Shown here piece after piece: positions 1 through 64,000 of a stretch of 64,000 nt of DNA (position 1 is its first letter; every line of letters begins with the position of its first letter). A program made the position numbers and the translations under genes. The notes beneath the pieces were generated by a model. That model was not told where the DNA came from, searched no databases, and was given only the letters and a program-made list of their open reading frames with translations. The DNA comes from Chitinophagaceae bacterium. GTDB taxonomy: Bacteria > Bacteroidota > Bacteroidia > Chitinophagales > Chitinophagaceae. The stretch covers positions 806,001-870,000 of the forward strand of contig JAMLGU010000001.1 of the NCBI GenBank assembly GCA_023957575.1. The letters run 5' to 3'.

Positions 1-211
1 CAATTGGAACAATCAGTTTTGGCTTATCATAAATAGGTTTTTGCTTTGTATCGCGCCAATTAATTCGCAGTAAACGAATTTCTATATTAAGCCGCTGATT
101 GAGGATAGCAGCAGGAATAAGGCCGCCATTGGCAATAGCCACTAACAGGTCAAAATCTTCTTCAAAGGTGAATGAAGCTAATTTTTCTTTTACTTCTTCA
201 AATGATTTCAA
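1..211 (-). CDS. Phosphoribosyltransferase, partial (3' end beyond window edge)
   Basis: About 70 N-terminal residues are visible, read leftwards off the window edge. They contain an acidic strand followed by LLVAIANGGLIPAAIL, which resembles the N-terminal half of type I phosphoribosyltransferases of the xanthine/hypoxanthine-guanine kind. These enzymes transfer phosphoribosyl groups from PRPP onto a base. The only start in the open frame is TTG at 211, because an in-frame TAA lies two codons upstream. It begins 40 bases after the ECF S-component gene on the same strand, so the two are probably co-transcribed and may handle the same imported base (inference). The PRPP-binding loop is not in the window, so substrate is unknown. 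Confidence 0.6.
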   Translation of the reverse strand, partial: MKSFEEVKEKLASFTFEEDFDLLVAIANGGLIPAAILNQRLNIEIRLLRINWRDTKQKPIYDKPKLIVPI

Positions 212-251
212 TAATTATGGGTTGGAACTCTTGTCCTTTTTTTGATTGATT

Positions 252-761
252 TTAATATTTAGCCAAAGCTTTTAATACAATATAACCGCCAAATATTTGT
301 AAAAACATACCTGGAAGACCCAGTTTTAAATCCTGAACCGCCAGATTAATATCTTTTACAATTACCCACTCAACCGCCGAGCCCAAAAGTTGATACGCTA
401 CTACCACGATAACAAGCGCCAGAATGGAAATGTTTTTAAAATATTTTGCTGCCGCAAATGCTGCAATTGCCAGAAAGGCTGATTTAACGAGAATAGCCGG
501 TAAAAAGGCAGCAGGAGGCATCCCAAAAAAGGCATAATTTAATACCGGAGATAACACCGCAGTCAATAATCCTGCCATCAGACCATATTTATAGGCGGCA
601 ATAAGCGTGAAAAAATAAATGGGCAGAAAAATTAAACCTCCATTGGGCATTAAATGCGCCAATTGGGGCAATAAAATATTACCAATTACAAATAACCCTG
701 CGAAAAGATAGGTACGATAATCGCTTATGGCCAGATTACGAAGTTGAATTGAAGCGTTCAT
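252..761 (-). CDS. ECF-type transporter S component-like membrane protein
   Basis: 169 residues, almost entirely hydrophobic, with about five to six predicted membrane segments and the Gly/Pro-rich LPIYFFTLIAAYKYGLMAGLLTAVLSP type of stretch typical of substrate-binding (S) components of energy-coupling factor transporters. S components bind a vitamin or small metabolite in the membrane and work with a shared EcfA/A'/T module, which is not in the window. The start ATG at 761 has a long, structured leader upstream. The following gene on the same strand is a phosphoribosyltransferase, hinting at a nucleobase-like substrate, but this is inference. Assignment to the S-component superfamily is by overall character, so moderate confidence. 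Confidence 0.55.
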   Translation of the reverse strand: MNASIQLRNLAISDYRTYLFAGLFVIGNILLPQLAHLMPNGGLIFLPIYFFTLIAAYKYGLMAGLLTAVLSPVLNYAFFGMPPAAFLPAILVKSAFLAIAAFAAAKYFKNISILALVIVVVAYQLLGSAVEWVIVKDINLAVQDLKLGLPGMFLQIFGGYIVLKALAKY

Positions 762-863
762 AATATCTAAATTATTGGTTTATATATTTTTATATTAATG
801 TTGTCTTAATCTTTGATACAATATTTACACCAATCAGGTTAATTTAATTAAAAGTTGAAGGTA

Positions 864-910
864 CAAAAATTTTGCAGAACAGTAACCATGATTTTTGACA
901 GGTTCTGCAA
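864..910 (-). terminator. Hairpin with T-run in the ECF gene leader (attenuator candidate)
   Basis: On the minus strand TTGCAGAAC (910-902) pairs perfectly over 9 bp with GTTCTGCAA (880-872) across a 21-base loop, then runs into AATTTTTG. It sits about 110 bases upstream of the ECF S-component ATG, and no gene ends just before it on this strand, which fits a leader terminator better than an end-of-gene terminator. Confidence 0.45.
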
Positions 911-1128
911 GAATAATATTAGTAAAGATGTCTGCTTAAAAGGATTGGGTAAAAGCAAGTCTGAACAAAAAACTAAGCCCAAAAAAGCTTGCACTTCTAA
1001 AACGGAGCAAACCTTCACCTGGTAAGGATTTTAGTATCTAATTTGCTTATTTTTGAGGAAACTCCAGATAAAATAAAACTGTTTTTAATATTTCAAGCGT
1101 AAAATTTTTCTTTTTATAATAAAAACCC

Positions 1129-1136
1129 TACCTTTG
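1129..1136 (+). promoter_or_regulatory. Bacteroidota-type -7 box for rpsT
   Basis: TACCTTTG matches the TAnnTTTG -7 consensus of Bacteroidota primary sigma factor promoters and lies 19 bases before the rpsT ATG. No clear TTG is present at the -33 spacing, so this rests on the -7 box alone. Confidence 0.5.
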
Positions 1137-1155
1137 CCGTCCAAAAATTATATAG

Positions 1156-1416
1156 ATGGCCAATCATAAAGCAACAAAAAAGGATACAAGGCAGGTTGCC
1201 AAACGTAGAGAAAGAAACAGGTATTATGGCAAAACCACTCGTAATGCTATCAGAGATATTACTGCTGCAGATGCAAAAGATGCGTCTGAAAAGCTTCCTT
1301 CTGTAGAAAGCATGATTGATAAACTTGCTAAAAGAGGAGTAATACATCGTAATAAAGCTGCCAACCTGAAAAGCAAACTGGCTAAAAAGATTAATACTGC
1401 CAAGGCTGCAAAATAA
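1156..1416 (+). CDS. rpsT: 30S ribosomal protein S20
   Basis: 86 residues, the usual S20 length, starting MANHKATKK and rich in Lys/Arg throughout, with the family pattern RNRYYGKTTRNAIRD and the C-terminal helix IHRNKAANLKSKLAKK. S20 binds 16S rRNA early in 30S subunit assembly. It is a single-gene unit with its own -7 box upstream and a strong terminator 28 bases after the stop. The leftward hydrolase gene converges on it from the other side. Confidence 0.96.
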   Translation: MANHKATKKDTRQVAKRRERNRYYGKTTRNAIRDITAADAKDASEKLPSVESMIDKLAKRGVIHRNKAANLKSKLAKKINTAKAAK

Positions 1417-1444
1417 AGTCTGGTGTCAAACATATTTAAATAAT

Positions 1445-1471
1445 AAAAGAAGGCTTTTAGCCTTCTTTTTT
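1445..1471 (+). terminator. Intrinsic terminator after rpsT (probably bidirectional)
   Basis: AAAAGAAGGC pairs with GCCTTCTTTT across the 5-base loop TTTTA and is followed by more T. The 5' arm is A-rich, so the same hairpin can stop transcription coming from the convergent alpha/beta hydrolase gene. Confidence 0.85.
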
Positions 1472-1559
1472 GCATTTATAATCTGTGAAATGAAAAACTT
1501 ATCTGCATAATTTGTACGCTAATGAATAACGTGTTGGGTTATTAACTCAGCAATATACA

Positions 1560-2414
1560 TTATCTGGTATTTAAAAAATTATTAAACAGCTCAATAGCCT
1601 GATTGTCATTAAATAAGGCCAGATGACCTTCATTCTTTACCTCAAAAAATTGTGTTTCCTTGCAATCTGAGCAATTCATTAGGTTTTGTTTGAAGGTTTG
1701 CCAGGAATACATTTGCACCGGCGAATCATGTAACCCCTGTATAAAAAGTATATCCGATTTGAAACCACTTGTAAATTTTAATAGCGACCTGTCGAGGTAG
1801 GGTTCGGGATTATCTGAGGCAAAACCATATTGATTATAAAGGAGCGTACAAGCCGCACTGGATTTTATTTGTCTTTTTTCTTCCAGCTGACACCTGTAAG
1901 CCAGATTAAGAGGCCCGGGCGCATTGGCTATTACTCCATTAACACTGTGCAACCTGTTTAGCCGGGTTACCAGATAGCCTCCTTGTGAATGCCCCGCAAG
2001 AAATATTTTTTTTGTTGGGATTCCCAATTCTGCATTTGCCTTGTTTTTTACCCACAAAAGTGCGGCTTCAGCTTGTGGCAAATTGTCGCCTATGAGTAGG
2101 CCTTCCTCGGGATAGGCCACGCTTATTATAGTTGTATTTTTATGGCGGAGGATTTTTCTAAAATTTTGAAGTGTGGTTTCAGTAGCATCCAAAATTTTTT
2201 TATCGGCTACTACCGTGCCATGATACACCATCAGTACATCGGTGGGTTCTCCAGCGGGTTTGTCTATAATGATATCTACCTTTACGCCATTGTAATGGAT
2301 ACTTTTTACGACTTTATAGGGTCTTTCAGAAATCTGACTGTTATTTTTTTGATTAACACAGGCTTGAAGCCCAAGCAATACAATCCATTGCAAGCAAGCT
2401 AAAGATTTCATCAT
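1560..2414 (-). CDS. Alpha/beta hydrolase family lipoprotein (esterase/peptidase-like)
   Basis: About 284 residues. The start MMKSLACL (2414) or the next Met gives a signal peptide ending in the lipobox LGLQAC, so the protein should be exported and lipid-anchored; an upstream in-frame ATG at 2435 would add MENETKT, which suits a signal peptide less well. The fold markers are a VYHG oxyanion-type strand, the nucleophile elbow GHSQGG, an acidic GLHDSP strand and a late NEGHLAL histidine, giving a complete Ser-Asp-His triad. Family known: serine hydrolases (esterases, dienelactone hydrolases, peptidases); the substrate cannot be told. It converges with rpsT and is followed by no other gene on its strand. 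Confidence 0.8.
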   Translation of the reverse strand: MMKSLACLQWIVLLGLQACVNQKNNSQISERPYKVVKSIHYNGVKVDIIIDKPAGEPTDVLMVYHGTVVADKKILDATETTLQNFRKILRHKNTTIISVAYPEEGLLIGDNLPQAEAALLWVKNKANAELGIPTKKIFLAGHSQGGYLVTRLNRLHSVNGVIANAPGPLNLAYRCQLEEKRQIKSSAACTLLYNQYGFASDNPEPYLDRSLLKFTSGFKSDILFIQGLHDSPVQMYSWQTFKQNLMNCSDCKETQFFEVKNEGHLALFNDNQAIELFNNFLNTR

Positions 2415-2484
2415 TGTTTTTGTTTCATTCTCCAAACTTCTGTTTGTTGCATAACAGAAGAGAGAGAACCCTGTTGGGAGATTT

Positions 2485-3876
2485 TTAGAATCCCCTATTT
2501 TCTGTCGTTTGGTACTTATGCAGGCCGGGGCAGTTCTCGGCAGCTTCTTTATCCACTATAATATAATAATTGGGGATTCTTCTTTCTAACCATTTGTCTA
2601 ATTCCTGATTTTTCTTAATCATCATTGCCTGATCGGCTATTTTGCTGTAGTCATCTTTCAGGTTAAGCCTGTGTGCCTCTGTTCTTGATTTCAGATATAC
2701 TAATCTAACCCCTTTTTTGCCTTGGTCATTTGTAAAATTAACCGGTTGCGAAATATCGCCCACCTTCATATCTTTAATAGTGTTCAGCATTTCTTTGTCC
2801 AGGTGATCAATTGGGATAAAGGTAGAGCCATCTTCATTTAAAATAAAAGGTCCGTAATTTTTTAAATTATCATCATCGCTGTATTTGTAAGCAGCATCCT
2901 TGAAGGAGATTTTGTTTTCAATAATTTCCGCTCTTACAGAGTCCAATTTTGCTCTGGCAATGCTAAGTTCGGTTTCTGTAACCGGAGGAATACGAAGAAT
3001 CATTCTAATTTTAGCATCATCTCCACGTCTGTCCTCCTGTTTAATTAAAAAATAACCGAATTTATTGGATTTCACCGGCATAGAAATCTCTCCTGGTTTA
3101 AGCCTGAACGAGGTGGAAAGAAAGACAGGGTCCCAGGTATTTTTATCAGAACGGTTGATTTCATAATTACCACCTCTTTCTTTACTTCCCGGGTCCTCAG
3201 AAACTCTTTTGGCCAGATTTTCGAATGTTGTTGCGCCGGATTCAATCTGTTTTTTATAGTTAAGCATTTCATTGTAGATGTAATCCTCTACCTCTTTTGC
3301 AGCTTTTGGATAAATATTGATTTGACCAACTTCTATTTGTGATTCGATAAAGGGTAAACTATCAGTTGGGATTTTGTCAAAAAAGGTTTTTACCTCTGAG
3401 GGTGTAATATGCACATTTTCAACAACTTTCCTCTGCATTGCCTGTGCCAGAAGTTGCTCTCTGATTAATGGTCTGGAGTCATCTTTGAGCTGATAAACAG
3501 TTTTTCCGGCTATTTCTTCCAACGCCTGAACACTACCAAACTGATTAATCCAGTTTCTGGTTCTTAAATCCAGTTGTGCTTCCACATCTTCATCGGAAAC
3601 AGGCAAGGAGTCCTTTTCGGCCTGAAGTGCCAATATTTTAGAAAGCATAGATTGCTCCATAATTACACAGGCTGCATTTTCGGGCAAATGATCTCCCCTG
3701 CGCATAGCGTCCGAAATCTCGTTTTGGATATCTGATTGTAGAATAATTCTATCTCCAACAACACCTAAAATTTTGTCAATCACTACTTTATGTGCCTGCC
3801 CCTGCTTCGATTGAGAAAATGCTGCAGCAGCAAGGAGCATAAATACTATTGTAAATAAATATCTGAAACTAACCAT
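2485..3876 (-). CDS. SurA-like periplasmic peptidyl-prolyl isomerase/chaperone
   Basis: 463 residues from the ATG at 3876, chosen because MVSFRYLFTIVFMLLAAAAFSQS is a clean signal peptide; an in-frame ATG at 3927 would add 17 residues. The N-terminal region (KVVIDKILGVVGDRIILQSDI) is the SurA N domain. Two parvulin-type rotamase domains follow: the first holds KRVSEDPGSKERGGNYE and GEISMPVKSNKFGYFLIKQ, the second is a more diverged copy (FKDAAYKYSDDDNLKNYG ... VGDISQPV). SurA helps outer-membrane proteins fold and delivers them to BAM. It lies 79 bases downstream of infB on the same strand, but with its own leader, so co-transcription is possible rather than certain. Confidence 0.88.
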   Translation of the reverse strand: MVSFRYLFTIVFMLLAAAAFSQSKQGQAHKVVIDKILGVVGDRIILQSDIQNEISDAMRRGDHLPENAACVIMEQSMLSKILALQAEKDSLPVSDEDVEAQLDLRTRNWINQFGSVQALEEIAGKTVYQLKDDSRPLIREQLLAQAMQRKVVENVHITPSEVKTFFDKIPTDSLPFIESQIEVGQINIYPKAAKEVEDYIYNEMLNYKKQIESGATTFENLAKRVSEDPGSKERGGNYEINRSDKNTWDPVFLSTSFRLKPGEISMPVKSNKFGYFLIKQEDRRGDDAKIRMILRIPPVTETELSIARAKLDSVRAEIIENKISFKDAAYKYSDDDNLKNYGPFILNEDGSTFIPIDHLDKEMLNTIKDMKVGDISQPVNFTNDQGKKGVRLVYLKSRTEAHRLNLKDDYSKIADQAMMIKKNQELDKWLERRIPNYYIIVDKEAAENCPGLHKYQTTENRGF

Positions 3877-4006
3877 AAACTCAAAAATAATCCTGTGTTT
3901 ATTATAAAGGGTTGAAATATATTTCATTTAACAAAACAATAACCCAATTACCAAATTGACCAATAACAAAGCAAAAGAATTATTTGCATTTGTTCACTAT
4001 CCAATT

Positions 4007-6919
4007 TTATAATGTTCTTTTTACTTCTTCCAGTTCGTAAGCTTCTACCACATCGCCTGCTTTTATGTCATTGTAGTTTTTAATGGTTAAACCACATTCC
4101 ATTCCGTTCAGTACTTCTTTGGCATCATCTTTAAATCTTTTTAGCGAACCCAGTTCGGCCACTACACCTTCTCCTGTAGGATAGACTACGATACCGTCAC
4201 GGATAAGTCTGATTTTGGAGTCTCTTCTTATTTTGCCATCCAAAACAAAGCATCCTGCAACGGTAGCTTTATCAAATTTGAATACTTCTCTAACCTCTAC
4301 GTTGGCTATGATTTTTTCCTGTACACTCGGTTCCATCATACCTTCCATAGCGCTCTTAATTTCTTCTATGGCAGTGTAAATGATAGAGTACATCTTTATC
4401 TCAATACCGGCATTTTCAGCAAGTTTTGAAGCTTGCATTGATGGTCTTACATTAAATGCAATTACGATAGCATCGGAAGCTTCGGCTAAAACGATATCGC
4501 TTTCATTTATTTGGCCCACTCCTTTATGAATAACATTTACCAGAATTTCGTCGGTTGATAGTTTTTGAAGTGAATCGCTCAATGCCTCTACCGAGCCGTC
4601 CACATCTCCTTTGATGATTATATTTAATTCCTTAAAGTTGCCCAATGCCAAACGACGTCCGATTTCGTCGAGGGTAATATGTTTTTTGGTTCTGATACCT
4701 TGTTCTCTCAATATTTGCGCTCTTCGGTTGGCAATTTCTTTAGCTTCTCCCTCATCGGTATATACTTTGAAGGTTTCACCTGCCTGGGGTGCGCCATTTA
4801 AGCCCAGTATTACTACGGGATCGGATGGACCAGCTTCTTCCAGCTTTTTATTTCTTTCGTTGAACATTGCTTTTACCCTGCCAAAATATTGACCGCTTAC
4901 TATCAGATCGCCCATTTTTAGTGTGCCACTTTCTACAAGCATGGTAGCCACATATCCCCGTCCTTTATCCAATGTAGCTTCTATAATGGTTCCTGATGCT
5001 TCTTTGTAAGGATTGGCTTTTAGCTCAAGCAGTTCAGCCTCCAGCAGTATTTTTTCCAACAATTTATCGATGTTCAGGCCTTGTTTGGCAGAAAGTTCCT
5101 GGCTTTGGTATTTTCCTCCCCATTCTTCTACCAAAATATTCATTTGAGATAATTGCTCATAAATCTTTTGAGGGTTGGCGCCGTCTTTATCAATTTTGTT
5201 AATGGCAAAAATCATGGGTACACCTGCTGCCTGCGCATGGCTGATGGCCTCACGTGTCTGAGGCATCACTGCATCGTCTGCCGCTACCACTATTACTGCT
5301 ATATCAGTAACCTTGGCGCCACGTGCGCGCATTGCTGTAAAGGCCTCGTGTCCGGGTGTGTCGAGAAAGGTTATTTTTTTGTCATCTGCTACTTTTACCT
5401 TGTAGGCGCCAATGTGCTGAGTGATTCCGCCTGCTTCACCGGCTACCACATTAGCATTTCTGATGTAGTCAAGAAGTGAAGTTTTTCCATGGTCAACGTG
5501 CCCCATGATGGTAACAATCGGGCTTCTGGGCATCAATTTGCTTTCATCTTCTTCGATGTCGTCATCTTCTTCCATTTCCATTTGTTGCTCCATGCCGATA
5601 AATTCTACATCGAAGCCAAATTCATTGGCTACCAGTTCGATTACTTCGGCATCCAATCGTTGATTAATGGACACCATGATACCAAGCCCCATACATTTGC
5701 TAATTACTTCGGCAAAACTTACATCCATAAGGCTTGCCAGCTCACTTACACTTATAAACTCGGTTACCTGCAGTTTGTTATCAATTGCTTCTTCGTTCAT
5801 TGCTTCTTCTGAGTCGTGCCTTTTTTCGCGGCGGGCTCGGGCTCTCATGCTTTTTTGCTTGTGACCGCCACCGGATAGTTTGGCTTGTGTTTCTCTAATT
5901 TTTTCTTGAATTTCCTTTTCGTCAATTTGTTTTTCTTCTCGATGAGGTCTGTGTCTGTCTCGGCCTCCTCCTCTTTGTCCACCCCTGCCATGTTGATCTC
6001 CTCCTCTTTGTCCTCCTCCTCTTTGTTTGTCTGATGTTTTGCGGTTGTCGCTTTCTGCTTTAACTTCCTTTTTCTCAATAGGAATACGTTTGCGTTTACG
6101 TTTTTCTTCACGTTTGGGCCTGGTTTCATTATCCACAGGAAGTTCTATTTTTCCCAAAATTTTGGGTCCTTCAATTTTTTCGGCCTGTATTTTTGTGATT
6201 TCAGGTTCTTCTTCCTGCACTGGAGGTTGCGGAATTTCTTCCTCTTTAGGTTTTTGTACGACCGGTAATTCTGCAACTTTTGGCTCCTCAACAGTTTTTT
6301 TCTTAACTATTGGCTTTTTGGCCGATTCTTTTTCAGCTTTTTTGGGTCTGGTAGAGGAGTCAATTGCCGAAAGGTCTATTTTGTTTAAAATCTTAGGCCC
6401 TTCAATTTCGGGGGCATCAATTTTTAGCTCAGATTTTTCTTCGGTTTTTTCTATAACCGGTATTGTCTCTTCTTGAGTTACAGTCTCCTTTACTTCTACC
6501 TTTACTTCTACCGTTTCTTCAGGCGTTTCTCCGGGCAATTCTATTTTTCCTACAATTTTAGGCCCTTCAATTTTTTCGGCTTCAATGGCAATTACTTCCT
6601 GAATCGGTTCAGAGGCAACCAATTTCTCTTCCTCTTTTTCTTTTTTTGGTGCGACAACTATAGTTTCCTCTTCTTTCTTTCTTTTGGATTCAGCTCCAAC
6701 TCCTTTGGGTAGATCAACCTGATCACTTTTAATTTTTGCCACTTTATCGCTATGGAACTGTTGTTGCAAGGCAACATACATGTCTTCGCTAAGTTTTGAA
6801 GAAGGCTTCAGTTCATCACGCAAGAAACCCTTACCTACCAAATAGTCAATAAGTGTTTCCTGACCAATATTAAACTCTTTGGCCGCCTGTAATAATCTCG
6901 GAAGTTTTATTTCTGCCAT
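4007..6919 (-). CDS. infB: Translation initiation factor IF-2
   Basis: 970 residues. An N-terminal IF2_N helix domain (about 1-55) is followed by a long charged linker (60-370), then a second IF2_N-like module (about 385-445), and the GTPase with G1 GHVDHGKT at 473-480, G2 [11 protein letters not shown]3 DTPGHEAF and G4 NKID, then the C1/C2 domains that bind initiator fMet-tRNA. IF-2 places initiator tRNA on the 30S subunit and promotes 50S joining. The linker holds three copies of an EGPKI[LV][GN]KI[ED]L motif (118-128, 173-183, 250-260) and a Gly/Arg-rich patch (300-325). It is the third gene of rimP-nusA-infB. Confidence 0.98.
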
Positions 6920-7003
6920 AAATATTTTTATCTCTCACTTTTATTTTTACCCTTCAACACATTTTGTTCAGTTTTATCTATCTGTGCCTCTATATCAGCC
7001 CTT

Positions 7004-8251
7004 TTATTCCCGTTCTAATTCTTCCTGCAAAATTCTTCTTACTTCTTCTACCGTTTCTTTTTCAAGATCGGCTCTTTTTTCGAGTTCTGCTGCCGAAATG
7101 CGTAATACGCTGCGGGCTGTGTCGCAACCAACATTTTTTAAAGCATCAATTACCCATTCATCAATTTCATCTGCAAACTCTTCCAGATCCACATCAAACT
7201 CTTCGTCTTCCTCCTCGCTGTCGCGATATACATCTAATTCATACCCTGTAAGTTCTGATGCCAATTTAATATTTACACCTCTTTTGCCTATGGCCAAAGA
7301 TACCTGATCGGGTTTAAGAAAAATATTTGCATGTTTTCTTTCGTGATCAACAGCCATACTGCTGATTTTGGCGGGCGTAAGCGAGCGTTGAATCAGCAAT
7401 TGCATATTAGTAGTCCAGTTGATAACGTCGATGTTTTCATTTTTCAATTCTCTTACGATACCATGAATTCGGCTTCCCTTCATTCCCACACATGCACCTA
7501 CGGGGTCAATGCGGTCGTCATAAGATTCTACAGCCACTTTGGCTCTTTCTCCCGGCTCTCTTACTATTTTTTTAATGATAATGAGACCGTCAAAAATTTC
7601 GGGAACTTCTATTTCGAGCAGTTTTGCTAAAAAGGCTTCAGAAGTTCTTGACAAAATAATAACCGGATTATTATTTTTTAAATCTACTCTGGTAACAACT
7701 GCACGTATATTTTCGCCCTTTTTGAAATAATCCTGCGGTATTTGCTCACTTTTGGGCAAAATCAGCTCATTTCCTTCTTCATCTAAGAGTAAGACTTCTT
7801 TTTTCCACACCTGATATACTTCGGCGCTGATGATTTCACCAATTCTGTCTTCATATTTTTTTGCCAGGATATTTTTTTTCAAATCGCTGATACGGCTGGC
7901 AAGGGTTTGTTTTGCTGCCAAAATAGCCCTGCGACCGAAATCAATCAGGTCAATTTCTTCAAAAAGTTCTTCTCCTACCTCGTAATCAGGCTCCTGTTTG
8001 ATGGCTTCGGAATAAGCCACCTCAGCCAGTGGATCCTGAACCTCGCCATCTTCAACAATGATTCTGTGCCGCACGATTTCAAGGTCGCCTTTTTCGGCAT
8101 TTACGATAACGTCAAAATTGTCATCGCTCCCATATTTTTTGCGAAGCAATGTTTTAAATACATCTTCTATCACCTTCATCAGGGTAGGACGGTCAATATT
8201 TTCGGCATCTTTAAAGTCCTGAAATGCTTCTATTAAATTAATACTTGCCAT
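7004..8251 (-). CDS. nusA: Transcription termination/antitermination protein NusA
   Basis: 415 residues with the expected order: NusA N-terminal RNA-polymerase-binding domain (1-~130), S1 domain, then two KH domains (GACVGMKGSRIHGIVREL, and VSLAIGKRGVNIKLASELTGYELDVY). A short acidic stretch (SEEEDEEFDVDLEEF) and a C-terminal helix-hairpin-type segment (VGCDTARSVLRISAAELEKRADL) end the protein. NusA modulates RNA polymerase pausing, termination and antitermination. It sits between rimP and infB, 84 bases before infB, in the order found across bacteria. Confidence 0.97.
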   Translation of the reverse strand: MASINLIEAFQDFKDAENIDRPTLMKVIEDVFKTLLRKKYGSDDNFDVIVNAEKGDLEIVRHRIIVEDGEVQDPLAEVAYSEAIKQEPDYEVGEELFEEIDLIDFGRRAILAAKQTLASRISDLKKNILAKKYEDRIGEIISAEVYQVWKKEVLLLDEEGNELILPKSEQIPQDYFKKGENIRAVVTRVDLKNNNPVIILSRTSEAFLAKLLEIEVPEIFDGLIIIKKIVREPGERAKVAVESYDDRIDPVGACVGMKGSRIHGIVRELKNENIDVINWTTNMQLLIQRSLTPAKISSMAVDHERKHANIFLKPDQVSLAIGKRGVNIKLASELTGYELDVYRDSEEEDEEFDVDLEEFADEIDEWVIDALKNVGCDTARSVLRISAAELEKRADLEKETVEEVRRILQEELERE

Positions 8252-8280
8252 ACTGAAGTACGATTATTGAAATTATATTT

Positions 8281-8781
8281 TTAAAATTTTATGATGATAT
8301 GTGTGGTTTTAATATCAGAAACCGGTATAATATGTTGTTTTATTTCTGTTTTTTTACTTCCTGCCGAGGGGCTTTTTGCATTGCCTTTCTTTTTTATTTC
8401 TTCATCTAAAATGATTTGACTATCAGAAACGGATACTAACTTTCCTTCGAGTGCGTGCTCGTCCTTGAAGGTGATTTTAACATCACGGCCAATATTTTTA
8501 ACATACTGACGATGAAGTTTCAGAGGCTCGTCCAACCCTGCTGATGATACTTCTAATGAAAAATCGCCATCTGGGTATAATGCCTTCTCTTCCAATACTT
8601 TATACAGGGTTCTGTTATATTTTACCAAATCGTCAATACCTATACCGACATCGCCGTCAATATATACTTTGATATTATTGGTAGGTTTTATTTTCACCTC
8701 TACCAAAAAATGAGCAGGATTGGCCGATAAAATGTTTTCGGTTTCCTGAGCAACGGTTTGTATTATCGTTTCTTTAGTCAT
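8281..8781 (-). CDS. rimP: Ribosome maturation factor RimP
   Basis: 166 residues from the ATG at 8781 (MTKETIIQTVAQE), which aligns with the usual RimP N terminus; the open frame extends 17 codons further upstream without family-like sequence. The conserved core is LVEVKIKPTNNIKVYIDGDVGIGIDDL and the DFSLEVSSAGLDEPL signature (V-S-S-A/P-G-x-D-x-P), followed by the Sm-like C-terminal domain. RimP acts in late 30S assembly. First gene of the rimP-nusA-infB operon, 29 bases before nusA. Confidence 0.93.
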   Translation of the reverse strand: MTKETIIQTVAQETENILSANPAHFLVEVKIKPTNNIKVYIDGDVGIGIDDLVKYNRTLYKVLEEKALYPDGDFSLEVSSAGLDEPLKLHRQYVKNIGRDVKITFKDEHALEGKLVSVSDSQIILDEEIKKKGNAKSPSAGSKKTEIKQHIIPVSDIKTTHIIIKF

Positions 8782-9077
8782 ATATAAAGAAGAAGGGAAC
8801 GCCACCGTTCCCTCACTCAAAATCTGATGCAAAATTAGGGAAAATAATCGAGAATTTATTTTTTTTGTGGAAAATTACTTTCTTGCAAAAATGAATACTT
8901 GTAAAACCTTGGGGGCATAACCATTGGAGAAAGATTGGTATGGCTAATTTTAAACCTGATTTATAACCGTTGCGCTTATAAGTTGAATCTATCCATTTTA
9001 AAAGAAGATATTTAAATGCACCAATTTGCGAATATCTTTGAACATTTTGCAAGATAAAAGAATGTGCAATAGCCTTT

Positions 9078-10364
9078 TTATTCTTCTGTTTGGTTGATTA
9101 TCCAATTTATCCAACCGATAATTGTTGATGCACGCCTGAAATAGGTTGTGTCTGAATTTACATTGTGTAGTTTAGACCGTTTCATAATTTCAACAATAAT
9201 TCCCTTTTCTGACATCTCTCCATTTTCAAGATAAAGTTTCAATGTTTCTTTAAATGCTTTATGTGAAACAATTTGTTTTACAAATTCTTTTTGTCTGTCG
9301 ATAAGGCTCAAGTTAAAAACCTGTTTCCCTTTTGTTGTCAAAAAACAGCCTGTTTGCCTCGTTAATGGATCTCGTCCTATTTCAATTAGTCCTAAATATT
9401 TACCAGCATTAGAGTAGTAATCTGTTTGTCTTCCGTCAAAGTCATAGTTTTGAGTAATTTCCTCTTTTGTGATAAATTCTTTTTGCTTCAAAAGCTCACA
9501 AAGGTTAATTACTCTTTCAAAACTATCAGCTTGCGGAAAAGGAATTTCAGGTTCTTTGACAGCTTTGGTTGTATCAATAATTTCAGATAATGCTTCAAGG
9601 TTAAAACTCCCTTCTTGAACAACATATTTTCTATGTTTAACAAGAACAAGAGAGTTGTAATGATTGACATTAGAGAACGCATATTCTCGTAAATGAAAGA
9701 TGCCATTTGAATATGTCAAGAAAATAGGGCGAACTTGCTTCTGTATTTTACTGCTCCAAAGTTTAAAAGGATAGTAAAGTTGTCTAACAAGAAAATCGTC
9801 AGATATATAGTTTTTAGCTTCAATAAGATTTAGAGAGTTATCGCCCTCGTAACCCCCGTCAATTTCTATTTGAGAATTACCAACGATAACATTAAATAAT
9901 CCTTTTGGGGAGTTGATGCCAAAATTAAATGAAGATGAGCTCATTCTGCCACTTACAGTTGGCAAAAGATTTTCCTCGTTTGTGAAATCGTGAAGAATTT
10001 TTGAAACAAAGGCACAGTTAATGGCCGTTGCTTCACTTGTTATATCACGATAATCAAGGCTTTCTAAAAATGTAGGGAACTTGATTGGGGTGATTTCAAT
10101 ATCAGTTGAATCAAATTTACAAAAAGTTTCAAATTCTCCAATAACATAACCTCCTCTTGAAGTAGGGAGTATAGACAATTTATTTTTAGAAAATAATTCA
10201 GGTAAATGTGATTTATGATCAAATTTTGTCATTAACCTTGCTTCACGAAACTCATTAATTTTTGTTGCTGTAATTTCAATATGACCCTCTTTCAAAATCT
10301 TGTCAAGAATTTTGTGCTTTTCAAATATCTTTTCCCATGCAAGGTCATTCTTGGATTTATTCAT
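9078..10364 (-). CDS. Type II restriction endonuclease candidate (PD-(D/E)xK)
   Basis: 428 residues. The central part has a PD-(D/E)xK-like nuclease motif: E167-I-D169-G-G, then E182-A-K184, in a context (SQIEIDGGYEG ... LNLIEAKN) matching restriction endonuclease active sites. The N-terminal third may be a DNA-recognition part, and residues ~285-350 (ITKEEITQNYDFDGRQTDYYSNAGKYLGLIE) look like a winged-helix segment. The gene overlaps the 3' end of the adenine methylase by 8 bases, the classic layout for a modification-restriction pair. Its cleavage site should match the methylase target. The nuclease assignment is by motif and context; I did not recognise a named enzyme. Confidence 0.75.
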   Translation of the reverse strand: MNKSKNDLAWEKIFEKHKILDKILKEGHIEITATKINEFREARLMTKFDHKSHLPELFSKNKLSILPTSRGGYVIGEFETFCKFDSTDIEITPIKFPTFLESLDYRDITSEATAINCAFVSKILHDFTNEENLLPTVSGRMSSSSFNFGINSPKGLFNVIVGNSQIEIDGGYEGDNSLNLIEAKNYISDDFLVRQLYYPFKLWSSKIQKQVRPIFLTYSNGIFHLREYAFSNVNHYNSLVLVKHRKYVVQEGSFNLEALSEIIDTTKAVKEPEIPFPQADSFERVINLCELLKQKEFITKEEITQNYDFDGRQTDYYSNAGKYLGLIEIGRDPLTRQTGCFLTTKGKQVFNLSLIDRQKEFVKQIVSHKAFKETLKLYLENGEMSEKGIIVEIMKRSKLHNVNSDTTYFRRASTIIGWINWIINQTEE

Positions 10365-11199
10365 AGTTCCTAATTAAGACTTCATTTACTTCTCCACGGT
10401 CAGCCCCGTTTGAATTAATTGCTCTGTTGGCTTTTACAATAGATATATTATAGCCTTTATACAAATCTTTAATAAACTCTGCCGAAGAATTTGAAAGTAA
10501 AAATTTTACGCCTTTTTTATTTAATTCATCGCAAGCAGTTTTTAAATCAATTTGGTCATACATATTCCAACCGCCCTGAATGTAACCTGTAAAATTAGAG
10601 TTTTCAGAAATCGGATGATAGGGAGGGTCTAAATACACAAAACATTTTTTGTCTGCTTGTTTTAAAACCTCAGAATAATCTCCGCTTTTAATTTCTATGT
10701 TATTGCAATTTAAAAATTTATTTACCGCTTTTAAAGTAGGTTCGTTTACAATGTTTGGATTTTTGTACCGACCAAAAGGTGAATTAAATTCACCCGAACT
10801 GTTTACTCTGTACAGTCCATTAAAACAGGTCTTGTTTAAAAAAATAACTCTGGATGCTCGTTGAACATTGGTAAGATTTTTGAACGCCTTATTTCTGTCT
10901 AAACTTCGTATTGAGTAAAAATATTCGGCTTCGTTTTTATGCTTTTTAAGGTCTGTTATGAGTTCGTCAAGGTTGTTTTTAATAACTTTATATACATTAA
11001 TTAACTCCTCATTGAAGTCATTAATTATTGCATTTTTAGGTTGTAGCTTAAATAATACAGCACCTCCGCCAATAAATGGCTCTATGTATTTATAATTTTT
11101 TATATTTTCTGGCAAATGTTTGATTATTGAAGGCATAAGTTGTCTTTTGCCTCCAACCCATTTCAAGAATGGTGCTACCAACTTGTTGTTTCTTGCCAT
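10357..11199 (-). CDS. D12-class N6-adenine DNA methyltransferase (Dam/M.DpnII-like)
   Basis: 280 residues in alpha-class motif order: FLKWVGGKRQL (11-21, motif X), FIGGGAVLF (42-50, motif I, AdoMet binding), then DPPY at 191-194 (motif IV, catalytic) within CFVYLDPPYHP. This matches the Dam family, many members of which methylate A in GATC; the exact target cannot be read from sequence. It is translated first and its end overlaps the nuclease start by 8 bases, so protection is made before cutting. The pair is AT-rich and lies between rimP and an outer-membrane protein gene, which suggests horizontal gain (inference). Confidence 0.9.
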   Translation of the reverse strand: MARNNKLVAPFLKWVGGKRQLMPSIIKHLPENIKNYKYIEPFIGGGAVLFKLQPKNAIINDFNEELINVYKVIKNNLDELITDLKKHKNEAEYFYSIRSLDRNKAFKNLTNVQRASRVIFLNKTCFNGLYRVNSSGEFNSPFGRYKNPNIVNEPTLKAVNKFLNCNNIEIKSGDYSEVLKQADKKCFVYLDPPYHPISENSNFTGYIQGGWNMYDQIDLKTACDELNKKGVKFLLSNSSAEFIKDLYKGYNISIVKANRAINSNGADRGEVNEVLIRNYE

Positions 11200-11469
11200 T
11201 TCTTATTTTTCTATCTACTAAATACTTTAGTTCGCAAGTTAGTAAATTTTGGTCAACTCGTCCAAATTTTTAAGTCAGTTTATTTTGTGCAGTATGTTGG
11301 GTTAAGTTTTCGACTAACATAAACTTTGTAAAATGGCGGATTTGGTGCATAAATAAAGTACAGTTTTTCGATTGAATTTTTATGCAAAACATAGGATTTT
11401 TTTTTGATTTCCACTATTTTTCCAAGTTGCCAAAAATTGTTCCATACACTACCCATATACGTAACCCCT

Positions 11470-13923
11470 CTAATTCCACTTGTTTCGTCGTGTATCCCAC
11501 ACTGAAATCCCGAACTTATATTGTACCGGATTGCTAAACCGGTTGGATAAGGAACCGCTGACATATAAGCCTAATTTTATCTTTTGCAATAATTGAAAGG
11601 GTAGTTTGAAAACCCGTTCTATGCCGGTGTACATTTCTACATACCTCAGGTTTCTTTCGGGAGCAATGAGAAATCCTGCGCCGGCTACCTCACGCAAGCC
11701 AATTTTTTTCAACAGGGGTATCTTATTTACAATAGCGCCATTAAACTCATGAAAATAATGACCTTCGTAAAACCGCTTGAAGACAGGGAAGGTAGAGTCT
11801 AAAGACTGAAAGTACTCATTGGGGTTTAAAAATAAAAACGGATCGCCTCTGCGTTGGTACTTGTAATCTACAAGTTTCAGTTCTTTTTTGTTTATAAAAG
11901 AGCCTGTTTTGATGGTGTATTGCGATACTCCCGCCGTGCCTAATCTCAGGAATTGCTGCAAACCTATTTCTAAATAATCAAAATTAACTTCACTATTGAA
12001 TATTTGAGGTACTCCTTTTCGCCATTTCAGATATACAGTAGGCCATTTGGATTCCAAAATGATTTTTTCGTGCCGTTCTCTGATGTAGGGCTGAAAGGGA
12101 GTGTAGCGAAGTTCCACAGTTCCGTAAAAAGCATTGTAAGGGTCAAAAGCCGGAGCCCTGTTGGCGAGGCTGTCCAATGGATAAAAAATACTGTCCATAA
12201 ACCCGTAGGTTTTATAGCCGGCAAGGCTTCTTCTCAGTGCCATATCTGCATTGAAGTTCACTGCCAGACCATTAACTAACTCGCGACCCCAGCCAATACC
12301 AAGAGAATTATCCAGATAGTAGTTGTTTCTCTTCATCTGGTTGATGATGGCATCTCCCGAAAAAATGCTGGCAAAACCTCTCTGTGCCGAAAGCGTGTAA
12401 TATCCCTGATTGAAAGTATTATATTTTCTCCTCAAAAAAATGTTGCCGTTTACGTCTTTATTCAATAACCCATAGCTTATGGTACTGAACATTGAGAGCG
12501 ATTTTTTATTAACCGGATCAGTTTTGGCAAACGAAAAAGGCAGTTGTACTCTTACTCCACCATACGAAATGGGGCTTATCATTGCCAATAACGATGGGAA
12601 GCTGTATAAAGTACCTTTTTCATGGTTGCTCAATGGTTGGCCTTGGTAAAGTAGTTTTTGCCAGGTGATTCTGTTAAGTTTTCTGTCAATAGAATCAAGA
12701 TAAGCCTTGCTGTGGGTATATGAATAAATACTGTCGCGGTAGCGTACAAATCTGACCTCTTTTTCGCTCAAAGGTTCAAGGCGTACTGTGTTCCAAAAGG
12801 TAGAATCGCGTGAGTAGGCGCTGTCGGTGGTGGCGCTAAGTTCCGGTCCGAAATATTTTTTGTCGAATTTCTTATTCAATTCATAATCAGTATATAAAGC
12901 CGTAGAATTACCCGAAATCAGGGATTTGTTGTTTTTAGAATAGTAAGTAAAAACTTCTTTCGACACCATCCAGGCCACACCATCCACCCATTCATATTGC
13001 TGATACACCTCAAAGTAATCATATACCGGCAGGTGATATTTCGGTAATGTATATCTTGCTTCCAATACTACCCAGGCGCTGTCGTCTATCACTAATTCGC
13101 CTGTTAAAGTTGCATTACTGATTGTTCCCGGCCTGAACCGGATAGTAATTTGATTGTGATTGCCTTTTTTCACAATGCTGATGGTTTTGAATTTATAGGC
13201 AATCAAGCCACTATAACTTACCGGTGAAACAAGGGGAATGGCAGCCACTTTTGGCACATTTATCAGATTGTCATAAAGACTAAAACGCCCGTCTGTAAGG
13301 CTTTGATAAAAAAGATTGCCTACATTGCCTCTTTTTGTAATTCCAATTCTTTCCTCTTTAAGTTTGCCATTCTCATAATCCATTTTCAGCATAATTTCGG
13401 CCATAGCCATCTGTTGCAAATCTTTATTGAGGCTGTCTTTGTTTTGCTTCGTTTTATTCTTTGAAATCCTTAGCGTGGAATCCTCCTGTACTGCTTTGAT
13501 ATATACATTGCAGCTATATGCGCCGGCAGCATTTTGAATTTCTTCTTTATGTTTGATTACCTGTCTGATAAACTCTTCTGCCCGGTCTTTTACTAATGAT
13601 TTTACAGTTACGCCTGCAAGATTCCGGTCGTTTTCTTCCAGAATGATATTTTGCACCACCGAAGATTTATTGATAATGATTTCGAGCGTTAACGGTTCAT
13701 AACCAATCATGGTAACGACTAGTTCATGAATACCATTCGGCAGATTGAGTGAGTAGGAGCCGTTTTCTTTGGTGATAACGGAGTTGCGGGTATTCTTAAC
13801 CTGAACGGTAGCAAAAGCCAACGGCTCCATTCGGGTGTTGGTAATTTTTCCAAACACCTTGTATTCCTGTGCAGATGCGCTAAGGTTTATAAAAATTAAT
13901 ATATAAAATAATAGTCTTTTCAC
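11470..13923 (-). CDS. DUF5686-family outer-membrane protein with carboxypeptidase-regulatory-like N domain
   Basis: 817 residues with signal peptide MKRLLFYILIFINLSASAQ. Residues ~20-105 are a CarboxypepD_reg-like beta sandwich (YKVFGKITNTRMEPLAFATVQVKNT ... GSYSLNLPNG), common at the N terminus of Bacteroidota outer-membrane proteins. The rest fits the DUF5686 family and ends in repeated amphipathic strands (YLEIGLQQFLRLG, KIKLGLYVSGSLS) and a terminal GISVWDTRRNKWN, like a C-terminal beta-barrel. The function is unknown; a role in outer-membrane biogenesis or export is only guessed from context. It is divergent from phoH, with 232 bases between. Confidence 0.8.
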   Translation of the reverse strand: MKRLLFYILIFINLSASAQEYKVFGKITNTRMEPLAFATVQVKNTRNSVITKENGSYSLNLPNGIHELVVTMIGYEPLTLEIIINKSSVVQNIILEENDRNLAGVTVKSLVKDRAEEFIRQVIKHKEEIQNAAGAYSCNVYIKAVQEDSTLRISKNKTKQNKDSLNKDLQQMAMAEIMLKMDYENGKLKEERIGITKRGNVGNLFYQSLTDGRFSLYDNLINVPKVAAIPLVSPVSYSGLIAYKFKTISIVKKGNHNQITIRFRPGTISNATLTGELVIDDSAWVVLEARYTLPKYHLPVYDYFEVYQQYEWVDGVAWMVSKEVFTYYSKNNKSLISGNSTALYTDYELNKKFDKKYFGPELSATTDSAYSRDSTFWNTVRLEPLSEKEVRFVRYRDSIYSYTHSKAYLDSIDRKLNRITWQKLLYQGQPLSNHEKGTLYSFPSLLAMISPISYGGVRVQLPFSFAKTDPVNKKSLSMFSTISYGLLNKDVNGNIFLRRKYNTFNQGYYTLSAQRGFASIFSGDAIINQMKRNNYYLDNSLGIGWGRELVNGLAVNFNADMALRRSLAGYKTYGFMDSIFYPLDSLANRAPAFDPYNAFYGTVELRYTPFQPYIRERHEKIILESKWPTVYLKWRKGVPQIFNSEVNFDYLEIGLQQFLRLGTAGVSQYTIKTGSFINKKELKLVDYKYQRRGDPFLFLNPNEYFQSLDSTFPVFKRFYEGHYFHEFNGAIVNKIPLLKKIGLREVAGAGFLIAPERNLRYVEMYTGIERVFKLPFQLLQKIKLGLYVSGSLSNRFSNPVQYKFGISVWDTRRNKWN

Positions 13924-14034
13924 ACGTATTTCAAACGGGCGGTAAAGATGGGGTGTTGGTTAAAAATTGGAGGATAAAAATCAATTATTTAGTAAGGTTT
14001 TAACAAAATTCACAGATGTTGAAAAAAATAATAG

Positions 14035-14063
14035 TTGAAGTAGTATTAAAATATTTATATTTG
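14035..14063 (+). promoter_or_regulatory. Consensus Bacteroidota promoter for phoH
   Basis: TTG at 14035-14037 and TATATTTG at 14056-14063 are separated by 18 bases, an excellent match to the -33 TTG / -7 TAnnTTTG promoter. Transcription would start near 14069-14072, giving a leader of about 85 bases before the TTG start codon of phoH. Confidence 0.75.
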
Positions 14064-14155
14064 AATCAGAAGGGCAGGCTTTTGTAACAAACAAATGACG
14101 AGCAATATTCCGGTTGGCCCTTTGCCGGTTATGATGTATTAAAAATTTTGCTGAA

Positions 14156-15142
14156 TTGACTGAATCAATTATTAACCTGGAAACCGTTAATCCCATTGAA
14201 TTTTTTGGCGTTAACAATGGAAAATTGGACATCCTGAAAAAGAGATTTCCGCTGTTAAAAATCCTTTCTCGTGGCAAACAAATTAAACTGAGTGGCTCCC
14301 CCGAGCAAATTCAGGCGGCTACCGAAAAGATTAATCTGGTGATTTCTTATATTGAAAGAAACGGTCACATGAGTGAAAACTATTTCGACCAGATTATTGG
14401 TGGCGATGACAGTGAAGTGATTGACCATTTTGTAGAAAGGCATCCAAACGAAGTATTAGTGTTTGGCCCCAATGGGAAGTCGGTAAGGGCCAGAACCCTT
14501 AACCAGAAACGCTTGGTGCAGGAAGCCGAGAAAAATGATATCGTTTTTGCCATTGGACCTGCCGGTACCGGTAAAACCTATACCGCAGTGGCGCTGGCAG
14601 TAAGAGCATTGAAAAACAAACAGGTAAAAAAGATTATCTTAACCCGCCCCGCTGTGGAAGCGGGAGAAAGTCTGGGTTTTTTGCCCGGCGACCTCAAGGA
14701 AAAAATTGATCCTTATCTGCGACCGCTTTACGATGCGCTGGATGATATGATACCGGCTGATAAATTGGGTTATTACATGAGTACCCGTGCCATTGAAATA
14801 GCGCCACTGGCTTATATGCGCGGTCGTACATTGGATAATGCTTTTATTATACTGGATGAAGCGCAGAATGCGACGGACTTGCAGTTGAAAATGTTTTTGA
14901 CCCGTATCGGAGCTAATGCAAAGGGCATCATCACAGGCGATCTTACACAGATAGATCTGCCACGCAATCAGCGAAGTGGCCTGCAAACTGCCGTACGAAT
15001 TTTAAATAATATCTCGGGCATCGGTCATATTGAACTCGATGAGGAAGATGTGGTACGCCACCGCTTAGTAAAGGCAATCATTAAAGCATATCATAAAGAA
15101 CATGAAAGAAACACAGAAAGAAGTGATTTTCAATCTAAATAA
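14156..15142 (+). CDS. PhoH family ATPase
   Basis: 328 residues. The start is TTG at 14156: an in-frame TGA at 14132 leaves no upstream ATG, and the encoded [20 protein letters not shown] is the conserved N terminus of Bacteroidota PhoH proteins. The ATPase core has Walker A GPAGTGKT (134-141) and Walker [11 protein letters not shown], with a KH-like N-terminal domain. PhoH-like ATPases are linked to RNA metabolism and ribosome-related functions; the exact role is unsettled. Its last 41 bases overlap the next gene in another frame, suggesting coupled translation. Confidence 0.93.
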
Positions 15143-15782
15143 CAATCTTCATTGTGCTTTAAAAAGGTGGCTTTCGGGCTGCCTTTTTGTTTTTTTGATG
15201 CTTTCGTTTAATTCAAATCAAAGCTCAGAAGAATATATCCTTCAGTTTGGTAAAATTGACAGCATAAAACCAATCTTAAAAACAGGTGATCTGGTAGTAA
15301 GAAATGGTATTGACGATATCAGCCGTGCAGCAAGAAGTTTCAACAGGATTGATACTAATTTTTCGCACTGCGGAATAGTGATTTTAGAAAATGATACAGC
15401 TTTTGTTTATCATGCTTTGGGGGGAGTTTACAATCCGGGACAAAACCTGATGCGACAGCCTGTTGACAGTTTCTGTAATCCGAAAGAAAATGATAAAGTC
15501 GCTTTTTTCAGATATGGAATGGATGAAGGTCAAATCAATAATCTGAAAAATGTGGTCAGGAAACATTTTGAGCAAAAATTGCTGTTTGACATGTTCTTCA
15601 ATTTTGATACGGATGACAGAATGTACTGCTCCGAATTTGTGTTCAAAAGCCTCAATGCCGCTATGGTTGGTGTATTCACTCAGATTCTTCATACCGAAAA
15701 GGAACCGGTTTTTGTGTCAATTGACGATTTGTATTTAAACCGGTTTGCCCAACCGATTAAGGAAATTGATTTTTCCCGATAA
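15102..15782 (+). CDS. YiiX/YebB-like permuted NlpC/P60 cysteine hydrolase, secreted
   Basis: 226 residues if the ATG at 15102, inside phoH, is used; a hydrophobic segment ([15 protein letters not shown]) then acts as signal or anchor. The permuted papain-like fold is shown by the DLVVRNG strand, the histidine in NFSHCGIVI and the cysteine in [10 protein letters not shown], in the His-first order typical of YiiX/LRAT-like enzymes. Known relatives act on peptidoglycan peptides or lipids; the substrate here is not known. The 41-base overlap with phoH argues for an operon. Confidence 0.75.
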
Positions 15783-15803
15783 ATCAATTTTTCGTTTATA
15801 CTT

Positions 15804-16970
15804 TTATCCGTCCACCCATTTTAGCGCCTGCTCAAAATCTTTTATCAGATAGTCGGCATCTTCTAATCCGAAATAGAGCCTGATTTGCCGATGTTTTTCG
15901 CTTTCGGGATTGTAATGTTCTTTACGAATACCGGCGCATCGGGGGATTACCAACGATTCATGCCCACCCCAGCTTACGGCAATTAAAAATGCTTTCAGGC
16001 TTTCGCAGAATCGGATAATGGAATCCCTTTTTTTATCTTTTAAAATAATAGTAACTAATCCAAATGCTTCCTTCATTTGCTTTTTGGCAAGCTCATATTG
16101 GGGAAATGATGGATGAAAGGGGAATATGATCTTTTCAACCTTAGGATGGTTGCTCAAAAATTCAACCATTGTTTTGGTGGTTTGATTAATCCTTTCTAAT
16201 CTGGCAGGCAGTGTACGCAGCCCACGGATAAATGCCCAGGCGTTGAAAGGTTGTATGCCGCTGCCGATCGTCATGTATTCACTTTCAAAAATCTTTCGCA
16301 TCATTGCATGGCTGCCGCATAGCACACCACCCAGTGTATCGCTGTGGCCGCCAATATATTTTGTGGCTGTCTGCATGGCAATGTCAATACCCATCTCTAT
16401 TACATTTTGATAAATAGGTGTGCAATAGGTATTGTCAATGATGGTAATGATGTTTTTGGTTTTTGCAAAATCGGCAATTTCCTGCAAGGGCTGCAAGCCG
16501 TACTCCCAACTGTTGGGCGACTCTAAATAATAAAGAACAGTATTGGATTGTGTTGCAGATTGCCATTCCTGAATGTCTTTTCCTTCAATATAGGTAGTGC
16601 TTACGCCGAAACGTGAAAAAATATTGTCAAAAGCCTTCTTCGTCCACACGTAAGGGTCTTTCACACTCACAATATGATCTCCCGATTTTACGTTGGCCAT
16701 CACTGCGGCAAATGTAGCTGCTGCGCCGTTGTTGAACACAAGACAATCTTCGGCGCCGTCCAGTGCTGCCAGTTTCTTCCTCAGAATATCAACGGTTGGG
16801 TTAAGACCTCTGCTGTAGAGATAGCTCCCCATTTCATCGGCAAAGGCTTTTGAAAGTTCATCAATAGTATTGAAGGCAAAATTACTTGCCTGCATGATAG
16901 GAGGACTTACAGCATTAAAATATTGTTCACGGTCTTCTCCTAATTCATTAATGATATACGATAAGTTCAT
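15804..16970 (-). CDS. Cys/Met metabolism PLP-dependent enzyme (cystathionine beta/gamma-lyase type)
   Basis: 388 residues. The fold is the trans-sulfuration PLP family: NRG-like YLYSRGLNPTVDILRKKLAALDGAEDCLVFNNGAAA (cofactor phosphate loop), IIDNTYCTPIYQN (Asp that binds the pyridine nitrogen) and the Schiff-base lysine in MQTATKYIGGHSDTLGG. The C-terminal VSWGGHESLVIPR is the family's signature near the active site. Such enzymes cleave or form cystathionine, homocysteine or cysteine; which reaction cannot be told. A run of degenerate heptamers lies in its 5' leader, and the APC permease gene ends 125 bases upstream on the same strand. Confidence 0.88.
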   Translation of the reverse strand: MNLSYIINELGEDREQYFNAVSPPIMQASNFAFNTIDELSKAFADEMGSYLYSRGLNPTVDILRKKLAALDGAEDCLVFNNGAAATFAAVMANVKSGDHIVSVKDPYVWTKKAFDNIFSRFGVSTTYIEGKDIQEWQSATQSNTVLYYLESPNSWEYGLQPLQEIADFAKTKNIITIIDNTYCTPIYQNVIEMGIDIAMQTATKYIGGHSDTLGGVLCGSHAMMRKIFESEYMTIGSGIQPFNAWAFIRGLRTLPARLERINQTTKTMVEFLSNHPKVEKIIFPFHPSFPQYELAKKQMKEAFGLVTIILKDKKRDSIIRFCESLKAFLIAVSWGGHESLVIPRCAGIRKEHYNPESEKHRQIRLYFGLEDADYLIKDFEQALKWVDG

Positions 16971-16976
16971 ATTTAT

Positions 16977-17044
16977 GGATTGCAGATTACAGATTACAAA
17001 TTGCAGATTGCAGATTGCAGATTATAGATTATAGATTGTTGATT
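16977..17044. repeat. Degenerate tandem heptamer tract (GCAGATT/ATAGATT)
   Basis: About nine units of a 7-base repeat (mostly GCAGATT, ACAGATT, ATAGATT) lie between the APC permease stop and the start of the PLP enzyme. Being outside the coding frame, changes of copy number would alter leader length, not the reading frame. Confidence 0.85.
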
Positions 17045-17094
17045 TGTTTAAGGTATGATGCATTTCCTTTTGTAAATAGTTGATTACAGGATAA

Positions 17095-18492
17095 TTAATT
17101 ATCAATGCTCAGTTTTTTCTTCTTTCTGTGAAATAAATAATAAATGGCCATAAACACTGCCAGTACTGCTATTCCGGTGAGCGCTGCATGATTATTGTTT
17201 TTGTAATCAAGTGCAATACTAACCCCGATAAACACGTATGCTGCAATGAAAATAACCGGCAACAGCGGAAAAAGTTTCATCTTAAAAATACCGGTATGGT
17301 CGAGATGTTTTGTTTTTTTTCTGAAATAAAAAATTGTACCCGCCGAAAGCGCCATCCCGAAACAATCGAGAAACATGGTGAAACTCAGTATCCTGTCGAA
17401 CTCTTCGGCCCAGAAAACAATGAGCACGCCCACAGCCGCAAAAAGCGTTAAAGGATATTTCAATGCATCAAAACGATTGGTAATAGTAAAACTCCTTGGG
17501 AACACTTTATCGTGCCCCATTGCGTACATCACCCGCGGATTGCTGAGTAATGACCCATTGATATAGGCCAGAACTCCGAAGAATAATAGTACCGAGAGAA
17601 TGATATCGGCGTTGGAGCCAAAAATTTTTGATGCCATGATGGCGGCAATGTTTTTACTGGTTTTTAGTTCTTCAAAACCTATCACTTTTACATAAGCGAT
17701 ATTTACCAACAGGTAAAGCGCAACAATCAATATAATGGAAGCAAAAATACCACGCGGGATATTACGGTTGGGTTGTTTCACTTCTCCACCCAGATTCATG
17801 GTTTGCTGGTATCCGCCATAAGTAAAACTGGCCGCCATCAACCCGATACCAAAGCCTTTGATATACTCCATCAACGGCGTCGGTGTAGTGGAGGCAGTAG
17901 TAGCAATTCGGGCGGAAAGGTCTGCATCTTTTGTTACAAAAAACAGCGGCATTATTAATAATATAACTAATCCGATTTTTATCAACATTAAAACATTTTG
18001 AGTACGCGAACTCGTTCTCAACCCCAGCATATTGATGCCATAAAATATAATAATCGAAACAATGGCCACCGTAACCTGCATTGCTTTCACTTCTGCAGCA
18101 TTGCGGGGAACTGCAAGATAAGCAAGGTCTTTGGAGGCGGGCAGCAATACACCCACAATATACTCGCTACCAACCAAAGAAACGGCTGCCATTGAGGCTG
18201 CATTACTTACGAGTATGATACAATTAATAGCAAAGGCGATTGAAGGATGATAGGCATAGGCAAAAATGGTATAATAACCGCCCGTAGTGGGTACTCTGGA
18301 ACCAATTTCGGCGTAAGTCATGGCGCCGCAAAGCGCTACAATGCCGCCTGCAATCCAACACAGATAGAAAATAAGCGGCGTAGCCGAAACAGCGGCTACG
18401 TTTGCCGGAGTACGAAATATGCCCATGCCAATCACAAAACTAACGATGATCATGGTGAGGTCAAAAATGCCTAACTGCTTTTTTAAAGTCAT
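17095..18492 (-). CDS. APC family amino-acid permease
   Basis: 465 residues from the ATG at 18492 (MTLKKQLGIFDLTMIIVSFVIGMGIF), preferred over an ATG 24 bases upstream because the family starts this way. Twelve or so membrane segments are visible, with the TM1 helix break GMGIFRTPANVA that forms the substrate site, and TM6 FTYGGYQQTMNLGGEVKQPNRNIPRG, the LAT/YfnA-like signature. It is a predicted inner-membrane amino-acid transporter or exchanger. The gene precedes the Cys/Met PLP enzyme on the same strand, so a sulfur amino acid is a possible substrate (inference only). Confidence 0.9.
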   Translation of the reverse strand: MTLKKQLGIFDLTMIIVSFVIGMGIFRTPANVAAVSATPLIFYLCWIAGGIVALCGAMTYAEIGSRVPTTGGYYTIFAYAYHPSIAFAINCIILVSNAASMAAVSLVGSEYIVGVLLPASKDLAYLAVPRNAAEVKAMQVTVAIVSIIIFYGINMLGLRTSSRTQNVLMLIKIGLVILLIMPLFFVTKDADLSARIATTASTTPTPLMEYIKGFGIGLMAASFTYGGYQQTMNLGGEVKQPNRNIPRGIFASIILIVALYLLVNIAYVKVIGFEELKTSKNIAAIMASKIFGSNADIILSVLLFFGVLAYINGSLLSNPRVMYAMGHDKVFPRSFTITNRFDALKYPLTLFAAVGVLIVFWAEEFDRILSFTMFLDCFGMALSAGTIFYFRKKTKHLDHTGIFKMKLFPLLPVIFIAAYVFIGVSIALDYKNNNHAALTGIAVLAVFMAIYYLFHRKKKKLSIDN

Positions 18493-18516
18493 GGAATGAA
18501 GATAGAGAAAAATCAA

Positions 18517-18679
18517 AATTTGGAAATAATTTTTTTAACCCGGCAATACTTTGAACTTTATTATTCTCAGGTTTTGAAAAACAGATTAGGGGCCAATTTC
18601 TTTATTGAGGTGCTATTATAAAAAAAACCGTTAGCATCCTCTGCTTGTCCGGTGTAGCTAACATTATTTGAAAAAGTGT
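18517..18679. other. Intergenic stretch upstream of the permease
   Basis: No gene. It contains a short inverted repeat GTTAGC near 18631 with GCTAAC near 18657. The dispersed repeat starts immediately after. Confidence 0.4.
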
Positions 18680-19219
18680 AAATTTTTATTCAATAAGCAT
18701 TTCATTCCTGCTTTTCGCCTCCGCAGCGATAATAATCGGCAACCAGCGATCATGCACAGCGTCATCGTGCGAAGCCAAACGGCCTTGATGCCTGAGCGTT
18801 AAAAAAATGAATGTAGTGAAGCGTTAAAAAATACCTGCTGTTTGAGCGCAGAAACGATAACTTTATCAAACGCAGGCACGAAGCGAGTTCAGGCATTTTA
18901 GCGTAACGAAATTCATTTTTAGCGAGGGCATCACAGCCTTGATTTTTGTCAAACTTTTTATCAAGAAAAAGTTTGAAAAGAAGCATACATTCTTTAATTC
19001 CTACTTTTTGCCTCCGCAGCCGGCGGGCTGCGTGGCTGCACCGGTGCTGATTTTGCTTCTTCTCGCTTTCTGCGAGATGCCGCTTACGCGGTACCGAACC
19101 AAAATAGGCGCCTCATGCAGCCACTGTTAAAAAATCGGGAAATCATTGTCGTACGAAGCAAAACCGGAATAAGCATTGTTTGAACAAAATTTGCTTAGCG
19201 CCTAAAAAATAAAATTAGC
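18680..19219. repeat. Dispersed palindrome-rich repeat, copy 1 (with nested insertion)
   Basis: Base-for-base similar along its length to 37054-37440, except for an extra block at about 18790-18943. Shared landmarks are AATTTTTATTCAATAAGC at the left end, the CTTGAT + hairpin module (18938-18976), a CGCAGCC/GGGCTGCG inverted repeat, ACGCGGTACCGAACC, and GGAATAAGCATTGTTTGAAC near the right end. Apparent open frames in both copies (63 codons) reflect repeat identity, not a gene. Confidence 0.85.
18790..18935. mobile_element. Palindromic insert nested inside repeat copy 1
   Basis: Absent from copy 2 at 37 kb. It is bounded by GGCCTTGAT at 18781-18789 and AGCCTTGAT at 18935-18943, which read as a short direct duplication. 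The insert folds on itself: GATGCC near 18787 pairs with GGCATC near 18927, and blocks AATGAAT, GCGTTAAAAAAT and CCTG are matched by inverted counterparts in the second half. No coding capacity, so a MITE-like or REP-like non-autonomous element is the best reading. Confidence 0.6.
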
Positions 19220-19254
19220 CAGATTAGGCAACTAACCGAAATCCGATTAAATTT

Positions 19255-19460
19255 GCCGCCGATTTGGTTGACACAAAAGTCATTAAAAGGGAAGTCCGGT
19301 GAGATGCCGGCGCTATCCCCGTAGCTGTGAGGCCCAACCAAATATCTCGCAAAGAGAATGTTTGAAAATGTTTTATTACATCCACTGTCATGTTTTTTGA
19401 TGGGAAGGAAATAAAACGGGCCAAGCCAGAAGACCTGCCAGATTGATTAACAATATTCAG
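19255..19460 (+). ncRNA. Cobalamin riboswitch
   Basis: The conserved core is visible: AAAAGGGAAGTCCGGTGAGA, then GCCGGCGCTATCCCCGTAGCTGTGA, and after a variable arm AGCCAGAAGACCTGCCA, the B12 box. It lies about 120 bases upstream of a TonB-dependent receptor start, in the same orientation. Adenosyl- or related cobalamin binding is expected to repress the receptor, probably by hiding its ribosome entry site, since no T-run terminator is seen before the ATG. Confidence 0.93.
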
Positions 19461-19579
19461 CTTTCGGGAGAAAAGTATGGTATTAGCAGTGGTCTTCAAA
19501 CATGTATCGGCTAACCGCATCGTTTAAGTTACTTCTAATTCTCTTCACCGAAGGCAGTCACAAAAAAACTTTTTAAAAA

Positions 19580-21442
19580 ATGAAAAAAGTAATTTTTATG
19601 CTGGCTGCTGCAATCATTGGCAGCACACTACAGGCACAGGAAAGAACAGACTCTCTTGAATTGGAAGAGGTAACAGTAACCGCAACCAAATTTTCAAAAA
19701 AACTGATTGAAACCGGAAAGGTGGTAAACATCATTACCACCGAAGAACTGAGAAGGCAGGGAGGCAAAGACCTGGCAGAAATTCTGAATGAGCAACCGGG
19801 GTTGATTGTAAACGGAGCTACCAGTAACTTTGGAAAAGATAAAGCGGTTTACCTACGAGGTGCCAACTATGGCTACACCCTGATCCTTCTGAATGGCGCA
19901 CCCGTAACCGACCCGAGCGGCGTGGGTGGCGCTTTTGATTTAAGAATATTGCCGGTGGTGCAGATTGAAAGAATCGAAATTGTAAAAGGCGCTCAAAGCA
20001 CATTATACGGAAGTGATGCTGTTGCCGGCGTCATCAATATCATCACTAAAAATAGTGGCGATAAGCCAGCAAACTTTTATGGCGGGCTCACTTATGGGTC
20101 GTACAACACTTTGAAGGCAAATGCAGGTGTGGCAGGCGCTGTCAAGGGTTCGTCTTATAATGTAGGCTTTGTACACAATGAAAGCAAAGGTATTTCAGAA
20201 GCAAAGGATACGCTTGATAAAGGTATCAGAAACGGTATGCTCTCAAATGCGGTAAATGTTGATTTGAAAGGTAAAATCGCTGAAAATCTTTACATTAAAC
20301 CTTTTTTCAGGTATGCCTATTTTAAAGGCACTTATCCCAATGGCGCTTTTGCACCTGCAAAAAACGATTATAATTCTACTTTAATTAATACCGGAAGTCA
20401 GGCGGTGTATAACTTTAATGGCGGCAGCCTCAATGGTTTGTTCTCTTTTGATAAGGTAAAAAGAACCTATCCTTTTGATAGTTATGAAGGCGCTAAAAAC
20501 ACCGCCGAACTGTTTTCCAATTATAATATTTCAAAAAATATGCAGGCTCTGGCCGGTTTTCGGTTTGATAAATTGAATATGGTGAAGCCTAATCCTGATA
20601 CAAAGGACACTTCCATTACAATTGCAAGTCCCTACGTTTCTGTTTTTCTGAAAGAATTAGGTGGTTTCTTTATGGAAGCGGGACTGCGGTACAACAAACA
20701 TTCAAAATATGGCAGCAATACTACCTTTAGCCTCAATCCTTCCTATGTAATCAATCATAAGATAAAGCTGTTTTTGAATTATGGTACTTCTTTCAGGGCG
20801 CCATCACTAACCGAGCTGTATGGTCAATGGGGTGCGAATCCAGACCTGAAACCTGAAAAATCAACTACCTTTGAAGCAGGAGCAGAACTAAAAACCGAAG
20901 ACGATTTTTTCAAAGGCAGGGTAGTCTATTTTAACAGAAATATTAAGGATGTCATCATTTATGGACCTAAATTCTCATATCTGAATTTCAATAGTCAAAA
21001 GGATCATGGTTTTGAGGCAGAAGCTCAGTTTAAGCTGAATCCTTCATTAGCGATAAAGCTGTTTTATGCCTATGTTGACGGAAAAGTTACAGCTAATACC
21101 GGCACCAAGGATACAACCTACAATAATTTATTGAGAAGGCCTAAAAACAGTTTTGGGGCCAATTTGGGTTATAATATTACGCCACAGTTTTTTGTTAGTA
21201 CCAATATTCATTACAACAGTAGCAGAAACGATCTTTATTTTGACCCGGTTACTTTTGCTTCTTCTACTATTGAGCTAAAACCTTATACATTATGGGATGT
21301 ATATGCCGAATATGGTATTTGGAAGAACAAAATAAAACTCTTTGCACAGTGTAATAATCTGCTGAATGTTGATTACTACGAGGTGTATGGTTATACCACT
21401 TTCGGTCGAAATTACAATCTGGGATTCAGGTTCAGTTTGTAA
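19580..21442 (+). CDS. TonB-dependent outer-membrane receptor, BtuB-like (cobalamin uptake)
   Basis: 620 residues with signal peptide MKKVIFMLAAAIIGSTLQAQ. A TonB box-like region (LELEEVTVTATK) leads into the plug domain (ELRRQGGKDLAEILNEQPGLIV ... RGANYGYTLILLNGAPV, RIEIVKGAQSTLYGSDAVAGVINIITK) and a 22-strand-type barrel ending in the aromatic terminus LGFRFSL. The cobalamin riboswitch directly upstream points to vitamin B12 or a corrinoid as ligand. No BtuCDF or B12-salvage gene follows; the gene stands alone with its own terminator. Confidence 0.92.
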   Translation: MKKVIFMLAAAIIGSTLQAQERTDSLELEEVTVTATKFSKKLIETGKVVNIITTEELRRQGGKDLAEILNEQPGLIVNGATSNFGKDKAVYLRGANYGYTLILLNGAPVTDPSGVGGAFDLRILPVVQIERIEIVKGAQSTLYGSDAVAGVINIITKNSGDKPANFYGGLTYGSYNTLKANAGVAGAVKGSSYNVGFVHNESKGISEAKDTLDKGIRNGMLSNAVNVDLKGKIAENLYIKPFFRYAYFKGTYPNGAFAPAKNDYNSTLINTGSQAVYNFNGGSLNGLFSFDKVKRTYPFDSYEGAKNTAELFSNYNISKNMQALAGFRFDKLNMVKPNPDTKDTSITIASPYVSVFLKELGGFFMEAGLRYNKHSKYGSNTTFSLNPSYVINHKIKLFLNYGTSFRAPSLTELYGQWGANPDLKPEKSTTFEAGAELKTEDDFFKGRVVYFNRNIKDVIIYGPKFSYLNFNSQKDHGFEAEAQFKLNPSLAIKLFYAYVDGKVTANTGTKDTTYNNLLRRPKNSFGANLGYNITPQFFVSTNIHYNSSRNDLYFDPVTFASSTIELKPYTLWDVYAEYGIWKNKIKLFAQCNNLLNVDYYEVYGYTTFGRNYNLGFRFSL

Positions 21443-21461
21443 TATCAATTTGACTTAAACG

Positions 21462-21507
21462 AAAAACCGGATGTTTATCTGCAATTGTAGAAAAACATCC
21501 GGTTTTT
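21462..21507 (+). terminator. Intrinsic terminator after the BtuB-like receptor
   Basis: AAAAACCGGATGTTT (21462-21476) pairs over 15 bp with AAACATCCGGTTTTT (21493-21507), with a 16-base loop. It is symmetric in A/T flanks and could also act on the convergent lipoprotein transcript. Confidence 0.9.
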
Positions 21508-21583
21508 GAAATCATAAACTCAGTAACCTGTTAAGTAGATTTAAGGTCATTCATAAATACTTAGAAAATACGTATGGCACTGG

Positions 21584-22069
21584 TTACTTAAATACCTGGA
21601 ATAAAAAACCCGATTCTTTTTCGTTGCTAAGTTCCTCACCATTATACCATGCATTGGTGATCATTTGGTAATTTTCTCTTTTGTCTATAGCAGCAACAAT
21701 CGTATCTCTATCTCCATTCCCCCAATCTATATAAGTGGTAGTAGGTTCATTTTCAGCATTTGCGTTGTTGACAAAAACATTCATAAGGTAACAACCGTAA
21801 GTACTCGCATTAAATATAGTAAAACCGCGAGAAATATTTAGATTGGGTCTGTCATAAAGTTTTTCTTCACCATTTACCAGATAATAAATTTTTATTTGCT
21901 CCGGTTTAAAATATCCTGTGGTTTGTGGGTCAAGCAGGTCTTGCCCTTGTGCATTTTGAACTTTGATGTAAACACTTAGATAAATTGCTGTTTCTTTTAC
22001 TGATTTCTTTTTACAACTTAAAAGATTCGCCAAAATGAGTACCGAGGTAAAAATAATTGCGTATTTCAT
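21584..22069 (-). CDS. Hypothetical lipoprotein downstream of C10 peptidase
   Basis: 161 residues. MKYAIIFTSVLILANLLSC is a lipoprotein signal with lipobox LLSC; the mature part is a small beta-rich domain with no family I recognise. The gene starts 19 bases after the C10 peptidase stop on the same strand, so the two are almost surely one transcript. In other Bacteroidota C10 peptidases are sometimes paired with small inhibitor-like proteins; that this protein is an inhibitor is a guess from position, since no inhibitor motif is visible. Confidence 0.65.
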   Translation of the reverse strand: MKYAIIFTSVLILANLLSCKKKSVKETAIYLSVYIKVQNAQGQDLLDPQTTGYFKPEQIKIYYLVNGEEKLYDRPNLNISRGFTIFNASTYGCYLMNVFVNNANAENEPTTTYIDWGNGDRDTIVAAIDKRENYQMITNAWYNGEELSNEKESGFLFQVFK

Positions 22070-22088
22070 ATTCAGAAGATTTAAAAAA

Positions 22089-23429
22089 TTAAGGTAAAAT
22101 ATTATAAATCATATCTTGTTTATACTTATAACTTCCTCCTGCGGAGGGAGGATTCCAATTATCATAAGCATACCACCCGTCGTCCGTGCCTTCCCAGCCC
22201 CAATTCATACTTAAATATAAATAACTATAACAATTATTATAATATCTATAATAACCGTCACAAACCCAACTATGTCCATTTTCGTATCCATAAAAGGGCC
22301 AAAACCATGTTCTTGTTCTATAGCCACCCAGTATAACAGGATAGCCATAATTTAAATTAGCCAATAAAACACTTTGGTTATATGTATTAGTATAATTAGC
22401 ACTACTGAATCCAAAAGTATTTTTTAGTTCGTCTGCGGCATCATCATTATCGGCTTTTGAACCCCCACAGCCCCATTGCATTTGTACTGCATCAGCAGCC
22501 TTACGCATTAGTCTGTGAATCTCTGTATTATTTCCGTAAAAATAATTATACGTATTGGGCATACCTGAATAATTGAAATTAAAAGGTGTGGGTACAGCTC
22601 AATATCTTATTACTTGAGCCATAGCGGTCGCCACGCAACCAGTAGGAGCATTATGATTATAACCGGTAGGATTACAACCTAAATTAGGACACATGTCGTT
22701 ATAACCCCACCATTGTCCCCATTGCGTTAGTAAGTACGGTCCCTTTTGTATAAAAGTTAATGTTCCACAAGGATCTTCATCATTACAAATGATGCTGTTA
22801 CAGCTAAGAGATGGATCATCTAAACACTCTGGATAATGAGGACAGTCTGGGCAACAGCCTTCATTATCAATAGGCAATAGTCTTTGCGCAGCATTAGGAT
22901 CATCATTAATAGTCTTGTTAACAAAATAACGCCAAGCAGTTTTAGAAGATTTTGAGATTTCAGTTTTTCTGGATTTTGCCAAATTTATATTATCCATTGT
23001 GTGGTCAAGCCACATTATTAGACCTCCTGGTGCTTTTCTATTTTCATACTTTCCTTTTGCAACTACAGCTAATAATGGGTTATATCTTTCATCAGCTGAA
23101 AGAATCGCATATCCACCTCTTTTAAGATTGAAAACATACATGTTAGGACTTCCCAAACTGTCATTAATTGTAAAAGATTTTTCTATGACTAAGTTCTCAG
23201 GCATTTTCATTTGAGGCATTAATTTACCAAGATTCCCTACTATAAATTGGCATACCTCAATAGGTACCGTATAATTGTTATCAATGTAAGAAATTTTGGG
23301 TAATGCACTCCGAGCAACAGTCTGATTCTCTTTAATGGTATCAGATTTTTTGACTTGCTTAGAACAGGAGAGAATTAGAAAAATACAACTAACCAAAGTT
23401 GTAATCATTAGTAGTACTCTTTTGTTCAT
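22089..23429 (-). pseudogene. C10 family (streptopain-like) cysteine peptidase with in-frame TGA
   Basis: The frame is continuous for 446 codons except for TGA at 22601-22599 (codon 277). Before it lie a lipoprotein-type signal (FLILSCSK), an inhibitory-propeptide-like region with YVFNLKRGGYAILSADERYNPLLA, and the catalytic Cys265 in PTGCVATAMAQVIRY. After it, the catalytic His386 in ENGHSWVCDGYYR and the NWGWEGTDDGWYA tail. Family members have Trp (RYW) exactly at the stop, so a single TGG to TGA change explains it. As read, the product would lack the histidine and be inactive. Sequencing error is the alternative. Confidence 0.85.
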
Positions 23430-23598
23430 TTTTAGTAGGTTTAAACGGTTATAAAATACAAAAAATTACACTCAGCCTAATAAAGGTAGGTATAATTTTA
23501 ATGCTACCCAAAAAAAAAAAATTATTTTATTTCAATATAGTGATAGAACTTTTTACGGATGAAAAAACTTGATATACCTTTGCAAAAATTTTTGAAAG

Positions 23599-24183
23599 AT
23601 GAATTTGGACTTTAAAGCGATTCTTACGGTAACCTTTACTCTGTTTGCGATAATTGATATTGTAGGCTCCATACCCATTCTTCTTTCTGTTAAAGAAAAG
23701 ACAGGAGGTATCAGAGCCTTTAGAGTAACGCTAATTTCAGGTATTCTCATGGCATTATTTCTTTTTTTGGGAAACTCTATTTTGAATGTGCTGGGGCTTG
23801 ATGTGCGCTCCTTTGCAGTGGGTGGGTCGATAGTAATTTTTATTTTGGGCCTGGAAATGGTATTGGGGATAGAGTTTTTTAAATCTGATGAAGATGCAAG
23901 AGCTTCTACTTTGGTTCCGTTGGCTTTTCCGCTGATTGCAGGTTCGGGTACCCTCACTACCATCATGTCTTTAAAGGCAAACTACAATGAAACCACAATT
24001 TTGATTGGTATATTTATCAATCTGGTTTTTATTTATATAGTGATAAAATCATTGAAAGGGGTACAAAAAATTTTGGGCAAAGGAGGATTATCCGCCGTAA
24101 GAAAATTTTTTGGCGTAATATTGCTGGCCATTGCCGTAAAAATATTTGCGGCAAATGCGCCGGGTTTATTGCAACACCCTTAG
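23599..24183 (+). CDS. MarC family integral membrane protein
   Basis: 194 residues, six predicted membrane segments, matching the MarC/UPF0056 family: start MNLDFKAILTVTFTLFAIIDIVGSIPILLSV (the D-P/V-G-x-x-P signature), FAVGGSIVIFILGLEMVLG, PLAFPLIAGSGTLTTIMS and the terminal RFFGVILLAIAVKIFA type helix. The family's transport role is unproven despite its name. Single gene, followed directly by the tRNA-Arg locus. Confidence 0.93.
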   Translation: MNLDFKAILTVTFTLFAIIDIVGSIPILLSVKEKTGGIRAFRVTLISGILMALFLFLGNSILNVLGLDVRSFAVGGSIVIFILGLEMVLGIEFFKSDEDARASTLVPLAFPLIAGSGTLTTIMSLKANYNETTILIGIFINLVFIYIVIKSLKGVQKILGKGGLSAVRKFFGVILLAIAVKIFAANAPGLLQHP

Positions 24184-24190
24184 CGGTATT

Positions 24191-24281
24191 GGCCTCGTAG
24201 TACACGCCCGCCCGTACCGAACATGGCGGTAGGAAGACTAAGAAGGGCGTGCGGTACGTTCGGGCGGGGATAGTACAGAAG
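24191..24281 (+). pseudogene. tRNA-Arg 5' half (nt 1-30) with palindrome in D-loop
   Basis: GGCCTCGTAGTACA (24191-24204) equals the first 14 bases of the intact tRNA-Arg at 24294. About 65 bases then intervene (24205-24269) before ATAGTACAGAAG (24270-24281) resumes the match up to tRNA position 30, in the anticodon stem. The insert has outer arms CCCGCCCG / CGGGCGGG and inner arms CGTACCG (24213-24219) / CGGTACG (24252-24258). The D-stem (GTAC/GTAC) is kept. Confidence 0.85.
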
Positions 24282-24293
24282 AAAAATAATATT

Positions 24294-24365
24294 GGCCTCG
24301 TAGTACAATGGATAGTACAGAAGTTTCCGGAGCTTCTGATCCAGGTTCGATTCCTGGCGAGGTCA
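24294..24365 (+). tRNA. tRNA-Arg (anticodon CCG)
   Basis: A full cloverleaf can be drawn: acceptor GGCCTCG/CGAGGTC (one G-T pair), D-stem GTAC/GTAC, anticodon stem GAAGT/GCTTC with loop TTCCGGA giving anticodon CCG (reads CGG, Arg), T-stem around TTCGATT, discriminator A. CCA is not encoded. It lies between the two halves of another copy of itself. Confidence 0.93.
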
Positions 24366-24380
24366 CAAAAAAGTAGTTAC

Positions 24381-24453
24381 GGTTTCGGGAGCTTCTGATT
24401 CAGGTTCCCCGCCCGAACGACGTTCAGTCGGGCGGGGATTCCTGGCGAGGTCA
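24381..24453 (+). pseudogene. tRNA-Arg 3' half (nt ~30-72) with palindrome in T-loop
   Basis: GTTTCGGGAGCTTCTGATTCAGGTTC matches the intact tRNA from position 30 with two to three changes (split here for length: GTTTCGGGAGC then TTCTGATTCAGGTTC). A 29-base insert (24408-24436) with 9-bp arms CCCGCCCGA / TCGGGCGGG interrupts the T-loop, then GATTCCTGGCGAGGTCA completes the T-arm and acceptor. Joined to the 5' half it would restore a complete cloverleaf with loop TTCGGGA. Confidence 0.85.
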
Positions 24454-24544
24454 CAAAAAATTATTACTTTGTTTAGCTTTTGGAAAACCAAAAACCTGAT
24501 TATTAAGTACTAAAGAATGCCCTTCGGCAATAAAAACTTAAATA

Positions 24545-25312
24545 ATGGATCATTCAAAAACCATATTAATTACCGGTGCTACTTCAGGCTTCGGACTTGC
24601 CTGTGCCGAAAAGTTTGCCGGGAACAATTATCAATTGATCATCACAGGAAGGAGGAAAGACAGATTGGATCATATTGCCGCCGATCTGGAAAACCGGTTT
24701 GGGGTAGAAGTGCTGTCTCTTTGTTTTGACGTTCGAGACAGAGCGGCTGTAATAGATGCAATAGAAAAATTGCCCGATGAGTTCAGGAATATTGATGTGC
24801 TTGTAAATAATGCCGGACTGGCAGCGGGGAAAGATAATTTTGATGAAGCGAGTTTGGATGACTGGGACACGATGGTGGATACCAACATAAAAGGTTTTGC
24901 CTACATTGCCCAGTCAGTGGCCAAATTAATGATTCAAAACAAAAAAGGCCACATCATTAATTTGGGTTCGGTTGCAGCCAAACAGGTTTATGCTCAGGGG
25001 AATATGTATTGCGCTACCAAACACGCTGTTGGTGCATTGAGTGAAGCAATGCGTATTGATTTATTGCCACACAATATTAAGGTTACAGCCATTCATCCCG
25101 GTGCTGCCAATACTGAGTTTTCGATGGTTCGTTTCAAAGGCGATCAGGTGGCTGCCGATAAAGTTTATGAAGGACTTGAACCTTTGGTGGCAGATGATGT
25201 TGCCGATGCTATTTATTATTGTACTACTTTGCCGCCTCATGTTTGCATCAACGATCTGGTGATTACCTGCACCCAACAGGCAGACTGTTTTTATTATAAT
25301 AAGAAAGGATAA
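24545..25312 (+). CDS. SDR-family NAD(P)-dependent oxidoreductase (YdfG-like)
   Basis: 255 residues with the cofactor motif TGATSGFG (9-16), NNAG (NVLVNNAGLAAG), catalytic Ser in LGSVAAKQVY and YxxxK as YCATK. The HPGAANTEF loop and overall likeness fit the YdfG/3-hydroxy-acid dehydrogenase branch, which oxidises serine, threonine-like 3-hydroxy acids or reduces malonic semialdehyde with NADP(H). The Arg cluster after beta-2 (TGRRKDR) favours NADP(H). Single gene between the tRNA locus and a repeat-rich gap. Confidence 0.9.
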   Translation: MDHSKTILITGATSGFGLACAEKFAGNNYQLIITGRRKDRLDHIAADLENRFGVEVLSLCFDVRDRAAVIDAIEKLPDEFRNIDVLVNNAGLAAGKDNFDEASLDDWDTMVDTNIKGFAYIAQSVAKLMIQNKKGHIINLGSVAAKQVYAQGNMYCATKHAVGALSEAMRIDLLPHNIKVTAIHPGAANTEFSMVRFKGDQVAADKVYEGLEPLVADDVADAIYYCTTLPPHVCINDLVITCTQQADCFYYNKKG

Positions 25313-25482
25313 TAAATAATAACTGCAAAGTTAATTCAGTTCTTTGATAGGTCTATATTATTTAGTATTTCAGAATAATATAGAAGAATTGCATTTCGAT
25401 TGTCTCGTTGGGAGGATGGTCTTGAAAAAATTGCGCAAAGAAAATAGCTTTTTCAAACCGACATTTCGGGTTCTTTTTTCGC

Positions 25483-25776
25483 GTCATCTCGAACGAAGCA
25501 AAGCGGAGTGAGAGATCTCCTCGTATCCAAAACAATAAGATTTCTCCGCTTCGCTCCGAAATGACACCTCAATAGTAGGGGTCATTTCGAACGCAACGTA
25601 GTGGAGTGAGAAATCTCCTCCTTTCCAAAATAATGAGAAATCTCCCCTCCGGCGATGTGACGTTGGTAAGGTGGCGAATGACATTTTTTTAACATCATTC
25701 TGAAAGTAGCGAAGCGAAGTGAGAGATATCCTCGCTCCCAAAACAATAAGATTTCTCCGCTTCGCTCCGAAATGAC
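25483..25776. repeat. Three tandem inverted-repeat units (GTCATTTCGA ... TCCGAAATGAC type)
   Basis: Unit A 25483-25565, unit B 25581-25682, unit C about 25693-25776. Each begins with GTCATNTCGAAC-like sequence followed by GAAGC/GGAGTGAGA(A/G)ATCTCC and ends in the inverted form GATTTCTCCGCTTCGCTCCG AAATGAC (complete in A and C, more decayed in B). A similar repeat occurs in many Bacteroidota intergenic regions; its mobility is not explained by any gene here. Confidence 0.85.
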
Positions 25777-25837
25777 GGTGGAGAAGTTAGGCAGGTTTAG
25801 ATGAGAAAAATTATTTTTAGCTAATTTTTTTCACAAC

Positions 25838-25901
25838 CCCGTCCGTACCGGCACGGGCGGGCTTGATCTTTGGCTCCACCTTTTTATCAAGAAAAAGGTG
25901 G
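25838..25901. repeat. GC-rich palindrome plus CTTGAT/ATCAAG hairpin
   Basis: CCCGTCCGTAC pairs imperfectly with GCACGGGCGGG (25838-25861). It runs into CTTGAT (25862-25867), then a perfect 10-bp stem CCACCTTTTT (25876-25885) / AAAAAGGTGG (25892-25901) with loop ATCAAG. The loop is the exact complement of the upstream CTTGAT, as in the two larger repeat copies. Confidence 0.8.
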
Positions 25902-26023
25902 GAATTGTCCTGTGTAGCATCAATGCTGCTAAAATTAATTATTCTATAATAAGAAATCATAAAAACAGCTATTGCAGTTAGCCGTCATTTTGATTACCTT
26001 TATTGCAAATTTCTTTAAAGCTT

Positions 26024-27064
26024 GTGGAATTAAAATTTGGTGTAATAGGAAGCGGTAGCTGGGCTACTGCTTTGGTAAAAATACTTTCGGATAATGAACG
26101 CAGCGTAAACTGGTGGGTACGCAACGAGTCTTCTTTGGCCTACATCCAAAAAAGATATCATAACCCCCGTTACCTTACTTCTGCATTATTGAATGTAAAT
26201 AAAATTAGTATCAATAACAATCTTTCAGAAGTTGTAAAAACCTCAGATGTTTTAGTGATGGCGGTTCCCTCTGCATTTATCGTGAGTACACTGTCGCAAT
26301 TGCAGGCAGATGATTTAAAAGGAAAGAAAATACTCTCGGCTATTAAGGGTATTTTGCCCGAACAGAATGTTTTGTTGAATGATTATTTACATGCTCAATT
26401 TGGGTTTCCGCTAAAGGATTATTTTGCCGTTTTAGGACCTTGCCATGCAGAGGAAGTGGCCGCTCAGAAGCTTTCCTACCTTACTTTTTCGGGAGTAGAG
26501 GAAGAAATGGTAGCCGAAATTGCTTCACATTTCAATTCTCCATATATCAATACAATTGTGAATACCGATATTTTGGGTGTTCAGTATGCTGCTGTTCTCA
26601 AAAATATTTATGCCCTGGGAGCAGGTATCGCTAATGGTTTGGGTTATGGTGATAATTTTCAGAGTGTGCTGATCGCCAATAGCGGCGATGAAATGGCTAT
26701 GTTTTTAAGACGTTTTGGCGCTAAACATATTGTGGTGGGAGAGCATGAAACCACCGATATCCGAAATACGACTTATGCCAATTATGCAGCTTCGGTATAT
26801 CTGGGAGATTTATTAGTAACCTGCTATTCACTCTATAGCCGCAACCGTACTTTTGGCAGCATGATTGGTAAAGGATACTCGGTACAGGTGGCTAAGCTTG
26901 AACTGAAAATGGAAGCGGAAGGTTATAATGCTTCCAAGTGCATTTACAACATTAATCAGAAAGTGAAAGCCAATATGCCCATAGCCGAAACTATTTATAA
27001 AATTTTATGGGAAGATTTGAGTCCTGCGGAGGGTTTTGAAATCATAGAAAGCGTTTTAATCTAA
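26024..27064 (+). CDS. gpsA: NAD(P)H-dependent glycerol-3-phosphate dehydrogenase
   Basis: 346 residues from GTG at 26024 (VELKFGVIGSGSWATALV), which aligns with GpsA N termini; the frame opens at a TTG 21 bases earlier, but that lies at the likely transcription start. Dinucleotide-binding GSGSWATAL, AVLGPCHAEEVA (GPxxAxEV signature), the active-site lysine in VLKNIYALGAGIANGLG and the substrate loop SRNRTFG are all present. It reduces dihydroxyacetone phosphate to glycerol-3-phosphate for phospholipid synthesis. Its stop overlaps the convergent hemW-like gene by 4 bases. Confidence 0.93.
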   Translation: MELKFGVIGSGSWATALVKILSDNERSVNWWVRNESSLAYIQKRYHNPRYLTSALLNVNKISINNNLSEVVKTSDVLVMAVPSAFIVSTLSQLQADDLKGKKILSAIKGILPEQNVLLNDYLHAQFGFPLKDYFAVLGPCHAEEVAAQKLSYLTFSGVEEEMVAEIASHFNSPYINTIVNTDILGVQYAAVLKNIYALGAGIANGLGYGDNFQSVLIANSGDEMAMFLRRFGAKHIVVGEHETTDIRNTTYANYAASVYLGDLLVTCYSLYSRNRTFGSMIGKGYSVQVAKLELKMEAEGYNASKCIYNINQKVKANMPIAETIYKILWEDLSPAEGFEIIESVLI

Positions 27065-28176
27065 AAAAACAAATCGGCGGCTATACCATCGGCATATAAC
27101 TTACCCGTGTCGGTAAGTTTTAAGAAATTTTCAGCTTTAATAATGGATTTATTGAAAATATGTTTTTCAGCTTTTTGTAGCAAATCATATAAATAGCTTT
27201 CTCCTATTCTTTTTAAATCAATACCTTCTATGGTTCTTAAAGAAATCATCAGGTATTCGTTTAGTTTTTGAACGGCGGTGAGTTCTTCCTTTTCAAAAGG
27301 AATTATTCCCTCTGATATGGCATCAATATACTTCTGATTGTTGGCAACATTCCACCACCTTTCTGCTCCGTTAAAGGAGTGGGCAGCAGGTCCCAGACCC
27401 AGATAGCTTTCGCCTTTCCAGTAAGATGAGTTGTGCCTGCTTCTGAAGCCGGGTTTTGCAAAATTGGAGATTTCGTAATGTTCATAACCTGCTTCGGCAA
27501 GCCATTTCATTAATAATAAAAACTGTTCAGATTGTTTTTCTTCATCTACGTTTTCTTTTTTATGGGTTTTGATGAGTTTATCCAAAGGCGTTTTAGGCTC
27601 CACGGTAAGGGCATAACAGGAGAGATGAGGAACGCCAAGATCTATCGCGATATTTACATTCTGCTTCCATTTATCATTGGTCAATCCCGGTACGCCATAA
27701 ATAAGATCAATGGTAATATTATCAAAAAATTGGGTAGCCATCTGCAGGCAATTGATTGCCTGATCGGCATTATGCGCCCGGTTCATCCACCTGAGGTCTT
27801 CTTCAAAAAAAGACTGAATACCAATGCTGAGGCGGTTAATGCCCATTTTTTTCCAGGCTGTCAGTTTTTGTTCGCTGATGTCGTCGGGGTTGGCTTCTAA
27901 GGTGATTTCGGCCTGCGGAATGATGTTGAAATTAGTGTTAAGCGCTGCCAGAATCTGCTCAATTTCTTCAATATCCATCAGGCTGGGCGTGCCGCCTCCG
28001 AAATAAACGGTATCAATATTTCCGGTTTCTAACAGTTTTTGTGTTGCAGCTAATTGTATTTCTTTACAAATAGCGTTGATTAAGGCAGGTTTCTTTCTGA
28101 GGGAGGTAGAAAAGTGAAAGTTGCAGTAATGACATGCCTGTTTGCAAAATGGGATATGAATATAGATGCCCGACAA
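27061..28176 (-). CDS. hemW: Radical SAM family heme chaperone HemW-like (CPDH-like protein)
   Basis: 371 residues starting MSGIYIHIPFCKQACHYCNFHF, which holds the radical-SAM CxxxCxxC plus the extra Cys-x-x-Phe typical of HemW/HemN. GGGTPS follows in DTVYFGGGTPSL, and the C-terminal HemN_C wing has LNEYLMISLRTIEGIDL. HemW binds heme and a 4Fe-4S cluster and serves in heme delivery; it is often mislabelled coproporphyrinogen III oxidase. It converges with gpsA and is divergent from the BamA-like gene (46 bases). Confidence 0.9.
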   Translation of the reverse strand: MSGIYIHIPFCKQACHYCNFHFSTSLRKKPALINAICKEIQLAATQKLLETGNIDTVYFGGGTPSLMDIEEIEQILAALNTNFNIIPQAEITLEANPDDISEQKLTAWKKMGINRLSIGIQSFFEEDLRWMNRAHNADQAINCLQMATQFFDNITIDLIYGVPGLTNDKWKQNVNIAIDLGVPHLSCYALTVEPKTPLDKLIKTHKKENVDEEKQSEQFLLLMKWLAEAGYEHYEISNFAKPGFRSRHNSSYWKGESYLGLGPAAHSFNGAERWWNVANNQKYIDAISEGIIPFEKEELTAVQKLNEYLMISLRTIEGIDLKRIGESYLYDLLQKAEKHIFNKSIIKAENFLKLTDTGKLYADGIAADLFF

Positions 28177-28222
28177 AATTTGAGACGACTTTAAAGATTA
28201 AATAAATACTTTTATCCTTTCA

Positions 28223-30028
28223 ATGAGAATGGCAAAAATACAAATGCTTTTTTTAATAGCGTTATTGCTGATGAACCTTCAGGTTTTATCGCAACGAAGC
28301 TATGTCTTAAAAATTCAGCCTGTTGATAAAATGCCCGATTTTTTGCAAAACACCTTCAACCCCGATACTTTGTTTGCCGGCCAAACAGAATGTCAAATAT
28401 ATGTTTCTAATTTTTTGGCCTCGTTGCAGGCAAAAGGATACATAACAGCTTCGGTAGATTCAGTAATGTATGATTCTCTCTCTGCCAAAATGGTCTTATT
28501 CGTGGGTGAGCTTTATAAATGGAGTTCGGTAAATGTGGATGAACCTGCAAGGCAATGGCTGATGAAAATGAATCTGGCCGGTAATTTATTTGATAATCAA
28601 AGGGTTGACTTTGAAAAGGTTGACATTCTGCAGCAGCGAATGTTTCATTTTTTTGAAAACAATGGTTATCCGTTTGCAAGAATCTGGTTGGATAGCATGA
28701 ATATTGATAACAATTTAGTTTCAGGAAAACTGAAGATTGATCCGGGACCGTTGTACCGTATTGATAGCATTCAGGTTAGCGGCAATGCAAAAATCAGTAG
28801 TGATTATTTGAAGAATTTTCTGGATATAAAAAACAACTCTGTTTACAATAAAGAAAAATTAGCCGGGATAAGCGATGAGTTGAAAAAGCTGAATTATATC
28901 GAAGAAGAATTTCCGCCACAATTTAAATGGCGTACTTCGGGAGGTGTAGTGGAACTGTTTTTGAAACAGAAAAAAAGCAGTCAGGTCAATTTTCTGATAG
29001 GCGTATTGCCTAATAATGATCCGCTATCCAACAGGAAAGTATTGATTACCGGCGAAGGGTTGCTCAATCTGAAAAATGCCTTTGGAGCCGGTGAAACCAT
29101 CGGATTGGTGTGGCAAAAACTGCAGGCTGCTTCGCAGCGACTCAATATTGGATATCAGCAGCCCTATTTGTTTAAAACGCCTTTCGGTATTGACTTTGGT
29201 TTCGATATGCTCAAAAGGGATTCGAGCTATTTAAACTTCAGTTTAAAATTAGGCGCTCAGTTTTCAATCAACTCCCGGCAGCAGGCTCAGTTGTTTTTTC
29301 AGCAATTCAGCACCATTGTAAGCAATATTAATACTGATCTGGTTTTGAGAACCAGAAAATTGCCGCCAGAGGCAGACGTAAGGGTTTCAAATATTGGTTT
29401 GGAATACCATCTTAATACCACCAACTATATTTTTAATCCCGTCAGAGGCGCCGAATTGAGTTTTATTACAGCGGCCGGTAATAAAATCATTAAGCCCAAT
29501 AACCAGATTTTGGAACTGAAGGATCCTAATGACCCTGCTTTTGACTATAAAAGCTTATATGATACCATTAAAGCAAAGTCGTATCAGGTGAGGACTTTAT
29601 TAACATTTGCAAAATATTTTCCAATAGGTAATAAGCACCGGAGTACCTTCAAAACCGCGGTCAATGGCGGATACCTGATGAGCAGCAATATTTTTAGAAA
29701 TGAACTGTTCCAGATAGGAGGCTATCGTTTGCTGAGAGGTTTTGATGAAGCCAGTCAGTTTTTGTCGCAGTATGCCATCGGTACCGCTGAATATCGCTAT
29801 CTGATCGGCGAAAACTCCTATTTTAATGTTTTTTCGGATGGCGGATGGGGAAAGGATGCCGGTACGGGCGAAAACCGAAACTTTACTTACCTCTCGGGAG
29901 GTTTGGGGCTGGCTTTCGAAACAAAAGTGGGATTGTTCAACCTGGCATGGGCGGTGGGTTCGCGCAATGATATCCCTTTCAACCTGAGGCAGTCTAAAAT
30001 ACATTTCGGGTTTATCAGTTATTTTTAG
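28223..30028 (+). CDS. BamA/TamA-family outer-membrane protein
   Basis: 601 residues with a signal peptide (AKIQMLFLIALLLMNLQVLSQ). POTRA-like repeats occupy the first ~240 residues (e.g. GPLYRIDSIQVSGNAKISSDYLKNFLDIKNNSVYN), followed by an Omp85-type barrel ending with FNLRQSKIHFGFISYF, an aromatic C terminus suited to BAM. The barrel contains GGYRLLRGFDE, the conserved VRG[F/Y]-type L6 loop motif (here LRGF). Omp85 proteins insert or translocate proteins across the outer membrane. Shorter than BamA proper (601 versus ~800), so it is more likely an accessory TamA-like member. Confidence 0.85.
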   Translation: MRMAKIQMLFLIALLLMNLQVLSQRSYVLKIQPVDKMPDFLQNTFNPDTLFAGQTECQIYVSNFLASLQAKGYITASVDSVMYDSLSAKMVLFVGELYKWSSVNVDEPARQWLMKMNLAGNLFDNQRVDFEKVDILQQRMFHFFENNGYPFARIWLDSMNIDNNLVSGKLKIDPGPLYRIDSIQVSGNAKISSDYLKNFLDIKNNSVYNKEKLAGISDELKKLNYIEEEFPPQFKWRTSGGVVELFLKQKKSSQVNFLIGVLPNNDPLSNRKVLITGEGLLNLKNAFGAGETIGLVWQKLQAASQRLNIGYQQPYLFKTPFGIDFGFDMLKRDSSYLNFSLKLGAQFSINSRQQAQLFFQQFSTIVSNINTDLVLRTRKLPPEADVRVSNIGLEYHLNTTNYIFNPVRGAELSFITAAGNKIIKPNNQILELKDPNDPAFDYKSLYDTIKAKSYQVRTLLTFAKYFPIGNKHRSTFKTAVNGGYLMSSNIFRNELFQIGGYRLLRGFDEASQFLSQYAIGTAEYRYLIGENSYFNVFSDGGWGKDAGTGENRNFTYLSGGLGLAFETKVGLFNLAWAVGSRNDIPFNLRQSKIHFGFISYF

Positions 30029-30057
30029 CGCTGCACTGTTATTTTTGCAAAAATACC

Positions 30058-31244
<1,187 letters not shown>

Positions 31245-31281
31245 ATGTTGTACCTTTGTACCCTATTTTGGTGATATATAA

Positions 31282-32094
31282 ATGATTAATAACGAAGCAC
31301 AGACGAAGGTGGAAAAAATGAATGTAGGCAAAAAACGACAAATTTTCATAACTCAACCGAGACCCGAAAGCGAAAAATCTCCCTATTTCGAACTTGAGCG
31401 AAAATATGATGTGGAACTGGCGTTTCATTCTTTGATATGCTTAGAGCCTTTATCGGCAAAGGAGTTCAGGCAACAAAAAATTAACATTACAAATTTTTCG
31501 GGAGTTATTTTTACCAGCCGCCATGCTATTGACAATTTTTTCAGAATTTGTGAAGAAACCAAAGTAAATATTTCTCAGGATACGAAGTATTTCTGTGCTA
31601 CAGAGGCTGTAGCTCTTTATTTGCAAAAATTTATTTTATATCGCAAGCGTAAAGTGTTCTATGGCGCTGATGGCACCAATAAAAGCCTGTTGGATGTAAT
31701 TAATAAGCATAAAGAAAACCTCAACTTTTTATACGTTTGCTCCGAAAATCAGCAGGATAACGAAATTGTAGGCTGGTTGAAGGAAAATGAGTGTTCTTTT
31801 GAACTCGGATATATGTATCGAACCAAATGTAATGATGTCAAACAATTTGTTAGCGAAGGCGATTTTGACATTGTTTGTTTTTTTACGCCTTCGGGTGTAA
31901 GAAGTTGGTTTGAAAATTTTCCAAAATTCAAACAAGGAAAGTTGATAATTGGAACTTTTGGCAATAACACGCGTACTGAAGCGCTCAAACACAAATTGAA
32001 GCCTGAGATTGTGGCCCCACTTCCGCAAACGCCCAGTATGATTACTGCTTTGGACAAATATCTTTCCGGTAGTTTAAAACCTGTAAAGCAATAG
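31282..32094 (+). CDS. hemD: Uroporphyrinogen-III synthase
   Basis: 270 residues from the ATG at 31282; a second in-frame ATG at 31318 (MNVGKKRQIFITQPRPESEKSPYFEL) is equally plausible. HemD folds as two alternating domains; visible here are the first strand IFITQPRPES, NFSGVIFTSRHAIDNFF, DIVCFFTPSGVRSWF and the GTFGNNTRTEAL loop that binds the tetrapyrrole product. It cyclises hydroxymethylbilane to uroporphyrinogen III. A TACCTTTG box at 31251-31258 lies 24 bases before the first ATG, so it may have its own promoter. Confidence 0.85.
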   Translation: MINNEAQTKVEKMNVGKKRQIFITQPRPESEKSPYFELERKYDVELAFHSLICLEPLSAKEFRQQKINITNFSGVIFTSRHAIDNFFRICEETKVNISQDTKYFCATEAVALYLQKFILYRKRKVFYGADGTNKSLLDVINKHKENLNFLYVCSENQQDNEIVGWLKENECSFELGYMYRTKCNDVKQFVSEGDFDIVCFFTPSGVRSWFENFPKFKQGKLIIGTFGNNTRTEALKHKLKPEIVAPLPQTPSMITALDKYLSGSLKPVKQ

Positions 32095-32260
32095 GCGACT
32101 GATATTTGAATTCAAAAAAATAAATAATTTTAGAACGCAGGTTCTATCTTATTCATAATCAGAATAAAGGATTATAATGAATTCTTTTAACCTATTCATA
32201 ATATTGGTTAAATAATTTACTTTTGATGCTGCTTCTGCCATATAAGTAAATTAAATTAAT

Positions 32261-33640
32261 ATGATTCAAAGTTTAGAGAACATTGACAAGATTTTTTTTA
32301 TAGGAATAGCTGGTGCAGGAATGAGCGCCATTGCCCAATACCTGCAAGGTATCGGTAAGGACATTTCGGGCAGCGACCGGTTTTTTAATGAAGGCAGGGC
32401 AAAAAGTATTAAAGAAAAATTGGAAGAGGATGGAATTAGCTGCTACTTGCAAAATGGAAACGGAATCACCCCTGATATAGATTTGGTTGTGGCTTCCACT
32501 GCAATAGAGGATACCGTAATAGAGATCAGGAAGGCAAAGGAGTTGAATATTCCCATTATCAAAAGGTCAGAATTGCTGGCGCTGATTGCCAATAATAAAA
32601 AGGCCATTGCCATTGGAGGCACCAGCGGAAAGAGTACAACTACTGCAATGCTTTTTGAAATAATGTCTCATGCAGGCCTTTCACCATCAATTATGGGAGG
32701 AGCCGGTTTGATAAACCTTATTAAAAAAGGGAAAATAGGAAATGCTTTTGTAGGCAACAGCGACTGGCTGATAATAGAAGCTGATGAAAGTGATGGTTCC
32801 ATCGTGCAGTATCATCCTGAAATTGGGTTGCTGTTGAATATTGAGAAAGACCATAAAGAATTAGATGAACTTACGGAATTGTTTAAAATATTCAGAGAAA
32901 ATAGTAGGCAATTTATTGTAAATCAATCGAATGAAAAATCGGCTGTACTTTCAACCAATAAGGCAAATGATTTTGGGTTAGAAGAAAATGATGGCGGTGC
33001 CGGATACGTAGCCTCCGGTTTTCATCAGGAAGGGTTTCATATTTCATTTGAAATCAATAAACAACATTTTGAGCTGAATATTGCCGGCCGGCACAATATG
33101 GAAAATGCGCTGGCTGCTGTAGCTGCTGCTTCGCTGGCAGGAGTTCCGCTACAGGTAGCAGCCGATGCATTAAGGTCTTATGAAGGTATTTACAGGCGCA
33201 ATCAGGTGCTGGGAAATAAAAACGGCGTATGGGTTGTTGATGATTATGCGCATAACCCCGTGAAATGTGCTGCGGCTATCCGTTCCTGTCAATATTCGGG
33301 AGACAAAGTGGTGGCGTGGCTGCAACCTCATGGTTACACACCTACCAAATTCCTGCGTCAGGATTTTGTAAAAGAAATTTCCGAAGCGCTCAGGCCACAG
33401 GATGAAATCTGGATGAGCGAAATATTTTATGCAGGAGGCACCACCACCAAAGATATATCGGCCAACGACCTGATAAAAGATATTAAAGCCAATGGGAAAA
33501 ATGCTTTTTTTGTAAAGGATAGAAATCAACTTCTGAACAAAATTAGACCCCATCTTTCCAACGGAACCGTTCTACTGTTGATGGGCGCCAGAGATCCATC
33601 ACTCGAGTCCTTTTCTAAAAAGCTGTTTGAAGACCTTTAA
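32261..33640 (+). CDS. Mur ligase family protein (MurC/Mpl-like)
   Basis: 459 residues with the three Mur ligase domains: N-terminal KIFFIGIAGAGMSAIAQYL Rossmann motif, ATP-binding loop GGTSGKSTTTAM (about 119-130), EADESDGS and the C-terminal GIYRRNQVLG, DDYAHNP, LMGARDPS. MurC and Mpl add L-alanine or the L-Ala-gamma-D-Glu-meso-DAP tripeptide to UDP-MurNAc. The loop reads TSGKST where typical MurC has THGKTT, and the gene is away from any dcw cluster, so a recycling (Mpl-type) or other role is as likely as the MurC step itself. Confidence 0.85.
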   Translation: MIQSLENIDKIFFIGIAGAGMSAIAQYLQGIGKDISGSDRFFNEGRAKSIKEKLEEDGISCYLQNGNGITPDIDLVVASTAIEDTVIEIRKAKELNIPIIKRSELLALIANNKKAIAIGGTSGKSTTTAMLFEIMSHAGLSPSIMGGAGLINLIKKGKIGNAFVGNSDWLIIEADESDGSIVQYHPEIGLLLNIEKDHKELDELTELFKIFRENSRQFIVNQSNEKSAVLSTNKANDFGLEENDGGAGYVASGFHQEGFHISFEINKQHFELNIAGRHNMENALAAVAAASLAGVPLQVAADALRSYEGIYRRNQVLGNKNGVWVVDDYAHNPVKCAAAIRSCQYSGDKVVAWLQPHGYTPTKFLRQDFVKEISEALRPQDEIWMSEIFYAGGTTTKDISANDLIKDIKANGKNAFFVKDRNQLLNKIRPHLSNGTVLLLMGARDPSLESFSKKLFEDL

Positions 33641-34089
33641 GCTAAAGAAAGCGTATGTTGAAAATCGTTTTCTTTTCTTAATACATATAAACAGGACACC
33701 ATCAAAAGGCTGTTGTTGATGTATGGGTCGGAGTTGTCATAATCCAAACTGAATACAGCCAGCGATTCATTGCTTTTTTCATCCAAAACTTCAACTTCAT
33801 TTTCTTTTTTAAAGTGAAGGAAGTAGCGGATGTTGTCCAGTTCGAAATATTCGCCTCTGCTTTCTTTTTTCAGTGTACCTAAATTGGCGCCATATTCATT
33901 TTCGAGAACGATTTTATTCTTAAACAGACCCTTCTTTCGATAGTAAAAAGATCTTTTTTCTCCTTTTTCAGATTCGAGATAGATTGTGCCGGTTTTTGTT
34001 TTAAAGGCCAGTGTAAACACTTTCTGACCGTTATTCCATAGTCCAATAGCTTTGTTGCCGAAGCTGGACGTAATTGTTTTCCATTGCAT
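33637..34089 (-). CDS. Hypothetical beta-rich protein
   Basis: 150 residues, no signal peptide. Alternating strands with charged turns (VFTLAFKTKTGTIYLESEKGEKRSFYYRKKGLFKNKIVLENEYG) resemble the LURP/tubby-like C-terminal fold, but I cannot assign it to a family. It overlaps the convergent Mur ligase end by 4 bases. Coding is supported by length, lack of alternative frames and typical codon use. Confidence 0.6.
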   Translation of the reverse strand: MQWKTITSSFGNKAIGLWNNGQKVFTLAFKTKTGTIYLESEKGEKRSFYYRKKGLFKNKIVLENEYGANLGTLKKESRGEYFELDNIRYFLHFKKENEVEVLDEKSNESLAVFSLDYDNSDPYINNSLLMVSCLYVLRKENDFQHTLSLA

Positions 34090-34225
34090 AATGGTATCAA
34101 TTTATGGCGCAATTTTACCCCAACTTTCTATACAAAAGCTAATATTCGTATAAGTTAATATAAATTTAATATGACTATGTGGATTACTAAATAAATATTA
34201 AAAATAAATATATGTAAGGTTATTA

Positions 34226-34507
34226 TTAATTTTTTGTGTTCAAATAGTATTCAAAAGCGAAATTATCGCCTAATTCGTAGGCTGCCTCTTCAAAAAGCAG
34301 GATTAGTTTGTCAAAATACTCCAACTGATTTAATGAGAGATTTTGAAAAATAACAGTAACCGGCAGTTCGATATCCCCATTTATACTATCCCAAAGCGCA
34401 TCTAAATTATTGCCAAAATGGTCTGATAAATTAAATTCTTTAACTGCCACTTTGTAAAAATCGTCTAATGTCCCGATTCTATTGAAATCAAAAGTTACCG
34501 TCTTCAT
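34226..34507 (-). CDS. Barstar-like ribonuclease inhibitor (immunity protein)
   Basis: 93 residues, close to barstar's 90. The family pattern is clear: VTFDFNRIGTLDDFYKVAVKEFNL, FGNNLDALWDSIN (the barnase-contact helix with N-L-D-A-L-W-D), and the C-terminal strand. Barstar plugs the active site of barnase. It begins 12 bases after the barnase-like gene on the same strand, so toxin and inhibitor are co-expressed. The short gap supports coupling. Confidence 0.9.
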   Translation of the reverse strand: MKTVTFDFNRIGTLDDFYKVAVKEFNLSDHFGNNLDALWDSINGDIELPVTVIFQNLSLNQLEYFDKLILLFEEAAYELGDNFAFEYYLNTKN

Positions 34508-34519
34508 GTGTAATAGTTT

Positions 34520-34999
34520 TTATTTCTTAATAAAATTTTGGTAATGGTCATGTGTAACGAATATCATTCCGTCATTTGAAAAAAGGATTCGGTCTGCATT
34601 TCTTCGCCCGCAGTTGTAGTTCAGGTCAGCTTCATACCATAATCTTCCTCCCCGGACAGGAAGTTTCCCCTCTCTGTTGGTAAAAATATCGCCGCCGATA
34701 GCCCTGCCGGGCAATACTTCGCATAGGTTTCCGCTGTTGGCATTCCAGCCTTTTTCTCTGGCTTCTTTTTTGGTGATGTAATAATCAGGAAGTTTTCCGT
34801 TTTTCCTCACATAATCCACTACCACAACTTCCTTTGTAAGCTCGTCTATACCTTTATTTACTTTGTTGGTATTGGTAGTATTTGGGCTGTCAATTTTGGG
34901 CACATTGGGTTGCATTTTACCGGAGCAACTGTTGTACGTCATAATCCCAATGATGACAACCAATAAAAGGATAATAATATGGTTAGATTTCAACTGCAT
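34520..34999 (-). CDS. Barnase-like guanyl-specific ribonuclease with membrane/lipoprotein signal
   Basis: 159 residues from the ATG at 34999. The C-terminal ~90 residues closely follow barnase (LPDYYITKKEAREKGW, IGGDIFTNREGKLP, RILFSNDG). Catalytic residues are all present, numbered from this start: Glu123 (WYEADLNY), Arg133, Arg137 (ADRIL), His152 (HDHYQNF). The N terminus (NHIIILLLVVIIGIMTYNSCSG) is hydrophobic and ends in Cys, so it is exported, possibly as a lipoprotein. Function inferred: an exported RNase toxin with its own inhibitor. Start at 35020 is possible. Confidence 0.88.
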   Translation of the reverse strand: MQLKSNHIIILLLVVIIGIMTYNSCSGKMQPNVPKIDSPNTTNTNKVNKGIDELTKEVVVVDYVRKNGKLPDYYITKKEAREKGWNANSGNLCEVLPGRAIGGDIFTNREGKLPVRGGRLWYEADLNYNCGRRNADRILFSNDGMIFVTHDHYQNFIKK

Positions 35000-35020
35000 A
35001 AAATCAAAAATATATAACAA

Positions 35021-35330
35021 GCCTACAGAATAATTATTTAGAAAGATTTTGAGATCAAATATTTTTATAACAAATTAAATACTTTTGACTGGAAGGAGTG
35101 GCTATACTAATAGTAAAAAATATTGGAAATAACCCATTGAGTACTTCCGTACCGTTCTTCCTTCGCGAACAAATTTATATTCAATAAAACTCATTTATTC
35201 TGCTGAAATATTTTGTTATTGTTTAAACGAAAAAATATATTAATATAATGTGGATAATTATTTTTGGAATTATCGTTTTTTTTTTTTGAATTTTGTCTAA
35301 ACATCATTTTTTAACTGGTCACAAAACGTT
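35021..35330. other. Intergenic stretch left of the IS200-type element
   Basis: 310 bases, very AT-rich, including a 17-base T run near 35270-35290. A TACTTTTG box at about 35079 on the plus strand resembles a -7 promoter box. No gene seen. Confidence 0.4.
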
Positions 35331-35945
35331 AGTTTAAGCTATGGACTTTAGTCCAAGGCTTTAGCTTCTACAAATATCGTTGTATTTTTGTCAAATGGAA
35401 AATGTTGCCAATCGTAAAAGTAGCCATAGTGTTCATCAATTGCATGTTCATATAGTATGGAGTACAAAGTATCGGTATGGTGTAATGCGAGGCGAAGTGC
35501 AGATTCGATGCAGGGATTTAATACGTCAGATGTGCGATACGATGGATATACGGATACTAAAAGGTGTAGTGAGTAAAGACCATATTCATCTGCATATAAG
35601 TTATCCGCCGAAGTTGTCGATAAGCGAGATTGTGAAGCGTTTGAAGGGTAGAAGTGCGAGATTGCTGATGGATGAGTTTGTAGAATTGAAGAAACGTTAT
35701 TGGGGTCAACACTTGTGGGGCATAGGCTACGGAGCTTGGAGTAGTGGAAATATTACTGATGAGATGATTCAGAATTATTTGGAACATCACAGGGATAATC
35801 CAAATAGCGATGAGAATTTCATTCTTGAGTGATTTTAATGAACTTTCAGTTTACAGTTTTCAATGCTGTTTACAGCAAGTTCAAATGACTTTCAGTCAAT
35901 GTACTCAACCTATGGATTTGCAATCCATAGTTGTTTAGTTAAAAG
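35331..35945 (+). mobile_element. IS200/IS605-type element (tnpA only)
   Basis: One tnpA gene flanked by subterminal hairpins, as in IS200 elements. Left: TGGACT TT AGTCCA within AAGCTATGG... (35336-35370). Right: CTATGGATT TGC AATCCATAG (about 35909-35931), a perfect 9-bp stem. No tnpB is present. The outer ends are given approximately, because single-strand transposons leave no target duplication to mark them. Confidence 0.75.
35395..35832 (+). CDS. tnpA: IS200/IS605-family transposase TnpA (HUH Y1)
   Basis: 145 residues from ATG 35395 (a TTG 15 bases upstream is in frame but lies inside a TATTTTTG promoter-like box). HVHIVWSTKYRYGVM, the HUH pair in KDHIHLHISYPP, and the catalytic Tyr in DEMIQNYLEHH are the Y1 transposase hallmarks, with FxGYGAWS-like GIGYGAWSSGN. 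It cuts and joins single-stranded DNA at hairpin-flanked ends. The length is full, so it could be active. Confidence 0.93.
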   Translation: MENVANRKSSHSVHQLHVHIVWSTKYRYGVMRGEVQIRCRDLIRQMCDTMDIRILKGVVSKDHIHLHISYPPKLSISEIVKRLKGRSARLLMDEFVELKKRYWGQHLWGIGYGAWSSGNITDEMIQNYLEHHRDNPNSDENFILE

Positions 35946-35954
35946 CCCTCTATT

Positions 35955-36602
35955 ATGAAAAATGTATTGTTTGTAGTATTAACAATTTTCGTAGTAATTC
36001 TTTTGTCTTGTTCGAAGGATGAACAATCAAAAAACACTTATAAAAATTTTAAAGTTGAAAACCTTCATGATGATTTAGCGTTTCAAAAATATTTATTGGA
36101 CTTCCAAGTTCAGGCATCAAAATTAAATGATGAAGAAAAATTAAGGAGATATATTTCTGATGGAAAATTAGACCAATCTGAGATTGAAAACTTTCCTAAA
36201 TTATTTGGTTATATTGATAGTAAAAAATATTGGGAGGAACGAAAAGAAATTAATGATATCAGGTTAACTTTAATCAATAATTATAATTTAGTGGATGTTT
36301 CAGTAGAACAGATAAAGGAAGAAGTCTTAAAAGCATTTGAAACATCCCCCCAATTGTATTCTTTTGAAGTTGGATTGATGGATGAAATTGATGAATTTGA
36401 TGATGAATGTGAAAGAATCCGTAGAAATTGTTTACTTAGTGTAGCTTCTGAGGCAGCGATTATGCATACCACCTGCCTATCTTTGGATTTATCATTAATA
36501 GCTGGTGCATTGTGCCATGGAGCAGCAGTCTTATATCAGTGGACTGCAGGAAATAATTGTAATGAAGAAGCAGCCAGATGTAGAGCTGGTAAAAAGGGAT
36601 AA
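35955..36602 (+). CDS. Hypothetical lipoprotein with Cys-containing C-terminal domain
   Basis: 215 residues. MKNVLFVVLTIFVVILLSC is a lipoprotein signal (lipobox LLSC). The middle is helical and charged; the last ~65 residues (from about C151: CERIRRNCLLSVASEAA ... AGALCHGAAVLYQWTAGNNCNEEAARC) hold six cysteines around a hydrophobic helix. I do not recognise a family. It starts just beyond the right end of the IS200-type element and is AT-rich like the next gene. A secreted effector or peptide precursor is conceivable but unsupported. Confidence 0.65.
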   Translation: MKNVLFVVLTIFVVILLSCSKDEQSKNTYKNFKVENLHDDLAFQKYLLDFQVQASKLNDEEKLRRYISDGKLDQSEIENFPKLFGYIDSKKYWEERKEINDIRLTLINNYNLVDVSVEQIKEEVLKAFETSPQLYSFEVGLMDEIDEFDDECERIRRNCLLSVASEAAIMHTTCLSLDLSLIAGALCHGAAVLYQWTAGNNCNEEAARCRAGKKG

Positions 36603-36699
36603 AAAATATATTATTTGAAATAAGAACCGGAAATTCTTCAAAGTTAAATGTGGTGCTTATTTCCAAAGAATTAACTCTATTAAAAAGTATAATACTATT

Positions 36700-36942
36700 A
36701 TGAAGAAAAATTATTCTTTAATTAAGATTATTCCTGTTATTTGCTTATTAATAACTCTTATTATTAATAATTATTTTAGAGAAAGTCATTTAAATACATT
36801 AATATATATATTGTTGATATTCAGCTCTATTTCAATATTTATACAGGGTAAAAAAAATATGCTGAATAAAAAGTCCGTTAGGATGTTATTTATTGCTCTT
36901 TTAATTTCGATTGTAATTTTTATATTCCAATTTCAATCCTGA
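36700..36942 (+). CDS. Small hypothetical membrane protein
   Basis: 80 residues with three predicted membrane helices (IIPVICLLITLIINNYF, LIYILLIFSSISIFI, LFIALLISIVIFIF) and Lys-rich loops. No family recognised. It lies 97 bases after the lipoprotein gene in the same direction and shares its strong AT bias, so they may be one unit. Coding is likely because of the start, length and the regular membrane pattern, though AT-rich non-coding DNA can mimic this. Confidence 0.5.
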   Translation: MKKNYSLIKIIPVICLLITLIINNYFRESHLNTLIYILLIFSSISIFIQGKKNMLNKKSVRMLFIALLISIVIFIFQFQS

Positions 36943-37053
36943 TGAATTGAATCATTGGTATGGCAATGATTTGGAAGTTTACATTTAAATATAAATGAGT
37001 AAGAGAGAACCTCCTTGAGTGCTTTTAAACGTTATTAAAATTCATTCGTTTAG

Positions 37054-37440
37054 AAATTTTTATTCAATAAGCATTTCATTCCTACTTTTCGCCTCCTCAG
37101 CGGCAATAATCGGTAAGCGGCGATCATGCGCAGCGTAATTGTGCGAAGCTAAACGGCCTTGATTTTTGTCAAACTTTTTATCAAGAAAAAGTTTGAAAAC
37201 AAGCATACATTCTTTAATTCCTACTTTTTGCCTCCGCAGCCGGCGGGCTGCGTGGCTGCACAGGCGCTGATTTTGCTTCTTCTCGCCTTCAGCGAGATAC
37301 CGCTTACGCGGTACCGAACCAAAATAGGCACCTCATGCAGCCACTGTTAAAAAATCGGGAAACCATTATTGTGCGAAGCAAAACCGGAATAAGCATTGTT
37401 TGAACAAAATTTGCTTGGCACCTTAAAAAAAGAATTAGCT
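37054..37440. repeat. Dispersed palindrome-rich repeat, copy 2
   Basis: Same element as 18680-19219 without the nested palindrome. The CTTGAT + hairpin module is at 37158-37196: stem TCAAACTTTTT (37169-37179) / AAAAAGTTTGA (37186-37196), loop ATCAAG. The rest matches closely to the right end at GAATTAGC. Single-base differences are scattered evenly between the copies, which fits non-coding drift. Confidence 0.85.
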
Positions 37441-38134
37441 ATAAACATAAAACTCAATTATTCTGCTGAAATAACTTATTATTATTTAGGTTCAACCATT
37501 AAATCTTTTATCTAGCTTTAGCTTTTCTTTATCTGATTTTTTTCTCATTTTTTGAGATCTTTACCGAAACAATCTATCATAGTTTATGAAGGGGTATCTA
37601 ATCTCGCTCTTATTTATTGTTTCGTGCATTCATGTAAAAGCTCAGGTACAGATAAAAACCGTTGATCGGCAGGGTAACCCCGTGCAATGGACCTCAGTGT
37701 ATGGTCGAATAATGCCGGTTTGGTTACGAATGAAAACGGCTTGGTGACTATAGCCAACATGCAGGAAATATCGGACACCCTATTCATAAGCAATGTGGGA
37801 TACAAAACAATTCATTATCCCAAAAGCAGACTATCCCAAAAATCGGTGAATACCATTGTGCTGGAAGAAGAATATGTGGAACTGCCACCGGTAATTGCAG
37901 GTAAAAAATGGAATGTAAAAACCTATGGTTGCGAAAGAAAAAGAAAGGGAATTTGCATATTGAGAAATTTCTTAAAAAGTATTGAATTAGGCATAAAAAT
38001 ATCGGGATATCAGAAAGGGGCGGTTTTGAAAGACTTTTCGGTTTATATTTCAAATGAATCCGATGTAGTGATTCCCTTCAGGATTAAGATATACGACGTT
38101 AAAGAAAATGGATATCCGGGCAGGTTATTAATTA

Positions 38135-39650
38135 CCCAAATTTAGGGGCTATTTTATACACTACACTTTAAAGCCTTTAAAATATTTTTTTGCTGATTAG
38201 ATAAGGTTACCACCTTAGTAAATTTTTGTCTGGTCTTGGAGTGCTTCAGATTCACTTTGTAAATTGTTTGTAAATCCTGAATAACTTCCCCCGGTGATGC
38301 ACTTATTTTTTTACACCTGAATTTTATTAATGATAGCAGACACATGGATAAATAACAAATTTTAATGTGGGCATCAACTCTTTTGGGCAACCACAGTCTT
38401 ATGGGATGAAGCTGAACATCACCTTTCATTGTCCGGAAGCTTCTTTCGACTATATCTTTATCAAAATATTTTTTAACCACTTCATCCGGCTTTAATTTGG
38501 TGTTGTGGAATATTAATGAATATCCAACATATTTTACTTCAATATCTGTCGCTTCGTCGGCCAACATCCTGTCTCTTTTCAATGCCTCATATTTAGGATT
38601 GTATATTACTATCATCTTCCCAAAAAGAAATTTTACCTCCTGTACATATACAAAAGTATCTTTCAAGGTTACCTGATTCTTAGCTGCATAAATTTTATCT
38701 CTTTCTATCTTATCTAAAATGTTTTTCTTTATTCCTGCTGATTGCTTTACACCGACTATTATTTTCATTTTTAATTTATCCAGATCCAGTACATTGGATT
38801 CACTATAAAAACCTCTGTCCATAACTACGGTAGGTATGCCTCTTTGCGCCATTACTCTCATTAGGTCCTCAAGAATTTTTATATTGGAAATATTTCCGTT
38901 ATAGGATTTGTGAAAAATAGGAAATCCGTTCCCAAAACTAACGCCAAGCCCTATTTGAATAAGTTTTGAAACTTTACCATCTTTACCTTTTCGTTGTGTA
39001 GAGAGATCGTGTTTTCCGTTATAATAAGTATCCGTTACGTCTAACACAAATGCTTTGTTGTCGCTAGGATCAAGTTGTAACCAATATTCAAAAATACTTT
39101 GCTCAACAGTGTCAAAATTACATTCATCCAAATAATCCAGAGCATCATACAACATTCTAGTTGTCAACTCATCTAACCCAATTACTTCTTTGATAGTTGA
39201 GTTCTCTATCCACCTGGATATCCTCAATATACTTCCCTTGCAAATCAGGTGCGCAATGAGCAAGGCGATAATTGGCTTATGATACCTGCCCAACAGATAA
39301 TTTAATTTTAATTCTAAGGCTAACTGATACAGAATGGTTATATCTGCATATTGCTTAACATTCTCAACTTCTATCTTATTGATATCTATCTTTTGAATTG
39401 GTACGCCATTTTCTTCTTTGCCAACATACTCAAGTACTCGCTGCTTTACCTTTCCTCCTTCTCTATAGGACTCAACCTTTGCAAGATAGGTGGCATCTCC
39501 TTTTTTTATTTTTCTAATAAAAGCCATGTAATGTACATTTTATACACTACAAAGTAAAATAAAAAAAATTACACCATCAAATTTTTGCCGTCATTGATGG
39601 GTTACAGCTAGAAAAACTGTGTAGTGTATAAAATCTAAGCTAAATTTGGG
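38135..39650 (-). mobile_element. IS1634-like insertion sequence, 1516 bp, with 6-bp TSD TAATTA
   Basis: Terminal inverted repeats read CCCAAATTTAG, five mismatched bases, then ATTTTATACACTACAC at both ends. TAATTA occurs immediately outside each end (38129-38134 and 39651-39656). The single transposase gene fills the element. A third ATTTTATACACTACA copy lies inside, next to the transposase start. Complete ends and an intact gene suggest recent insertion and possible activity. Confidence 0.93.
38154..39527 (-). CDS. IS1634-family (IS4-group) DDE transposase
   Basis: 457 residues. The N terminus (YLAKVESYREGGKVKQRVLEYVGK) is typical of the IS1634 family. The DDE catalytic set is seen as the Asp in LDVTDTYYNG, the Asp in VVMDRGFYS (D-R-G-F-Y) and the Glu in DIVERSFRTMKG, the YREK-like signature. 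It cuts and pastes its own element. The gene is full-length, reads leftwards inside the interrupted host gene, and starts 10 bases from an internal copy of the terminal repeat core. Confidence 0.94.
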   Translation of the reverse strand: MAFIRKIKKGDATYLAKVESYREGGKVKQRVLEYVGKEENGVPIQKIDINKIEVENVKQYADITILYQLALELKLNYLLGRYHKPIIALLIAHLICKGSILRISRWIENSTIKEVIGLDELTTRMLYDALDYLDECNFDTVEQSIFEYWLQLDPSDNKAFVLDVTDTYYNGKHDLSTQRKGKDGKVSKLIQIGLGVSFGNGFPIFHKSYNGNISNIKILEDLMRVMAQRGIPTVVMDRGFYSESNVLDLDKLKMKIIVGVKQSAGIKKNILDKIERDKIYAAKNQVTLKDTFVYVQEVKFLFGKMIVIYNPKYEALKRDRMLADEATDIEVKYVGYSLIFHNTKLKPDEVVKKYFDKDIVERSFRTMKGDVQLHPIRLWLPKRVDAHIKICYLSMCLLSLIKFRCKKISASPGEVIQDLQTIYKVNLKHSKTRQKFTKVVTLSNQQKNILKALKCSV

Positions 39651-40000
39651 TAATTAATAAGAGCATCATCATCAGCAATTACAAAAGAGGAAGTTGGAAC
39701 AAATTCGATTTATCAAATTTTGAAATTTATATCCCTAATGATGGTTTTTTTATCGGCATAGAAACGCTGCCAACAATTGGTAATCAGGCCGATTTTGCAA
39801 TTGGCGCTCATAATTGGGGTAAAGGAGTAATAATATATAGTAGAATTGAAAATCGGGGTTTTGGAATAACGAAAGGCAGTGGTGTGTGCAAGCCAATGAT
39901 GCGGGTAACATTGATGAATTAAAACAAATATTATGCGATACCTGTTCGCTCTCATTTCAGAGTAATTGAATTTGATTAACTTTAAACAAAATTTAAAAAC

Positions 40001-40900
40001 ATGATTAAAAATGTTTCGGTTGTGGGCGCAGGAGCTATGGGAAACGGTATTGCGCATGTATTTGCCCAGCACGGGCATATTGTTACCTTGATAGATATTT
40101 CTGCAGCCCAACTTGAAAAAGCAATGGCGACCATTAAGAAAAATCTTGGCAGACAGTTTGAAAAAGGAACGATAGGTGAAGTGCAAATTCAGGAAACCCT
40201 CGACAATATTACAACAGAAACAGACTTAGCAAGAGGTGTGGCTACAGCTCATTTGGTGGTGGAAGCAGCTACTGAAAATGAGGCAGTCAAACTGAAACTA
40301 TTTGAGCAAATTGATGCGGCTGCACCGCAGGACTGTATTTTGGCTTCCAATACCTCATCCATATCAATTACAAAAATCGCATCTGTAACTACAAGGCCGC
40401 AAAATGTAATCGGTATGCACTTTATGAACCCCGTGCCGGTAATGAAATTGGTAGAGGTAATTAATGGTTACGCTACAGATTCTTTTGTAACAGGCACAAT
40501 AGTAGAACTCAGCAAAAAATTAGGAAAGGTACCGGCGCTTGCTCATGATTATCCTGGTTTTGTTGCTAATCGAATCCTTATGCCTATGATAAATGAAGCC
40601 ATCAATACACTGCACGAAGGCGTGGCCGATGTGGAAGCGATTGATACCATTATGAAATTGGGCATGGCGCACCCGATGGGCCCCCTGCAACTCGCTGATT
40701 TTATCGGACTCGATGTGTGCCTTTCCATTATGCAGGTTTTGTTCAACGGTTTTGGAAACCCTAAATATGCCCCCTGCCCATTGCTCGTGAATATGGTGGC
40801 GGCAAAAAAATTAGGCATCAAAGCAGGTGAAGGATTTTATAATTATAGTCAGGGTACTAAGGAGTTGATAGTGAGTGAAAGGTTTAGGGGGAAAGATTGA
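40001..40900 (+). CDS. 3-hydroxybutyryl-CoA / 3-hydroxyacyl-CoA dehydrogenase
   Basis: 299 residues. NAD-binding GAGAMGNGIAHVFAQ (9-23), TNTSSISIT (ASNTSSISIT), HFMNPVPVMKLVEVI with the catalytic His-Asn pattern, and the C-terminal 3HCDH domain with HPMGPLQLADFIGLD. The family oxidises (S)-3-hydroxyacyl-CoA with NAD+, in butyrate-type or fatty acid metabolism. Single gene, 76 bases after the interrupted pseudogene ends. Confidence 0.93.
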   Translation: MIKNVSVVGAGAMGNGIAHVFAQHGHIVTLIDISAAQLEKAMATIKKNLGRQFEKGTIGEVQIQETLDNITTETDLARGVATAHLVVEAATENEAVKLKLFEQIDAAAPQDCILASNTSSISITKIASVTTRPQNVIGMHFMNPVPVMKLVEVINGYATDSFVTGTIVELSKKLGKVPALAHDYPGFVANRILMPMINEAINTLHEGVADVEAIDTIMKLGMAHPMGPLQLADFIGLDVCLSIMQVLFNGFGNPKYAPCPLLVNMVAAKKLGIKAGEGFYNYSQGTKELIVSERFRGKD

Positions 40901-40945
40901 GTCTAAGGTTGAGGTTAAGGTTGAGGTTGAAATTGAGGCTAAGAG
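40898..40945. repeat. Short GGTTGA/AAGGTT hexamer tract
   Basis: A handful of degenerate copies of AGGTTG[AG] run just behind the dehydrogenase stop (TGA at 40898-40900) and before the convergent HsdR_N-like gene. Confidence 0.6.
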
Positions 40946-40967
40946 GTATTGAGGGAATAAGAGAGAT

Positions 40968-41411
40968 TTAAGAATTTGTGTAATCCGGCAAAGTCTTTAT
41001 TTCTTTTAATTGTTTGCCGGTGTTCTGCCAGCCAAAAGTTTGATTGCCATTTGTGATAATCAGATATTTTGAAGGCAGTGAAATATTGTATCTCAAAATT
41101 TGGTCGAAGGTTCCTGTATTCAGTTTTACTTCCTGAGCTTTACATTCGATAAGCATCCATGGTTTGTGATGGGTATCATAAACTAAAATGTCAAATCGTT
41201 TTTTTAGCTCGCCTAATTGTATTTCTTTTTCTATGGCAATAATGGTTTTGGGGTAGTTTTTCACTTTCAACAAATAATTTATAAAATTCTGCCGTACCCA
41301 TTCTTCATCCTGAAGCAACAGCCATTTTTTACGGATATAATCAAAAATATAGGGTTGCTCATCTTTCTGCCGAATTTTAAAATCAGGTTCTGGAAATTGA
41401 ATAGTAATCAT
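40968..41411 (-). CDS. Type I restriction HsdR N-terminal-domain protein (stand-alone nuclease-like)
   Basis: 147 residues matching the HSDR_N_2 family: a PD-(D/E)xK-like core with FDILVYD then MLIECKA (D ... E-x-K), and the flanking EWVRQNFINYLL and NYPKTIIAIEKEI. Full HsdR proteins carry a helicase after this domain; here it stands alone, as is common in Bacteroidota, with no HsdM or HsdS nearby. Function unknown. It is divergent from the pectin operon (91 bases to the GH43 start). Confidence 0.8.
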   Translation of the reverse strand: MITIQFPEPDFKIRQKDEQPYIFDYIRKKWLLLQDEEWVRQNFINYLLKVKNYPKTIIAIEKEIQLGELKKRFDILVYDTHHKPWMLIECKAQEVKLNTGTFDQILRYNISLPSKYLIITNGNQTFGWQNTGKQLKEIKTLPDYTNS

Positions 41412-41456
41412 AGGCTCAAAAATAAAACATAAATTTGCAACTTCAGGGTTTGCAAT

Positions 41457-41474
41457 TGTGTGATAATTTACACA
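41457..41474. promoter_or_regulatory. Palindrome TGTGT-N8-ACACA upstream of the pectin operon
   Basis: TGTGT, then GATAATTT, then ACACA: perfect 5-bp arms with an 8-base spacer, 28 bases before the GH43 ATG. A TAAATTTG -7-like box lies at 41430-41437. Position and symmetry suggest an operator for a dimeric regulator, but no matching site was seen elsewhere in the operon. Confidence 0.4.
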
Positions 41475-41501
41475 GATTTTTACATATTATAAATTCACTT
41501 A

Positions 41502-43121
41502 ATGAAGCAAAATTTTTTATTACTGGTTTTTCTGCAAATTGTATTTTCAGGTATTTGCCAAAAAGGCTATATATCACCTGTTTGGGTGCCTGACAATGGC
41601 AATGGTACTTATAAGAACCCGGTTATTAATGCCGATTATTCTGATCCTGATGCGGTGAGAGTAGGAGACGATTTTTATATGATTGCTTCCAGCTTTGATG
41701 CAGTTCCAGGTCTGCCAATTTTACATTCCAAAGATTTAGTCAATTGGACGATTATCGGTCATGCGTTGAAACGTCAGCCTCCTTTTGATGTTTTTAATAA
41801 AACCCAACATGGTAACGGAGTATGGGCGCCGGCAATACGCTATCACAATAATGAATTTTATATTTATTATCCTGATCCCGACTTTGGGATATACCTTATA
41901 AAAGCTAACAATATCACCGGACCATGGAGTGAGCCTCACCTGGTAGTTGGAGGTAAAGGTCTGATAGACCCCTGTCCGCTTTGGGATGATGATGGAAAAG
42001 CATACTTAACTCATGCTTACGCTGGTAGTAGGGCGGGAATGAAAAGCGTAATCGTTGTAAAAGAAATGAATAAAGAAGGAACTAAGATTATTGGAGATGG
42101 TGTCTTAGTTTTTGATGGTCATGAAAATGACCCTACTGTAGAAGGCCCCAAGTTTTATAAACGCAATGGTTACTACTATATTTTTGCACCTGCGGGAGGT
42201 GTTGCCACAGGCTGGCAGTTGGTTCTGCGAAGCAAAAATGTGTATGGACCTTATGAAAGAAGGGTGGTGATGGCACAGGGAAAGTCGCCGGTAAACGGAC
42301 CACATCAGGGCGCTTGGATTGCCACACAAACCGGCGAAGACTGGTTTCTTCACTTTCAGGACAAAGGCGCATTGGGGCGTGTAGTGCATCTGCAACCCAT
42401 GAAATGGATGAACGATTGGCCGGTGATAGGGATTGACAAAAATGGAAAGGGTATTGGCGAACCGGTTGCTATTTATAAAAAACCGAATGTAGGAAAAAAA
42501 ATTGCTGTACAAACACCTCCGGACACGGATGAGTTTGATGAAGTAAAAATGGGTTTGCAGTGGCAGTGGCAGGCTAACCCTCAGGAAACATGGGCTTTTA
42601 TGTATCCTGAAAAAGGTGTTTTGAAAATGTTTGCCAAAACACTTCCTGAAGGCGCTGCAAACCTTTGGGATGTTCCGAATGTGCTGCTGCAAAAATTCCC
42701 TAATGACGAATTTCAGGCTACTGCCAAAGTAAAAATTACTCCTGCCGGTAAATTAACCGGAGAAAAAATGGGTCTTACCACAATGGCTTTGAACTATGCC
42801 AATATTGCCGTGAAAGCCAAAAAGGATGGACAGTTCATCGTGTTTACAACCTGCCAGGAAGCAGACAAAGGCAATAAAGAAGTTGAGAAGGAAATTGCAA
42901 AACTGAATCAGTCCGAAGTTTATTTCAGACTAAAATTTTATAAAGACACAACTTATAAATTCAGCTATAGTTTGGATGGAAAAAAATTTACTGAGGCAGG
43001 CAGCATGAAGGCAGTTCCTGGGAAATGGATAGGAATTAAAATGGGCTTTTTTGCTACAAGCGAGCTGCCCATAAATGATGCTGCTTCTATGGACGTGGAT
43101 TGGTTCAGGGTTGAAAAATAA
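41502..43121 (+). CDS. Glycoside hydrolase family 43 (beta-xylosidase/arabinofuranosidase type)
   Basis: 539 residues, signal peptide MKQNFLLLVFLQIVFSGICQ. The five-bladed propeller starts with NPVINADYSDPDAVRVGDDFYMIASSF (catalytic base Asp), then LIDPCPLWDDDGKAYL (pKa-modulating Asp) and DPTVEGPKFYKRNGYYYIF (acid Glu). Residues ~350-535 form the C-terminal beta-sandwich seen in GH43 xylosidases. Likely action: removal of arabinose or xylose side chains from plant cell-wall polymers; the precise bond is unknown. First gene of the pectin operon. Confidence 0.92.
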   Translation: MKQNFLLLVFLQIVFSGICQKGYISPVWVPDNGNGTYKNPVINADYSDPDAVRVGDDFYMIASSFDAVPGLPILHSKDLVNWTIIGHALKRQPPFDVFNKTQHGNGVWAPAIRYHNNEFYIYYPDPDFGIYLIKANNITGPWSEPHLVVGGKGLIDPCPLWDDDGKAYLTHAYAGSRAGMKSVIVVKEMNKEGTKIIGDGVLVFDGHENDPTVEGPKFYKRNGYYYIFAPAGGVATGWQLVLRSKNVYGPYERRVVMAQGKSPVNGPHQGAWIATQTGEDWFLHFQDKGALGRVVHLQPMKWMNDWPVIGIDKNGKGIGEPVAIYKKPNVGKKIAVQTPPDTDEFDEVKMGLQWQWQANPQETWAFMYPEKGVLKMFAKTLPEGAANLWDVPNVLLQKFPNDEFQATAKVKITPAGKLTGEKMGLTTMALNYANIAVKAKKDGQFIVFTTCQEADKGNKEVEKEIAKLNQSEVYFRLKFYKDTTYKFSYSLDGKKFTEAGSMKAVPGKWIGIKMGFFATSELPINDAASMDVDWFRVEK

Positions 43122-43146
43122 TTATTGGTCTTTTAAATATTTTGAA

Positions 43147-43578
43147 ATGAAAAAATGGTTATTCTCTTTGGTTTTTGTATCTCTTCATTTAATGGTTTTT
43201 GCACAATCAAAAGCAGAGAAACAGGTTGAAGAAGCTGTTAATGTGTATGCCCGAGCAATGATTGATGCAAATATTCCGGTGCTTAGTAAAATAACGGACA
43301 GAAATCTAACCTATGGTCATAGCAGCGCTACTGTTGAAAATAAAGAGGAGTTTCTGAAAAAAATAGAAACCGGACAGTCCGATTTTGTAACTATGGATAT
43401 CAATGATCAAAAAATCTTCATGCACAAAAAGACTGCAATCGTAAGACACCACATTGAATGTATAACCAATGACAATAATAAACCGGGTACGGTTTCTTTG
43501 GATGTGATGACGGTCTGGCAGAAAAAATCAGGCAACTGGATTATGATCGCCAGACAGGCGGTAAAACCGAAAATTTGA
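43147..43578 (+). CDS. SnoaL/NTF2-like (DUF4440) secreted protein
   Basis: 143 residues from ATG 43147, chosen because MKKWLFSLVFVSLHLMVFAQ is a signal peptide; the frame opens 72 bases earlier inside GH43. The core (AVNVYARAMIDANIPVLSKIT ... VWQKKSGNWIMIARQ) fits the DUF4440 NTF2-like fold. Such proteins bind small ligands or act as simple enzymes; the role here is unknown. It lies 25 bases after GH43 and before GH28 in the pectin operon, so a pectin-related role is inferred from position. Confidence 0.78.
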   Translation: MKKWLFSLVFVSLHLMVFAQSKAEKQVEEAVNVYARAMIDANIPVLSKITDRNLTYGHSSATVENKEEFLKKIETGQSDFVTMDINDQKIFMHKKTAIVRHHIECITNDNNKPGTVSLDVMTVWQKKSGNWIMIARQAVKPKI

Positions 43579-43721
43579 GGTTTGCGGTTTAAAAACTGCA
43601 TGAATCGGCAAATTGAAAACGTTTGCGTAAATAAATATGGCCTGTAGCTTGTATGGCACATATATATGAGGTAACTTGTCGCTTTCTGATTGATTTTTGT
43701 AAAATAAAAAAAGATTACAGC

Positions 43722-45368
43722 ATGGTTAAAAAAGGTTTTTTCAGTTTTATTTTTGTAATGGTTGCTTCAGTTTTATTTGCCCAACAAAATTGGATACTGC
43801 CCAAAGTGGCTCAGACTAAATTTAAAACAACGACTTATAATATTAAAAATTATGGCGCTGTTCCCGACGGTTATTTCCTGAATACCAAAAATATTCAAAA
43901 AGCAATAGATGACTGTTCTGCAAAAGGAGGAGGTATTGTTTTTGTTCCCGGCGGACTGTGGCTTACCGGACCGATTGTTTTAAAAAATAATGTGAATCTG
44001 AATCTGGCTGCCGGCGCTACCTTGTTGTTTACAGCCGATAAAGGTCAATACTCTTTAATTAAGGCCAATTGGGAGGGCTTCCCTCAGATGCGTAATCAAT
44101 CGCCCATTTCTGCCGAAAATGCCACTAATATTGCCATTACGGGTAAAGGAATAATTGATGGCAATGGAGATGTGTGGCGTGCAGTAAAAAAGGAAAAACT
44201 TACCGAGTCGCAATGGAAAAAATTAGTGGCTTCGGGAGGCGTTTTGTCCGAAAACAAAAAATTATGGATGCCTTCCGAAAGTTATGCCAAAGGCGATAGG
44301 GAGAAGAACCCCGGTAAAATTGAATCGGGTAGGGATGATGCATATTACCAATCTGTAAAAGATTTTTTAAGACCCAATTTGCTGGTTTTTACCAATTGCG
44401 ATAGAATATTGCTGGATGGCGTAACCTTTGAAAATTCGCCGGCCTGGTGTTTGCATCCGTTGATGAGTAAAAACATAACCATTAAAAATATTTCGGTAAA
44501 GAATCCCTGGTATGGTCAAAATGGCGATGGTATTGACCTCGAAAGTTGCAGCAATGTATTGATCGAAAATTCTGTTTTAGATGTGGGCGATGACGGATTG
44601 TGCATCAAGAGTGGTCGTGATGCAGATGGAAGGGCAAGAGCCATGCCAACAAAGGATGTTATCATTCGCGGTTGTACGGTATATGCCAGTCATGGCGGTT
44701 TTGTAATTGGCAGTGAGATGAGTGGTGGGGCTAATAATATTTATGTAAGTAATTGTACTTTTATTGGTAGCGATATCGGCCTGCGTTTCAAAACTACCCG
44801 CGGGCGCGGCGGAGTTGTTGAAAATATTTTTATAAAAGATATTTACATGAAGGATATTCCGGGCGAAGCTATTTTGTTCGATATGTATTATGCAGCCAAG
44901 GATCCCGTGCCGCTTGAAGGCGAAAAAAGAGAGCTTCCGAAAGTTGAAATGCTGCCCGTAGATGAAACGACACCTCAGTTTCAAAACTTCAATATCAGTA
45001 ATGTGTATGTAAATGGCGCTCAAAAAGCAATTTTCATCAGAGGCCTGCCCGAAATGCACATTAAAAATATCAAAATTGAAAACTCCGTATTTCAGTCAAA
45101 AGAAGGAGTGGACATTCAGGAAGCAAGTAATATACAATTGAATAATGTAAAAGTATATAGTAAAAATACCAATCCTGTTATTGACATTACGCAGAGCGAT
45201 AATATCAGTATCAGCAAATTTGATTTTAATAATGATTCAGAGTTGTTACTAAGAGTGAATGGAGACAGATCGAAAGCGATTAAAATTGGTTCGACCAATT
45301 ATAAAAAAGCAAAAGAAAAACTGAGTGTGGAACTGGGTGCAAAAATACAGGATGTAAAGACCCTGTAA
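43722..45368 (+). CDS. Glycoside hydrolase family 28 polygalacturonase
   Basis: 548 residues from ATG 43722 (MVKKGFFSFIFVMVASVLFAQ signal); an upstream in-frame ATG at 43653 would add 23 residues. GH28 catalytic motifs are all present: NGDGIDLESCS (N-x-D), VGDDGLCIKSG (DD), ASHGGFVIGSEM (G-H-G-like) and RFKTTRGRGG (R-x-K-like). It hydrolyses alpha-1,4-galacturonan, and is exported. It is preceded by 143 bases that may hold an internal promoter. Confidence 0.93.
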   Translation: MVKKGFFSFIFVMVASVLFAQQNWILPKVAQTKFKTTTYNIKNYGAVPDGYFLNTKNIQKAIDDCSAKGGGIVFVPGGLWLTGPIVLKNNVNLNLAAGATLLFTADKGQYSLIKANWEGFPQMRNQSPISAENATNIAITGKGIIDGNGDVWRAVKKEKLTESQWKKLVASGGVLSENKKLWMPSESYAKGDREKNPGKIESGRDDAYYQSVKDFLRPNLLVFTNCDRILLDGVTFENSPAWCLHPLMSKNITIKNISVKNPWYGQNGDGIDLESCSNVLIENSVLDVGDDGLCIKSGRDADGRARAMPTKDVIIRGCTVYASHGGFVIGSEMSGGANNIYVSNCTFIGSDIGLRFKTTRGRGGVVENIFIKDIYMKDIPGEAILFDMYYAAKDPVPLEGEKRELPKVEMLPVDETTPQFQNFNISNVYVNGAQKAIFIRGLPEMHIKNIKIENSVFQSKEGVDIQEASNIQLNNVKVYSKNTNPVIDITQSDNISISKFDFNNDSELLLRVNGDRSKAIKIGSTNYKKAKEKLSVELGAKIQDVKTL

Positions 45369-45417
45369 TAGAAATATTTTAATTTGAATAGCGTAATTGA
45401 TTGATAAATATTTTTTT

Positions 45418-47334
45418 ATGATTAAAAACCTTATTTTCTTTTTTCTTCTTCTTTTAAGTACCGGCGCTGATGCGCAGCCGCTTCCTTATTCGCAGCAAAT
45501 GTCGCTTACGGCCATGCACATCTGGCCTGATTCTTTTTCGGTTGTGCCCGGCAGACCCGCCCGTTGGAGTTATGATCAGGGAGTGATACTGAAAGGAATT
45601 GAAGGCGTGTGGCTTGCTACCGGCGACCCCAAGTGGTTTGATTATATTCAGAAACAAATGGATTATTACGTTGCTGCTGATGGTTCTTCTATCAAAGACT
45701 ATGAGAATGATCAATACAATATTGACCATATCAATAATGGCAAGTTGCTGCTTACGCTTTATCGGGTTACCGGAAGAGAAAAGTATAAAAAAGCAGTATC
45801 GTTGCTGAGGGAACAATTAAAAAATCATCCCCGTACCAAAGAAGGCGGTTTCTGGCACAAACAAATTTATCCTTATCAGATGTGGTTAGACGGGCTGTAC
45901 ATGGGCCAGCCTTTTTATGCCGAGTATGCACAGGTATTTGGAGAAGATTCAATTTTTAATGATGTTACCCGTCAGTTTGTATTGATGGAAAAACATTCGA
46001 GAGATGCAAAAACCGGTTTGCTCTATCACGGATATGATGAAAGCAGGGAGCAAAAATGGGCCGATAAAAAAACAGGACAATCACCGCACTTCTGGGGTCG
46101 TGCATTGGGTTGGTATGGAATGGCAATGGTAGATGCTTTGGATTATTTTCCTCAGAGCCACCCCGGCCGAAAAACAATCATTGATATTTTGAACCGTTTT
46201 GCTACTGCTGTGGTGAAAGTGCAGGATGCGAAAACGGGTATGTGGTACGATATTGTGAATTTGCCAAATCGTAAACCCAATTATACCGAGTCGTCAGCCA
46301 CGGCAATGCTTTCTTACACTTTGGCAAAAGGTGTGAGAATGGGCTACCTGCCATCAAAATATGTTGCCAATGCAAAAAAAGCTTTTGATGGATTGGTGAA
46401 ATATAAATTGACGAAAGACAGTGATGGTTTTACCAATCTGGAAGGAACGGTTTCGGTATCCGGTTTGGGTGGTAAGCAGTATAGGGATGGCAGCTTTGAT
46501 TATTACATGAGTGAAAAAGTGGTTCAAAACGACCCGAAAGGAATAGGCGCTTTTATTTTGGCCGCCAATGAAATAGAGATGCTGCCCAAAACCCTGTTAG
46601 GAAAAGGGAAAAATATAGTGCTCGATAATTATTTTAATAATGAATGGATAAAAGGGCCTACAGGTCAATTGATTCCTTTCCATTATGTGTGGGAAGAAAG
46701 AGATAATAACGGATATTATTTTCTTGGAAATATATTTGAACAATATGGCGCCCGGATTTCCACACTCAGGCAGGCACCTATAGCTGCCAATCTGAAGCAG
46801 GCTTCGGTGTATATCATTGTAGATCCTGATACTGAAAAAGAAACCGCGAAACCAAATTATATGAACGAAAAGGATGCTACAGCTATAGCCAATTGGGTGA
46901 AGGCAGGTGGCGTGCTGGTTATGTTTGCCAATAACCACGGAAACTGCGAAATGCAGAAATTCAATATTCTGGCGCAGAAGTTTGGCGTGAAATTCAATGA
47001 TGATGACCAGATGATGGTGAAAGGAAATGATTATGCAATGGGCGAACACGTTATCCAACCCGGTAATATAATTTTTAAAACAGCAAAAAACATTTTTACA
47101 AAAGAAGTGAGTTCCCTTACCTTAAAATCGCCGGCAAAATCTGTTTTGAAAAAGGATGGATTAGATTATATGTCGGTTACAAAGTATGGCAAAGGAACGG
47201 TTGTAGCCTTAGGCGATCCGTGGATTTACAATGAATATGTGGATGGCAGAAAACTTCCGCTTCAATATGAAAATTATAAAGGCGCAGTGGATTTTGTAAA
47301 GTATTTACTACAGAATGTATCAGTGAAAAAATAG
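45418..47334 (+). CDS. GH105/GH88 unsaturated rhamnogalacturonyl hydrolase with C-terminal extra domain
   Basis: 638 residues from ATG 45418, giving the signal MIKNLIFFFLLLLSTGADAQ. Residues ~20-400 are the (alpha/alpha)6 barrel of GH105 (YDQGVILKGIEGVWLATGD, MWLDGLYMGQPFYAEYA, WGRALGWYGMAMVDALDYFP). The last ~230 (KNIVLDNYFNNEWIKGPTG on) is a DUF4350-like domain seen fused to GH105 in Bacteroidota. It removes unsaturated uronic acids from the non-reducing end of pectin oligomers, feeding KduI/KdgF. 49 bases after GH28. Confidence 0.9.
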   Translation: MIKNLIFFFLLLLSTGADAQPLPYSQQMSLTAMHIWPDSFSVVPGRPARWSYDQGVILKGIEGVWLATGDPKWFDYIQKQMDYYVAADGSSIKDYENDQYNIDHINNGKLLLTLYRVTGREKYKKAVSLLREQLKNHPRTKEGGFWHKQIYPYQMWLDGLYMGQPFYAEYAQVFGEDSIFNDVTRQFVLMEKHSRDAKTGLLYHGYDESREQKWADKKTGQSPHFWGRALGWYGMAMVDALDYFPQSHPGRKTIIDILNRFATAVVKVQDAKTGMWYDIVNLPNRKPNYTESSATAMLSYTLAKGVRMGYLPSKYVANAKKAFDGLVKYKLTKDSDGFTNLEGTVSVSGLGGKQYRDGSFDYYMSEKVVQNDPKGIGAFILAANEIEMLPKTLLGKGKNIVLDNYFNNEWIKGPTGQLIPFHYVWEERDNNGYYFLGNIFEQYGARISTLRQAPIAANLKQASVYIIVDPDTEKETAKPNYMNEKDATAIANWVKAGGVLVMFANNHGNCEMQKFNILAQKFGVKFNDDDQMMVKGNDYAMGEHVIQPGNIIFKTAKNIFTKEVSSLTLKSPAKSVLKKDGLDYMSVTKYGKGTVVALGDPWIYNEYVDGRKLPLQYENYKGAVDFVKYLLQNVSVKK

Positions 47335-47364
47335 ACTTATATTACCCTGCATAAATAATTTTTT

Positions 47365-48798
47365 ATGATAGAACCGATAAATATTGTAAAGAGTTTTCTG
47401 GATGAAAATTTTTTATTAGAAACAAAAACTGCAGAAAGGCTGTATCACAGCTATGCTAAGGAGATGCCGATAATTGATTACCATTGTCATCTGCCTCCCG
47501 ATCAGATAGCAACTGATAAGCAATTTGAAAACCTTACACAAATCTGGCTCTATGGCGACCACTACAAATGGCGCGCCATGCGTACAAACGGAGCAGATGA
47601 AAGCTATTGCACCGGCGATAAGGGCGATTATGAAAAATTTGAAAAGTGGGCGCAAACCGTTCCTTATACCATGAGAAATCCATTGTATCACTGGACACAC
47701 ATGGAGCTGCAGCGCTATTTTGATGTGCATGATATATTGAATGAAAGTTCGGCAAAGGAAATTTATGACACTTGCTCGGCAAAATTGCAAACCAAAGATT
47801 ATAGTGTCAAAAACCTGATTCGCAAGATGAATGTAAAGACGATTTGCACAACCGATGACCCTGCAGATTCATTGGAGCATCATAAGAAAATTACGGATGA
47901 TGGTTTCGAAATACCTGTTCTTCCTGCCTGGCGCCCTGATAATGCGATGAATGTTTCCAATGCTCAAAATTTTATTAGCTATGTGAAGAAGGTAGAAGCG
48001 GCTTCCAATATTTCTGTCAGCAATTTTGATACCTATCTGGAGGCATTGAAAAACAGGCATGATTTCTTTGCCACAATGGGTTGCAAGGTTTCTGACCATG
48101 GGTTGGAAGAAATTTATGCAACAGATTGTACCGATGCCGAGCTGAGTGCGGCTTTTAATAAAATATTCAGTGGCAAAGAATTGACCCAAGATGAGCAGAA
48201 TAAATTCCGTTCGGCAATGTTGGTGATTTTTGCAGAGTGGGATTATGAGAAAGGTTGGGTGCAGCAGTATCATCTGGGTGCTATCCGAAATAATAATCTG
48301 AAGGCAATGCGTGAACTGGGGCCCGATACCGGCTGGGATTCCATTGGCGATTTTTCTCAGGCCAGAACTTTGTCCAGATTTTTGGGCGGTCTGATCGACA
48401 GAAACAAACTTACAAAAACCATTCTGTACAACCTGAACCCTGCTGATAATGAAGTATTTGCCACTATGATCGGTAATTTCAATGACGGGTCGGCTCCGGG
48501 AAAAATACAGTGGGGAAGTGGTTGGTGGTTTTTAGACCAAAAAGACGGCATGACAAAGCAAATCAACGCCTTGTCCAATATGGGTTTGTTAAGCAGGTTC
48601 ATTGGAATGCTTACCGATTCAAGAAGTTTTCTTTCTTACCCCCGACATGAGTATTTTAGAAGAATTTTATGTAACTTGTTCGGTCATGACATAGAAAATG
48701 GCGAATTGCCAAACGACATTGATTGGGTGGGAGGTATTATTCAGGATATTTGCTTTAATAATGCCAATAATTATTTTGATCTTGAACTGAAACCTTAA
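47365..48798 (+). CDS. uxaC: Uronate isomerase (glucuronate/galacturonate isomerase)
   Basis: 477 residues, the usual UxaC length. The metal-site HxH is in PIIDYHCHLPPDQI, with WRPDNAMN, TDDPADSLEHHK and the C-terminal SRSFLSYPRHEYFRRILCN typical of the family. It converts D-galacturonate to D-tagaturonate (and glucuronate to fructuronate). No UxaB/UxaA follows, so the next steps lie elsewhere. It begins 30 bases after GH105. Confidence 0.95.
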   Translation: MIEPINIVKSFLDENFLLETKTAERLYHSYAKEMPIIDYHCHLPPDQIATDKQFENLTQIWLYGDHYKWRAMRTNGADESYCTGDKGDYEKFEKWAQTVPYTMRNPLYHWTHMELQRYFDVHDILNESSAKEIYDTCSAKLQTKDYSVKNLIRKMNVKTICTTDDPADSLEHHKKITDDGFEIPVLPAWRPDNAMNVSNAQNFISYVKKVEAASNISVSNFDTYLEALKNRHDFFATMGCKVSDHGLEEIYATDCTDAELSAAFNKIFSGKELTQDEQNKFRSAMLVIFAEWDYEKGWVQQYHLGAIRNNNLKAMRELGPDTGWDSIGDFSQARTLSRFLGGLIDRNKLTKTILYNLNPADNEVFATMIGNFNDGSAPGKIQWGSGWWFLDQKDGMTKQINALSNMGLLSRFIGMLTDSRSFLSYPRHEYFRRILCNLFGHDIENGELPNDIDWVGGIIQDICFNNANNYFDLELKP

Positions 48799-48837
48799 AA
48801 GTCTTTAAATATTAAATTATAACAAATAGCAAAATTT

Positions 48838-49599
48838 ATGATACAGTCTTTATTTGATCTCAATGGGAAAACAGCCTTAGTTACCGGCTGCGACACCGGC
48901 TTGGGCCAGGGGATGGCAGTAGCATTGGCAGAAGCCGGAGCTAATATTGTCGGCGCTTCAATAGTTGAAGATATTAGTGATACAAAAAATTTAATTGAAG
49001 GATTAGGCAGAAAATTTTCTTATCATCGGGTTGACCTTTCGGACCGTGAGCAGATTTACAAATTGGTGAAAAGGGTATTGGAAGAAAATGACCGCATTGA
49101 TATTTTAGTAAATAATGCCGGAATGATTCTTAGGAAACCCGCAGCAGAGCATCCTGATGAATATTGGTTTAAAGTAATCGATGTTAATCTCAATGCACAA
49201 TTCCTGCTGAGTCGTGAGTTTGGAAAGCACATGATAGAGAAGGGCGGTGGTAAAATTATATTTACCTGTTCATTACTCAGTTTTCAGGGAGGCATCAATG
49301 TGCCGGGATATACGGCTTCTAAATCGGGAGTGGCTGGCTTGGTACGCGCCTTTGGAAATGAATGGGGGAGCAAAGGTATTTGTGTAAATGGTATTGCACC
49401 GGGCTATATTGCCACCAATAATACACAGGCATTGCGCGAAGACCCTGAAAGAAGCAAATCTATTTTGGACAGAATTCCAATTGGCCGGTGGGGTACACCG
49501 GATGACTTTAAAGGTCCGATTGTTTTCCTTGCTTCCAAAGCTTCGGATTATGTAAACGGTGCCATCCTTTTTGTGGATGGAGGATGGATGGCCAGATAA
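48838..49599 (+). CDS. kduD: 2-dehydro-3-deoxy-D-gluconate 5-dehydrogenase
   Basis: 253 residues, SDR fold: TGCDTGLGQGMAVALAEAGANIVG (cofactor), NNAGMILRKPAAEH, catalytic Ser in TCSLLSFQGG and YTASKSG (Y-x-x-x-K). Highly KduD-like throughout (IPIGRWGTPDDFKGPIVFLASKASDYVNG). It reduces 5-keto-4-deoxyuronate-derived 2,5-diketo-3-deoxygluconate to KDG. It lies between uxaC and kduI. Confidence 0.95.
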   Translation: MIQSLFDLNGKTALVTGCDTGLGQGMAVALAEAGANIVGASIVEDISDTKNLIEGLGRKFSYHRVDLSDREQIYKLVKRVLEENDRIDILVNNAGMILRKPAAEHPDEYWFKVIDVNLNAQFLLSREFGKHMIEKGGGKIIFTCSLLSFQGGINVPGYTASKSGVAGLVRAFGNEWGSKGICVNGIAPGYIATNNTQALREDPERSKSILDRIPIGRWGTPDDFKGPIVFLASKASDYVNGAILFVDGGWMAR

Positions 49600-49683
49600 A
49601 ATGGGTAGGAATTGGTACAAAGTTATTTGGCAATAAATTATTAAACATTTAAAATAACCCTTATTGGGGAAAAAGAAATTATT

Positions 49684-50517
49684 ATGGAAATAAGATTTAG
49701 TAACAGTCCGGCTGAAACCAAAGCAATGGACACCGAACAGCTCCGTGCTAATTTTTTGGTAGAGAACCTGATGCAGGAAAACAAGCTCACATTGGTTTAC
49801 ACACATTATGACAGGGTAATCATTGGCGGTACCAAACCGGTAGCCGGTACCGGCGTGGTGTTGGAAAATGAAGACGAGCTGAAAGCTGATTTCTTTCTGC
49901 AACGCAGAGAATTGGGCATTATCAATGTAGGAGGAACTGGCTCAGTTACTGTTGACGGAATTAAATATGAATTAAACAAGTTAGAATGTCTGTACGTGGG
50001 CAGAGGCAGTAAAGAGGTAAGTTTTGAAAGTAATGAATCCGGCAATCCTGCCGTGTTCTATATGCTTTCGGCGCCGGCACATAAGGAATATCCTACTACA
50101 AAATACTCCAAAGAGCAGGCCGCGCCGGTTCAGTTGGGTGATATTCTTACCTCCAATAAAAGAACCATTTATAAATATATTCACGATGATGGCATACAAA
50201 GCTGTCAGTTGGTAATGGGCCTTACTGTTCTGGAGCCGGGTTGTGTTTGGAATTCGGTGCCTCCGCATACCCACACACGCAGGATGGAAGTATATTTCTA
50301 TTTTGACCTGCCGGAAGATCAGCGAATGTTTCACATGATGGGCGAACCGCACCAGACCCGTCATATCATTATGCAGAATCATGATGCGGTTATTTCGCCA
50401 CCCTGGAGCGGACACTATGGCTGCGGAACCAGCAACTATGGTTTCATCTGGGGAATGGCCGGCGAGAATAAGCAATTTACCGACATGGATGCCACTCCTG
50501 TAACTGTCTTAAAATAA
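49684..50517 (+). CDS. kduI: 5-dehydro-4-deoxy-D-glucuronate isomerase
   Basis: 277 residues, the family length. The cupin metal site is in VPPHTHTRRMEVYFYFDL (H-x-H ... E) with a later His in MMGEPHQTRHIIMQN, and the C-terminal WSGHYGCGTSNYGFIWGMAGEN is the KduI signature. It interconverts the linear products of unsaturated galacturonate to the form reduced by KduD. It precedes the KdgF-like cupin by 3 bases. Confidence 0.96.
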   Translation: MEIRFSNSPAETKAMDTEQLRANFLVENLMQENKLTLVYTHYDRVIIGGTKPVAGTGVVLENEDELKADFFLQRRELGIINVGGTGSVTVDGIKYELNKLECLYVGRGSKEVSFESNESGNPAVFYMLSAPAHKEYPTTKYSKEQAAPVQLGDILTSNKRTIYKYIHDDGIQSCQLVMGLTVLEPGCVWNSVPPHTHTRRMEVYFYFDLPEDQRMFHMMGEPHQTRHIIMQNHDAVISPPWSGHYGCGTSNYGFIWGMAGENKQFTDMDATPVTVLK

Positions 50518-50520
50518 AGT

Positions 50521-50856
50521 ATGGCTGGTAAAATATTTTTTAGCGAAGAAGACATTGCCTGGCAGGATTTGGGAGCCGGGGTAAAGCGTAAAATAATCAG
50601 CTATAACGAGCAACTCATGATGGTGAAGGTGGCATTTGAGAAGGGTGCCATCGGTTCATTGCATCATCATTATCACACACAAATGACTTATGTGATAAGT
50701 GGATGTTTTGAAGTACAGGTAGGTGAAGAAAAACAAATATTAAAAATGGGGGAGGTGTTTTACGCTCCCCCTAATATTATGCACGGAGTAGTATGTATCG
50801 AGGCAGGCGAGCTGCTTGATGTGTTCAGCCCGATGCGCGAAGATTTTATGAAGTAA
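50521..50856 (+). CDS. kdgF: Cupin-domain protein, KdgF-like
   Basis: 111 residues, one cupin barrel with the metal motif GSLHHHYHTQMTYVISG and second motif YAPPNIMHGVVC. KdgF speeds the ring opening of 4,5-unsaturated galacturonate to 5-keto-4-deoxyuronate, directly before KduI. Size, motif and place in the operon (3 bases after kduI) fit this; a general sugar-cupin is the alternative. Its stop is one base from the convergent acyl-CoA ligase. Confidence 0.8.
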   Translation: MAGKIFFSEEDIAWQDLGAGVKRKIISYNEQLMMVKVAFEKGAIGSLHHHYHTQMTYVISGCFEVQVGEEKQILKMGEVFYAPPNIMHGVVCIEAGELLDVFSPMREDFMK

Positions 50857-52650
50857 TCAGGAATATATTTTTTCTATTACGTCTTTGTATTTTTCATTGA
50901 TGATTTTGCGGCGCAAACTTAGTTTGGGAGTCATTTCTCCGCTGTCAACACTCCAATCGTGTGGCAGCAGTTCAAATTTCTTAATCTGTTCCACATGATT
51001 AATATCCTGATTGTAATATTGAACAATTGAGTTGAAAAGCTTCAATACTGCCGGTTCTTTAATGAAAACATCATTAGGTAATTTCTGGTCAATTTCAGGA
51101 TGTCTCTCTTTCATATACTCTCTAACTGCCTGAAAAGCAGGTACAATTAATGCTCCAACAAATTTTCGCCCATTTCCAACCACCACGATATGTTCAATAT
51201 ACCGGCTTCCTTTCATCTTGTTTTCAATAGGCTGTGGCGCCACATATTTGCCGCCGCTGGTTTTAAATAGTTCCTTCTTACGGTCAGTAATTTTCAGAAA
51301 CTTATTATCAATCCATTCGCCGATATCACCGGTGTATAGCCAGCCCTCTTTTACCACCTCATCCGTCCAGTCCTGATGTTTGTAATATCCTTTCATCACG
51401 CTGGGGCTTTTTGCCAAAATCTCTCCGTCTTCAGCCAGTTTTACCTGCACCCCTTCTATAGGAGGACCTACAGACCCATAATAAGTGCCACCTTCGGCTT
51501 TTCGGTTTACGCTTATCACAGGGCTGTGTTCTGTTGGCCCATATCCTTCATAGACCGGTACTCCGGCTGCATTGAAGATTCTGAGCAGTTTTTCGGATGC
51601 TGCTGCACCACCTGTGATTATAAAATCAATATTCCCGCCCAAAGCTTCTCTCCACTTGCTAAAAACTAATTTGCGCGCAATGGAAAGTCCCATTCTGTAA
51701 AAGATATTGCCTTTTTTTCTATTGTCATATACTTTTCCCAAAGCAACGCTTCCAAAAAACAAGCCCCTCTTTATTCCTTTTAATTCATTGCCTTTCGACA
51801 TAATTTTTTCATAAACCTTTTCAAGTAGCCGGGGAACAGTAGTGAAGCCATTGGGCTTTATCTCTTTCAGGTTGTCCCCAATCGTTTCAAGGCTTTCGGC
51901 GTAGTAAATGCCAATGCCGCTAAAAAAATAAATGTAAGAAACCATTTTTTCGAAAATATGGTTCAAGGGCAGAAAACTTAATACTTTCGTCTCCGGTTGA
52001 TCAGGGAAAGGAAAGCTTATTTTGGAAAAATATACATTACTCACAATATTTTCATGCGTCAGCATCACACCCTTGGGTTTTCCTGTGGTGCCTGAGGTGT
52101 ATATGATTGTTTCTACATGAGCGTTGGGAATTTCTTTTTTTATGGATGTTACCTTTTGAAGTGATTCATTGTCGGCAAGTTTTAATACATCCACGTAGTT
52201 TGCAGCGCCTTCAATAACGTCAAATGTGTAAATTCCCTTTAGAAAATCGCTTTTTACGGATTTTACTTTTGCCAGCAATTCTTCATTGCTTACAAAAATG
52301 TATTTTGCTTCCGATTCATTTAAAATGTATTCAAGTTCCGAGTCGCTTGTGGTAGGATAAATGGGCACCAGAATAGCGCCAATTTGCTGCACTGCAAAGT
52401 CGGTAAACACCCATTCGGGCCGGTTTTGGCTGATGATGGCTATTTTATCGCTTCCTTCGGCGGTGTAATTATGGCCACTAACGCCAAGCTGTAGCAAGCC
52501 CGCCGAAAAACGATTGGCGATGTCAGCCACTTCTTCGGTCGAATAAGACTTCCACCGGCCATCCACCTTGGCATTCAGCATATCTTTTTTGCTAAAATGT
52601 TTTAACTGGTATTCGATGCAATCGAACAACCGATATTCAGGATATTTCAT
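50857..52650 (-). CDS. Long-chain acyl-CoA synthetase (AMP-forming)
   Basis: 597 residues. ANL superfamily motifs: ETIIYTSGTTGKPKGVMLTH (phosphate loop), VYEGYGPTEHSP, GWLYTGDIGEW and ITDRKKELFKTSGGKYVAP. The chain-length fit is to long-chain fatty acid-CoA ligases (FadD/AAE type) of ~600 residues. It activates fatty acids to acyl-AMP then acyl-CoA. It is the only gene in its transcript end and ends directly against the pectin operon. Confidence 0.93.
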   Translation of the reverse strand: MKYPEYRLFDCIEYQLKHFSKKDMLNAKVDGRWKSYSTEEVADIANRFSAGLLQLGVSGHNYTAEGSDKIAIISQNRPEWVFTDFAVQQIGAILVPIYPTTSDSELEYILNESEAKYIFVSNEELLAKVKSVKSDFLKGIYTFDVIEGAANYVDVLKLADNESLQKVTSIKKEIPNAHVETIIYTSGTTGKPKGVMLTHENIVSNVYFSKISFPFPDQPETKVLSFLPLNHIFEKMVSYIYFFSGIGIYYAESLETIGDNLKEIKPNGFTTVPRLLEKVYEKIMSKGNELKGIKRGLFFGSVALGKVYDNRKKGNIFYRMGLSIARKLVFSKWREALGGNIDFIITGGAAASEKLLRIFNAAGVPVYEGYGPTEHSPVISVNRKAEGGTYYGSVGPPIEGVQVKLAEDGEILAKSPSVMKGYYKHQDWTDEVVKEGWLYTGDIGEWIDNKFLKITDRKKELFKTSGGKYVAPQPIENKMKGSRYIEHIVVVGNGRKFVGALIVPAFQAVREYMKERHPEIDQKLPNDVFIKEPAVLKLFNSIVQYYNQDINHVEQIKKFELLPHDWSVDSGEMTPKLSLRRKIINEKYKDVIEKIYS

Positions 52651-52701
52651 TTGGCAAATTTTGTTTTGTCAAAACAAATTAAAGGAAAATAAATCAATAA
52701 A

Positions 52702-52732
52702 AAAAACCACATTTTTTTTAAAAGTGGTTTTT
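52702..52732 (-). terminator. Intrinsic terminator of the TPR gene
   Basis: AAAAACCAC pairs with GTGGTTTTT over 9 bp with an A/T-rich loop, flanked by A and T runs on both sides. It lies directly behind the stop of the TPR gene at 52750 and ahead of the acyl-CoA ligase gene, so it separates the two leftward genes. Confidence 0.8.
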
Positions 52733-52749
52733 AATAAAAATTGAAAATA

Positions 52750-53769
52750 TTATTTGGCAGAATATACCTGGCCTTCCGGCATCTTGAATATTCGCGAGGT
52801 ATGAAATTTTGTAAACTTATCGTATGCTTCCTCATTGGTATTTACCCAGTTTACGAATGCAGCATTATTGTCAACCGGACCAAACATCCACTGATTATAG
52901 GAGTCAAAAAGACCATCTCTCATTAATTGCTGATGGTATTCAAAAAGCTTGAAGGGAAATTGCTTTTCAAACGAAACATTCCAGTCAAGAATAAAACGAG
53001 TACGAATCATAGCCAGTGTTTCGGGGTTAAGGCCCATTCCGCTTATGCCGGCCTGTTTGGCAAAGGTTTCTACCACTGCCTTAGCAAAAGGGTTTTTTAT
53101 GTGTTGAGCTTCTTTGTAAAGGTCTGAATTTGCAAATAATTTTTGCTTGTATGCGTCAAGTACTACTCTTTTCATGGTATTGGCTCTTGGACTCAGGCTT
53201 TCCATGTTTGCATATATTTCGCCATAAATAATTGCCCATATTTTATCATCGGGCGAATTGAAATAGTGAAGGGCCGCGTTGTAATAATTTCCAGCATAAG
53301 AAGGCGCTACCTGCATTCCTTTTTCCCAGAGGCCAATGGCTCCTTTAGGATTATGGAGTTGCAAAAGAAGTTCTCCGTATTCACTGTACAAAGGGCCGCT
53401 ATTAGGAAATTTTTTCAACCCGATTTTATAATATTTTTCAGCATCCTTAGGCTTTTCGGCAGCTTTAAAAATATTTCCGGCCAATTGAATGGTTTGTGCA
53501 TCTACATCGGCGCTTTCGAGCATGGGCTGAATCAATTCCGATGCCTTGTCATATTCTTTCTTATAAAAATATGCAAAAATCAACTCTTTTTTAATGTCTT
53601 TATTGTTCGGATTGGCTTCAACAGCTTTGTTAAGAACCAGCAAAGCATTATCCATGTCACCGTTTTGCATAAACTTACGTGCATTGGCTCTCATTGTTTC
53701 CACATCTTCCTGTGCAAAGGAAAAGCTGCATGTCATTAAAAATAAAAAGGCGGTAATAATCTTCTTCAT
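52750..53769 (-). CDS. Secreted tetratricopeptide-repeat protein
   Basis: 339 residues, signal MKKIITAFLFLMTCSFSFAQ. Four to five TPR units are visible in residues ~25-185 (DNALLVLNKAVEANPNNKD, KDAEKYYKIGLKKFPNSGPLYSEYGELLLQLHNPKGAIGLWEKG). The C-terminal half (MGLNPETLAMIRTRFILDWNVSFEKQFPFKLFEYHQQLMRDGLFDSYNQW) is helical and unassigned. Role unknown; likely a periplasmic scaffold. Monocistronic, with a terminator behind it. Confidence 0.8.
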   Translation of the reverse strand: MKKIITAFLFLMTCSFSFAQEDVETMRANARKFMQNGDMDNALLVLNKAVEANPNNKDIKKELIFAYFYKKEYDKASELIQPMLESADVDAQTIQLAGNIFKAAEKPKDAEKYYKIGLKKFPNSGPLYSEYGELLLQLHNPKGAIGLWEKGMQVAPSYAGNYYNAALHYFNSPDDKIWAIIYGEIYANMESLSPRANTMKRVVLDAYKQKLFANSDLYKEAQHIKNPFAKAVVETFAKQAGISGMGLNPETLAMIRTRFILDWNVSFEKQFPFKLFEYHQQLMRDGLFDSYNQWMFGPVDNNAAFVNWVNTNEEAYDKFTKFHTSRIFKMPEGQVYSAK

Positions 53770-54238
53770 ATTTATTTTTTACAATATTGTTTTTGAGGAT
53801 AAATATATTTATTATTTGTTCCTAGCAAAAAACAAGCCTGAAAAACTGTTATCAACTATATTTTACACCAAACAGACGCAAAATTAGCTGAAAGGGTGGC
53901 TGAAAATGATTATTTTTTATTTATAACAAATTTTTGGATAAATAAACTATAAATTTTATCTGATACTCGGTTGGAGGGAAGGTTTTCCGCCTTTTTTTAA
54001 TGTAAAAATGTGAAATTAATATTCAAGGTATTGCGAAGTGTTAATAGAACATTTAAAATCCTGAGGCACTAGTATCAGATAGCGATAGCTTCAGGCTTTG
54101 TTTGAAATAATATTAGGGTAAATGAGCATTTTTGACAAATTTATAAATCAGTAAGGCCGGCTTCAATTCCGAATGCTTTTGACGACTTCATTGTTGGTGC
54201 GTTGCGCCGAATGGATCCTTAGCTGTTGGTGGCTGTTT
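53770..54238. other. Intergenic stretch upstream of the TPR gene
   Basis: About 470 bases without a gene. It holds the leader of the leftward TPR gene. Toward 54238 begin the toxin-antitoxin remnants. Nothing else recognised. Confidence 0.5.
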
Positions 54239-54370
54239 TCATTCATTTACTGGGTTAGTTAAATGCACTCTTTCGTGTAATATTCTTATGATTTCAACTT
54301 CGTTCTTGCCTAAAATTTGATAAGGAATTATGTGCCTGCCTGTTCTTAGTCCAAATAAATTCCTTCTAAT
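54239..54370 (-). pseudogene. ParE/RelE-type toxin remnant (C-terminal third)
   Basis: Read leftwards, the frame gives RRNLFGLRTGRHIIPYQILGKNEVEIIRILHERVHLTNPVNE then stop. This is the C-terminal beta-sheet of a ParE-like toxin (GRHIIFYR ... EVVRILHERMD). The N-terminal helices are gone: the frame follows the antitoxin stop directly. A non-functional remnant. Confidence 0.8.
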
Positions 54371-54657
54371 TTAAACAAATTCTTTTCCCAATTCGGGATT
54401 TAATCCATTTTGTATGCTTTCTTTATTAAGGGTTATCAAATTTTCCTTAAAATCGAAATTTTCAACACAAGGGCTGTTCAATCCTTTTTGAATAGCTTTT
54501 CGCAAGGGGATTACTTTAGTTTCTTCCTCTTCTAAAAGTCGAAGCCCGGCACGAATTACTTCGCTAACGTTTTTATAACGCCTCGCAGCAACTTAGCTGC
54601 TTACAAAGTTATCAAAATAACTTCCGAGTGATACTGACCTATTTTTCGTAATTTCAA
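54371..54657 (-). pseudogene. ParD-type antitoxin remnant with in-frame TAA
   Basis: Leftward frame KNRSVSLGSYFDNFVSS, then TAA, then VAARRYKNVSEVIRAGLRLLEEEET ... LNPELGKEFV and a normal stop at 54373-54371. SEVIRAGLRLLEEEE is the ribbon-helix-helix ParD/CC2985 signature. The TAA stands where relatives have Lys (SSKVAAGRY). The first codon is unclear (TTG possible). It starts directly after the TauE/SafE gene's stop. Confidence 0.8.
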
Positions 54658-54661
54658 TTCT

Positions 54662-55498
54662 TTACCCTAAAACCAATTCCTTCACTACAATAAAAACACC
54701 CATAATCAGTATAAACCATCCAAATAGAGGTTTTAGTTTTTTGCCATCCATTTTTTTGGAAATGCCAATACCAATGAACATGCCAAGTATAGCCGCGGCA
54801 GATACTTTGGCCAGTAATACTTTGTCAAACTGTACGCCGTTTATAAGATCGCCTGCAAAACCGATTAATGAATTAATGGTAATGATAAACACCGAAGTGG
54901 CTATGGCATATTTTAAATCGAGATTAGCATAAAACAACAATGCAGGAACAATCAGAAATCCGCCTCCCGCTCCCAGAAAACCGGTTACAAGCCCTACCAA
55001 TAATCCAATGATTATTAATCTGCTGCCTGATACTGTTGTGTTTTGAACTTCCCGGTTTCTTCTGATCATTGATAGTGCAGCTGCTATCATCAATACGGAG
55101 AATACGACCATTATCAGGGTGTGTTTGCTGAGTTGAAAATTGCCTGTCGAAAAAATAATTTCCGGCAGCGCCGGCAGGATAAATTTTCGGGTGAGCAATA
55201 ATGTTATCAAAGAAGGAATGCCAAACAACAGCGCCGTTTTGATTTTTAAATTGTTTTGCCGGTGATGCTTGTACGAAGCAATGACAGATGTAATCCCTAC
55301 AATGAAAAGTGAATGTGTGGTAGCATTTTCGGGCGTTACCCCAAACAGATAAACTAAGATGGGAACTGCCAAAATAGAGCCGCCACTGCCAATCAGCCCC
55401 AATGATACGCCGATGAGTGTGGAAAGTAAATAACCAAGAATCTCCAAATAATTAGGTTTAAAAAATAATAAAACTGCAAAGAAAAGTGAAAGTAGCAA
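54662..55498 (-). CDS. TauE/SafE-family sulfite/anion permease
   Basis: 278 residues, eight predicted membrane helices in two homologous halves: GVSLGLIGSGGSILAVPILVYLFGVTPENATTHSLF and GLVTGFLGAGGGFLIVPALLFYANLDLKYAIATSVF, the G-x-G-G-(S/G)-x-x-x-x-P repeat of the family. These permeases export sulfite, sulfoacetate or related anions; the substrate is not known. Divergent from the GH2 gene (15 bases between open frames, 93 to the chosen GH2 start). Confidence 0.88.
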   Translation of the reverse strand: MLLSLFFAVLLFFKPNYLEILGYLLSTLIGVSLGLIGSGGSILAVPILVYLFGVTPENATTHSLFIVGITSVIASYKHHRQNNLKIKTALLFGIPSLITLLLTRKFILPALPEIIFSTGNFQLSKHTLIMVVFSVLMIAAALSMIRRNREVQNTTVSGSRLIIIGLLVGLVTGFLGAGGGFLIVPALLFYANLDLKYAIATSVFIITINSLIGFAGDLINGVQFDKVLLAKVSAAAILGMFIGIGISKKMDGKKLKPLFGWFILIMGVFIVVKELVLG

Positions 55499-55591
55499 AC
55501 TAATGGGTAATAATTGTTACACTGTAAAAAAATAAATGGTATTTTCACAAAACAGGATTCTCTTAATGAAGTATTCGGTAATTATGTTTTT

Positions 55592-58183
55592 ATGCAAATT
55601 ATTTTAAGATCAATATTTTTATTTTTTTTAGTACTCGGTAGTTTGTCAGTTATGTCGCAGGAAGCAGTTTCTTTTGTATTAAAGTCTGATTGGAAATTCA
55701 GGCAGGCAAGGCTCGAAAATTGGTATCCGGCAGAGGTGCCCGGCACGGTGCATACCGACCTTATGAAGAACAGAATCATTGAAGACCCCTATTTCAAACT
55801 CAATGAAAGAGCCGTTCAGTGGGTGGATAAAGAAGACTGGATATATAAAACCACCTTCAGTTTGCCACAGGATATACTGCAAAAAAAGCATATCGAAATT
55901 CATTTCAAAGGATTGGATACTTACGCTGATGTTTTCCTGAATGGCGAAAAAATAATCAGCGCCGATAACATGTTTAGGGAATGGAGCGCCGAAATAAAAA
56001 GCAAGTTAGCGCCGGGTGAAAATAAGTTGAAGGTTTATTTTTATTCACCGATAAAGATGGATCTCCCAAAATGGGAGGCATTGCCATTTCAGTATGAGGC
56101 CTCCAATGATCAGTCGGAAAACGGCGGCTTGTTTAACAAAAAACTAAGCGTATTTGCCCGAAAGGCAGGTTATCACTATGGTTGGGACTGGGGTCCAAGA
56201 TTAGTTACTTCGGGCATCTGGCGGCCTGTGGAAATAAAAGCCTGGGATGATGCACGCATAGAAAATATTTTCTATCAACAAAAAAACGTATCGGTCAAAA
56301 AGGCGGATATTTCTGTAATTGGAGAAATTATTGCCGACAAAAATATTGAAGATGCCCGGATGATGATCTCTGATAAAACAGGTAAAAAGGTTTTGGCAAC
56401 AAAGAAAGTCAAATTAGCTAAGGGGTTAAATAAAATTGAAATTCCGATAAGCATCAGCAATCCCAAACTTTGGTGGAGCAACGGATTGGGAGAACCCCAT
56501 TTATACGACTTTAAGGCAGAAATAATTGTTGATTCAAAAACGATTGATACTAAGGAAGAAAAAATCGGTATCCGATCCATTAAAGTGATTCATAAACCCG
56601 ACGAACACGGCAAGTCATTTTATATAGAACTGAATGGAAAACCTGTGTTTGCCAAAGGCGCAAATTATATTCCGAATGACATGTTTTTACCCAGAGTCAG
56701 CAATGCTAAGTACGAAAAAGTAATTCTCGATGCCGTAAATGCCAATATGAACATGCTTCGGGTGTGGGGCGGCGGTATTTACGAAAACGATATTTTTTAC
56801 GATTTGTGCGACAAATATGGCATTATGGTCTGGCAGGATTTTATGTTTGCCTGTAGTGTGTATCCTGCAGAAGGCGCGCTGTTGGAAAACATGCGCAAGG
56901 AAGCCATAGAAAATGTAAGAAGGTTAAGAAACCACCCGAGCATTGCGCTGTGGTGTGGCAATAACGAAAACAATGAAGCCTGGTTTGGCTGGGGTTGGAA
57001 AAAAAAGTATGAAAAACAAAATCCGAAATATGCCGAACTAATTTGGAACCAATTGGTAGAGCAGTATCACGTGATGCTGCCAAAGGTGGTGAAGGAAAAT
57101 GATCCCGAAGCTTTTTACTGGCCTACATCTCCCTTTTCAGAATTCGGACAACTGAGCAATGACTCCAGCGGCGACAGGCATTACTGGCGCGTGTGGCACA
57201 ACAAGGAGCCGATAGAAAAATACAATATTGAAAGAAGCCGTTTTTTCAGCGAATACGGTTTCCAATCATTTCCCGAACTGGCAACAGTAAAACTGTATGC
57301 CCCCGACCCAAAAGACTGGAATATTCATTCGGAAGTGATGATGGCGCACCAGCGGGGAGGCGCTCATGCCAATGGATTGATAGAGAGCTACCTGTTGAGC
57401 GAGTATCGCAAACCCAAAGATTTTGAGTCATTCCTCTACATGAATCAGGTGCTTCAGGGCGATGCCATCAAAACGGCTATGGAAGCACACCGCAGGGATA
57501 TGCCTTACTGCATGGGAACCTTGTACTGGCAACATAATGACGTGTGGCCGGTGGCATCTTGGTCTGCCAGAGATTATTATGACAGATGGAAGGCGCAACA
57601 ATATTTTGCCAAAGAGGCTTACAGGGATATTTTGGTTTCTCCTATTGAAAAGGAAGGAAAGTTATTGGTGTATATTGTTTCTGACAGGCATAGCAAGGCT
57701 TCGGGAAGTTTAGAATTGACCGTCATAGGGTTGGATGGTAAAATAATGAATCAATACAAAGTAGTATCTGTAGTGCCGGAAAACAGCAGCAATGTGCAGC
57801 TTTCTATCGGTGTAGATGAATTGCTGAAAGGAAGCTGAAGGGAAGATGTCGTTATCAGCGCTGTTTTTCGGGAAAAAGGTGGAAATATTTATACCAATAA
57901 TTATTTTCTGGTAAAGCAGAAGGATATGAATTATCCTGATGTGGCCATTACAAAAACCATCAAACCTGTTGCCGGAGGATATGAAGTAACCTTGTCGGCT
58001 GATAAATTTGCCCGGGCAGTGTATATGTCAATTGAAGGAATAGATAACTTTTTTGAAAATAATTATTTCGATTTGTTGCCGGGCCAAAAAGTTAAGGTGA
58101 AAGTTTTTACGACACTCCCTTTATCGGAGTTCAGCAACCAACTGAAAATCACTTCCTTGGTAGAAGGATATTATAAAGGTTAA
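55592..58183 (+). pseudogene. GH2 beta-mannosidase broken by in-frame TGA
   Basis: ATG 55592 gives signal MQIILRSIFLFFLVLGSLSVMSQ. The frame is open for 748 codons to TGA at 57836-57838, and then continues in the same frame for 114 more codons (REDVVISAVFREKGG ... SLVEGYYKG) to a stop at 58183. Catalytic parts are before the TGA: LWCGNNENNEAWFGW (acid/base Glu) and RFFSEYGFQSFPE (nucleophile Glu), plus the GH2 sandwich FHFKG-like IHFKGLDTYADVFLNGE. Without the last C-terminal domain the 748-residue protein may still fold. Family length ~860. Confidence 0.85.
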
Positions 58184-58208
58184 CACATTGATTATCAATG
58201 TTATTTGC

Positions 58209-58295
58209 GGAGACCAAGGGATTCGAACCCTTGATCCGCTTTAGACGGATACACACTTTCCAGGCGTGCCTCTTCAACCACTCGAGCAGGTCTCC
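58209..58295 (-). tRNA. tRNA-Ser (anticodon GGA)
   Basis: On the minus strand GGAGACC ... GGTCTCC forms a 7-bp acceptor stem; the anticodon loop CTGGAAA gives GGA (reads UCC, Ser). A long variable arm (TCCGTCTAAAGCGGA) marks it as class II, as tRNA-Ser should be. T-arm GGGTTCGAATCCC. CCA is not encoded. Confidence 0.96.
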
Positions 58296-58313
58296 AAAAA
58301 TAGGGTGGCAAAG

Positions 58314-59093
58314 TTAAGCATTATCATCTGTTAAATTAAATAATTCCATAGCATTTTTTGTGGTGAGGGTTTCAACATCTTCAATGGTCGTTGATTTTAA
58401 AGCAGCTAATTTTTCGGCAACGAGTGGAATATAGGCCGGCTCGTTCCTTTTTCCTCTGTGAGGCACAGGCGCCAGATAGGGTGCATCGGTTTCCAAAATC
58501 AGATATTCCATCGGTAACTGAGTAACCACCTCTGCCAGACCCGCATTTTTAAAAGTAAGCACGCCACCAATACCTAAGTAAAAACCTTCTTTAATAATTG
58601 ATTTTGCAAGTTCCAGGCTACCGCTGAAGCAATGAAACACGCCCCTGAGGCCTTTAGGAGTATATTTTTTTATAACATCAATGCAGGCCTGAGTGGATTT
58701 TCGGCTATGAATAACAATCGGTATGTTGTACTCAATGGCCCATTCGGCCTGTTGTTCAAAGGCGTGGTATTGTTGCTCTTTGTAAGTAAGATCCCAATGA
58801 AAATCAAGCCCGGTTTCCCCGATGGCTACAAATTTTCTCTGTTTCAAATGATTTTCTACTGTTTTTAATTCTTCTTCTAAGTTTTCATTTACCGAACACG
58901 GATGCAGCCCCATCATACTCAGGCAGGTTGTGGGATGATTTTCTTCAAGCTGCAGCATGGCGCCGTGAGTAGAGGCATCAATGGCCGGCATTAGGATTTT
59001 TTTTACGCCGGCTTTGCCTGCTCTTTCAATCATTTCGGGGTATTCTCCGCTAAACTCTTCACTGTAAATATGTGCGTGTGTATCTATAAACAT
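58314..59093 (-). CDS. TatD family metal-dependent hydrolase (DNase)
   Basis: 259 residues. FIDTHAHIYSEEF (H-x-H metal site), GETGLDFHWD (metal Glu), PIVIHSRKSTQACIDVI, GVFHCFSGSLELA and LILETDAPYLAPVPHRGKRNEP (C-terminal Asp and signature) are all present. TatD enzymes are metal-dependent 3' to 5' DNases/AP-type hydrolases. The gene follows the tRNA-Ser on the same strand, 18 bases away, but tRNA and gene are probably separate units. Confidence 0.93.
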   Translation of the reverse strand: MFIDTHAHIYSEEFSGEYPEMIERAGKAGVKKILMPAIDASTHGAMLQLEENHPTTCLSMMGLHPCSVNENLEEELKTVENHLKQRKFVAIGETGLDFHWDLTYKEQQYHAFEQQAEWAIEYNIPIVIHSRKSTQACIDVIKKYTPKGLRGVFHCFSGSLELAKSIIKEGFYLGIGGVLTFKNAGLAEVVTQLPMEYLILETDAPYLAPVPHRGKRNEPAYIPLVAEKLAALKSTTIEDVETLTTKNAMELFNLTDDNA

Positions 59094-59232
59094 CGTAAAA
59101 AGATAAATTTTCTTTTATTTATAACTCTTTAATAATATTTTTTTTGTGAAAGTGTTTAAAACAATTTAACTTCACAGCCAAGTTTTCATAGGGTACGGAT
59201 TAAAAATCGGGCTTGGGTATTCACTCAGGCCC

Positions 59233-59895
59233 TTATTTATTTAGTAAAGAACTATTCAATGCCTCGAACCTGAATCCTTTTTTACTAAAATGTTCCAATA
59301 TTCCGGGTAATGCGTAACGCATCCGCATATATGCCTTTTCGCTGTCATGAAAAACGATAATTGAACCGTTTGTACTATTATTAATGACATTGAGCAGGCA
59401 GTCTTCAGGGCTTAATTTGTTGTCAAAATCGCCACTGAGTACATCCCACATGATTACTTTAAAGCCATTGGCTTTGTATTGATGCGTATCGCTTATCGCT
59501 TTGGCCTGAAAACGGGTAATTCTACCATAAGGAGGTCTAAACAGATCAGAATCAATAAATTGTGCAGCTTCAAGTATATTGGCTATGTATTCTCTGTCTT
59601 TGGTTTTCCAGCCGTTTAGATGGTTGTGGGTGTGGTTGCCCACCGTATTCCCTTCTTCAAGTATTCGTTGGTAGGTTGCTTTTTCAGCCACTACATTTTT
59701 CCCAATACAGAAGAAAGTGGCTTTAGCATTATATTTCTTCAATTCATCCAGCACAAAGTTAGTTGCTACAGCATGTGGCCCATCGTCAAACGTAAGATAG
59801 AGCGCCTTTTCATCAGTAGGAATATTCCAAATATATGACCTATACAATATTTTAAGCCATTTAGGCGTTTTAATGAAATACATATTATGGTTCAA
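59233..59895 (-). CDS. Polysaccharide deacetylase (NodB-like)
   Basis: 220 residues. NodB motifs: YLTFDDGPH (T-F-D-D, catalytic/metal Asp), NHTHNHLNG (H-x-x-x-H metal), FRPPYGRIT and WDVLSGDFD, IIVFHDS. No clear signal peptide; the first 30 residues are hydrophobic-basic (FIKTPKWLKILYRSYIW), possibly a membrane anchor. It removes acetyl groups from peptidoglycan or an exopolysaccharide; substrate unknown. Leftward, before TatD. Confidence 0.88.
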   Translation of the reverse strand: MNHNMYFIKTPKWLKILYRSYIWNIPTDEKALYLTFDDGPHAVATNFVLDELKKYNAKATFFCIGKNVVAEKATYQRILEEGNTVGNHTHNHLNGWKTKDREYIANILEAAQFIDSDLFRPPYGRITRFQAKAISDTHQYKANGFKVIMWDVLSGDFDNKLSPEDCLLNVINNSTNGSIIVFHDSEKAYMRMRYALPGILEHFSKKGFRFEALNSSLLNK

Positions 59896-60027
59896 ATTTA
59901 ATTACAAATGTTTTTACAGGAATTTAATTTTTAAAACCAAAAGTTAAATACTTTTGAACCGATCCCCGAACTTATGGATTATTTTTGTTTTGGGGTCATA
60001 GAGGAAACAAACTGTAAATATTTATTT

Positions 60028-60249
60028 ATGTCATTAAAATCTATTAAAGACTACGAAGAACAGCGTAATAAGCGGTTGGTGGGCATGAGGTCATTACTGG
60101 TTTATGCTATGGGGTTGTTGTTTGTTTTGCTCGGGGCTTTTGTTATTTACCGTTACAAGGCAGATACTACCTATACAGTTCTGGGGGTTGTTATTGTTCT
60201 GTATGGTGTTTGGCGTACTTATAAGGCTTTAAAAGGAAGAAGAAATTAA
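60028..60249 (+). CDS. Small hypothetical membrane protein (DUF-like, two TM)
   Basis: 73 residues from ATG 60028 (MSLKSIKDYEEQRNKRL); an upstream ATG at 59974 in the same frame adds 18 residues lacking this character. Two membrane helices (SLLVYAMGLLFVLLGAFVIY and YTVLGVVIVLYGVWRTY). It lies 59 bases before the PstS-like gene in the same direction, and is the first of a likely unit with the PstS-like and TPR genes. No known function. Confidence 0.65.
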   Translation: MSLKSIKDYEEQRNKRLVGMRSLLVYAMGLLFVLLGAFVIYRYKADTTYTVLGVVIVLYGVWRTYKALKGRRN

Positions 60250-60308
60250 ATTGTATAACTATTTGATTATGATGCTGTTAAAGAGATTGTATTTGTAAAA
60301 AGGAAGAA

Positions 60309-61238
60309 ATGAAACAGTATTGGATACTATTGATTATTGGCTTTTTAGGGTTAGGTGATGTTTCGTGTACTTCTTATAAAGAAAAAGATAATCAAAAACA
60401 GGATACACCTTTGCGGGGAGAAATCACCATCAGCGCCGATGAGTCATTCAAGCCTATCATTGATGAGCTTGTAAAAGTGTATGAGTCAAACAACAGAGGC
60501 ACACAGATTAATGTGGAATACAAACCGGAAGCCGATTGTGTTAAAGATTTGTGGAACGACAGTATCAGAATGGTGATTTCTACTATTGAATTGACGGAAC
60601 CGGAAAGGCTGTCGGTGGTTGACTCCTTGCGTACAGTTGTAAAACAGCTGGCAGTTGCAAGGGATGCAATAGCCGTAATAGTAAATCCTCGTTCTTCAGA
60701 CTCATTATTTAATATGGCAGAAATTAAAGAAATATTGACCGGTAAGAATGTCAAAGGACTTTTTCCCGTATTTGATGGTGTTAAAGCCACAAGTACAGTT
60801 CGGTATATCATGGATTCGGTATTGAAAGGCGAAAAACTTACTGAAAAAGCAGTAGCTACCCGTACCAGCGACTCTGTAATCAATTATGTAGCCCGAACAC
60901 CCCTTGCGGTCGGTTTTATCGGGGTAAGCTGGATAGGAAATCAGGATGACAGAGAACAGTTAAGTTTTTTAAAAAAAGTTAAAATTGCCCATTTAGAAAG
61001 CAACGATACACCCGGAAAATATATCTTACCATTGCAAGCGAATTTATATATGAAAAAGTATCCGATGACCAGAGATCTTGTATATATTTTAAAAGAAAGC
61101 CATAAGGGCCTGGGGTGGGGTTTTGGAAACTTTATGAGCGGAGAGATTGGGCAGTTAATTTTTAAACGAGCGTATTTAATGCCTGGTTTGAAGAGTTTCA
61201 GATTAAGGCCGATACAACTAAATGAAGACGAAAAATAA
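60309..61238 (+). CDS. PstS-like phosphate-binding lipoprotein
   Basis: 309 residues. MKQYWILLIIGFLGLGDVSC gives a lipoprotein signal (VSC). The mature protein resembles periplasmic phosphate-type binding proteins (ITISADESFKPIIDELVKVYE, VEYKPEADCVKDL, ARDAIAVIVNP, GKYILPLQANLYMKKYPMTRDLVYI). No PstABC follows, so a typical transporter is not suggested; in Bacteroidota such stand-alone PstS-like proteins often precede TPR proteins, as here (49 bases). Confidence 0.82.
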   Translation: MKQYWILLIIGFLGLGDVSCTSYKEKDNQKQDTPLRGEITISADESFKPIIDELVKVYESNNRGTQINVEYKPEADCVKDLWNDSIRMVISTIELTEPERLSVVDSLRTVVKQLAVARDAIAVIVNPRSSDSLFNMAEIKEILTGKNVKGLFPVFDGVKATSTVRYIMDSVLKGEKLTEKAVATRTSDSVINYVARTPLAVGFIGVSWIGNQDDREQLSFLKKVKIAHLESNDTPGKYILPLQANLYMKKYPMTRDLVYILKESHKGLGWGFGNFMSGEIGQLIFKRAYLMPGLKSFRLRPIQLNEDEK

Positions 61239-61286
61239 ATTTTTATACTATATTTACACACTCAAAAAACTATAAACTATAAAAAG

Positions 61287-63020
61287 ATGATTAACAAAAA
61301 ATTACTTTTATTCGTACTTGGTGGAATGATAATGGGACTTGCCAATGCCCAGTCGTTGCGCGATGGAATTAAAGAACTCTATTCGGGCAGGGTAGTTGTT
61401 GCAGGCAAAATTTTGCAAAAGTATGAAAACACTCCTGAGGGCGCTTACTGGCTTGCGCGTAATTATTTGATTGAAGATCGCCCGGATTTGGCCAGACAAA
61501 CCTTCGAAAAAGGCTTGGCTAATAACCCCACAGCGCCTTATTTGCTGGTAGGTAAAGGTTATTTTCTTTTGAAAGATAAAAAAGTAAATGAAGCCAAACA
61601 AGCATTCGAAGAAGCTTTAACCAACTCAAAAGGTAAAAAGCAGGATGATCCTGCAATTTTAAATGCAGTGGGTAGGGCAATGTCGCAGGCTTATGCTCTT
61701 TTTGACAAAGTAGGCGATATTAATTGGGCCGTACAAAAATTAGAAGAAGCCGCTAAAATTGCTACTTCTGCAAAGAAAAAAGACAACTGGATGATTGCTG
61801 ATATCTATATCAATCTGGGAGATGCTTATCGCAGAGCAAATCCCGGTGAAGGCAGCAAGGCTTTTGATGCCTACCAAAGCGCCTTAAATGTTGACCCGCT
61901 TTTTGCACAGGCCGATTATAGAAAGGCATTGATATTTAAATCGCAAAGAAACTGGCCTTTATTTGAAGATAATATTAGAAAAGCAATAGCCTCTGATCCT
62001 AACTTTTTGTTTGGTTATTATGAACTTTATTATTATAAATTAGGGTTGAAAGATTTTGAAGGCGCTCAATCAATTGGAAAGCAAATAGTAGAACACTCAC
62101 CTGATAATCCAAATAATGAGTACTTCAATGCCATGAGTTTTTATTTCAATAAAAATTATGATGGGGCTATAGCTTCTGGCCAAAAATTACTCAATAGCGG
62201 AAGCCAAACGATCAACCCAATGGTTTATAAATTAATTGCATATTGTAATATTGAAAAAAAGGATACTGCCAAGGCAATTCCTTTTGTGGAAGATTATTTT
62301 GCAAAGCAAAAAAAGGATGATTTTGTACCTGGAGACTACACGCTTAAAGCAATGGCCTATTCTACCACTCCCGGAAAAGAACATTTGGTTTATCAAAGTT
62401 ATCTGGATGGTCTGAAGGCGGATACAGTTTTAGAAAACAGAATTGATATGCTGCAGGAAGGCGCTAAGTTTTTTGCAGATAAGGGTAAATATGAAATGCA
62501 GGGCGAACTGTTGGCAAAACTGATAGAAATTAAACCGGCCGACAGAGTAACAATTAATGATTACTTCAATGCCGGATATTTTGGTTTTTATAGAGCAGGA
62601 CTGTATGAAAAATCCTGGAAAGTCTTTGATCAGATGAGAACTAAGTATCCTGACGTTAACTATGGTTACTTATGGACATTTAACTGTAGCAAAATATACG
62701 ACTCAGCTAATGCTAAAAATATTTTAGTTCCCGATGCCGAAAAACTGATTGCTTTTTCTAAAAAAGATACGTCAAAAGATGCAATGAGTAATACTTTTTC
62801 GGCTACATGGACACTGGCAAACTACTATAATGATGTAGTTAAAGATAAAGTGAAAGCAATACAATATCTTGAAATGTGTAGAGATGCTTCTCCAAATGAT
62901 GAAACTAAGCAATCGCTTCAATCCAGTATAGATATGCTGAAAAAAGTAGCTTCCGGAGCAACAAAAACTACCGCCGCAACCATGCCTAAGCAAACGGTTA
63001 AGCCAAAGGGTGGGCGATGA
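61287..63020 (+). CDS. Secreted TPR-repeat protein
   Basis: 577 residues, signal MINKKLLLFVLGGMIMGLANAQ. Many TPR units from about residue 30 to 560 (LARQTFEKGLANNPTAPYLLVGKGYFLLKDKKVNEAKQAFEEAL, KAFDAYQSALNVDPLFAQADYRKALIF, AIQYLEMCRDASPNDETKQSL). Ends with a Lys/Thr/Pro-rich tail. Likely a periplasmic protein-interaction scaffold, co-transcribed with the PstS-like gene; no specific function. A terminator follows. Confidence 0.83.
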   Translation: MINKKLLLFVLGGMIMGLANAQSLRDGIKELYSGRVVVAGKILQKYENTPEGAYWLARNYLIEDRPDLARQTFEKGLANNPTAPYLLVGKGYFLLKDKKVNEAKQAFEEALTNSKGKKQDDPAILNAVGRAMSQAYALFDKVGDINWAVQKLEEAAKIATSAKKKDNWMIADIYINLGDAYRRANPGEGSKAFDAYQSALNVDPLFAQADYRKALIFKSQRNWPLFEDNIRKAIASDPNFLFGYYELYYYKLGLKDFEGAQSIGKQIVEHSPDNPNNEYFNAMSFYFNKNYDGAIASGQKLLNSGSQTINPMVYKLIAYCNIEKKDTAKAIPFVEDYFAKQKKDDFVPGDYTLKAMAYSTTPGKEHLVYQSYLDGLKADTVLENRIDMLQEGAKFFADKGKYEMQGELLAKLIEIKPADRVTINDYFNAGYFGFYRAGLYEKSWKVFDQMRTKYPDVNYGYLWTFNCSKIYDSANAKNILVPDAEKLIAFSKKDTSKDAMSNTFSATWTLANYYNDVVKDKVKAIQYLEMCRDASPNDETKQSLQSSIDMLKKVASGATKTTAATMPKQTVKPKGGR

Positions 63021-63038
63021 TTTTTTAATAAATTGATT

Positions 63039-63073
63039 AAAAAAACTGTCAGAATGTTCTGGCAGTTTTTTTT
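63039..63073 (+). terminator. Intrinsic terminator after the TPR gene
   Basis: ACTGTCAGAA (63045-63054) pairs with TTCTGGCAGT (63057-63066), with one G-T pair, flanked by A run and T run. It separates the TPR unit from nuoA. Confidence 0.85.
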
Positions 63074-63144
63074 ATTTTTGGTTAATTAAAAAACATGAGG
63101 TAAATTGGTGGCTCTACCTTATTTTTGTGCATCTCTTTATTGCT

Positions 63145-63534
63145 ATGGTATATTTAATAATAAACAACGGAAATACATCAGCCTCATTCCTCCCGGTAGG
63201 CTTGCAGATAGCATTCGCAGCAGGGCTAATAATTCTTTTAATAATAGTAACGAACCTTTTAGGCCCCAAAAGAAAGACTACCGATAAATTAAAAAGTTTT
63301 ACCAGCGGTATCTCTTCTCATGGAGAGGCAAGGCAGCCGATGGCTGTAAAATACTTTTTAACTGCCATCCTGTTTGTTTTATTTGATGTGGAAGTAGTAT
63401 TTTTTTACCCCTATGCCGTAATTTTTAAAGAAATGGGCTGGCCGGGTTTTCTGGCAGTATTGATGTATGTAGGGTTTTTTATAAGTGGATTTATATATAT
63501 AGTAAAAAAGGGAGCTTTGAATTGGGAGGAGTAG
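63145..63534 (+). CDS. nuoA: NADH-quinone oxidoreductase subunit A
   Basis: 129 residues from ATG 63145 (MVYLIINNGN), with three membrane helices and the subunit-A pattern: KSFTSGISSHGEARQPMAVKYFLTAILFVLFDVEVVFFYPYAV (with conserved FxxxDVExxFxxPxA-like segment). Part of the Complex I membrane arm at the junction with the peripheral arm. An ATG 18 bases upstream is the open-frame start. Next gene is nuoB, 76 bases on. Confidence 0.94.
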   Translation: MVYLIINNGNTSASFLPVGLQIAFAAGLIILLIIVTNLLGPKRKTTDKLKSFTSGISSHGEARQPMAVKYFLTAILFVLFDVEVVFFYPYAVIFKEMGWPGFLAVLMYVGFFISGFIYIVKKGALNWEE

Positions 63535-63571
63535 TTTATATTTATATGGTTTTAGATTTGTAATTTAAGGC

Positions 63572-63599
63572 AAATCAAAAATCATAAATCAAAAATCAT
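63572..63599. repeat. Perfect direct repeat between nuoA and nuoB
   Basis: Two adjacent identical copies of AAATCAAAAATCAT (63572-63585 and 63586-63599), just before nuoB. Confidence 0.85.
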
Positions 63600-63610
63600 C
63601 AATTAAAATT

Positions 63611-64000
63611 ATGCGTCCGGTACAATATAATGTAAAAGTAAAAAAGTTAGAAAACGACATCAGTATGGCCGATATGCCCGAGGGGTATATGGGTGAGGGC
63701 TTTTTTGCTTCCAGTATGGATAAAATCATTGGTCTTGCCCGAAAAAACTCACTCTGGCCAATGCCTTTTGCCACCTCTTGTTGTGGAATTGAATTTATGT
63801 GTACAATGGCTTCTCATTATGATATCGGACGATACGGAAGTGAACGTCTTGCATTTACCCCCCGCCAATGCGATTTGTTGATGGTGATGGGTACTATTTC
63901 AAAAAAAATGGGACCGGTACTCAGACAGGTTTATATTCAAATGGCGGAGCCTCGCTGGGTATTAGCTGTTGGAGCCTGTGCATCCAGTGGCGGAATTTTT
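63611..64000 (+). CDS. nuoB: NADH-quinone oxidoreductase subunit B, partial
   Basis: 130 residues visible, cut by the window edge. NSLWPMPFATSCCGIEFMC (adjacent cysteines that bind cluster N2, plus one more Cys) and DLLMVMGTISKKMGPVLRQVYIQM, WVLAVGACASSGGIF (third N2 Cys) are subunit-B hallmarks. Starts at ATG 63611. Confidence 0.96.
   Translation, partial: MRPVQYNVKVKKLENDISMADMPEGYMGEGFFASSMDKIIGLARKNSLWPMPFATSCCGIEFMCTMASHYDIGRYGSERLAFTPRQCDLLMVMGTISKKMGPVLRQVYIQMAEPRWVLAVGACASSGGIF

Follow-up and report, generated by a model that had tools for sequence, protein, structure and literature searches.

The tRNA-Arg(CCG) locus that follows marC in a Niabella genome (Chitinophagaceae, Bacteroidota) is probably what remains, without its ORF, of a tRNA-nested, homing-type GIY-YIG element. 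In the window, which is the whole 64,000-nucleotide stretch of DNA that was analysed, an intact tRNA is flanked by displaced pieces of the same tRNA and each piece is interrupted by a palindrome. Several relatives have a small GIY-YIG ORF at the place that is occupied here by a 15-nt spacer, and the arrangement recurs across Bacteroidota with many tRNAs.

Structure of the tRNA-Arg(CCG) locus and its relatives

The marC gene is located at 23599-24183 and the tRNA-Arg(CCG) locus lies 3' of it; the genes flanking the locus encode MarC and a short-chain dehydrogenase. ARAGORN and Rfam call a single intact tRNA-Arg(CCG) and no other tRNA at the locus. These calls, together with blocks on both sides that match the intact tRNA-Arg exactly or nearly so, confirm the original prediction that an intact gene is nested between the halves of a second copy. 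The predicted break at position 30 is also seen on both sides, with a 5' piece of positions 1-30 and a 3' piece of positions 30-73. The features of the locus are as follows.

24191-24204, + strand: 5' displaced piece, tRNA-Arg positions 1-14, exact match to the intact tRNA
24205-24267, + strand: 63-nt imperfect palindrome in the D loop of the 5' piece, in place of AT
24268-24281, + strand: 5' displaced piece, tRNA-Arg positions 17-30, ending in the anticodon stem
24282-24293, + strand: A/T spacer AAAAATAATATT
24294-24366, + strand: intact tRNA-Arg(CCG), the sole full-length match to itself found in the genome
24367-24381, + strand: spacer of 15 nt; a GIY-YIG ORF lies at the same place in G012, G004 and L127 and is absent here
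24382-24407, + strand: 3' displaced piece, tRNA-Arg positions 30-55, with two substitutions, anticodon CCG changed to CGG
24408-24436, + strand: 29-nt palindrome CCCGCCCGAACGACGTTCAGTCGGGCGGG in the T loop of the 3' piece
24437-24454, + strand: 3' displaced piece, tRNA-Arg positions 56-73

It had been claimed that the two halves make one full cloverleaf. The halves do adjoin at position 30, and the loop of the join would read TTCGGGA where the intact copy has TTCCGGA, as was stated, but the two inserts had been overlooked. Neither half is contiguous. Each is interrupted by a GC-rich palindrome in a window with a GC content of 38%, and since both the D and T loops are interrupted, the joined halves would give no plain cloverleaf. 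The D-loop insert has the arms CCCGCCCG and CGGGCGGG with a long loop between them. The T-loop insert is a clean hairpin and is the longest-armed GC-rich palindrome found in the window. Both inserts are at sites used by other tRNA-Arg members of the element, and the segment 24191-24454 has the nested order of those members, an intact tRNA between displaced pieces of itself. The GIY-YIG ORF that other members carry between the intact tRNA and the 3' piece is missing, and neither an ORF nor a recognisable remnant of one was found at the tRNA-Arg locus of the window. The locus is termed an ORF-less relic and not a complete member because the spacer holds no GIY-YIG ORF.

The synteny comparison proposed with the original prediction was carried out on relatives found via a marC search. 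Most of them have a single plain tRNA-Arg(CCG) after marC, and several have the element, with the split in one shared break region and the palindromes at shared sites. Presence and absence among relatives at one site, as expected of homing, are thus observed at the marC locus. Unrelated truncation points in the relatives, which had been named as evidence against the prediction, were not seen; the same break region recurs beside GIY-YIG ORFs. Niabella species G012 has the complete form, in which a 5' piece with the D-loop palindrome, the intact tRNA and a GIY-YIG ORF are followed by a 3' piece that starts at position 28 and has the T-loop palindrome, a second GIY-YIG ORF, another 3' piece and a truncated GIY-YIG ORF. 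G004, a single-contig genome, has one complete unit and a decayed second unit, and G002 has retained the 5' piece. Among other Chitinophagaceae, L127 and L149 share this order, include the GIY-YIG ORF and use the same palindrome sites, with the exception that the second palindrome of L149 is in the T stem. The sites ATG^GATAG in the D loop and GTTC^GATTC in the T loop are common to the window's genome (G000), G012, G004 and L127. The stop codon of the GIY-YIG ORF is often inside the 3' tRNA piece.

The flank upstream of the 5' piece in the window, TTAGCGGTAT, resembles the flank of the single tRNA-Arg in G014 and G006. From this likeness, the 5' piece marks where the tRNA originally began, and the intact copy has come to lie within the former gene. 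The displaced pieces match the tRNA-Arg of the window's own genome and not the tRNAs of relatives, therefore the event, or a later homogenisation, is specific to this lineage. An array is also present in L121 (2051-3058), a Chitinophagaceae MAG, where the intact tRNA-Arg is preceded by seven tandem units of 132 bp that are tRNA-Arg-like and have an anticodon-arm hairpin; this array has no GIY-YIG ORF.

The two inserts were first thought to be unique, as each has a single exact copy in the genome, and this was abandoned when a genus-wide search found dispersed hairpins. The 29 nt of the T-loop palindrome are identical in Niabella species G012 and G016, and a shorter hairpin with the arms of the D-loop insert, CCCGCCCGTACCGAAC and GTTCGGGCGGG, is dispersed in other Niabella. 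The position of the palindromes looks constant for each tRNA type across genera and their sequences differ. For example, tRNA-Val has them in the anticodon arm, tRNA-Ser in the anticodon and T arms, and tRNA-Phe in the T loop. Among the cases inspected, palindromes are found in the D, anticodon, variable or T arms and never in the acceptor stem. They may go in where the nuclease cuts, may be mobile in their own right or may be maintained by selection. Elsewhere in the window, two near-identical segments of about 90 nt (18940-19032 and 37160-37252), about 18 kb apart, have inverted repeats with the arms TGATTTTTGTCAAACTTTTT and CGCAGCCGGCGGGCTGCG. An IS200-type Y1 transposase ORF is located at 35380-35832 with no GC-rich palindromes beside it, and a Cobalamin riboswitch (19248-19456) lies directly 5' of a TonB-receptor-like ORF (19580-21442).

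Recurrence at other tRNA genes in Bacteroidota

Partial copies of the tRNA are found near six of the 32 tRNA loci that a search of the window's own genome returned, those for Phe, Met, Asn, Pro, Arg-ACG and Arg-CCG. No partial copies were found at these 32 loci when the tRNA was read backwards, which shows that the pieces are not due to chance. Most of the scars have no ORF. At tRNA-Leu, a surviving GIY-YIG ORF is followed by a degenerate copy with an anticodon-arm hairpin. The tRNA-Arg scar is one of several, which supports its reading as a relic, and since the ORF is missing from several scars, scar formation may not require it. In the same genome, about eight units of about 90 bp follow tRNA-Phe without an ORF (L045, 1501-2180; G000:C10, from 42853 on), and each unit consists of a tRNA-Phe 3' piece with a T-arm hairpin and a terminator-like stem.

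The Pfam GIY-YIG domain (PF01541) was searched in 17 Niabella genomes, and removal of long proteins gave 80 small ORFs, including three from the marC loci of relatives. An intact tRNA lies upstream on the same strand for 43 of the 80, where tandem ORF copies are counted separately and the cases are not all independent; about half of the small ORFs are not tRNA-linked. By our own estimate, about 0.5% of random ORFs would be found in the 1200 nt that follow a tRNA on the same strand. The distance from the tRNA end to the ORF stop is mostly about 230-490 nt, or else the ORF is a tandem follower. The linked tRNAs in the Niabella set are Phe, Met, Ser, Arg-CCG, Arg-TCT, Val, Leu, Ala and Asp. Just 3' of the ORF, 35 of the 43 have an incomplete copy of the linked tRNA, and 22 have one just 5' of the tRNA; reading the tRNA backwards gave no partial copies at the 43 linked ORFs.

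A profile of the tRNA-linked proteins matched 72 of 118 Bacteroidota genomes. In the best 30 loci, a sample biased to the linked type as the profile was built from linked proteins, 29 of 37 ORFs are tRNA-linked and 23 have a downstream partial copy (reversed control, 0). The GIY-YIG proteins cluster by target tRNA, with 14 label changes on the tree compared with 37.9 in shuffles, and the tRNA-Phe clade has support values of 98/90. This correspondence of protein clade and target gene is another property expected of homing. The tRNA-Arg-type GIY-YIG protein had no match in phage or plasmid records, and a phage or plasmid carrier was dropped as a candidate for that reason.

Other GIY-YIG loci were also observed. 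A second clade (MQKGGFVYILTN...; L193, L205, L207, L230 and similar) is not linked to tRNAs, and a dispersed repeat seems to run into the ORF in L205 at least. Another Bacteroidota genome has seven or more GIY-YIG ORFs in a row, with a spacing of about 365 bp (G092:C34:6988-9766). Eight copies of CCGATAGCTATCGG, spaced by about 164 bp, are located between tRNA-Met and a GIY-YIG ORF in G012 (C1:1403965-1405127) and are probably another array of tRNA pieces.

Proposed mechanism and rival explanations

How could an intact tRNA come to lie inside an older copy of itself? A complete element consists of a 5' tRNA piece with a palindrome, the intact tRNA, a small UPF0213-like GIY-YIG ORF and a 3' piece with a palindrome. 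By analogy with the amplification driven by SegB of phages T4/T6 and with mitochondrial mobile ORFs that carry a replacement gene end, it is proposed that the GIY-YIG nuclease makes a cut in the tRNA gene or at its edge. Repair by recombination would then install a complete tRNA and the nuclease gene inside or beside the target, and the 5' and 3' pieces would be displaced. Repeated rounds would lead to tandem arrays, the intact copy would keep the cell alive, and the palindromes in the arms of the displaced pieces would make these pieces dead and presumably uncuttable. In the window's genome, the GIY-YIG ORF at tRNA-Arg may have been lost later.

A sequence change in the intact tRNA that would protect the resident copy was not found in tRNA-Phe or in the T stem of tRNA-Arg. 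Species that have the element and species that lack it share an intact tRNA-Phe of 100% identity, thus the rescue copy is not recoded, and carriers are not set apart from non-carriers by their T-stem alleles of tRNA-Arg (Fisher p = 0.11). Protection by a recoded rescue tRNA is therefore unsupported. The solved structures closest to the GIY-YIG proteins are UPF0213 (E 2e-17) followed by SLX1 (1e-6), represented by 1zg2, 1ywl and 7cq2, and this suggests that cutting may be guided by structure. SLX1 cuts branched or hairpin DNA, an activity that would suit tRNA genes and palindromes.

The original prediction took the nested split to be meaningful, which has stood, and offered tandem decay or an integrase as its origin; the evidence points instead to a nuclease element. 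Unequal crossing-over could have duplicated the tRNA in tandem, with subsequent decay and the chance landing of dispersed palindromes, and the nuclease would then be a bystander. Arrays without an ORF do exist, as the units after tRNA-Phe and those of L121 show, and palindromes are found elsewhere in the genus. This origin is nevertheless unlikely, although it is the strongest of the alternatives, as the break region and the two palindrome sites recur at tRNA-Arg in several species and even distant genera seem to agree on where the palindromes of a given tRNA type lie. In addition, between about half and most of the ORFs examined are directly after tRNAs, and protein clades match the tRNA. The anticodon arm is a common integrase site and the break does fall within it, which keeps that part of the earlier suggestion, and the locus could accordingly be the scar of a tyrosine-integrase element at an anticodon-loop attachment site. 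An integrase is very improbable here. An integrase island was rejected for want of an integrase-like ORF among the listed ORFs near the tRNA, none was seen beside the relatives' copies, and relatives have a nuclease ORF. The palindromes and upstream 5' pieces would also be left unexplained, since 5' and 3' pieces with palindromes are, to our knowledge, not what an ordinary integrase leaves behind.

The pieces might instead act as RNA, as hairpin-bearing look-alikes of the tRNA that are co-transcribed as decoys or regulators, for example against tRNA-cleaving enzymes. The palindromes lengthen tRNA arms or stand in their place, the segment as a whole folds much better than shuffles (z = -5.4) with its two acceptor halves paired, and promoter-like sequence is often found before upstream pieces and terminator-like sequence after downstream pieces. 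Palindromes alone enforce a good fold score, however, truncation or decay of the pieces is frequent, and pieces are absent from many tRNA-Arg loci, so that a role as RNA is improbable. A functional split tRNA with halves joined after transcription is extremely unlikely. The halves do meet at position 30, but inserts disrupt the D and T loops, the anticodon would turn to CGG, an intact copy lies between the halves and the orthologous pieces in relatives are visibly decayed; an active split tRNA was rejected for lack of parts. Palindromic repeats are hard to assemble, but an assembly error is hardly credible when the same architecture is found in independent assemblies of several species, including the single contig of G004. 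A relic of a nuclease element thus remains the probable reading of the locus.

Comparison with known systems and significance

SegB is a free-standing GIY-YIG homing endonuclease whose gene adjoins tRNA genes in phages T4/T6, and it drives the tandem amplification of a segment with tRNA and nuclease via microhomology between the tRNA 5' region and the nuclease 3' region (PMC13096335). The elements described here likewise have a small GIY-YIG gene beside a tRNA, and here too the 3' end of the ORF runs into tRNA sequence; the tie in sequence that was observed is the Pfam GIY-YIG domain. In contrast to SegB, they are chromosomal in Bacteroidota, are found at many different tRNAs, leave partial tRNA pieces and not whole extra copies, and carry palindromes. 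In fungal mitochondria, mobile ORFs of Allomyces (atp6) and Glomus (atp6, atp9, cox2 and nad3) place an endonuclease ORF in an essential gene together with a substitute for the 3' end of that gene, and the displaced native end follows the ORF (PMC3630166). This is the layout in G012 and G004. Here, however, the target is a tRNA, the host is bacterial, 5' pieces are displaced as well, and the pieces are marked by palindromes.

The solved structures that match best in sequence, the UPF0213/SLX1-like GIY-YIG nucleases, belong to proteins that have housekeeping functions or are uncharacterised, and no report of a linkage of these proteins to tRNAs was found in the literature searched. REP sequences with RAYT transposases and the palindromic elements of Rickettsia are short dispersed palindromes that can lie inside RNA genes. 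They differ from the present case in that the Y1 transposase of the window has no such palindromes beside it and that GIY-YIG ORFs and tRNA pieces accompany the palindromes described here. A description of the tRNA-nested GIY-YIG pattern in Bacteroidota was not found in the mostly open-access literature searched, in which phage SegB and the mitochondrial mobile ORFs were the related cases. The finding extends known kinds, free-standing GIY-YIG elements and mobile ORFs that replace gene ends, unless the link with palindromes proves mechanistic. A more far-reaching possibility, which is held only tentatively and is doubtful at present, is that Bacteroidota harbour a distinct class of selfish elements that rely on the joint action of a tiny structure-reading GIY-YIG nuclease and short palindromes. 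The nuclease would attack the hairpin-forming arms of tRNA genes and a working tRNA would be handed back, as in a natural home-and-rescue drive, while palindromes would be written into the displaced copies at the cut sites and arrays would record past attacks.

In Bacteroidota, annotation usually assigns no role to small GIY-YIG proteins. The close link to tRNAs and the damaged copies of the same tRNA nearby give them a testable one, that of selfish invaders of essential RNA genes that spare the cell a functional copy. If this is true, they would be a natural counterpart of engineered home-and-rescue drives, many stray tRNA fragments and tandem hairpin arrays would be explained, and there would be a route to the origin of the short palindromes that are so common in Bacteroidota genomes.
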